In this document: positions 1-37,895 of the stretch, one piece after another
Numbering within the stretch: the stretch's first letter is position 1
Layout: each line of letters begins with the position of its first letter
From: Acholeplasmatales bacterium
Lineage (GTDB): Bacteria > Bacillota_I > Bacilli_A > Acholeplasmatales > Anaeroplasmataceae
DNA: 37,895 nucleotides
Reading direction: 5' to 3'
NCBI GenBank assembly: GCA_024695025.1
Contig: JAILIY010000010.1
Location: 1-37,895 of the forward strand
The notes under the pieces: model-generated
The model's database searches: none
Told to the model about the DNA's origin: nothing
What the model saw: the letters and a program-made list of their open reading frames with translations, nothing else
Translations under genes and position numbers: made by a program

Positions 1-155
1 AAAATGTATATGAATGCACTAAAAATAATTATATAATTACACTATATGATAATTATAAGAATCCAACTAATAAATCAATAAAAATAACATTAGATGATGA
101 TTATTATGTTGTAAAAGTTGAAATTTATAATCCTTCGACAAAGACATTTGAATAA
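1..155 (+). CDS. 3' end of a protein truncated by the window edge (reading frame begins at position 3)
   Basis: Open frame from position 3 (NVYECTKNNYIITLYDNYKNPTNKSIKITLDDDYYVVKVEIYNPSTKTFE) to TAA at 153-155, followed directly by a terminator hairpin. Family not identifiable. Confidence 0.6.
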   Translation, partial: NVYECTKNNYIITLYDNYKNPTNKSIKITLDDDYYVVKVEIYNPSTKTFE

Positions 156-164
156 TGATTAAAG

Positions 165-190
165 AAGATGAATTTAATTCATCTTTTTTT
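165..190 (+). terminator. Rho-independent terminator
   Basis: AAGATGAAT (165-173) / ATTCATCTT (177-185) followed by a T-run. Confidence 0.75.
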
Positions 191-202
191 AATTAAATGA
201 TG

Positions 203-231
203 TTGAAAATAACCTTAATTCATAGTAAAAT
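203..231 (+). promoter_or_regulatory. Sigma-A-type promoter for the polyamine operon
   Basis: TTGAAA (203-208), 17-bp spacer, TAAAAT (226-231). Confidence 0.6.
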
Positions 232-296
232 ATATGTAGTTTAAAAGTTTAGGAATTTCAAACTTAAAGATTAGAGATTTCAAACAAGAGGTATAT

Positions 297-830
297 ATGA
301 ACTTAGGTAATAAAATAAAAGAAAGAAGAAAATTATTACAGCTAACCCAACAGGAATTAGCTAATAGATGTGAATTAACTAAAGGCTATATATCACAGCT
401 TGAAAGTGATTCTGTATCACCATCTTTAGAGACACTTGAGATAATACTTGAAGTTTTAGGTACTAATCTCAGTGATTTTTTCAAAGAAAATGATAATAAG
501 ATGATAGTCTTTAATAAGGAAGAACAATATGAAAAGGAATTTGATTCATATAGACAAACTTGGCTTATCCCAACAGCCCAAGAACATATGATGGAGCCAA
601 TTTATGTAATATTACATAAAAATGGTGAAACATTCCATGATTATCCTCATACAGGAGAGGAATTTGGATATGTTATTGAAGGTGAAATTTTAGTTTGTTA
701 TGAAGATGAGACTTTCGTTTGTAAAAAGGGTGAGTCTTTTTATTTTGTATCAAACAAGAATCATTACATTAAAAACCTTAGTGACGAAGAATCTAAGGTT
801 ATTTGGGTATCATGCCCACCTAATTTTTAA
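297..830 (+). CDS. XRE-family HTH regulator with C-terminal cupin domain (PuuR-like architecture)
   Basis: N-terminal HTH (IKERRKLLQLTQQELANRCELTKGYISQLE) and cupin motifs (PHTGEEFGYVIEGEILVCYEDETFVCKKGESFYF). Confidence 0.9.
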   Translation: MNLGNKIKERRKLLQLTQQELANRCELTKGYISQLESDSVSPSLETLEIILEVLGTNLSDFFKENDNKMIVFNKEEQYEKEFDSYRQTWLIPTAQEHMMEPIYVILHKNGETFHDYPHTGEEFGYVIEGEILVCYEDETFVCKKGESFYFVSNKNHYIKNLSDEESKVIWVSCPPNF

Positions 831-850
831 TTTATTTGGAGGATATATTT

Positions 851-2110
851 ATGAGTAGAGTAATAATTATTGGTTGTGGCGGAGTTGCGAGTGTGGCAAT
901 TCACAAGTGTTGTCAATTAGATGATGTTTTTACAGATTTATGTATCGCATCACGTACTGTTTTTAAATGTGACAAGATTAAAGATGATTTAAAAGGTAAA
1001 ACTAAAACAAATATAACAACTTGTCAAATAGATGCGAGTGATTTTGATGCTTTATGCAAATTATTCAAAGAATATAAGCCTGAAATTGTTATGAATTTAG
1101 GTATGCCTTATTATAATTTAATAATTATGGATGCTTGTTTAGAATGTAATTGTCATTATCTAGATACAGCTGCATATGAACCTATGGATGTAGATGAACC
1201 AGTATGGAGAAAAAGATATGAAAAGAGAGTAAAGGAAGTAGGCTTTACAGCTTATTTTGATTATTCTTATCAATATGAATATAGAGAAAAATTTGAAAAG
1301 AAGGGTTTAATTGCCTTACTTGGTTGTGGCTTTGACCCAGGTGTTACTCAAGCTTATGTTGCATATGCTAAAAAACATGAATTCGATAGAATTGATACTC
1401 TTGATATTTTAGATTGTAATGGTGGTGACCATGGCTATGCATTTGCCACAAATTTCAATCCTGAAATCAATTTAAGAGAAGTATCAAGCGATGGTGCTTA
1501 TTATGAGGATGGTAAGTGGCATTCAGTACCTGCCTTATCTATTCATCAAAAATATAATTTTGATGGCGTAGGTGAAAAGGATATGTATTTACTTCACCAC
1601 GAAGAAATTGAATCTATCGCGTTAAATTTACCTGAAATTAAAAGAATTAGATTTTATATGACTTTTGGTGAAAGCTATATAAGACACATGAAATGTTTAG
1701 AAAATGTTGGCTTATTAAGAACAGACCCAATCGATTTTGAAGGCCATAAAATTATACCTATTCAATTTTTAAAGGCTTTACTTCCAGACCCTGCATCATT
1801 AGGTGAAAGAACTGTTGGTAAAACTAATATAGGTTGTATATTTACAGGTGTAAAAGATGGCAAAGAAAAGAAATATTATATCTATAATATGTGTGACCAC
1901 CAAGAATCATATTTAGAAGTTAATTCACAAGCTGTAAGCTACACAACAGGTGTACCAGCTATGTGTGGTGCTTTAATGATTTTAAAAGGTTATTGGAACA
2001 CACCTGGTGCTCGTACTGTTGAAGAATATAATCCAGATCCATTCATTGAAGCGTTAGATAAATATGGTCTTCCAAAGACTGAAACTTATGACCCTGTTAT
2101 GGTAGATTAA
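851..2110 (+). CDS. Saccharopine dehydrogenase-like carboxynorspermidine dehydrogenase (carboxynorspermidine synthase)
   Basis: Rossmann N-terminus VIIIGCGGVASVAIHKC; overall resemblance to the CANSDH family; next gene is a carboxynorspermidine decarboxylase. ATG at 851 follows a GGAGG RBS; the track start at 836 overlaps that RBS. Confidence 0.88.
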   Translation: MSRVIIIGCGGVASVAIHKCCQLDDVFTDLCIASRTVFKCDKIKDDLKGKTKTNITTCQIDASDFDALCKLFKEYKPEIVMNLGMPYYNLIIMDACLECNCHYLDTAAYEPMDVDEPVWRKRYEKRVKEVGFTAYFDYSYQYEYREKFEKKGLIALLGCGFDPGVTQAYVAYAKKHEFDRIDTLDILDCNGGDHGYAFATNFNPEINLREVSSDGAYYEDGKWHSVPALSIHQKYNFDGVGEKDMYLLHHEEIESIALNLPEIKRIRFYMTFGESYIRHMKCLENVGLLRTDPIDFEGHKIIPIQFLKALLPDPASLGERTVGKTNIGCIFTGVKDGKEKKYYIYNMCDHQESYLEVNSQAVSYTTGVPAMCGALMILKGYWNTPGARTVEEYNPDPFIEALDKYGLPKTETYDPVMVD

Positions 2111-2111
2111 T

Positions 2112-3320
2112 ATGATTAATATCGATTTAAGAGATCCTTTTAAAAGATTTAAAGACATTGATCCATACAAATTGTTTGAAGGTTTAAAGACACCTTGTTA
2201 CATCATAGATGTAAAATCTTTAAAGGACAATGGTAAAATTTTAAAAGATATACAAAATAAGACTGGAGCTAAAATATTACTTGCCCAAAAAGCTTTTTCT
2301 AATTTTAATTTATATAATGTATTAGAACCATACCTTGCAGGTACTGAGGCTTCAGGTTTATTTGAAGCACGACTTGGAAAAGAAGAAATGCCAAATAAAG
2401 AAGTCCATGTATTTTGTGGTGCTTATAGAGATGATGAATTTGATGAATTATTAAAATATGCAGATCACATTGTTTTTAATTCATTAAATCAATTAAAAAA
2501 ATTTGGTCTCAAAGCTAAAGCTTCAGGCAAAAGTGTAGGCATTAGAATCAATCCTGAAAAATCTACACAAAAGGGACCTGCAATATATGACCCTTGTAGT
2601 AAAGAATCAAGATTAGGTATTCCTATTTCTAAATTAGATGAAGAATTAAATGATGATTTATTAAATTTGATAGATGGAATTCATTTCCATACTCTATGTC
2701 AACAAAATTCTGATGACTTGAAAATAACACTTGATGAAGTTGACAAAAAATTTAGTAAATATTTTAAAAACATCAAATGGATTAATTTTGGTGGAGGACA
2801 TCATATAGTAAGAAGTGATTATGATATACCTTTATTAATTGATTGTATTAATTATGCAAAAAGTAAATGGAATGTCGATGTCTATTTAGAACCAGGTGAA
2901 GGCGTTGTTTTAAATGCTGGCTTTTTGTTGACACACGTTCTTGATACATATATAAATAATGATTATTGTTTTGCAATATTAGATACAAGTGCCGCTTGTC
3001 ACATGCCCGATGTAATAGAGATGCCTTATTTACCACCACTTTATAAAGCTGATTTAGAAGGTAATAAAATAGAAGTGAGATTAGGTGGACCTACATGTTT
3101 GTCTGGAGACAACATTGGAAAATATAAATTTATGGATTATCCAAAAGAAAATGATTTGTTGATATTTGGTGATATGGCATTATATACATCATGTAAAAAT
3201 AATACATTTAATGGAATGCCACTGCCTGATATTTATGTTTTAAATGAAGACAATTCATTTGAAAAATTAACAAATTTTGGATACAATGATTTCAAATATA
3301 GATTAGGTAAAATAAAATGA
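2112..3320 (+). CDS. nspC: Carboxynorspermidine decarboxylase (PLP fold-III)
   Basis: Fold-III decarboxylase features: TPCYIIDVKSL, LLAQKAFSN, GIRINPE, SRLGI, GIHFHTLCQ, FGGGHH, EPGEGVV, GDMALYT. Confidence 0.9.
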   Translation: MINIDLRDPFKRFKDIDPYKLFEGLKTPCYIIDVKSLKDNGKILKDIQNKTGAKILLAQKAFSNFNLYNVLEPYLAGTEASGLFEARLGKEEMPNKEVHVFCGAYRDDEFDELLKYADHIVFNSLNQLKKFGLKAKASGKSVGIRINPEKSTQKGPAIYDPCSKESRLGIPISKLDEELNDDLLNLIDGIHFHTLCQQNSDDLKITLDEVDKKFSKYFKNIKWINFGGGHHIVRSDYDIPLLIDCINYAKSKWNVDVYLEPGEGVVLNAGFLLTHVLDTYINNDYCFAILDTSAACHMPDVIEMPYLPPLYKADLEGNKIEVRLGGPTCLSGDNIGKYKFMDYPKENDLLIFGDMALYTSCKNNTFNGMPLPDIYVLNEDNSFEKLTNFGYNDFKYRLGKIK

Positions 3321-4186
3321 TAATTGATATGAGAAATAAGGATATGTCTTTAAGTGAAGCTATTTTTATGGCAAAAGAAGGAGACATTATCCAACTAGAT
3401 GACAAAGAATATTTTGAACAAATCGAATTAAACAAGAAAAATATTACCTTAAAAGGTAATAAAAATACTGTTATAGCTTTTGATGCATATGCTAGTTGTA
3501 TAAATCCTAATACTTCTAAAAAATATGGTACATCTGGTTCTGCAACATTTAGAGTGAAGGCTGGTGCAATTAATTTTAAAGCATACAATATCACCTTTAA
3601 AAATAGTCATATCAAAATGACTAATGATGGTGAACAAGCAGTAGCTTTTAAAAGTGAGGCATCTAATACATTATTAGTTAATTGTAAATTTATTTCATTT
3701 CAGGATACATTATATATGGATGATGGAACTAATAATTTAATTATTAATTCTTATATTGAAGGTGATGTAGATTTCATATTTGGAAGCAGTGATACAGTAT
3801 TTAAAAATTGTATTATAAATTCATTTACCCAACATCAAAGTGCTTATTTTTTAGCACCAGACACATATTGTCAAAATTCTCATGGGTTGGTATTTAAAGA
3901 TTGTGAATTTAGATCAAATGTAGTTAAGACTATACTTGCAAGACGTTGGTTTCCTAAAGGTGCTATTTCACCTGTTTTACCAAGAATATCAATTATTGAT
4001 TCTAAATTTTTAGGTGATATAGAATTAGATGTAATAATTATGCATGAAGGTAATCCAAAAATTGATGTCACAAATTTCAAAAATATTACACTTAATGGTA
4101 ATGATGTACCTGATAAGGGAATAGATGAAACAAATTATGTTGATTATATTTTAAATAAATATAAAACACTAATTGAATTAGTATAA
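3317..4186 (+). CDS. Pectin methylesterase-like (CE8) right-handed beta-helix protein, no signal peptide
   Basis: EQAVAFKSEA, FQDTLYMDDG, YIEGDVDFIFGSSDTVFKNC and ILARRWF correspond to the PME motifs QAVAL, QDTLY, G-VDFIFG and LGRPW. Start overlaps nspC stop (ATGA). Confidence 0.87.
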   Translation: MIIDMRNKDMSLSEAIFMAKEGDIIQLDDKEYFEQIELNKKNITLKGNKNTVIAFDAYASCINPNTSKKYGTSGSATFRVKAGAINFKAYNITFKNSHIKMTNDGEQAVAFKSEASNTLLVNCKFISFQDTLYMDDGTNNLIINSYIEGDVDFIFGSSDTVFKNCIINSFTQHQSAYFLAPDTYCQNSHGLVFKDCEFRSNVVKTILARRWFPKGAISPVLPRISIIDSKFLGDIELDVIIMHEGNPKIDVTNFKNITLNGNDVPDKGIDETNYVDYILNKYKTLIELV

Positions 4187-4201
4187 ATTACATAGTATAA
4201 T
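4173..4201 (+). promoter_or_regulatory. Promoter of the SAM-riboswitch transcript
   Basis: TTGAAT (4173-4178), 17-bp spacer, TATAAT (4196-4201). The -35 lies inside the end of the upstream CDS; the predicted TSS falls at the 5' strand of riboswitch P1. Confidence 0.75.
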
Positions 4202-4206
4202 TTATT

Positions 4207-4290
4207 TGTCATAGAGATGGTAGGAGGGGCAAGCCCTATGATTACCAAGCAACCTGCAATATGCAAGGTGCTAAAGCTTGAATGATGGCA
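4207..4290 (+). ncRNA. SAM-I-clan (S-box) riboswitch aptamer
   Basis: Core matches: AGAGATGGTAGGAGGGGCAAGCCCTATGATTACCAAGCAACC...AGGTGCTAA. P1 TGTCAT (4207-4212)/ATGGCA (4285-4290); P2a TGGTA/TACCA; P2b AGGG/CCCT; P3 TGCA/TGCA; loop CAAG (4230-4233) complementary to CTTG (4277-4280). Confidence 0.88.
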
Positions 4291-4304
4291 CATATAAGAT
4301 TATT

Positions 4305-4332
4305 ATGCCGTCAAAGGACGGCATTTATTTTT
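4305..4332 (+). terminator. Riboswitch expression-platform terminator
   Basis: ATGCCGTC (4305-4312) / GACGGCAT (4317-4324) followed by a T-rich run. Alternative antiterminator: 4283-4290 TGATGGCA with 4306-4313 TGCCGTCA. Confidence 0.88.
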
Positions 4333-4351
4333 TATAGATGGGAGTGATAAT

Positions 4352-6673
4352 ATGTTTGCCGATATAGTTGTTGATATTAAAAACAAACAAGTTAATAGAA
4401 CATATTCATATTTAATTCCATCTCATTTAGAAAATATTATTAAAATAGGGCACAGAGTACTCGTGCCATTTGGCAATTTAAAAAGATGTGGCTATGTAGT
4501 TGATATTAAAGAATTTTCTTGCGTATCAAAAGTGAAAGAAATAATTGATATCATCGATGTCAAAAACATATTGAATGAAGAATTTGTAGATATAGCTAAA
4601 TATATAGCTTTAGAGAATTTTACATTTTATTCTAAAGCCTTTGACTGTATGATACCTTCAATATTAAAAATTAAATATCAAAAGGTAGCTAAAATAATTA
4701 ATAAAGAATTACTTGATGACAATTTAAAAGATATATTCAAAAATAAAAAAGAAATAAGCATTGAAAAATTAGATATTGAAAAACAAAAAATATTATATAA
4801 AGCATATAGTAATAATTTGATTTTAATTGAAAATAAAGCCAAAAGAAGAAAAGATGATGACATTATTAAGATGGTTCATTTAAATGATTATGATAAAGTA
4901 TACAGAAGTAATTCTAAAAAATTATTATTGTCATATTTAAGTGAAATAGATACTGATATCGAACTTGATTTATTAATCGAATCTGGTTATAAAAAAAATA
5001 TTATCAATGAACTTGTATCAGATGGCATTTTATCTATTTATGATAAAGTGATTAATCATTATGAATATAAAGATTATGAAATAGAAGATAATTTTGAATT
5101 AAATAATGAACAACAAGAAGTCTTTAATCAAATCAAATATGATAAATATAATACATATTTACTTCATGGTATAACTGGTAGTGGTAAGACAATGGTTTAT
5201 ATTAAATGTATAAGTGAAGTCTTAAAAAATAATAAAAATGCCATAATGTTAGTACCAGAAATATCACTTACACCACAAATTACATCTATCTTACATTCTG
5301 TTTTTAAAAATAATATAGCAATATTACATTCAAAATTATCTCCAAAAGAAAAATATAATGAATGGAAAAGAATTATTGATAAAAAAACGAGAATAGTCGT
5401 CGGTGCAAGAAGTGCTATATTTGCCCCACTTAAGGATTTAGGTTTAATTATAATTGATGAGGCACATGAAGAATCTTATAAACAATTAAATAATCCTAAA
5501 TATAACGCAAAAGAAATTGCAGAACTTAGAGCTAAAAAATATAATATACCAATTATATTAGGTACTGCAACTCCGGATATTAGTGATTATTATAAGGCTA
5601 CATCAGGAGAATATGAATTATTAGAAATAAAAAATAGAGCTAATAATAAACCACTTCCTAAGGTTGAAGTAGTAGATTTAAAAGAAGAATTAAAATGTGG
5701 CAACAAAAGTGTTTTATCTAAAAAATTACAAAATGAATTAACATATTGTTTAGATAACAACAATCAAGCTATTTTATTCTTAAATAGAAGAGGACATTCA
5801 ACATTTGTCCAGTGTAGAAGCTGTGGTGAGGTAATAAAATGTCCTCACTGTGATATATCTTTGACTTATCATATGAAAGGCAATTATTTAAAATGTCATC
5901 AATGTGGTTATCAAATCGTTAATGTGAGCACATGTCCTAAATGTCAAAGTGACAAGATTAGATATGTCGGTACTGGTACTGAAAAAATATATGATGAAGT
6001 ATCAAAAATGTTTCCTTTGGCCAAAATATTAAGATGTGATACAGACAGTATTAATTCTTTAAAGGATTATGAAGAAATCTATAACAAATTCAAAAATCAT
6101 GAGGCTGATATATTAATTGGTACCCAGATGATTACTAAGGGTTTAGATTTTAAGGATTGTACACTTGTCGGTGTATTAAATGCCGATTTAAGTATTAATT
6201 TTCCTAAATATGATTCAAATCAAATATCATTTAATCTTATAGAACAAGTATCGGGTCGAAGTGGAAGAAGCGATAAGGAAGGTAAAGTAATAATTCAAAC
6301 TTATATGCCTAATCATTTTGTTATAAGATGCAGTAAAAATCATGATTATGATTCATATTTTAATGAAGAAATCCAAAACAGGAGACTTGCTGATTTACCA
6401 CCGTTTTCTGTCTTAATAGAAATAATGGTATCGAGTTTAAATAAAGATATAGCATATGATAATGCCCAAAAGATTATTAGATATTTATCAACTAATAATG
6501 AAAAATCAATAATCTTAGGTCCTACAGAAGATTATATATTTAAAAAGTGTGATAAATATAGATATGTAATTCAAATATATGCAAAAGATGATTTGATATT
6601 AGATAAGATTAAATATATTTATCCTGAATATCAAACTAATAAAGATTGTGAAATAGAAATTACAAGGATGTGA
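4352..6673 (+). CDS. priA: Primosomal replication protein N' (PriA helicase)
   Basis: HGITGSGKTMVY Walker A, DEAH box, zinc-binding cysteines CRSCGEVIKCPHC...CHQCGY...CPKC, GTEKIYDEV, GTQMITKGLDF. Confidence 0.97.
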   Translation: MFADIVVDIKNKQVNRTYSYLIPSHLENIIKIGHRVLVPFGNLKRCGYVVDIKEFSCVSKVKEIIDIIDVKNILNEEFVDIAKYIALENFTFYSKAFDCMIPSILKIKYQKVAKIINKELLDDNLKDIFKNKKEISIEKLDIEKQKILYKAYSNNLILIENKAKRRKDDDIIKMVHLNDYDKVYRSNSKKLLLSYLSEIDTDIELDLLIESGYKKNIINELVSDGILSIYDKVINHYEYKDYEIEDNFELNNEQQEVFNQIKYDKYNTYLLHGITGSGKTMVYIKCISEVLKNNKNAIMLVPEISLTPQITSILHSVFKNNIAILHSKLSPKEKYNEWKRIIDKKTRIVVGARSAIFAPLKDLGLIIIDEAHEESYKQLNNPKYNAKEIAELRAKKYNIPIILGTATPDISDYYKATSGEYELLEIKNRANNKPLPKVEVVDLKEELKCGNKSVLSKKLQNELTYCLDNNNQAILFLNRRGHSTFVQCRSCGEVIKCPHCDISLTYHMKGNYLKCHQCGYQIVNVSTCPKCQSDKIRYVGTGTEKIYDEVSKMFPLAKILRCDTDSINSLKDYEEIYNKFKNHEADILIGTQMITKGLDFKDCTLVGVLNADLSINFPKYDSNQISFNLIEQVSGRSGRSDKEGKVIIQTYMPNHFVIRCSKNHDYDSYFNEEIQNRRLADLPPFSVLIEIMVSSLNKDIAYDNAQKIIRYLSTNNEKSIILGPTEDYIFKKCDKYRYVIQIYAKDDLILDKIKYIYPEYQTNKDCEIEITRM

Positions 6674-6678
6674 TGAAA

Positions 6679-7596
6679 ATGAAAATAGTATTTATGGGTA
6701 CACCTAATTTTGCTTGTCCTATTTTAAAAGCTTTAAGTGAAAAATATGATGTAAAATTAGTTATTAGTCAGCCAAATAGAGAAAAGAAAAAAGGCGTATT
6801 ATTAGATACACCTGTTGCCGGTCTTGCCAAAGAATTAAATTTAAATTTAATTCAGCCTGAATCGATTAAAGATTCTTATGGAAAAATTAAAAATATTGGT
6901 GCTGATGTACTTGTGACAGCAGCCTATGGACAATATGTGCCAACTAAAATATTAAACTTATTTAAATTTAAATTAAATGTTCATGGCTCACTTTTGCCAA
7001 AGCACAGAGGTGGCGCACCTATACAAAGATGCTTAATTGAAGGTGATTTAAAAACTGGCGTCACTATAATGGAGATGTCAAAGGGCCTGGATACTGGTGT
7101 AATGTATTGTAAAAAAGAATATGAAATATTAGATGAAGACAATAATTCAACATTATTTGATAAATTATCTATTATAGGAAAAGATTTATTGATGGATAAT
7201 ATCGATGATATTGTATCTGGTAAAATTAAAGGCGAAAAACAAGATGAAAGTCTTGCAACATATTCTAAAAATATAGATCCTAGCGAAGAAAAAATTGATT
7301 TAAATAATAAGACTAAGGATATCATTAACAAAATAAAGGGCCTATCAATGGAACCTGGTGCCTATTTGGAAGTTAGTGGTATAAAGGTTAAAATCTTTAA
7401 GGCATCAAGCGTAGATAATTTTGATGTTAATGCAAAAGCAGGTACTGTTTTAAATGTTAAAAAATGTATTGTCTTAAAAACTTTAGATGGTGCTATATCA
7501 CTTGATTTATTACTTGTCCCAGGTAAAAAGATAATGAGTGGTAAAGACTTTTCAAACGGCAATAAGATTTTCATTTTAAATAATTCAATTATTTAA
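6679..7596 (+). CDS. fmt: Methionyl-tRNA formyltransferase
   Basis: MKIVFMGTPNFACP, VHGSLLPKHRGGAPIQRCLIEGD. ATG 6679 is better spaced from AAGGATG than the GTG at 6670. Confidence 0.95.
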   Translation: MKIVFMGTPNFACPILKALSEKYDVKLVISQPNREKKKGVLLDTPVAGLAKELNLNLIQPESIKDSYGKIKNIGADVLVTAAYGQYVPTKILNLFKFKLNVHGSLLPKHRGGAPIQRCLIEGDLKTGVTIMEMSKGLDTGVMYCKKEYEILDEDNNSTLFDKLSIIGKDLLMDNIDDIVSGKIKGEKQDESLATYSKNIDPSEEKIDLNNKTKDIINKIKGLSMEPGAYLEVSGIKVKIFKASSVDNFDVNAKAGTVLNVKKCIVLKTLDGAISLDLLLVPGKKIMSGKDFSNGNKIFILNNSII

Positions 7597-7638
7597 TTGA
7601 TTATGTTAAAATAAAAAGTGGAAGCGAGGTGGATTACT

Positions 7639-8982
7639 TTGGGTTTTAAAGATTTAAAATTTAAATTAACAAAAAAAATAAAGAAATCTACTTTATTCCA
7701 AGATAAATTTGGATTTGAAAATGGTATTGATATAACAGATGATAAACAAGTTTTATATCGTAAAAATGTCGTTATCAAAAATATCATTTTAGTATCGAAC
7801 TTGATGTATACTTTAATATTTGCCTTAGCATCTATTTTAGAATCGACAAGTTCAAACTGGTTACTAACTATATTGTTGTTTCCAGTGACATTTATGATAA
7901 ATAAATTCTTATCAAGACTTATTAATAGAGGAAGTAATGATACTTTAAGCCAATATATAGCGATGTATCTGGCCTCATTTTATATGTTTTTGTCTGCGGT
8001 ATTAGTTTATTTAAAATTGAAGGTTCAGTTTGATCCATATTACAATTCTGGTGGTCACGATAATTTGTTGCTTGCAGAATGTGGTTATGTATTGATTTAT
8101 TATTCATTATTAATATGTGCATTCTACCAAGATAAGAAGATGCTTAAAAATATCTTCGCCATCGTTATAGTATTAGTCACATTGTTGAGTTTTGTTGTAA
8201 CTTATCCAATAGTTCAGCATGCCAATAATGATTCATCTATTTTAGTTACTTTTAAAAACCTCGTGAAGTCGGGCGAAATAGTCGATATTATAATAAGAGT
8301 ACTTTTGATTGCCTTGTTTATGATGGTTTTATATATCTATGTTTCGATGACTAATTACATGCAAGAAGAACGTAAAAAGGAACAAACAAAAAGAAGAAAT
8401 GTTCAGGCTAATTATATAAATTCAATAACTAAAGTATTTGATATAGCCTTACCTGAAAGAACTATTTCAGATGACGAAAGGCACGAAAATGAAATTTTAT
8501 GTCTTATGGTATCTAAACTTGCCTCACTTTTGTCATTAAAGCCTGATGAAATAAATGATATGGTAAATTTTACAAAGATTCATATTGAATCTAATGTCGA
8601 TTTTAATTTAGAAGAAACAGAAGCTGAGGATAAAAAATTTAGTGAAGTACGCGACAAAGCTGATATAGGTTTAAAAATTATTGAGCGCGAAGAATTAAAA
8701 CGTAAGGGTGAAGAAATATTACGTTACGTTTTAGATGGTTCAAATGATGATGAATTTATCAAGAGAATGAGAAATTCAATTAAAAATATTGAATCTCAAA
8801 TCATTTTAATATGTGAAATATATATTTCAATGAGAAGTGTTAGAAGTTATAAGAAAGCATATAATCATAAAAATACAATGAATTATATGGAAAAAATGTT
8901 TAAGGTTTATTTTGATTCATTAGTATATGATAGATTTCAAAGGTTTGATACTGATTTTGAAACTATTTATGATGAAGAATAA
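7639..8982 (+). CDS. Multi-pass membrane protein with C-terminal degenerate HD-GYP-like domain
   Basis: Several hydrophobic segments, then IESQIILICEIYISMRSVRSYKKAYNHKNTMNYM, which resembles HD-GYP ARILAVADVYDALTSDRPYRKA. TTG start at 7639 follows an AGGTGG-type RBS; the track start is GTG 7618. Confidence 0.65.
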   Translation: MGFKDLKFKLTKKIKKSTLFQDKFGFENGIDITDDKQVLYRKNVVIKNIILVSNLMYTLIFALASILESTSSNWLLTILLFPVTFMINKFLSRLINRGSNDTLSQYIAMYLASFYMFLSAVLVYLKLKVQFDPYYNSGGHDNLLLAECGYVLIYYSLLICAFYQDKKMLKNIFAIVIVLVTLLSFVVTYPIVQHANNDSSILVTFKNLVKSGEIVDIIIRVLLIALFMMVLYIYVSMTNYMQEERKKEQTKRRNVQANYINSITKVFDIALPERTISDDERHENEILCLMVSKLASLLSLKPDEINDMVNFTKIHIESNVDFNLEETEAEDKKFSEVRDKADIGLKIIEREELKRKGEEILRYVLDGSNDDEFIKRMRNSIKNIESQIILICEIYISMRSVRSYKKAYNHKNTMNYMEKMFKVYFDSLVYDRFQRFDTDFETIYDEE

Positions 8983-9011
8983 TGTTATAAATAAAAGGAG
9001 ACTAACTAATT

Positions 9012-10166
9012 ATGAAAAGATTTTTTACAAGTGAGAGTGTTACAGAGGGACACCCAGACAAGATTGCAGACCAAATTAGTGATGCAATATTAGATGATAT
9101 TTTAAAAAACGACCCTAATGGTAGAGTCGCTTGTGAAACAATTTGTACAACAGGTATGGTTATGGTATTCGGTGAGATTACAACTAATCACTATGTAGAT
9201 GTACAAAAGATTGTAAGAAACAAGGTAAAAGAAATTGGTTATGACAGAGGTAAATTTGGTTTTGATGCCGATAATTTAGCTGTCATTACAGCAATTGATC
9301 CTCAATCACCAGATATCGCGATGGGTGTTGATGAAACAACTAGCCATGAACAAGGTGCCGGTGATCAAGGTATTATGTTTGGTTATGCATGCGATGAAAC
9401 TGATGTGTATATGCCTATGGCTATTACACTTGCTCATATGCTTGCTAAAAAATTATCTGATGTTAGAAAAGATGGAACACTTCCTTATTTAAGACCAGAT
9501 GGAAAAACTCAAGTTACTGTTGAATATGATGATAATAATAAAATTAAAAGAATTGATACTATTTTAATTTCAACTCAACATTCACCAGAAGTTGATTTAA
9601 ATGATTTAGCAAAGGATATTAAAAAATATGTAGTAGACGCTGTAATACCACATAATTTAGTTGATAAGGATACTAAATTCTTATGTAATCCAACAGGTAG
9701 ATTTGTAATTGGAGGTCCACAAGGAGATAGTGGCTTAACAGGTAGAAAAATTATCGTTGATACATATGGTGGTGCTGCATGTCACGGTGGTGGAGCATTC
9801 TCTGGAAAAGATCCATCTAAGGTAGACAGAAGTGCTTCATATATGGCTCGTTATATTGCAAAGAATATTGTAGCAGCTGGCCTTGCAACTCGTTGTCAAA
9901 TTCAACTATCTTACGCAATTGGTGTTGCAGAACCTACATCAATATTAGTCGATACATTTGGCACAAATAAGGTTTCTGAAGAAGCAATTTCAAATAAGGT
10001 TAAGGAAATATTTAAATTGACTCCACGTGGAATTATCGATACATTAAATCTTAAAAGACCTATTTATTGTCAAACTGCAGCTTATGGTCATTTCGGTAGA
10101 AAAGATATTGATTTACCATGGGAAAAATTAGATAAAGTTGAGGAATTAAAGACTTTATTAAAGTAG
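9012..10166 (+). CDS. metK: S-adenosylmethionine synthetase
   Basis: [74 protein letters not shown]. Confidence 0.99.
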
Positions 10167-10172
10167 CATAAT

Positions 10173-10201
10173 TTTCTCAAAAATTTGAGAAATGTTTTTT
10201 C
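10173..10201 (+). terminator. Rho-independent terminator after metK
   Basis: TTTCTCAAA (10173-10181) / TTTGAGAAA (10184-10192), then a T-run. Confidence 0.7.
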
Positions 10202-10246
10202 CTTTTTTTCGCCTCTTTTATGTGTTAATATGAAATTGGTGATAGG

Positions 10247-10615
10247 ATGAAATGCTTGATTTGTAATGAACATTTTTATGTCAAAAGAAAACTTCTAACT
10301 TTATTTAAAGAAGAAAAAGAATACATATGTAATAGATGCTACAAAAGATATCCGATTAGGCTTTCAATAGAAAAATGCCAATTAGATATTTATGATTGTT
10401 TTATCATATCAATTTTTGAGGCAAAATATAATATAGATTACAATGTGTTTTATCTTGAATACAGCAAAATATTTAAATCATATTACAATAGAGAAGGCTT
10501 TGTCACATTGTTTTTTAATAAAATAAAATTCGATGATGAAACTCTTTCTGTTTTAGATTGCATATCTAAATTGAATTGTAAAAATATCATTGTTGTAACT
10601 TTTTATATAGAATAA
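10247..10615 (+). CDS. Short ComFC-like protein with N-terminal two-CxxC zinc finger and no phosphoribosyltransferase motif
   Basis: MKCLICNEHF...EYICNRCYKRY resembles the ComFC N-terminus; sits directly upstream of hpf-secA, near the comF locus position in many Firmicutes. Only 122 aa. Confidence 0.55.
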   Translation: MKCLICNEHFYVKRKLLTLFKEEKEYICNRCYKRYPIRLSIEKCQLDIYDCFIISIFEAKYNIDYNVFYLEYSKIFKSYYNREGFVTLFFNKIKFDDETLSVLDCISKLNCKNIIVVTFYIE

Positions 10616-10619
10616 TATA

Positions 10620-10657
10620 AAGCGCTTCGATTTTTATTGAAAAGCGCTTTATTTTTT
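10620..10657 (+). terminator. Rho-independent terminator overlapping the hpf promoter
   Basis: TAAAGCGCTT ... AAGCGCTTTA followed by TTTTTT. Confidence 0.75.
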
Positions 10658-10665
10658 GCTATACT
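10637..10665 (+). promoter_or_regulatory. Promoter of hpf
   Basis: TTGAAA (10637-10642), 17-bp spacer, TATACT (10660-10665). Confidence 0.7.
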
Positions 10666-10689
10666 AAAATTAGAAAAGGAGTGATATAT

Positions 10690-11211
10690 ATGAAGGTTGA
10701 AGTTGTAGGAAAAAATGGATTTAATCCATCAGAACCAATTAAAAAATATGCAACTGATAAACTAGCAAAACTTGACAAGATGTTATACGATAAGGATAAT
10801 GTTACAGCAAGAGTTGTTTGCAAGGTTTATAAGGCATACCACAAGGTAGAGGTTACAATTCCTTCCAAAAATATCATACTTCGTGCTGAAGTATCTGAAG
10901 CAGACGTTTACGCTGCTATCGATGGCGCAATCGATAAATTAATGAAACAAATTCGTAGACACAATGACAAAGTAAAGGATAAATTAGGTAAAGCTACTAT
11001 TCGTACACAAGAAGTAGATGAAGAACCTAAGAAAATCACAAGAGAAAAACATTTAGATCTTGAACCAATGAGCAAAGAAGAGGCAATAGATCAAATGGAA
11101 GCTTTAGGTCATGACTTCTTTGTATTCTTAGATAAGGAAACTAGAAAGACTAATGTCATCTATTTAAGAGCAGATGGCGATTATGCAGTTATTGAAACTG
11201 AAGCAAAATAA
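10690..11211 (+). CDS. hpf: Long-form ribosome hibernation promoting factor
   Basis: MKVEVVGKNGFNPSEPIKKYATDKLAKLDK N-terminal domain and the C-terminal domain KHLDLEPMSKEEAIDQMEALGHDFFVFLDKETRKTNVIYLRADGDYAVIE. ATG 10690 preferred over GTG 10681. Confidence 0.96.
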   Translation: MKVEVVGKNGFNPSEPIKKYATDKLAKLDKMLYDKDNVTARVVCKVYKAYHKVEVTIPSKNIILRAEVSEADVYAAIDGAIDKLMKQIRRHNDKVKDKLGKATIRTQEVDEEPKKITREKHLDLEPMSKEEAIDQMEALGHDFFVFLDKETRKTNVIYLRADGDYAVIETEAK

Positions 11212-11223
11212 TTAAATAAATAT

Positions 11224-11263
11224 AAGCTGTGAGTCACTTTTATATTAGATTCACAGCTTTTTT
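11224..11263 (+). terminator. Rho-independent terminator after hpf
   Basis: AAGCTGTGA (11224-11232) / TCACAGCTT (11251-11259), then a T-run. Confidence 0.8.
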
Positions 11264-11338
11264 AATGCCTAAATACAAATAAAATGAACGATATTAATAT
11301 ATAATATTAACATAATTATTAAAGAGTAATATTTTTAA

Positions 11339-11367
11339 TTGAAAAATTGATTTATTTATAGTATCAT
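11339..11367 (+). promoter_or_regulatory. Promoter of secA
   Basis: TTGAAA (11339-11344), 17-bp spacer, TATCAT (11362-11367). Confidence 0.5.
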
Positions 11368-11405
11368 TATAAAAGAGATTTTATGGAAATTAGTGAGGTT
11401 GGACT

Positions 11406-14006
11406 ATGGGATTCAAATTTTTAGACTCAGGTCATAAGGAAATGAAAAGATGCGCAAAACTTGCAGACAAGATTATCGCGCTTGAACCTGAGATGCAAAA
11501 ACTATCTGATGAAGAATTAAAAGCAAAGACTCCATATTTTAAAGAATTATTAAAAAATGGTAAAACTTTAGATGATATATTAGTAGAAGCATTCGCAGCA
11601 ATGAGAGAAGCTGCATTCCGTGTTACTGGTATGAAGGCTTATTGGTGTCAGTTAATTGGTGCCGCAGCTATTCACGGTGGTAACATCGCTGAAATGAAAA
11701 CAGGTGAAGGTAAAACTTTAACAGGTGTTTTCCCTGCATACTTAAATGCTTTAACAGGAAATGGTGTTCACATCGTTACAGTTAACGAATATCTAGCAGG
11801 ACGTGAAACAAATGGTGTTATCGGTGAATGTTATAGATTTATGGGTTTGACAGTAGGTTTAAACTTACGTGAATTAAATCGTCAACAAAAGCGTGAAGTA
11901 TATTCATGTGACATCATTTATTCTACAAACTCAGAACTAGGTTTTGACTATTTACGTGATAATATGGTTCCAAATGTAGAAGAACAAACTCAAGTTAAGG
12001 GTCTAAATTTTGCAATCATCGATGAAACAGACTCAATTTTAATTGATGATGCTAGAACACCACTTATCATTTCTGGTCCAACTAAGGACGATAATGGTTT
12101 ATATGAAAGAGCAGATGCATTTGCAAAAATGCTTAAGGATGAAGATTACGAAATTGATATTGAATCAAGAACAATAGCTTTACTTCCTTCAGGCGTTGAA
12201 AAGGGTGAAAAATTCTTTAAAGTAGACAACTTATATGACCTAGAACATACAGATTTAGTTCATAGAATCAACAATGCTTTAAAGGCTGTTTATATTTTCT
12301 CAAATGGTATTGAATATGTTGTTCAAGACGGAGAAGTATTAATCGTTGACCAATCTACAGGTCGTATTCTACCAGGACGTCAATTCTCAGAAGGCTTACA
12401 CCAAGCACTTGAGGCTAAAGAAGGCGTTCAAATTAATAAAGAAACAATTACGGTTGCAACTATTACATATCAAAATTTCTTCAGAATGTATAAGAAGTTA
12501 TCAGGTATGACAGGTACTGCAAAAACTGAAGAAGAAGAATTTAGAGATATTTATAACATGTATGTTGTTGAAGTTCCAACAAACCGTCCTGTTATAAGAA
12601 TAGATGCTCCAGACTATTTATTCTTAACAAAAGAATTTAAGTTTAGAGCTTTAGTTAATGAAGTTGAAGAACGTCATAAAAAAGGTCAACCAATCCTAAT
12701 TGGTACTGCAGATGTTGAAACATCTGAATTATTACATTTAATGCTTGAAAAGAAGAATTTACCACATGAAGTATTAAATGCTAAAAACCATGCTCGTGAA
12801 GCTGAAATCATCGCACATGCTGGTGAACTTGGTGCTATCACATTATCAACAAACATGGCTGGACGTGGTACCGATATTAAGCTTGCACCTGGTGTTGCTG
12901 AACTTGGTGGTCTTGCAGTATTAGGTACTGAACGTTTTGAAGCAAGACGTATTGATAACCAATTAAGAGGTCGTTCTGGTCGTCAAGGTGACCCTGGTTA
13001 TTCAAGATTCTTTATTTCAACTGAAGATGATTTAATCCAAAGATTTGGTGGAGATTCATTTAAAAATAGACTTGCATCAATCGTAAGAATGATGAATGAA
13101 GGTGACGAATCTCAACCTATCGAATCTAAGATGTTAGCTAAGATGGTTACAATGGCTCAAACTAAGATTGAAGGTTTAAATTATGACTCAAGAAAGAATA
13201 TCTTAAAGTATGATGATGTTATTCGTCGTCAAAGAGAAATATTCTATGCTCAACGTCAAGAAGTTGTTGAAGCTAAAAATCTTGAAGATGTATTATATCA
13301 TATGATGCACAACGCAGTTTCAAATACTGTTGAAGATTTTATGAATTCAAGCGACAAAGTATTTGATGATGACAAGCTTACAAAGACATTTAATGAACGT
13401 TTATACGGCTCTAATATAGTTGATGTAAATATTGTTCGTGGCTATGATGATGACCAAGATATGATTAAATATATTTATGAACAAGGCTACAATGAAATTA
13501 AGGGTAGATTTGATCATTTTAAAGAAGAATTAAAAGAAGTCATTTCTGAAGAAGCAATTAAAGAAGAACCAAATATCATCGATCAACAAATTCAAGCAAT
13601 ACTTAAGAGAATGATTCTACCAATTTTAGATAAGAACTGGCGTGAACATATCGATGAGATGGCTGGCTTCCGTCAAGGTATTCATCTACAATCTTATGCC
13701 CAAAAGAACCCTCTTGAAATTTATCAAAGAGAAGGCTATAGAAAATTTGAATTATTAAATAAGAAAATGAATGAAGAAGTATTAATTACTGCAATGCATG
13801 CAAGACTTCGTATCAGACGTGAAAGCGAAGAAATGAATGCACAAGAAGCAATGAAGGGATTAAATACTAACCAAGATTTATCTAGAGTAAATCAAGGCCA
13901 ACCTGCAAAAAATGAAGGCATGTTTGCCAATGTAGGTCCAAATGATCCATGTCCATGTGGAAGCGGTAAAAAATACAAATTCTGTCACGGATTAAAAAGA
14001 CAATAG
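11406..14006 (+). CDS. secA: Preprotein translocase ATPase SecA
   Basis: MKTGEGKTLTGVFPAYLNAL, IDETDSILIDDARTPLIISG, NMAGRGTDIKL, LRGRSGRQGDPG, C-terminal SEC-C motif PCPCGSGKKYKFCHG. Confidence 0.99.
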   Translation: MGFKFLDSGHKEMKRCAKLADKIIALEPEMQKLSDEELKAKTPYFKELLKNGKTLDDILVEAFAAMREAAFRVTGMKAYWCQLIGAAAIHGGNIAEMKTGEGKTLTGVFPAYLNALTGNGVHIVTVNEYLAGRETNGVIGECYRFMGLTVGLNLRELNRQQKREVYSCDIIYSTNSELGFDYLRDNMVPNVEEQTQVKGLNFAIIDETDSILIDDARTPLIISGPTKDDNGLYERADAFAKMLKDEDYEIDIESRTIALLPSGVEKGEKFFKVDNLYDLEHTDLVHRINNALKAVYIFSNGIEYVVQDGEVLIVDQSTGRILPGRQFSEGLHQALEAKEGVQINKETITVATITYQNFFRMYKKLSGMTGTAKTEEEEFRDIYNMYVVEVPTNRPVIRIDAPDYLFLTKEFKFRALVNEVEERHKKGQPILIGTADVETSELLHLMLEKKNLPHEVLNAKNHAREAEIIAHAGELGAITLSTNMAGRGTDIKLAPGVAELGGLAVLGTERFEARRIDNQLRGRSGRQGDPGYSRFFISTEDDLIQRFGGDSFKNRLASIVRMMNEGDESQPIESKMLAKMVTMAQTKIEGLNYDSRKNILKYDDVIRRQREIFYAQRQEVVEAKNLEDVLYHMMHNAVSNTVEDFMNSSDKVFDDDKLTKTFNERLYGSNIVDVNIVRGYDDDQDMIKYIYEQGYNEIKGRFDHFKEELKEVISEEAIKEEPNIIDQQIQAILKRMILPILDKNWREHIDEMAGFRQGIHLQSYAQKNPLEIYQREGYRKFELLNKKMNEEVLITAMHARLRIRRESEEMNAQEAMKGLNTNQDLSRVNQGQPAKNEGMFANVGPNDPCPCGSGKKYKFCHGLKRQ

Positions 14007-14031
14007 TTAGGCAAGTGCCTAACTTTTTCTT
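14005..14031 (+). terminator. Rho-independent terminator overlapping the secA stop codon
   Basis: AGTTAGGCA (14005-14013) / TGCCTAACT (14016-14024), then a T-run. Confidence 0.85.
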
Positions 14032-14113
14032 TTTATAAAAATGAAGATGAAATTTATTGTAAAATTAATGTAAAAATATGACTTAAATTTAATACATCTA
14101 GTGTTTGTTAGAA

Positions 14114-14143
14114 TTGACAAATATATAACATGAATGTTATAAT
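14114..14143 (+). promoter_or_regulatory. Promoter of the KDG operon with an embedded perfect palindrome (candidate operator)
   Basis: TTGACA (14114-14119), 18-bp spacer, TATAAT (14138-14143); palindrome TATAACAT-GA-ATGTTATA at 14124-14141. Confidence 0.75.
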
Positions 14144-14195
14144 TACTCTAGATGACCTTAAAAATCTAGGTCGAAAGAAAGAGGTAATTTATATT

Positions 14196-14846
14196 ATGAA
14201 AAAGTTTGATATTTTAAATCAAATCTCTAATATTGGTGTTGTAGCCGTAGTTAGAGGAAATAGTAAAGAACAAGCAATTAAGATTGCTGATGCTTGTATT
14301 GCTGGTGGCGTTACTTGCATTGAATTAACTTATACAGTACCAGGAGCTCGTGCTATTATTGAAGCATTAGTTGAAAAGTATGCTGATAATAAAGAAGTAG
14401 TTATCGGTGCTGGTTCAGTTTTAGATCCTGAAACTTGTAAGGGTGCTATTGAAGCAGGTGCTAAGTTCATCGTTGCACCATCATTCAATGAAAATGTAGC
14501 TAAGTTAGCTAACAGATATCAAATTCCTTATGTACCAGGAACTCAAACAATTAAAGAAATCGTTACAGCTATGGAATTTGGTAGTGATGTAATTAAAGTC
14601 TTCCCTGGTGATATTTTAGGACCTAGATTTGTAAAAGATGTTAAGGGACCACTTCCTTATGCTAATTTAATGCCTTCTGGTGGTGTTGATATTGACAACA
14701 TTAAGGATTGGGTTAAGGCTGGTGTAGTTGCTGTTTCTGCTGGTTCTAGCTTAACTGCTGGTGCTAAGAAGAATGATTATGCATTAGTTACTGAAACTGC
14801 TAAGAAGTTTATTGCTGAATATAAGGCAGCTAAAGAATCTAAGTAA
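14196..14846 (+). CDS. 2-dehydro-3-deoxyphosphogluconate (KDPG/KHG) aldolase
   Basis: VVAVVRGNSKEQAIKIADACIAGGVTCIELTYT, GAGSVLDPETCKGAIEAGAKFIVAPSFN, IKVFPGDILGPRFVKDVKGPLPYANLMPSGGV. ATG 14196 follows AGAGG; the track start at 14130 lies within the promoter. Confidence 0.96.
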   Translation: MKKFDILNQISNIGVVAVVRGNSKEQAIKIADACIAGGVTCIELTYTVPGARAIIEALVEKYADNKEVVIGAGSVLDPETCKGAIEAGAKFIVAPSFNENVAKLANRYQIPYVPGTQTIKEIVTAMEFGSDVIKVFPGDILGPRFVKDVKGPLPYANLMPSGGVDIDNIKDWVKAGVVAVSAGSSLTAGAKKNDYALVTETAKKFIAEYKAAKESK

Positions 14847-14875
14847 TTCTTGATGCCCCTTTTTAGGAGGTCAAA

Positions 14876-15913
14876 ATGAAAAAAGAAAAGATTTTAACAT
14901 TTGGTGAGATAATGCTAAGATTGTCTACACCAGATTATTCAACAATTAACCAAACACAATCTTTCTTGGTTAATTATGGTGGTGGTGAGGCAAACGTTGC
15001 AGTAGCACTAGCTCATATGGGACATAATACATATTTTATGTCTAAACTTCCACCTAACCAATTAGGTGATGGTGCCATAACTCATTTAAAGAGTCATGGT
15101 GTTGATACTAGTTATGTTGTTAGAGGTTCTACAACAATTGGTATCTATTTCTTAGAAACAGGCTTTGGTGGTAGACCATCAAAGGTTATTTATAACAGAA
15201 AGCATTCAGCTATTACTCGTATTCAAGAGGATGAATTTAATTGGGATGAAATTTTTAGTGATGCAACTTGGTTCCATCTTTCAGGTATTACTCTTGCCTT
15301 AGGTGAAAGAGTTAGAAAGGTTGCTTTAAGAGCTGTTAAAGAAGCTAAAAAGCACAATGTACCTGTATCATTTGATTTCAATTATCGTTCTAAATTATGG
15401 ACAGTTGAAGAAGCAAGACCTGTTTATAAACAATTTATGAATTATGTTAATATAGTATTTGCTAGTTTTTACGATGCTAATACAATATTAGAAATTCCTT
15501 TAGATGAGGGCTTTGAGGATAAGACATTATCTGAAAAGAGAAGAAATGTATTCCCTAAGATGATAAAAAAATACAATTTACATTATATATTCGGTACTGA
15601 TAGAGTTGTTTATACAGCAACTGATAATTCACTTGCTGGATATTATTTTAAATTAGATCAAGACAATTTATCTTGGGAATTAACTGAGCCTATCAGATTT
15701 AATATTTATGACAGAATAGGTGGTGGCGATGCTTTCGCATCTGGTGTTATCCATGGTTTATTAAAGGATTATAATAATCCTCAATACGCTGTTAGATATG
15801 GTCTTAACACATCTGTATTAAAGCATACCATTTATGGTGATGCATCAACTATGAGCTGTGAAGATATTGAAACATTTATGGCTGCAAATGGTAGTGCAGA
15901 AGTAGTTAGATAA
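14876..15913 (+). CDS. PfkB-family sugar kinase, 2-keto-3-deoxygluconate kinase-like (paralog 1)
   Basis: LTFGEIMLRLS, VNYGGGEANVAVALA, RIGGGDAFASGVIHGLL. Confidence 0.88.
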   Translation: MKKEKILTFGEIMLRLSTPDYSTINQTQSFLVNYGGGEANVAVALAHMGHNTYFMSKLPPNQLGDGAITHLKSHGVDTSYVVRGSTTIGIYFLETGFGGRPSKVIYNRKHSAITRIQEDEFNWDEIFSDATWFHLSGITLALGERVRKVALRAVKEAKKHNVPVSFDFNYRSKLWTVEEARPVYKQFMNYVNIVFASFYDANTILEIPLDEGFEDKTLSEKRRNVFPKMIKKYNLHYIFGTDRVVYTATDNSLAGYYFKLDQDNLSWELTEPIRFNIYDRIGGGDAFASGVIHGLLKDYNNPQYAVRYGLNTSVLKHTIYGDASTMSCEDIETFMAANGSAEVVR

Positions 15914-15928
15914 TAAAAGGAGACAAAT

Positions 15929-16393
15929 ATGATTATTGGTAAATTAGTGGATTTATACCGCTATAAAGGAATTGCTAAAAATATTGATACAGCAATTGAC
16001 TTTATTCAAAATAATGATTTAATGGCTTTACCTAAGGGTAAGACTATTGTAGATGGTGATAATGTTTATATCAATCGTGATACATATATCGCAAGACCAC
16101 TTGAAGAATGTTTCTTTGAAAATCATGAAAATTATATTGATATTCAAATCGTTTTAAAGGGTAAAGAAAGAATTGGTTATACTCATATTACTAATCCTAC
16201 ATTAAAAGTTACAACTCCTTACAATGATGTAAAGGATGTAACAAAATATAATTATGATCCAGAAGGAGCTGTATTCTTTGATTTAGAAGAAGGCTTCGCA
16301 CTTGTTTATACTGAAGATGCTCACTTAGCTAAGTGTGATGTTGACGGTAAAACAGTTGAAAAAGTTGTTGTCAAAATTAAAATAGAAAAATAA
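15929..16393 (+). CDS. YhcH/YjgK/YiaL (DUF386) family protein
   Basis: Family-like ENHENYIDIQIVLKGKERIGY and VFFDLEEGFALVYTEDAHLAKC; 154 aa; uronate/sugar-acid gene context. Confidence 0.88.
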   Translation: MIIGKLVDLYRYKGIAKNIDTAIDFIQNNDLMALPKGKTIVDGDNVYINRDTYIARPLEECFFENHENYIDIQIVLKGKERIGYTHITNPTLKVTTPYNDVKDVTKYNYDPEGAVFFDLEEGFALVYTEDAHLAKCDVDGKTVEKVVVKIKIEK

Positions 16394-16414
16394 GAAAGAG
16401 GAGAATAAAAAAAG

Positions 16415-17437
16415 ATGGCAAAAATCGTAACATTAGGTGAAATCATGTTAAGATTATCACCTGCTGGACAAAATCGTTTTGTTCAAGTAGACAATTTCAA
16501 TGTAATTTATGGTGGAGGAGAAGCTAACGTTGCAGTATCAGCTGCTAACTATGGTCATGATGCTTATTTCGTAACTAAGTTACCTAAGCATGAAATTGGT
16601 CAAGCTGCTGTTAACTCTTTAAGACGTTATGGCGTTAATACTCAATATATCGCTCGTGGTGGTAACAGAGTAGGTATTTATTATGCTGAAACTGGTGCAT
16701 CTATGAGACCTTCAAAGGTTATTTATGACCGTGCTGGTTCTTCAATTGCTGAAGCTGATCCTGAAGATTTCGATTTCGATGAAATTTTTAAGGGCGCTGA
16801 TTGGTTCCACTGGTCAGGAATTACTCCAGCTATTTCTGATAAGGCTGCTAAGTTAACTGAACTTGCTTGTAAGGCTGCTAAGAAGGCTGGTGCTACAGTA
16901 TCTGTAGACTTAAACTTCCGTAAGAAATTATGGACTTCAGAAAAGGCTATTTCTATTATGAAGCCATTAATGAAGTATGTAGACGTATGTATCGGTAACG
17001 AAGAAGATGCTGAATTATGCTTAGGCTTTAAACCAGATGCAAATGTTGAAGCTGGTGAAACTGGTGCTGCTGGTTACCACAAGATTTTCGAACAAATGGC
17101 AAAGGAATTTGATTTCAAGTATGTAATTTCTACATTACGTGAATCTTTCAGTGCTACTCATAATGGTTGGAAGGCATTAATTTATAACGGTAAAGAATTC
17201 TATGAATCTAAGCGTTATGATGTTAACCCAATCATCGACCGTATCGGTGGTGGTGACTCATTCTCTGGTGGTATCATCCATGGTCTATTAACTAAGAAGA
17301 CTCAAGGTGAAGCATTAGAATTCGCAGTTGCTGCATCTGCATTAAAGCACACTATCAATGGCGACTTTAACTTAGTTTCTGCTGATGAAGTTGAATCACT
17401 TGCTGGTGGTAATGCTAACGGACGTGTACAACGTTAA
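16415..17437 (+). CDS. kdgK: PfkB-family 2-keto-3-deoxygluconate kinase (paralog 2)
   Basis: LGEIMLRLSPAGQNRF, YGGGEANVAVSAANYGHD, RIGGGDSFSGGIIHGLL. Confidence 0.92.
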   Translation: MAKIVTLGEIMLRLSPAGQNRFVQVDNFNVIYGGGEANVAVSAANYGHDAYFVTKLPKHEIGQAAVNSLRRYGVNTQYIARGGNRVGIYYAETGASMRPSKVIYDRAGSSIAEADPEDFDFDEIFKGADWFHWSGITPAISDKAAKLTELACKAAKKAGATVSVDLNFRKKLWTSEKAISIMKPLMKYVDVCIGNEEDAELCLGFKPDANVEAGETGAAGYHKIFEQMAKEFDFKYVISTLRESFSATHNGWKALIYNGKEFYESKRYDVNPIIDRIGGGDSFSGGIIHGLLTKKTQGEALEFAVAASALKHTINGDFNLVSADEVESLAGGNANGRVQR

Positions 17438-17454
17438 TAAGTTTTAAAAAAAGA

Positions 17455-17480
17455 ATAGGTACAGGTAAAACTGTACCTAT
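17455..17480 (+). other. Intercistronic hairpin without a T-tract
   Basis: ATAGGTACAG (17455-17464) / CTGTACCTAT (17471-17480), perfect 10-bp stem, loop gtaaaa, followed by ATTCTTAAAT rather than a U-run. Confidence 0.7.
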
Positions 17481-17504
17481 ATTCTTAAATATTAGGAGGC
17501 ATTT

Positions 17505-18344
17505 ATGAAAATTGGTGTTAGAGTCCATGATTTTGGAAAAAGTAATGCTAAGATTTTAGCAAAGCAAGCTAAAGCTGTTGGTTTTGATGGCGTTCAATTT
17601 GTTATCAATAAAGCAATTGAAGGTGAAACTGGTAAAGCTGGTACATTAAATAAAGAAAAAGCTTTAGAATTTTATAATGCCTTTAAGGATGAAGGTCTTG
17701 AAATATTTATGCTTGGTGCATATTTCAATCCAGTTCATTCTAACAAAGAATTAGTTAAAGAAAATATCGCAAAATTTAAAGAACATTTATCACTTGAACA
17801 TGAATTTCATACTAAATATGTAGGTACTGAAACAGGTTCATTTAATGATGATAAATGGACATATAATCCACTTAATAGAACAGAAGACGCATTCCAAGAA
17901 GATTTAAGAATATTTAGCGATTTAGCTAGATATGCTGAATCAGTTGATGCAAATATAGCCCTTGAAGGTGCTTTTGGTCACTGTATGTGGAATCCAAAAG
18001 CTTTAAAGAGATTAGTTGATTCAATTAATTCTAAAAATGTATTTTATATAGTTGATATCTATAATTATATAGCAATTGAAAATCATATGAATTACAAAGA
18101 AATTTTTGAAGAAGCATTATCTTTATTTAAAGGTAAAATTGTTCTATTCCACTTAAAGGATTATGATATTATCGATGGCAATGTTAAACAAGTTGCTATC
18201 GGTAAAGGCCGTTTTGATTATGACTATTTATTAAAGAGAATTAAAGAAGAGGCACCAAATGCTTATTTAATATTTGAAGGTTCTAAGCCTGAGGATATGG
18301 AATTCTCATTTAATTTTATTAAAAATAAATTAGCAAATTTATAA
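17505..18344 (+). CDS. Sugar phosphate isomerase/epimerase-like TIM barrel (AP endonuclease family 2 fold)
   Basis: MKIGVRVHDFG start; LEGAFGHC, YIVDIYNYI, LFHLKDYDI, GKGRFDYDYLL pattern typical of the family. Confidence 0.85.
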   Translation: MKIGVRVHDFGKSNAKILAKQAKAVGFDGVQFVINKAIEGETGKAGTLNKEKALEFYNAFKDEGLEIFMLGAYFNPVHSNKELVKENIAKFKEHLSLEHEFHTKYVGTETGSFNDDKWTYNPLNRTEDAFQEDLRIFSDLARYAESVDANIALEGAFGHCMWNPKALKRLVDSINSKNVFYIVDIYNYIAIENHMNYKEIFEEALSLFKGKIVLFHLKDYDIIDGNVKQVAIGKGRFDYDYLLKRIKEEAPNAYLIFEGSKPEDMEFSFNFIKNKLANL

Positions 18345-18363
18345 AAAATAAGAGGAGACAAAA

Positions 18364-19242
18364 ATGAAATTAGATGTAAGATACGCAAATCATCCAGATG
18401 ATTCAATGCATTATACAACTACTGACTTAAGAAGACATTATTTAGTAGATAAAGTTTTCGAAGCAGATGATATCTTATTAGTTTATTCTCATCAAGATAG
18501 AATCATCGCTGGTGGTATTATGCCTGTTAATATGACACTTAAGCTTGAAGGCTCAAGTGAAATGCGTGCTAAGTATTTCTTAGAGCGTCGTGAAATGGGC
18601 TTTATCAATATCGGTGGTGAAGGTAAAGTTAAGATTGATGGTAAAACTTATGATATTAAGCATAAGGATGGTATGTATATTGGCTTAGGCGTTAAGGACA
18701 TTGAATTCTCATCTAATGATAGAAAGAATCCTGCTAAATTCTATATGACATCATCTCCTGCACATAAGACTTACCCTACAGTTTATATCGCTTATACTAA
18801 GGAAAACTTAGAAGGCTTTAAGGGTGATATTAAGGCAGTAGAATGTATTCACCAAGATCTAGGTGATAATGAACATATGAACAAGAGAGTTATCAACAAG
18901 TATATCAATACTGCAATTATTGACTCTTGCCAATTAGCAATGGGTATGACTGCTTTAGCATCAGGTTCTTGTTGGAACACTATGCCTTGTCATACACACG
19001 AAAGAAGAATGGAAGTTTATTTCTATTTTGATTTTCCTGAAAGTGAAAGAGTATTCCACTTAATGGGTAAACCAGATGAAACAAGACATATCGTTATGGC
19101 TCCTGAACAAGCTGTTATTTCTCCAGCTTGGAGTATTCACGCTGCAAGTGCAACAATGAATTATACATTCATTTGGGGTATGTGCGGTGAAAACCAAGAT
19201 TACGACGATATGGATCATATTAAAACTTGTGATTTAAAATAA
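18364..19242 (+). CDS. kduI: 5-dehydro-4-deoxy-D-glucuronate isomerase (4-deoxy-L-threo-5-hexosulose-uronate ketol-isomerase)
   Basis: DLRRHYLVDKVFEADDI, TMPCHTHERRMEVYFYFDFPESERVFHLMGKPDETRHIVMAPEQAVISPAWSIHAA. Confidence 0.97.
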   Translation: MKLDVRYANHPDDSMHYTTTDLRRHYLVDKVFEADDILLVYSHQDRIIAGGIMPVNMTLKLEGSSEMRAKYFLERREMGFINIGGEGKVKIDGKTYDIKHKDGMYIGLGVKDIEFSSNDRKNPAKFYMTSSPAHKTYPTVYIAYTKENLEGFKGDIKAVECIHQDLGDNEHMNKRVINKYINTAIIDSCQLAMGMTALASGSCWNTMPCHTHERRMEVYFYFDFPESERVFHLMGKPDETRHIVMAPEQAVISPAWSIHAASATMNYTFIWGMCGENQDYDDMDHIKTCDLK

Positions 19243-19279
19243 TTAAATAAAAAAATAAAAGGAGGAAAAACATTTAATT

Positions 19280-20080
19280 ATGGAAATGAAAGATTTTGAA
19301 TTAAAGGGTAAGGTTGCATTAATTACTGGTGCATCTTACGGTATTGGCTTCGCTATCGCAACTGGTATGGCTAAGGCTGGTGCAACTATCGTATTTAACG
19401 ATATTAAGCAAGAATTAGTAGACAAGGGTATTGCTGCTTACAAGGAAGTTGGCATCACTGCTCATGGTTATGTTTGCGACGTTACTGATGAAGATGCAGT
19501 AAATGCAATGGTAGCTAAGATTGAAAAAGAAGTTGGTGTTATCGACATTTTAGTTAATAATGCTGGTATTATCAAAAGAATTCCTATGACTGAAATGACT
19601 GCTGCTCAATTCCGTCAAGTAATCGATGTAGATTTAAATGCACCATTTATCGTATCTAAGGCTGTAATTCCTGCAATGATCAAAAAAGGTCATGGTAAGA
19701 TCATTAACATTTGTTCAATGATGTCTGAATTAGGTCGTGAAACAGTATCTGCTTATGCAGCTGCTAAGGGTGGTTTAAAGATGTTAACTCGTAATATCTG
19801 TTCTGAATATGGTGAATTCAATATTCAATGTAATGGTATTGGACCTGGTTACATAGCAACACCTCAAACTGCTCCACTTCGTGAAAGACAAGCAGATGGT
19901 TCTCGTCATCCATTTGATTCATTCATTTGTGCTAAGACACCTGCTGGTCGTTGGCTTGAAGCTGATGAATTAGCTGGTCCTGCTGTATTCTTAGCAAGTG
20001 ACGCTTCAAATGCTGTTAACGGACATATTTTATATGTTGATGGTGGTATTTTAGCTTATATCGGTAAGCAACCTAAGTAA
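19280..20080 (+). CDS. kduD: SDR-family 2-dehydro-3-deoxy-D-gluconate 5-dehydrogenase / gluconate 5-dehydrogenase
   Basis: GKVALITGASYGIGFAIATGMAKAGA, LVNNAGIIKR, YAAAKGGLKMLTRN; adjacent to kduI. Confidence 0.92.
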   Translation: MEMKDFELKGKVALITGASYGIGFAIATGMAKAGATIVFNDIKQELVDKGIAAYKEVGITAHGYVCDVTDEDAVNAMVAKIEKEVGVIDILVNNAGIIKRIPMTEMTAAQFRQVIDVDLNAPFIVSKAVIPAMIKKGHGKIINICSMMSELGRETVSAYAAAKGGLKMLTRNICSEYGEFNIQCNGIGPGYIATPQTAPLRERQADGSRHPFDSFICAKTPAGRWLEADELAGPAVFLASDASNAVNGHILYVDGGILAYIGKQPK

Positions 20081-20093
20081 TTTTTCAAAAATC

Positions 20094-20126
20094 AACTACA
20101 TGGTAATTTTGCCATGTAGTTTTTTG
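20094..20126 (+). terminator. Rho-independent terminator of the KDG operon
   Basis: AACTACATGG (20094-20103) / CCATGTAGTT (20112-20121), then a T-run. Confidence 0.9.
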
Positions 20127-20179
20127 TTGTTTAATTTTATTTAATAGTTTATAATATAAATAGTTTTAGGAGAACTATT

Positions 20180-20626
20180 ATGCGAATTTTTGGTTTATGT
20201 ATAGTGACGATATCATACATTTTAATATTCATTACATTAATCTTATATTTAGTTCTTTATTGCATGAAAAAATATAGAGCTGCAGTTATTTTTGAAAAGA
20301 TTGTATTTTTAGCTTCAGTATTTTCTTGTGCAATTGAATCATGGGCTTTAGTATTGATGAATAAAGGCTTTGATTTTAATATGGATGCAGATTTAGAAGT
20401 TGATTATTCATATGGATTATTGTTAATAGTGCCTGCATTTATTTTACTTATTGTATTATCTAGGTTAATTAATAAATTTAAAAATAGTAACAATTTATAT
20501 TTTAAAATTGGTGATTACTTATTACCTGTTGTAACAAGTATCGCAGTCGCATTTTCAACTTTTGTTTTATTTTTCGCATATGGTTATTATGACTATTTAG
20601 TAGAAATTGATAAATTAATAATTTAA
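20180..20626 (+). CDS. Small integral membrane protein (about 4 TM segments), unknown function
   Basis: 148 aa with four hydrophobic segments; AGGAG RBS upstream. Confidence 0.7.
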   Translation: MRIFGLCIVTISYILIFITLILYLVLYCMKKYRAAVIFEKIVFLASVFSCAIESWALVLMNKGFDFNMDADLEVDYSYGLLLIVPAFILLIVLSRLINKFKNSNNLYFKIGDYLLPVVTSIAVAFSTFVLFFAYGYYDYLVEIDKLII

Positions 20627-20640
20627 ATTAATTTAACGGA

Positions 20641-20654
20641 TGTAAACGTTAACA
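20641..20654 (+). promoter_or_regulatory. Candidate catabolite-responsive element (cre, CcpA site)
   Basis: TGTAAACGTTAACA matches TGWAANCGNTNWCA at every defined position. Confidence 0.55.
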
Positions 20655-20744
20655 AAAAATAAGGAAAATATATATCTACTTTATTAAAATGATTATTTAA
20701 TGTAAAATAGATATGTATTTTTTATTTAAGTGAGGGGTATGAAT

Positions 20745-21014
20745 ATGAATGCAGTATTATCAGTAGTAGGAAAAGATACAGTAGGTATTTTAGCTAAGGT
20801 AGCAACTAAGTGTGCAGATCATAAAGCAAATATTAATAATGTTAGTCAAACTATTATCAATGGCTATTTCACAATGTTTATGCATATTACAATTGATGAT
20901 TTAGATTTAGAATTTACTCAATTTGTTGATGAATTAACAAAACTAGGCAGTGAATTAGGACTTGAAATTCATTGTATGCATGAAGATATCTTCAATTTAA
21001 TGCATAGAATTTAA
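20745..21014 (+). CDS. ACT-domain protein (UPF0237-like)
   Basis: [40 protein letters not shown] fold; paired with a UPF0210 gene. The track start at 20730 overlaps the RBS. Confidence 0.92.
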
Positions 21015-21024
21015 TGGTGATAAT

Positions 21025-22383
21025 ATGTTAAACGATAATGAAATATTAGAAACAATAAAGATGATTCAAGAAGAAAACCTTGATGTAAGAACTATTACAA
21101 TGGGTATTTCTTTACTTGACTGTATGGATACAGATATAAATAAATCTTGTGAAAAAGTATATAATAAAATTTATAATTATGCCCATGATTTAGTAAAAGT
21201 AGGAGAAACTATTTCAAAAAAATATGGTATTCCTATTATTAATAAGCGTGTATCAGTTACACCTATTTCAATGTTAGTAGGCGTATCTGGAGGAGATCCA
21301 GTTTTATACGCAAAGACATTAGATAAGGTAGCCCATGATATCGGTATTAATTTTATCGGTGGTTACAGTGCTTTAGTTCAAAAGGGCTTCGCACCTGGTG
21401 ATAGAGAATTAATTGATTCTATTCCACGTGCTTTAAAAGAAACTTCTTTAGTATGCTCAAGTATCAATATCGGTTCAACTCGTGCTGGTATCAATCTTGA
21501 TGCAGTAAAGATCATGGGTCAAAAGATTAGAGAAGCAGCAGAATTAACAAAGGATGACAACTGTATTGGTGCATCTAAATTAGTTGTATTCTGTAACGCT
21601 GTTGAAGACAATCCATTTATGGCTGGTGCATTCCATGGTGTCGGTGAGGCTGACTGTGTATTAAACGTTGGTGTATCAGGACCTGGTGTTGTTCGTGCAG
21701 CTATTAAAAAAGCTCCTAAGGACGCTTCAATTGCCGAAATAGCAGATATTATAAAGAAGACAGCATTTAAAGTTACTCGTATGGGTCAACTTGTAGGTGT
21801 TGAAGCTTCTCGTATGTTAAATAAACCATTTGGTATAGTAGACTTATCACTTGCCCCAACTCCAGCAGTAGGTGATTCAGTTGCCCACATTTTAGAAGAA
21901 ATTGGTCTTGAACAATGTGGTGCTTGTGGTACAACTGCATGTCTTGCAATGCTAAATGACGCAGTTAAAAAAGGTGGCGTTATGGCATCATCTAGAGTAG
22001 GTGGACTTTCTGGTGCATTTATTCCAGTATCAGAAGATGCAGGTATGATTGCTGCAGCTGAATCTGGTGCTTTATCAATTGAAAAATTAGAAGCTATGAC
22101 TGCAGTATGTTCAGTTGGCCTTGATATGATTATTATTCCTGGTGATACATCAGCTGAAGTTATTTCTGGTATAATTGCAGATGAGGCAGCTATCGGTATG
22201 ATTAATACAAAGACAACTGCTGTAAGAGTAATTCCTGCAATTGGTAGAAAAGCTGGCGAATCACTTAATTTTGGTGGTCTTTTAGGCTATGGTCCTATCA
22301 TGAAGGTTTCAAAGGTAAAACCAGATGTATTTATTAATCGTGGTGGACAAATTCCAGCACCTATCAATTCACTTAAGAATTAA
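21025..22383 (+). CDS. UPF0210/DUF711 (PFL-like) family protein
   Basis: [78 protein letters not shown]. Confidence 0.94.
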
Positions 22384-22390
22384 TTTAAAT

Positions 22391-22417
22391 TGGTCGATAT
22401 TATATCGGCCATTTTTG
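22391..22417 (+). terminator. Rho-independent terminator
   Basis: TGGTCGATA / TATCGGCCA (one G-U pair), then TTTTT. Confidence 0.8.
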
Positions 22418-22463
22418 TTTTTAATAAAGTATGGTCTTTTTATTTTATTGGGTCTTAACTTTA

Positions 22464-22492
22464 TTGAATATTATTTAAAAATAATATATAAT
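22464..22492 (+). promoter_or_regulatory. Promoter of phosphoglucomutase
   Basis: TTGAAT (22464-22469), 17-bp spacer, TATAAT (22487-22492). Confidence 0.7.
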
Positions 22493-22518
22493 AAATATTG
22501 TAAAGGAGCGATGATAAA

Positions 22519-24213
22519 ATGGGATATTTAGAAAAAGCGCAAGTCTGGAAAGATTATAAGGACCTTGACGCTAGATTAAAAAAAGAATTAGACGCGATGA
22601 GCGATAATGACTTAAAAGAAGCATTCACAAACGATTTAGAGTTTGGTACTGGTGGTATGAGAGGAATCTTAGGTGCTGGTACTAATAGATTAAATATTTA
22701 TATAGTTATGAAGGCTACTTTAGGCTTTGGTAGATATTTACTAAAAAAATCACCAGTTGCCGGTGCTATGGGTGTGGCAATTAGCCATGACAATAGACAT
22801 TATTCAGTAGAATTTGCAAGATGTGCTGCTGAAGTTTTAACAACTTTAGGATTTAGAGTTTTCTTATTTGAAGCTTTAAGACCAACACCTGAATTATCTT
22901 ACGCTGTAAGAAATTTCAAGTGTATTGGTGGTATTATGATTACTGCAAGTCATAATCCAAAGGAATATAATGGTTATAAGATTTATGATGAAACTGGTTG
23001 TCAATTAGTTCCACAAGATGCTGACCAAGTAATTGCTGAAATTAATAAGATTGACAATTATTTTGAAATTGATCATTCAAAAAATCATGATTTAATTTAT
23101 TATATTGGTAAGGATGTTGATGATAAGTACATCGCTGATGTAAAAAAAATTATTATGCGTCCTAACCTAAAGAAGGATTTTAAGCTTGTTTATACACCAC
23201 TACATGGTACAGGACAAGTTTTCGCACCACAAGTTTTACAATCTGTTGGTTATGATGTTAAACCTTTAGCTTGTCAAATGACATGTGACCCTGATTTTTC
23301 AGGTGTAAAAACATCAAATCCTGAAAACAAAGAAGCATATGATGAAGCTATAGAATATGCAAAAGAAATTGGCGCTAAGATTGTTTTAGCTACTGACCCA
23401 GATGCTGACCGTTTAGGTATCGCAGTTGAACATGATGGACAATATATTTTATTCACTGGTAACCAAACTGCATCTTTAGTATTTGATTATATTTGTAAGA
23501 CAAGAAAAGAATTAGGTACATTACCTAAGGATGGTTATATGTTTACAACAAATGTATCATCTACACTTCCTATCGCAATTGCGAATAAATATGGTTTAAA
23601 AACTGAAATCACTTTAACAGGCTTTAAGTTCATTGGTGAAAAGGCTCGTGAGATGGAACAAACAAAGAAGGGTACTTATGTATTCGGATTTGAAGAATCT
23701 TATGGATGCTTAGTATCTCCAATTGTACGTGATAAGGATTCTATTCAAGCAATTCTTATGCTATGTGAAACTGCAGCTTATTATAGAGAAAAAGGCATGG
23801 ATTTAGTTGATGCTTTAAATAGTGTATATGAAGAATATGGCTATTATAAAGAAGGAATTACTAATATTGGTCTTGCAGGCCTTGAAGGACAAGCTAAGAT
23901 TAAGCGTATTATGGATTTCTTTAGAACAACTGACATTGCACCTAAGGGCTATAAGATTTTAGCTAAGGATGACGTTTTAATGGGTATTTCAGAAGACTAT
24001 GTTAAGAATACTAAGTCTAAGATCAATTTACCTAAGTCAAATGTTATCAAATATTATCTAAATGATGATATGTGGTTTGTACTTCGTCCAAGTGGTACTG
24101 AACCTAAACTTAAGGTTTATTATGGTGTTAAGGGTAAGACTGACGAACAGGCTAATATCGAATTAAAGAAATTAACTGACGAAGTTATGTCTATCGTTAA
24201 TATGATTAAATAG
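22519..24213 (+). CDS. Phosphoglucomutase/phosphomannomutase (alpha-D-phosphohexomutase family)
   Basis: GTGGMRGILGAGTNRLN, GGIMITASHNPKEYNGYKIYDETGCQ, DPDADRLGIAVE, GFEESYG, RPSGTEPKLKVY. Confidence 0.97.
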   Translation: MGYLEKAQVWKDYKDLDARLKKELDAMSDNDLKEAFTNDLEFGTGGMRGILGAGTNRLNIYIVMKATLGFGRYLLKKSPVAGAMGVAISHDNRHYSVEFARCAAEVLTTLGFRVFLFEALRPTPELSYAVRNFKCIGGIMITASHNPKEYNGYKIYDETGCQLVPQDADQVIAEINKIDNYFEIDHSKNHDLIYYIGKDVDDKYIADVKKIIMRPNLKKDFKLVYTPLHGTGQVFAPQVLQSVGYDVKPLACQMTCDPDFSGVKTSNPENKEAYDEAIEYAKEIGAKIVLATDPDADRLGIAVEHDGQYILFTGNQTASLVFDYICKTRKELGTLPKDGYMFTTNVSSTLPIAIANKYGLKTEITLTGFKFIGEKAREMEQTKKGTYVFGFEESYGCLVSPIVRDKDSIQAILMLCETAAYYREKGMDLVDALNSVYEEYGYYKEGITNIGLAGLEGQAKIKRIMDFFRTTDIAPKGYKILAKDDVLMGISEDYVKNTKSKINLPKSNVIKYYLNDDMWFVLRPSGTEPKLKVYYGVKGKTDEQANIELKKLTDEVMSIVNMIK

Positions 24214-24233
24214 TTTTTGATTAATTTAATATA

Positions 24234-24276
24234 AAATGGCACTTTAAGAATTTGTTCTTGTAGTGCCATTTGTTTT
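24234..24276 (+). terminator. Rho-independent terminator
   Basis: AAATGGCACT (24234-24243) / AGTGCCATTT (24262-24271), inner AAGAA/TTCTT stem, T-rich tail. Confidence 0.85.
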
Positions 24277-24309
24277 ATTTATAATAAATTATAAATAAGT
24301 TAAAAATTG

Positions 24310-24338
24310 TTGAATAATTTACCCTAAATTAGTATAAT
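24310..24338 (+). promoter_or_regulatory. Promoter of ppa-ychF
   Basis: TTGAAT (24310-24315), 17-bp spacer, TATAAT (24333-24338). Confidence 0.75.
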
Positions 24339-24373
24339 GTAATTACGTTATAAAATTGAAAGGAATGATTATT

Positions 24374-24904
24374 ATGAATATCTGGCACGATATAGATAAT
24401 GATAGAATTACTGTTGACCAATTTATTTCATGTATTGAAATACCTAAGGGCAGCAAGAAAAAATATGAATTAGATAAGGAAACAGGTTTAATTATTCTTG
24501 ATAGAATTTTATATACCTCAACACATTATCCTGCAAATTATGGTTTTATTCCAAGAACATATTCACAGGATAAGGACCCACTAGATGTTTTAGTATTATG
24601 TGATGAAACATTTGATCCACTTGTTTTAGTTAGAACAAGAGCAATTGGTGTTGTTAAAATGATCGATAATGATGAAATTGATGAAAAGATTATTGCGGTA
24701 TGTATAAATGACCCTAATATGAATGTATACACAGATATTTCTGAATTACCAGAACATAGAATGAATGAAATTAGACATTTTTTCCAAGTATATAAGCAAC
24801 TTGAAAATAAAGATACAGTCGTACAAGAAGTATTGGGTGTAGATGAAGCTAAAAAGATTATAAAGAATGCAATTAGTGCTTATAATGATTTATATTTAAA
24901 ATAA
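24374..24904 (+). CDS. ppa: Inorganic pyrophosphatase (family I)
   Basis: [58 protein letters not shown] 24374 preferred over TTG 24356. Confidence 0.96.
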
Positions 24905-24916
24905 GGAGATATTAAA

Positions 24917-26020
24917 ATGGCTTTAACAGCAGGTATAGTAGGTTTGCCTAACGTTGGTAAATCTACATTATTTAACGCTATAACAAAGGCAGGTGCTTTA
25001 GCTGCAAATTATCCTTTCGCAACTATTGAACCAAATGTTGGTATGGTAAATGTACCAGATGATAGATTATATGTATTAAGTGATATGTATAAGCCTAAGA
25101 AAACTATTCCAGCTGTCTGTGAATTTACAGATATTGCAGGTTTAGTTAAGGGGGCTTCAAAAGGCGAAGGCTTAGGTAACCAATTCTTAGGAAATATTAG
25201 AAATTGTGACGCAATTATTGAGGTTGTAAGATGTTTTGAGGATTCTAATGTAACTCACGTTGAAGGAAATGTAGATCCTGTAAGAGATGCTCAAATTATC
25301 AATTTAGAATTGATTTTATCTGACTTACAACAAGTAGAAAACAGAATTCCAAAAATCGAAAAAAAGGCTCAATCTAAGATTGATGATGCCCCAATTGAAT
25401 ATGCTTTATTATTAAAGCTAAAGAAGCATTTAGAAAATGAACAACCAGCAAGAACATTAGAACTTGAAAGTGATAAAGAAATTAAATATTTCAATGGTTA
25501 TCAACTTTTAACAGCTAAACCATTTATGTATGTAGCTAATGTTAAAGAAGAATTTATCGCAGATGCAACAAGTGATCCTAAATATATGGAATTATATAAT
25601 TATGCAAAAGAAACTAATTCTAAATGTATCGCAATTAGTGCAGAAATAGAATCAGAACTTGCAGTTTTAGATGATGACGAAAAAGAAATGTTTTTAGCTG
25701 ATTATGGTGTAAAAGAACCAGGCTTAAATAAATTAATTAGAGAGACTTATGAACTATTAGGATACCAAACATTCTTTACAGTAGGCCCTGATGAATGTCG
25801 TGCTTGGACATTTAAAAAAGGTATGTATGCCCCTCAATGTGCAGGTATTATTCACTCTGATTTTGAACGTGGATTTATTAGAGCTGAAACTACAGCATAC
25901 GACGATTTAATCAAATGTGGAAGTGCCCTTAAGGCTCGTGAGGCAGGTCTTGTAAGACAAGAAGGTAAAGATTATAAAGTTGTAGATGGAGACATCTTAT
26001 TATTCAAATTTAATGTTTAA
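24917..26020 (+). CDS. ychF: Redox-regulated ATPase YchF (Obg-like)
   Basis: AGIVGLPNVGKSTLFNAITKAGALAANYPFATIEPNVGMV, DIAGLVKGASKGEGLGNQFLGNIR, C-terminal TGS domain. Confidence 0.98.
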   Translation: MALTAGIVGLPNVGKSTLFNAITKAGALAANYPFATIEPNVGMVNVPDDRLYVLSDMYKPKKTIPAVCEFTDIAGLVKGASKGEGLGNQFLGNIRNCDAIIEVVRCFEDSNVTHVEGNVDPVRDAQIINLELILSDLQQVENRIPKIEKKAQSKIDDAPIEYALLLKLKKHLENEQPARTLELESDKEIKYFNGYQLLTAKPFMYVANVKEEFIADATSDPKYMELYNYAKETNSKCIAISAEIESELAVLDDDEKEMFLADYGVKEPGLNKLIRETYELLGYQTFFTVGPDECRAWTFKKGMYAPQCAGIIHSDFERGFIRAETTAYDDLIKCGSALKAREAGLVRQEGKDYKVVDGDILLFKFNV

Positions 26021-26034
26021 AAATGATATTAAAG

Positions 26035-26057
26035 CGCACAAAAAAGTGCGTTTTTTT
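26035..26057 (+). terminator. Rho-independent terminator after ychF
   Basis: CGCAC (26035-26039) / GTGCG (26046-26050), then T7. Confidence 0.75.
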
Positions 26058-26243
26058 CTTGTCATGAAATTTCGATTTATTTGTTTATTAAAACTAGGTA
26101 TTTAGAGGTTAGAAAAAGGTCAATTAAAGTACAAAAAAAGTGTAGTTAATTACGTTAAAAAACTAATTAGACATTTATAAATAAAAGTTATGATTAATTA
26201 TGAAACGATAATCAAATTTTATAATAATAGAATTCAAAAAACG

Positions 26244-26274
26244 GCTTAACTGATTGATAGTTAAGCGCTTTTTT
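26244..26274 (+). terminator. Intergenic terminator hairpin just upstream of jetA (leader attenuator or end of an unannotated transcript)
   Basis: GCTTAACT (26244-26251) / AGTTAAGC (26259-26266), then GCTTTTTT. Confidence 0.75.
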
Positions 26275-26320
26275 GGTAAAATTAAGATGTATTTTTTTAA
26301 GAGTGGAGGAAGTTTTAAAA

Positions 26321-27736
26321 ATGGATTTTTTTGATATGGTCCCAGATAACTTCTTTTCTCTATTGGCCTCAAAAAATAAAAGAATTTATCTAGCTAGTAT
26401 TTTACAAGTTTTTAAGGTTTATGAAACTGGTACAATTTTAGGTATAGATAAGAAAATCGTAGTAGATGATTTGGTATTTTTCTTAGATACTAACAAAAAT
26501 TATTTATTCGATTCTGAGGACGAAGAGGATGAGGAATCTAATCCTAAGAATAAGCGTGATTTAGCAAATTACATTTTAAGAAGAATGGAAGAGACAGGCT
26601 GGATTTACGTAGATGTAACAAATGATTATATGGAAGTATTAAATTTTTCAGATGATGCGATTATTATTTGTGAGGCATTGTTAAATGCTTATCCTCAATT
26701 TGAGTATGGCTCTGATGATTTACCTGCTGATTTCATTAACCCTAATGAATATCATGGCTACATTTATAATATCTATTCGTTGTTAACTCAAAAAGATAAT
26801 GTAGACTATTCATTGACTTTCAGTTTAGTATTCTCAGATACTAAGCAGTTAATTAGAGCATTAAGAAGACTTGATGCGAGAATGAAAGATTATATAACAT
26901 CAGTAGTTGAAAATTCTGAGGTTAAGGATTTAATGGAAAAGTTAATTATCTATAAGAATGAAATCTATGATACAAGCTACACTAAGCTTAAGATTTCAGA
27001 TAACATTGATAGATATAGACTTGATATTATTACAAGACTTGAGAAGATGCAAAATGATGAAGTTATAGTTAAGGCTATAAGTAACAATTATCTTGCAGTC
27101 ACAAAGACACCTGAAGATGCAATAAATAAAACAATAAGACAAATAGATGAAGTTATAGATGCATTTAATGCAATCAAGGACTTCATTTCAGAAATTGATA
27201 AGAAAAATAGAGATTACATCAATTCAACAATCGGTAAGATTAAGTTCTTATTATCAGAAGATGATAATGTTGTTGGTAAGTTAAATACTATCTTAAGATT
27301 CGTATCTGAGCAAAATAAGAAAGGTAAAATTGATTCAGCACTTAGAACTGTTGAAAAATTATATGAATTACCTTCACTTAAGGTATTTGAATGTGAAACT
27401 TCTTTATATACACCAAGAGGTAATTATCAAAGAAATTACAATCAAATGCTTGATGATTTCGGCTTAGATGGATTTGAACTTGATGAAGAGTTCATGAAAC
27501 AATTTAGAAATTCATATAACGAAGATGAAATTAAGAAGTTCTTAGAGTTATACATGATAGATGGTGTATTTAAGGCTTCAAGAGTCATCGAATATGAATG
27601 TGACAATGATTTTTTCCTTATGGTTGTTTACTGTATTATATATGCAGCAGAACACAATTTCGATGTTCATATCATCAATGAGATGATTGAAACAAAGAGA
27701 TTTAAGGTTAAGGATTTTGAAATAAAGAGTAGATAG
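26321..27736 (+). CDS. JetA-like (Wadjet/MukF-like kleisin) subunit of an SMC complex
   Basis: 471-aa acidic helical protein, first gene of a jetA-jetB-jetC-like operon (MDFFDMVPDNFFSLLASKNKRIYLASILQVFKVYE; GKIDSALRTVEKLYELPSLKVFECETSLYTPRG). ATG 26321 follows GTGGAGG; the track start at 26273 overlaps the terminator. Partly called from context. Confidence 0.75.
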   Translation: MDFFDMVPDNFFSLLASKNKRIYLASILQVFKVYETGTILGIDKKIVVDDLVFFLDTNKNYLFDSEDEEDEESNPKNKRDLANYILRRMEETGWIYVDVTNDYMEVLNFSDDAIIICEALLNAYPQFEYGSDDLPADFINPNEYHGYIYNIYSLLTQKDNVDYSLTFSLVFSDTKQLIRALRRLDARMKDYITSVVENSEVKDLMEKLIIYKNEIYDTSYTKLKISDNIDRYRLDIITRLEKMQNDEVIVKAISNNYLAVTKTPEDAINKTIRQIDEVIDAFNAIKDFISEIDKKNRDYINSTIGKIKFLLSEDDNVVGKLNTILRFVSEQNKKGKIDSALRTVEKLYELPSLKVFECETSLYTPRGNYQRNYNQMLDDFGLDGFELDEEFMKQFRNSYNEDEIKKFLELYMIDGVFKASRVIEYECDNDFFLMVVYCIIYAAEHNFDVHIINEMIETKRFKVKDFEIKSR

Positions 27737-27746
27737 GAGAAAAAAT

Positions 27747-28331
27747 ATGTTAGACGCATTTGAAAAGATGAGTGTTGGCCAACAACAACAATTTAGAGAT
27801 ACAGCTAATAAGTTATTAGCAACTACATTCTTATCTAGAGATAAGAAGGATAATAAAGAAGCATATTATTTTCTAATGAGTTATAAAGACTTATTTGATG
27901 AATTCTTTAGTATTTTAGGATATGAAATTGAACTTGATATGCAACTTGGTGCTGTAAAGCTTAATGGTGCAAATAGTCAATCTATTTTAAAATTAAGAAG
28001 AGATGAAACATTAGTTTTATTAATTTTAAGACTTTTATATCATGAAAGAATTAAGGATACTTCATTAAACGACAATACAGTAGTTGCTGTATCTGATATA
28101 CATCAAAAATATGATATGCTTGAAATCAAAAAGAAGCTTAATAAAACTGATTTAATATCTTCACTTAGATTGATGAGAAGATATAACCTAATTGAAATTA
28201 CTGGTGATATTAATACATCAGCTTGTAAATTAGTTATATTACCAACAATCTTATTAGCTATTAAAAATGAAGATATTACAGAAGTATTTAATACAATTAA
28301 TAAGATTAATGCTGAGGAGGTTAAAGCCTAA
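27747..28331 (+). CDS. JetB-like (DUF4194, MukE-like) subunit
   Basis: 194 aa, winged-helix-like; ILKLRRDETLVLLILRLLYHERI and LISSLRLMRRYNLIEITGD; sits between JetA-like and SMC genes and overlaps the SMC start by one nucleotide. Confidence 0.78.
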   Translation: MLDAFEKMSVGQQQQFRDTANKLLATTFLSRDKKDNKEAYYFLMSYKDLFDEFFSILGYEIELDMQLGAVKLNGANSQSILKLRRDETLVLLILRLLYHERIKDTSLNDNTVVAVSDIHQKYDMLEIKKKLNKTDLISSLRLMRRYNLIEITGDINTSACKLVILPTILLAIKNEDITEVFNTINKINAEEVKA

Positions 28332-31300
28332 TGAAAAAGTTAGTTAAAATTAGATTAATCAATTGGCATTATCTTTCAAACGAAACAATTGAAATTAAAG
28401 GTAATACATTACTTACTGGTCCTAACGCATCAGGTAAATCAACTATCATGGATGCCATTACATTTATTTTAACAGCAGGTGAAACATCATTTAACCTTGC
28501 TGCAAACGAAAAAGGTAAACGTGATTTAAAAGGTTACGTAAAATGTAAATTAGGTCAAGATGATAAAGAATATTTAAGAAATGGTGATGTATCAGGTCAT
28601 ATCGCACTTGAATTCCATGATGAAAAGACTGGAAGAAACTTCACAGTAGGTGCTGTAATTGATGCATTTGGTGATTTACAACCTGCTAAACCATTATTCT
28701 ATAGAAGTGAAGATCCAATTAGTGATTCAATGTTTATAAGTGATGACAATACAATTTATGGTACTGTTGAATTTAGAAAGCACAATCCTTTATTTGAATA
28801 TTTCTTAACTAAAAAAGAAGCCAAGAAGGGTTTTAGAAATGCCTTCGGTTCTATCAATGAAGATTTTTATAAATTAATTCCAAAGGCATTAGCATTCAAA
28901 CCAATCGCTGATGTTAAGGAATTCATCTATCAAAATATTCTAGAAGAAAAAGAAATTGATGTAAGTGCAATTAAGGATTCAATTAGAGCTTATAAAGAAC
29001 TTGAAATTACACTTAAACAAATTCAATCAAAGATTGCTGATTTAAAAGAAATTGATATTATATATCAAGAAATATTAAAAATTGAAGAAAATAAATCTTA
29101 TTTAGAATACTTAATGAGATTATTTGATGTTGAAAAAGTTAAAAATGATATTCAAGATGCTAAAAAGACAATTCTTAAGGAAGAAGCATTACGTGAAACT
29201 AAAGAACAAGCAATGCGTGATATCGATTCTGAAAAGATTGTTTTACAAGAACGTGCTCGTGAATTATATAATTTATTATCTAATAACGAAACATTTAAGG
29301 CATCAGAATATGTCGATACTCAAATCATTAAGACTAAAGATAACATCGCTCAACTTGAAGCAAATGAACAAGCATTCCTTAAGAGAAGTACAGCTTATAA
29401 GGATATCGCAAATGAATTAAAGAAATTATCTAATGAAAAATTATATCAAGATATCGCAAGTGTTAATTTATCATTAATTAATACTCAACAAGTTGAAGAA
29501 ACTAAAGTTAGATTAAGAGATATTTCTGGTCGTTTAACTGCTTTAATTAACAAGAAAAACCAAACTTTAGGTCAAGTTCAAAGTAAGGTTAATGAAGTAG
29601 TTCAAGAAATCAACGAAATTTCTGCATCTATCCGTGGATTATCTCAAAATAAGATTAATTATAATCCATTATTAATCGCAATTAGAGATGAAATCCAAGA
29701 AGGTTTAAGAAGAGTTTATAATTATGATATCAATGTTCATATTTTAGCTGAACTTTGTGAAATAACTGATCCTAAGTGGGCTGATACAGTTGAAGTATTC
29801 TTAGGTAACAGAAGATTCATGATGATTGTAGAACCAAGATATTATGACCAAGCTTTACAAATCTTTAATAGAATTAAAGGTAAATATAGCATTTATGGTA
29901 TTGGTTTAGTTAATACTAAGCAAATATCTAAATTCAAGACATTTGAAAAGAAATCAATCGCATCTATTATTGAATGTGAAAATGAAGATGCAAGATTCTA
30001 TATCAACTATACTGCAGGTAATGTAATTATGGTTGATGATGTAACTGAACTTGAAAATTATCAACAAGCAATCACTGTTGATTACTTAATCTACAGAGGC
30101 TATACAGTTACTAACCTTAATCCTAATATCCAAAAGCCATTTATGGGTAAGGGCGCAGCAGCTAAGATGAATGAACAAATGCAAAAGCGCGCTGTTGAAG
30201 CTAAGAGTAAGTATACTGAATTAAATCAACAAGTAGAAGAATTAAATAATGAAATTGATTTATTATCATCATTAAATATCAATCCATTAATTGATGATTT
30301 AAATAAGGCATTATTACTTCAAAAGGAAAGAGTTGCACTTGAAGATTTAAAGAAAGAAGCAATCCGTCAAAAGACTGCAACCCCTTCTGATATTGAAGAT
30401 GATTACAACAAGGTTCAAAAGACTATCCAAGCAAATGAAGATAAGAAAGTTAATATCTCAATGGAAATTGGTGGTATCAACTCAAGAATTGAAGCTTTAA
30501 ATAAGCTAATCAACGACAAGAATGTTGAATTAACAGAATTAACTGGTGAATTAAGAACACTTGCTGGAGATAATGCATCTATTATTGAACGTGCTAAAAA
30601 CGAATATCAACAAATCGTATCAGGCGTATCATTTAAGACTGCTTTAGCTCAATATCAAGAAAGATTTAGAACAGAAGAAAATTCTTATCAAACTCTTTCT
30701 GAAAGTATTGTTGCTAAGCAATATGCATATATTAATAAATACAATTCAACACTAAGTGTTGGTGTATCTGAAATGAATAGATTCTTAGTAGAATTAAATA
30801 AACTTGAGAAGAGTGAATTAATTTCTTATGAACAAAAGGTTCGTCAAGCAAGAGAATCTGCAGAAGTTGTATTCAAAGAAGACTTCATCGCTAAGTTAAG
30901 AAATAATATCTTGACAGCTGAAAATGAAATCGGTAAGATCAACGAGACATTACAAAATATCAGATTTGGTAATGACCGTTATGAATTCATATTCCCTAGA
31001 AGTAGTGAATATGCCCAATTCTATGATATGGTTACATCTGATTTAGTAGATATGAATCAAGGGCTATTCACATATGATTTCCAAATCAAATACGATGAAC
31101 AAATTAGAGCATTATTTGATTCACTTTCAATTGATGAATTAAATTCTAATGGTGCTATCAATAAGTTTACTGATTATCGTACATATATGGATTACGATAT
31201 TAGAATCTATAACAATGATGGTTCATCAATGACTTATTCAAAGGTATTTAAGGAAAAATCCGGTGGTGAAACACAAGTTCCATTTTATGTTGCTATTATC

Positions 31301-31588
31301 GCATCATTCGTACGTGTTTATACTAAGAGTGGTTTCCAAGGTGGAGATCCTATCGGTATTGTAATGTTTGACGAAGTTTTCGATAAGATGGATGCTAACC
31401 GTATGCGTGCGATGATGAATTTCATCTTATCAATGCCACTTCAAGTAATTATTGCATGTCCACCTCAAAGAATGGATATTTTACAAGAATTTGCTGAAAC
31501 AACATTAATTATGGTTCGTCAAGGAACTAAGGCTACAGTTTTACCAGCTGTAAAGAAAAAAGACGTTAAAGATGAGGATGATGAATAA
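28331..31588 (+). CDS. JetC/MksB/MukB-like SMC-family ATPase
   Basis: Walker A GPNASGKST (28418-28444), long coiled coils with a central hinge-like region, ABC signature KSGGETQVPFYVAI, Walker B GIVMFDEVFDKMD. Confidence 0.93.
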   Translation: MKKLVKIRLINWHYLSNETIEIKGNTLLTGPNASGKSTIMDAITFILTAGETSFNLAANEKGKRDLKGYVKCKLGQDDKEYLRNGDVSGHIALEFHDEKTGRNFTVGAVIDAFGDLQPAKPLFYRSEDPISDSMFISDDNTIYGTVEFRKHNPLFEYFLTKKEAKKGFRNAFGSINEDFYKLIPKALAFKPIADVKEFIYQNILEEKEIDVSAIKDSIRAYKELEITLKQIQSKIADLKEIDIIYQEILKIEENKSYLEYLMRLFDVEKVKNDIQDAKKTILKEEALRETKEQAMRDIDSEKIVLQERARELYNLLSNNETFKASEYVDTQIIKTKDNIAQLEANEQAFLKRSTAYKDIANELKKLSNEKLYQDIASVNLSLINTQQVEETKVRLRDISGRLTALINKKNQTLGQVQSKVNEVVQEINEISASIRGLSQNKINYNPLLIAIRDEIQEGLRRVYNYDINVHILAELCEITDPKWADTVEVFLGNRRFMMIVEPRYYDQALQIFNRIKGKYSIYGIGLVNTKQISKFKTFEKKSIASIIECENEDARFYINYTAGNVIMVDDVTELENYQQAITVDYLIYRGYTVTNLNPNIQKPFMGKGAAAKMNEQMQKRAVEAKSKYTELNQQVEELNNEIDLLSSLNINPLIDDLNKALLLQKERVALEDLKKEAIRQKTATPSDIEDDYNKVQKTIQANEDKKVNISMEIGGINSRIEALNKLINDKNVELTELTGELRTLAGDNASIIERAKNEYQQIVSGVSFKTALAQYQERFRTEENSYQTLSESIVAKQYAYINKYNSTLSVGVSEMNRFLVELNKLEKSELISYEQKVRQARESAEVVFKEDFIAKLRNNILTAENEIGKINETLQNIRFGNDRYEFIFPRSSEYAQFYDMVTSDLVDMNQGLFTYDFQIKYDEQIRALFDSLSIDELNSNGAINKFTDYRTYMDYDIRIYNNDGSSMTYSKVFKEKSGGETQVPFYVAIIASFVRVYTKSGFQGGDPIGIVMFDEVFDKMDANRMRAMMNFILSMPLQVIIACPPQRMDILQEFAETTLIMVRQGTKATVLPAVKKKDVKDEDDE

Positions 31589-31920
31589 TGTTTGGTAGAA
31601 AGAAAAAGGAAGAAGAAATTGATTTAGGCTTAGCTAAAGATAGACTAGTCATGAAGAAAATGGAAAATAACGACAATTTTGCAAAAGAAATAGTCTTAAG
31701 TATTAAAGAAGGTATTCCATGTGTAATTAATTTCCGTGATCTTCCTGATCCAGATCAAGCTAATAAATATTTATTCTTCTTAGAAGGTGCTGTTGTCGCA
31801 CTTGATGGTAAAACATTAAGGATTAATGAATTTACATATCTTTTCGCTAGAAAAGAGGATTTCTTAGATGGTTCATTAATTAAATGGTATAACAGTATTC
31901 CTCAAGATTCTAATTATTAA
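31588..31920 (+). CDS. SepF-like protein (DUF552 core)
   Basis: FAKEIVLSIKEGIPCVINFRDLPDPDQANKYLFFLEGAVVALDGKTLRINEFTYLFA aligns by eye with SepF [53 protein letters not shown]. TAATG overlap with the SMC gene. Confidence 0.82.
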   Translation: MFGRKKKEEEIDLGLAKDRLVMKKMENNDNFAKEIVLSIKEGIPCVINFRDLPDPDQANKYLFFLEGAVVALDGKTLRINEFTYLFARKEDFLDGSLIKWYNSIPQDSNY

Positions 31921-31927
31921 TTAAATT

Positions 31928-31951
31928 GGGCTACTTTTTGGTAGCCCTTTT
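31928..31951 (+). terminator. Rho-independent terminator of the SMC-SepF operon
   Basis: GGGCTAC (31928-31934) / GTAGCCC (31941-31947), then TTTT. Confidence 0.88.
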
Positions 31952-32026
31952 ATTAATATTTATATTAAATAAATATTTTTTTTGATTTTCGTTTGTGATA
32001 GAATAATAATCGTTAGGTGTGATTTT

Positions 32027-33748
32027 ATGAAGTTATTTAAAAGTATTAAGTTAACAATGCTATTATGCTTTATTTCTATTTTTACATTGACATCATGCTC
32101 AATTATATTTAGTGATAATTATACGAACATAAAAAGTAGTAAGACTTGTTTGAATTATGACATTTCTCAAAATGATATAAATGAAATGCATAAATCAATG
32201 GATAATATTGATTATTATGTATCACATGATGAAACAATCAGAAGAAATACATTTGTAGCTAATTTTAATTATGCTTACGAGACTTTTATTAAAATTAGAA
32301 GAGCATATACAATTGAATATATCAGTTATTGTATGTACAGAGGTTATGATAATCAAGAAAATTATCTTAAATTTGAAGAAGAAATCAATAGTTTTATAAG
32401 TTGGTTACATAAAAATTATGTCAATTGTTACAATTCAGAATATAAATCAATCATGTTTGAAGGAATGACAGAAGATGAAATTCTAGAATTAGTTGAAAAT
32501 CAAAAGAGTGATAAATATTATGAATTAGTTAACGAAAAATCAAAAATTGAAGCACAATATTCTGCATTAAATCAAAATGAAAGAATAGAAAATGGTTCTC
32601 ATTATATAGCTGAAATAATTAATATTAATAAAAAAATAGTTAAAGAAACTGAATATACTGATTATATTGATTATTCATATAAGGAAGAATATTCAAGAGA
32701 TTATGATTATAATATTACATTAGATTACGCTACATATATTCAAAGATATATGTTTGATTATGCATCAAGTTTAAGTAGTGAATACAAGACATTATTTGAT
32801 GATTCAAAAAGTGCGAATAATGATCAATATAAGACATATTTATCATTTAATTCATCTACAAGTTCTGAAACAAAAAAATATATAAAAGACTACGTAACTT
32901 ATATGTCAGGTACAGCATATACAAGCTTCTTAAATGAATATAATAATCTAAAAGAAGGTAAAAACTATTTCTTATGGGAAGATTCAAATTCTTATCAAGG
33001 TGCTTTTACAACACTTTTATTTGATATTGATGGAAATGAAGGTGTAACGTCTATAGATCCTGTCATGTATTTTGGTTATGGCTATTATGACCCATCGACA
33101 ATTATGCATGAATTTGGCCATTATTATCATTATAAACAGACTTTAAGTTCAACTTCATATGATTTAGCTGAAACTCATTCACAAGCTAATGAAGCCTTAT
33201 TTTGGAGATATTTACTTGATAAGAGTGATTTAGGAGAAAATGCTAAATTATATAGTGAGCATCAATTGTTAGAAGGTATTAGAACAATTATTTTATGTAG
33301 CATAGTTAATACATTTGAAATAAAAGCATATCAAAAAGAAAATTTAACAGAAGAAGATATTGACACAATAGTCGATGAGGTATTAAATGAATACTATACA
33401 GGTTTTGATTCTGTATTTGATGGCACTAATTTAGATTTTGATAGATATGATTCAAATGGTGTTTTACAAATGGACGCCAGCTCATATATTAAAAAATATA
33501 TTAAGCTTGTTAGCGTTACATCATCACTTTATTATATTTCTTATTCAACAAGTTTCTTATCAACATTAAATATTTATAATGAAGCAGCACAAGATTTTGA
33601 TTCTGCAAAAGATAAATATATGTCACTTTCAAAAGAAAGCGGAGACTTAGTTGAAGCATTAGAAAAAGTTGGTTTTACAAGTCCTTTTAATGAAGAGACT
33701 TTTAAAAATATATGTAATATAGAGGAGAATTTAAAAAATGAAGAATAA
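32027..33748 (+). CDS. Lipoprotein metallopeptidase, M3 (oligoendopeptidase F)-like
   Basis: Signal peptide with lipobox MKLFKSIKLTMLLCFISIFTLTSC; zinc motif STIMHEFGHYYHY with downstream ETHSQANEALF. ATG 32027 gives the proper signal peptide. Confidence 0.82.
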   Translation: MKLFKSIKLTMLLCFISIFTLTSCSIIFSDNYTNIKSSKTCLNYDISQNDINEMHKSMDNIDYYVSHDETIRRNTFVANFNYAYETFIKIRRAYTIEYISYCMYRGYDNQENYLKFEEEINSFISWLHKNYVNCYNSEYKSIMFEGMTEDEILELVENQKSDKYYELVNEKSKIEAQYSALNQNERIENGSHYIAEIININKKIVKETEYTDYIDYSYKEEYSRDYDYNITLDYATYIQRYMFDYASSLSSEYKTLFDDSKSANNDQYKTYLSFNSSTSSETKKYIKDYVTYMSGTAYTSFLNEYNNLKEGKNYFLWEDSNSYQGAFTTLLFDIDGNEGVTSIDPVMYFGYGYYDPSTIMHEFGHYYHYKQTLSSTSYDLAETHSQANEALFWRYLLDKSDLGENAKLYSEHQLLEGIRTIILCSIVNTFEIKAYQKENLTEEDIDTIVDEVLNEYYTGFDSVFDGTNLDFDRYDSNGVLQMDASSYIKKYIKLVSVTSSLYYISYSTSFLSTLNIYNEAAQDFDSAKDKYMSLSKESGDLVEALEKVGFTSPFNEETFKNICNIEENLKNEE

Positions 33749-35018
33749 AGAAACAATTTGTGTACAAGGTGGATATACACCAAAAAATGGTGAACCAAGA
33801 CAAATTCCAATTGTACAATCAACAACATTTAAATATGATACAAGTGAAGATATGGCTAAGCTTTTTGATCTTGAAGCATCTGGCTATTTCTACACTAGAT
33901 TACAAAATCCAACAAATGATTTTGTCGCAGCTAAGATAGCTGAACTTGAAGGTGGTACTGCTGCAATGCTTACATCATCAGGTCAAGCAGCTAATTTCTT
34001 TGCCTTATTCAATATTTGTGAATGTGGTTCACACATCGTTTGTTCATCATCAATTTATGGTGGTACATTCAATTTAATTTGTGTGACAATGGCTAAGATG
34101 GGTATTGAAACAACTTTTGTATCTCCAGATGCAACTGAAGAAGAATTAAATAAAGCATTTAAAGAAAATACTAAGGCAGTATTTGGTGAAACAATCGCTA
34201 ACCCAGCTTTAACAGTATTAGATATTGAAAAATTTGCTAAGGCAGCTCATGAGCATGGCGTACCTCTAATTATCGATAATACTTTCCCAACACCAGTAAA
34301 TTGTAGACCAATTGAATGGGGTGCAGATATCGTTACACATTCAACTACTAAATATATGGATGGTCACGGTGCCGCAGTTGGTGGCTGTATTGTTGATAGT
34401 GGTAAATTTGATTGGATGGCACACAAAGATAAATTCCCAGGCTTATGTACACCAGATGATTCATATCATGGTATTACTTACGCAACTAAATTTGGTAATG
34501 CAGGTGCATTTATTACTAAGTGTACAGCTCAATTAATGAGAGATTTTGGTTCAATTCAATCACCTCAAAATGCCTTCATCTTAAATTTAGGCTTAGAATC
34601 ACTTCATGTACGTATGGCAAGACACGTAGAAAATGGTCAAGCAGTTGCAGAATTCTTATCAAAGCATCCAATGGTTGAGGCAGTTACTTATTCTGGATTA
34701 AAAACTGATAAGTATTATAAGATAGCTCAAAAATATTTACCTAATGGTGGTTGTGGTGTCGTATCATTTACTATCAAGGGTGGAAGAAGTGCTGCAGAAA
34801 AATTTATGAAGGCTTTAAAGCTAATCGCAATTGAAACACACGTTGCAGATGCAAGAAGTTGTTGTTTAAATCCAGCAACATCTACTCATAGACAATTAAC
34901 TGATGAACAATTAAATGCTGCTGGTATTCCAGCTGGTTTAATTAGAGTATCATGTGGTCTTGAAAATAAAGAAGACTTAATTGCTGATTTAGACCAAGCT
35001 TTTGAAAGTGTAAAGTAA
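33738..35018 (+). CDS. O-acetylhomoserine sulfhydrylase/aminocarboxypropyltransferase (Cys/Met metabolism PLP enzyme)
   Basis: [105 protein letters not shown]. Confidence 0.93.
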
Positions 35019-35022
35019 AATT

Positions 35023-35053
35023 AAAAGAGCTTAATTGCTCTTTTTGTTTTTTT
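35023..35053 (+). terminator. Rho-independent terminator
   Basis: AAAAGAGC (35023-35030) / GCTCTTTT (35037-35044), then a T-rich tail. Confidence 0.85.
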
Positions 35054-35100
35054 GGTATATTTTTTTAAAAAAATATTGTATAATCAAGTGAGGTTTTTTT

Positions 35101-35655
35101 ATGATTAAGAAATTGATTCCAGATTATTATTTTAAATCCGTATACGATATTCCTTATGAACAATTGTATGAACAAGGAATAAGATTAATTTTAACAGATA
35201 TGGATAACACTTTAATATCATATAAACAAACATCACCTGATGAAAAATTATTTAAGCTTAAAGAAAGAATTTTAAATATTGGATTTGAATTTATTTTAGT
35301 ATCAAATTCAAGAAAAAAAAGAGTAGATTACTTTGCGAAAGCTTATGATATACCTTATGTTAAATTTGCCTTAAAGCCTCTTAAAAGAGGAATTAAAAAA
35401 GCTATTAAACTTGCAAAAGGTAAATATAACAAAAATGAAATTTTAATTTTAGGTGACCAGCTGATGACCGATACTTATGCTGGTAAAAGATGTAAATTAG
35501 TTGTTGGCTTAGTTGAGGCTGTAGACAAAAAGACTGATATAGGTCCAACTAGATTCAACAGAAGACTAGAAAGATTTTTCTTAAAGAGAATTAAAAAGAA
35601 AATGCCTGAAGAATATGATAAATATTTAAAGAGTTATGGAGAAAATATAATATGA
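35101..35655 (+). CDS. yqeG: YqeG-family HAD (IIIA) phosphatase
   Basis: LILTDMDNTLISYKQ, FILVSNSRKKRVDYFAK, LGDQLMTDTYAGKR; adjacent to yqeH. Confidence 0.93.
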   Translation: MIKKLIPDYYFKSVYDIPYEQLYEQGIRLILTDMDNTLISYKQTSPDEKLFKLKERILNIGFEFILVSNSRKKRVDYFAKAYDIPYVKFALKPLKRGIKKAIKLAKGKYNKNEILILGDQLMTDTYAGKRCKLVVGLVEAVDKKTDIGPTRFNRRLERFFLKRIKKKMPEEYDKYLKSYGENII

Positions 35656-36749
35656 TAATTAGATATTGTAAGGGCTGTGGTGCTAAGCTTCAGGATGAAA
35701 ATCCTGAATTGGCTGGTTTTATTCCAAAAATAAGTGATGATTCTAAATATTGTAAAAGATGTTTTAGATTAAATCATTACAATGAATTGCCAAAAATAGT
35801 TGCCACAAATGATTCTTATGAAGAAGTAATTGACAACGTAATAAAGAAAAATGGTCTAATCGTATTTGTCGTTGATATTTTCCAATTTAAATCTACATTC
35901 AATAAAAAAATGATAGATAAAATTAGAAATAAAAATGTTATTTTAGTAGCGAATAAATATGATTGTTTCCCTAAATCAACAAATGTAGCTAAAATAGTTG
36001 ATTGGTTATCACATGAATGTGAAAAAATATTCTTTAAGGTAGACGCAATTCATATCGTCTCATCTAAAAGAGGATATTTTATTGAAGATTTAACTAATAC
36101 AATTGATTTAGCTAGAAAAGGAAGAGATGTATATTTTGTCGGTTGTGCAAATGTTGGTAAATCATCTTTAATAAACGCGTTATTAAAGAAAAATACTAGT
36201 TTAAAAGATGATGTAATTAGTGTTTCAAGAATTCCTGGTACAACCCTAAATGAAATAAATATACCATTCTTTGATGATTATAAATCATTTATAGACACAC
36301 CAGGATTAATTAATGAACATGACATTTTAAATAAATTATTACCAAAAACATATGAATCTATTATGCCATCAAATGAAATGAAGCCTAAAACCTTCCAAAT
36401 AACAGATGGTAATTCAATATGTCTGGCAGGACTTGCATCTATTTCATTTGAATCTTGTGATAGATTATCTGTTATAACTTATACTTCTAACACATTATAT
36501 ATTCATAGATGTAAGACTGAAAAGTTAGAAGACTTATTCAAAAATAATTTAGGTAAATTATTAAATCCTCCTCTTCTTGAAGAAAAAGATAATTTAGAAT
36601 ATGTTGATTTTGAATATGAATTTAAAGATAACAACAAAAGAAGTATATGGTTTTCAGGTTTTGGTTTTGTTGATGTAATGGGTAAATGTAAAATCAAAAT
36701 TAAATTAATTAAAGGTACAGAGGTTTATATAACAGATGCAATTATCTAG
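35652..36749 (+). CDS. yqeH: Ribosome biogenesis GTPase YqeH
   Basis: CKGCGAKLQ...CKRCFRLNHYN zinc finger, VANKYDCFPK, GCANVGKSSLINALL, PGTTLNEI (circularly permuted GTPase order). Confidence 0.96.
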   Translation: MIIRYCKGCGAKLQDENPELAGFIPKISDDSKYCKRCFRLNHYNELPKIVATNDSYEEVIDNVIKKNGLIVFVVDIFQFKSTFNKKMIDKIRNKNVILVANKYDCFPKSTNVAKIVDWLSHECEKIFFKVDAIHIVSSKRGYFIEDLTNTIDLARKGRDVYFVGCANVGKSSLINALLKKNTSLKDDVISVSRIPGTTLNEINIPFFDDYKSFIDTPGLINEHDILNKLLPKTYESIMPSNEMKPKTFQITDGNSICLAGLASISFESCDRLSVITYTSNTLYIHRCKTEKLEDLFKNNLGKLLNPPLLEEKDNLEYVDFEYEFKDNNKRSIWFSGFGFVDVMGKCKIKIKLIKGTEVYITDAII

Positions 36750-37326
36750 TTTAGAAATGGCTGATTTATGTAAAAAATTAGTCGATGAAAAATATAAAGA
36801 TAATCATAAAAATAGATTAGATCATATTTATGGAGTTGCTGAAATGGCAGAATATTTAGGTAAAAAATTTGGTGTTGATCCAAATATTTGTAAAGCCTGT
36901 GCCTATATGCACGACTTTTGTAAATATGATAATTTTGATGAATTAAAATATTTACTTTCTGATGAAGACCAAAAAGAATGTGAAAAATATCCATTCTTAT
37001 ATCACGCTTATTTATCAGCTGTGTTCTTTAAAAAGTTGGTGTGTGATGATATCAATATGTATAATGCAATAAGATATCATGTGTTTGGAAGACCAAATAT
37101 GACAAAGCTTGAAGAAATAATAATGATAGCTGATTTTACAGAAAAGAACAGAAAATATGATGCATGTATTAGATGTAGAAATATTTTATTGAATGATGAG
37201 TCTATGGATAAAGCTATTTACGAATCATTATTATCGACAATTAATCATAATATTGAAGAGGGTAAAGAGGCTCACCCAGTTCAAATTGAAGTATTAAAAC
37301 AATATGAAAAGAGGATTAATAAATAA
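36736..37326 (+). CDS. yqeK: YqeK-like HD-domain phosphohydrolase
   Basis: RLDHIYGVAEMAEYL...ACAYMHDFCKYDN HD motif, YHAYLSAVFF, IRYHVFGRPNMTKLEEIIMIADFTE; lies between yqeH and rsfS. Confidence 0.92.
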   Translation: MQLSSLEMADLCKKLVDEKYKDNHKNRLDHIYGVAEMAEYLGKKFGVDPNICKACAYMHDFCKYDNFDELKYLLSDEDQKECEKYPFLYHAYLSAVFFKKLVCDDINMYNAIRYHVFGRPNMTKLEEIIMIADFTEKNRKYDACIRCRNILLNDESMDKAIYESLLSTINHNIEEGKEAHPVQIEVLKQYEKRINK

Positions 37327-37655
37327 TGAATTTAGAAGAAATTTTAATTGATTGTGTAAAAAAAGTAAGAGGAGAAAACATCTGCGTATACGATATGCTA
37401 AATAGAAGCCCATTTTACGATAAGATGATTATCGCAAGTGTTGATTCTTTACGTCAAGCTAATGCAGTTTCAGGCTATATTGAAGAAGCATTTAAAGACA
37501 CTAAATTTAAAATAAGAAATATCGAAGGTGGTAATACTTCTTGGGTATTAATCGATTGTTTCGATATTATATTATCTGTATTTACAAAAGAAGAACGTGA
37601 ACATTTCTCAATCGATAAAATTTATATGGATTATCCAGTAAAGGTTGTAGAATAA
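37326..37655 (+). CDS. rsfS: Ribosomal silencing factor RsfS
   Basis: FYDKMIIASVDSLRQANAVSGYIEEAF...EGGNTSWVLIDCFDIILSVFTKEEREHFSIDKIY. Confidence 0.95.
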   Translation: MNLEEILIDCVKKVRGENICVYDMLNRSPFYDKMIIASVDSLRQANAVSGYIEEAFKDTKFKIRNIEGGNTSWVLIDCFDIILSVFTKEEREHFSIDKIYMDYPVKVVE

Positions 37656-37657
37656 AA

Positions 37658-37689
37658 ATAATCGGGAATTTTCCCGATTATATTTTTTT
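37658..37689. terminator. Bidirectional terminator between convergent genes
   Basis: ATAATCGGGA...TCCCGATTAT with T-runs on both strands. Confidence 0.8.
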
Positions 37690-37895
37690 ATCTTTGCCTA
37701 TATTAAATTCTTTAATTAATTTTTTATCGTTATTATCTATTAAATATTCATTGATTGCGTTTATTTTAGTTTGAATTATTAATTCGATATTATAAACAAA
37801 TTCATTTAAATTATAATCATATTCATTGTCGTTTATTACATATTTATTTTTATCATTATTTAATATAGATTCATCTATATTAGAATTATAAAATA
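37678..37895 (-). CDS. 3' portion of a minus-strand CDS, truncated by the window edge
   Basis: Minus-strand frame from 37893 stays open for 71 codons (FYNSNIDESILNNDKNKYVINDNEYDYNLNEFVYNIELIIQTKINAINEYLIDNNDKKLIKEFNIGKDKKI) to TAA at 37680-37678; absent from the ORF track. Confidence 0.5.
   Translation of the reverse strand, partial: FYNSNIDESILNNDKNKYVINDNEYDYNLNEFVYNIELIIQTKINAINEYLIDNNDKKLIKEFNIGKDKKI

Follow-up and report, generated by a model that had tools for sequence, protein, structure and literature searches.

Can a SAM-I riboswitch do without one of its helices? SAM-I serves as a model riboswitch, and textbooks draw it with four helices, the P2 loop being docked at P4. The window analysed here, a stretch of 37,895 nucleotides (contig JAILIY010000010.1) from an Acholeplasmatales bacterium, raises this question, since the original prediction proposed for it an S-box that apparently lacks P4. 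Our analysis makes it very likely that 4206-4291 is a transcription-terminating SAM-I riboswitch which has lost helix P4, and for which we infer SAM binding and an OFF logic.

Architecture and class of the aptamer

A cmscan search matched RF00162 (SAM-I/S-box) at 4206-4291 (+) with 54.1 bits against a cut-off of 44.4; its E-value of 6.3e-10 refers to the whole window, both strands and 4227 families. The predicted SAM-clan riboswitch is thereby confirmed, and its proposed span, 4207-4290, was right within a base. RF01725 (SAM-I/IV) gave a weak match at 4204-4328 (30.1 bits, under its cut-off of 41.1), and RF00634 (SAM-IV) was without a match in the whole genome at E-values up to 10. With RF00162 clearly above its cut-off and the other two models below theirs or unmatched, this comparison of the Rfam SAM clan does not support by score the intermediate clan member that had been suggested. 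The RF00162 match is the single one in the genome, a 1.65-Mb draft of 178 contigs and 78% completeness. A model of the P4-less form (R1) gives 4206-4291 91.3 bits, the window copy being one of the 88 R1 input sequences. Conservation was assessed in an alignment of 88 P4-less sequences (A2). Part of it was collected with a pattern fixing CUUG and GAUGG, so that constancy in A2 is partly built in. The following elements were assigned, with their evidence in brackets:

4206-4291, +: SAM-I aptamer without P4 (RF00162, model R1, fold)
4207-4212, +: P1 5' strand UGUCAU, partner of 4285-4290 (sequence, fold, family counts)
4218-4247, +: P2a (4218-4222/4243-4247), kink-turn bases and P2b (4226-4228/4234-4236) (RF00162 alignment, A2 counts, core mapping)
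4230-4233, +: pseudoknot strand 1, CAAG in the P2b loop (complements 4277-4280; covaries in relatives)
4248-4272, +: P3 with the SAM-pocket bases GCAACC...GGTGC (RF00162 alignment, A2 counts, core mapping)
4277-4284, +: pseudoknot strand 2, CUUG (4277-4280), then the four-nucleotide joint AAUG (4281-4284), with the expected place of P4 between the two (sequence, RF00162 alignment, fold)
4285-4290, +: P1 3' strand AUGGCA, overlapping the antiterminator 5' strand 4284-4290 (fold, growing-transcript folding)

The element contains the SAM-I features P1, P2a/P2b, P3 with GCAACC...GGTGC, the kink-turn G-A/A-G pairs and the loop pseudoknot PK-1; the P4 hairpin between J3/4 and P1 is missing. P3 is formed by 4248-4254/4267-4272 plus 4256-4258/4262-4264. 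The kink-turn bases G4224, A4225, G4240 and A4241 correspond to G19, A20, G35 and A36, of which G19 is variable in 20 of the 88 aligned sequences. As predicted, the pseudoknot strands CAAG and CUUG are fully complementary (C4230-G4280, A4231-U4279, A4232-U4278, G4233-C4277), and the second strand runs on into P1. The P4 columns of RF00162 are deleted in the window alignment, and the unconstrained minimum-energy fold consists of P1, P2 and P3 with an unpaired 12-nt strand, A4273-G4284, at the P4 site. Since just four nucleotides lie between the pseudoknot strand and P1, P4 cannot form. The fold energy of the aptamer alone is only slightly below that of shuffled sequences (z -1.2).

For comparison of the core we used T. 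tengcongensis numbering, which is our own mapping onto the window. On this numbering strand 65-68 is CUUG, J4/1 is AAUG and the P4 segment 69-82 is absent. Invariant in all 88 rows of A2 are A6, U7, G11, A12, G43, C44, A45, A46, C47, G56, U57, G58, C59, A61, A87 and U88, most of which appear among the conserved SAM-I positions listed in PMC3764141. Position 24 is a G in the window and an A in 82 of the 88 sequences; A24 is likewise a listed conserved position (PMC3764141). As nearly all checked core bases are kept, the claim of an intact S-box core stands, and 4206-4291 presumably binds SAM. The equivalent of U64-A85 (A2 columns 84-91) is complementary in 93% of the sequences, with marginal covariation (45 of 2000 shuffles reach it). 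According to kink-turn studies, the P2 loop has its receptor in helix P4 (PMC3651934, PMC4316175); consequently, SAM affinity could be low where P4 is absent.

The P4 hairpin is one feature by which SAM-I is separated from SAM-IV (PMC7270179). Because P4 was tested for and found absent, we file the element as a non-canonical, P4-less SAM-I variant despite its Rfam SAM-I score. SAM-I minus P4 describes it best, as does the label of a core common to SAM-I and SAM-IV. A caution follows for Rfam users, as RF00162 pools two architectures. P4 loss had been taken as known in both relatives of SAM-I. This holds for SAM-IV, which is devoid of P4 and has PK-2 and P5, but not for SAM-I/IV, in which the P4 helix is present and PK-1 is absent (PMC6890682). 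In the open literature searched, no description of a P4-less SAM-I was found; its novelty is provisional.

Expression signals and the putatively controlled operon

The original prediction covered neither a promoter nor a terminator. We found candidates for both on the two sides of the aptamer, followed by four genes:

4173-4201, +: promoter-like TTGAAT-17-TATAAT, ending five bases 5' of the aptamer (scan, 10/12 matches)
4305-4334, +: intrinsic terminator, hairpin 4305-4324 and T-rich tail (scan, fold, growing-transcript folding)
4352-6673, +: priA, operon gene 1 (Pfam, NCBIfam)
6670-7596, +: fmt-like methionyl-tRNA formyltransferase gene (Pfam formyl transferase N and C domains)
7618-8982, +: conserved 454-aa ORF, unmatched in Pfam and NCBIfam (position kept in 14 loci)
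9012-10166, +: metK, SAM synthetase (TIGR01034 with 607 bits, Pfam)

The promoter is only suggestive, because four such sites turned up in the region, where 2.2 would be expected by chance. The terminator has the form ATGCCGTC-AAAG-GACGGCAT followed by the T-rich tail. Residues 4306-4312, the 5' half of the terminator, are complementary to the region of the P1 3' strand (4284-4290), so that a competing antiterminator can be drawn. For growing transcripts ending at 4313 and 4318 the minimum is the antiterminator fold, and for a transcript ending at 4324 P1 and the terminator win with -36.1 kcal/mol. A terminator-like hairpin lies within 110 nt in 174 of 185 P4-less loci, in which the complement between P1 and terminator averages 6.4 nt compared with 4.4 nt after shuffling. 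Promoter-like site, antiterminator and terminator together resemble the usual SAM-I OFF layout, and the logic of the switch would be as follows. When SAM is abundant, the ligand would sit between P1 and P3 and keep P1 closed, leaving the P1 3' strand unable to pair downstream. The terminator at 4305-4334 would then form and end the priA-fmt-ORF-metK transcript early. At low SAM, 4284-4290 would pair with 4306-4312 and the operon, including metK, would be transcribed. The fully Watson-Crick four-pair loop pseudoknot may brace the junction where P4 would be, and this stronger pseudoknot probably compensates for the loss of the helix.

The likely feedback target is metK. The first gene of the operon, however, is priA and not a sulfur gene, and metK comes fourth, which counts against the preferred explanation. 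Five genera of the family provided 14 further loci, and in every one a P4-less S-box is followed by priA-fmt-ORF-metK, with metK closing the priA operon. Among 77 distant P4-less loci metK is the first gene in 13. A SAM switch over a replication-restart helicase gene thus presumably results from metK having joined the priA operon. The ORF between fmt and metK is present in 14/14 related loci with 38-61% identity. In a sister genus (g3) the order priA-fmt-ORF-metK is kept, with no detectable S-box in any of 8 genomes. There (L280-L288) the ORF directly 5' of priA encodes in most loci read a membrane protein resembling a transporter S component. Given the absent S-box and this S component-like ORF, control in g3 may have moved or been lost. 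Another genus (g7) has a P4-containing S-box directly 5' of metK.

Upstream of the riboswitch, the region 297-3320 of the window contains an XRE-cupin regulator gene adjoining carboxynorspermidine synthase-like and decarboxylase-like genes. It appears to be a polyamine operon directly preceding the riboswitch operon. A pectinesterase-like ORF (3317-4186) separates the polyamine genes from the riboswitch promoter.

Conservation and spread of the P4-less form

In A2, 95.3% of the cells in P1, P2a, P2b, P3 and the pseudoknot are paired. Fifteen pairs show changes on both sides compared with 8.9 in shuffled data, and the covariation score is 0.300 against at most 0.053 when the alignment is slid. 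A looser pattern gave 64 matches in the class, 58 of them with CUUG. The six others, from three families, carry CUGG/CCAG (four, in G068, G406 and G227), CUAG/CUAG (one, in G404) and CUGG/CCUG (one); hence the pseudoknot covaries in the absence of P4. The P3 loop, 3 nt long in the window, varies freely among relatives, and no conserved covarying pairing between it and the region after P1 was seen by eye in the P4-less alignment.

The P4-less form is not unique to this copy but widespread. Within the family 49 of 50 RF00162 matches read as P4-less, the exception being L042 (G054). The other families of the order have S-boxes with and without P4, and genome G148 has a P4-containing S-box (L071) beside two P4-less ones (L076, L081). 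Such natural pairs make the role of P4 testable. These counts rest on sequences read individually and on model R1, which scores CAAG/CUUG-type and pseudoknot-variant P4-less loci at 66 bits or more, a second type with an inverted pair (C43-G59, described below) at 49-66 and P4-containing loci at 49 or less. Covariance matches of 96-122 nt in some relatives were considered as P4-containing and rejected, since in these P1 had been stretched over linker or terminator sequence.

Of 395 genomes of the class, at least 50, spread over some ten families, matched the P4-less CUUG pattern, as did at least 35 of 392 genomes in a phylum-level draw, where all genomes listed again belong to the same class. 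The reversed control pattern had no match in either set (395 and 392 genomes). The matches listed include Acholeplasma oculi, Anaerococcus tetradius and Anaerovibrio lipolyticus as well as Erysipelotrichaceae, Lachnospiraceae and Ruminococcaceae. Also among the matches listed are a few MAGs labelled Elusimicrobia, Spirochaetales, Synergistes and Alphaproteobacteria, labels behind which mis-binning may hide. Among the matches listed, 132 P4-less sequences are distinct; a P1 of at least four pairs is possible in 130 of them, and in 129 the loop region contains CAAG. The sub-type is found across many Bacillota and in scattered anaerobes of other groups, in some cases immediately 5' of metK. A phage origin was considered and rejected: exact matches were found in just 15 stretches among 2.9 million viral contigs, so the form is not mainly phage-borne. 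One genome (G068) has five P4-less S-boxes, two of them 1.7 kb apart. Several P4-less S-boxes of the order (L330, L332, L333, L329, L328) precede unusual gene clusters, with genes for MoxR-like AAA plus VWA-like DUF2201, macro-domain, ADP-ribosylglycohydrolase and GmrSD-like proteins, or else with a gene resembling N-formylglutamate amidohydrolase.

In some Acholeplasmatales S-boxes CCAACC...GGTGG replaces GCAACC...GGTGC, by which the near-invariant G43-C59 pair is inverted to C43-G59 (L054, L060, L062, L068, L070, L076, L100, L335-L338 and L341-L344, from other Acholeplasmatales). Most of these have a five-pair pseudoknot, UAUAG/CUAUA, and likewise lack P4. The C43-G59 type is rare (9 of 386 genomes); with UAUAG/CUAUA it precedes metNIQ-like genes at seven loci and metK at one. 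Since methionine transporter and SAM synthetase genes follow it, this type supports SAM sensing without P4. In two further loci (L075, L077) the inverted pair occurs together with the CAAG/CUUG pseudoknot, and the genes downstream are of unknown function. A wider reading, whose chances we regard as even, takes the P4-less S-boxes for a sub-class of SAM-I that is widespread but undescribed. Its pseudoknot-braced core would equal what SAM-I and SAM-IV share and would have been reached more than once (CAAG/CUUG, and C43-G59 with UAUAG/CUAUA before metNIQ), P4 being dispensable where the loop pseudoknot is fully Watson-Crick. Conserved across many lineages before genes for SAM synthesis and methionine uptake, the P4-less form shows what may be the smallest possible working core of the SAM clan.

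Alternative explanations and known SAM riboswitches

A ligand other than SAM, such as spermidine, would be suggested by the existence of spermidine-sensing SAM-I variants (PMC10853860) and by the genes directly upstream (carboxynorspermidine synthase-like 836-2110 and decarboxylase-like 2112-3320, both under curated cut-offs). However, the changes in these variants fall in J1/2 and the internal loop of P3, whereas the window keeps G11, A12, A45, A46, C47, U57 and G58, and the polyamine genes lie upstream of a controlled operon which ends in metK. We therefore consider spermidine sensing highly improbable. Equally improbable is membership in, or a transition toward, SAM-IV or SAM-I/IV, with PK-2 and P5 supplied by downstream sequence. 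Like SAM-IV, 4206-4291 lacks P4 and lets the pseudoknot strand enter P1, and the weak RF01725 match even extends to 4328. Yet neither model reaches its cut-off, and in its kink-turn bases the element follows SAM-I. The hairpin downstream has a T-run and is a terminator. With only 3 nt and free variation among relatives, the P3 loop can hardly offer a PK-2 partner.

If the S-box were degenerate, in decay and no longer able to switch, the missing P4 would be accounted for, and loss of control does occur in the family, as the eight g3 genomes keep the operon without a detectable S-box. Decay would not, however, maintain an invariant core across 88 sequences; many families have retained the P4-less form, with compensatory changes, and terminator and antiterminator are kept. 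This explanation is thus very unlikely as well, and a switching SAM-I riboswitch without P4 remains our preferred reading.

Compared with SAM-I (RF00162; T. tengcongensis, 2GIS), the window element has the same P1, P2a, kink-turn, P2b, P3, PK-1 and core bases, the terminator/antiterminator OFF layout and metK as target. It differs in being about 14 nt shorter between the pseudoknot strand and J4/1. Its pseudoknot consists of four Watson-Crick pairs in contrast to three plus a U-U at the second place in T. tengcongensis (2GIS), with which the Rfam consensus, cuGG with CCug, agrees. Position 64-85 is purine-pyrimidine (G/A-U/C) here and U-A in T. tengcongensis. With SAM-IV (RF00634) the element shares the missing P4 and the PK-1 strand continuing into P1, but it has no PK-2 or P5, a SAM-I kink-turn, a 3-nt P3 loop and a terminator at the place of P5. 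The SAM-binding core is also common to SAM-I/IV (RF01725), in which P4 and PK-1 are reversed: the window element has PK-1 and lacks P4. The spermidine-binding SAM-I variants (PMC10853860) resemble it in SAM-I architecture and as OFF switches acting by termination, but they alter J1/2 and the P3 internal loop, and the window element is unchanged at the conserved positions of both.
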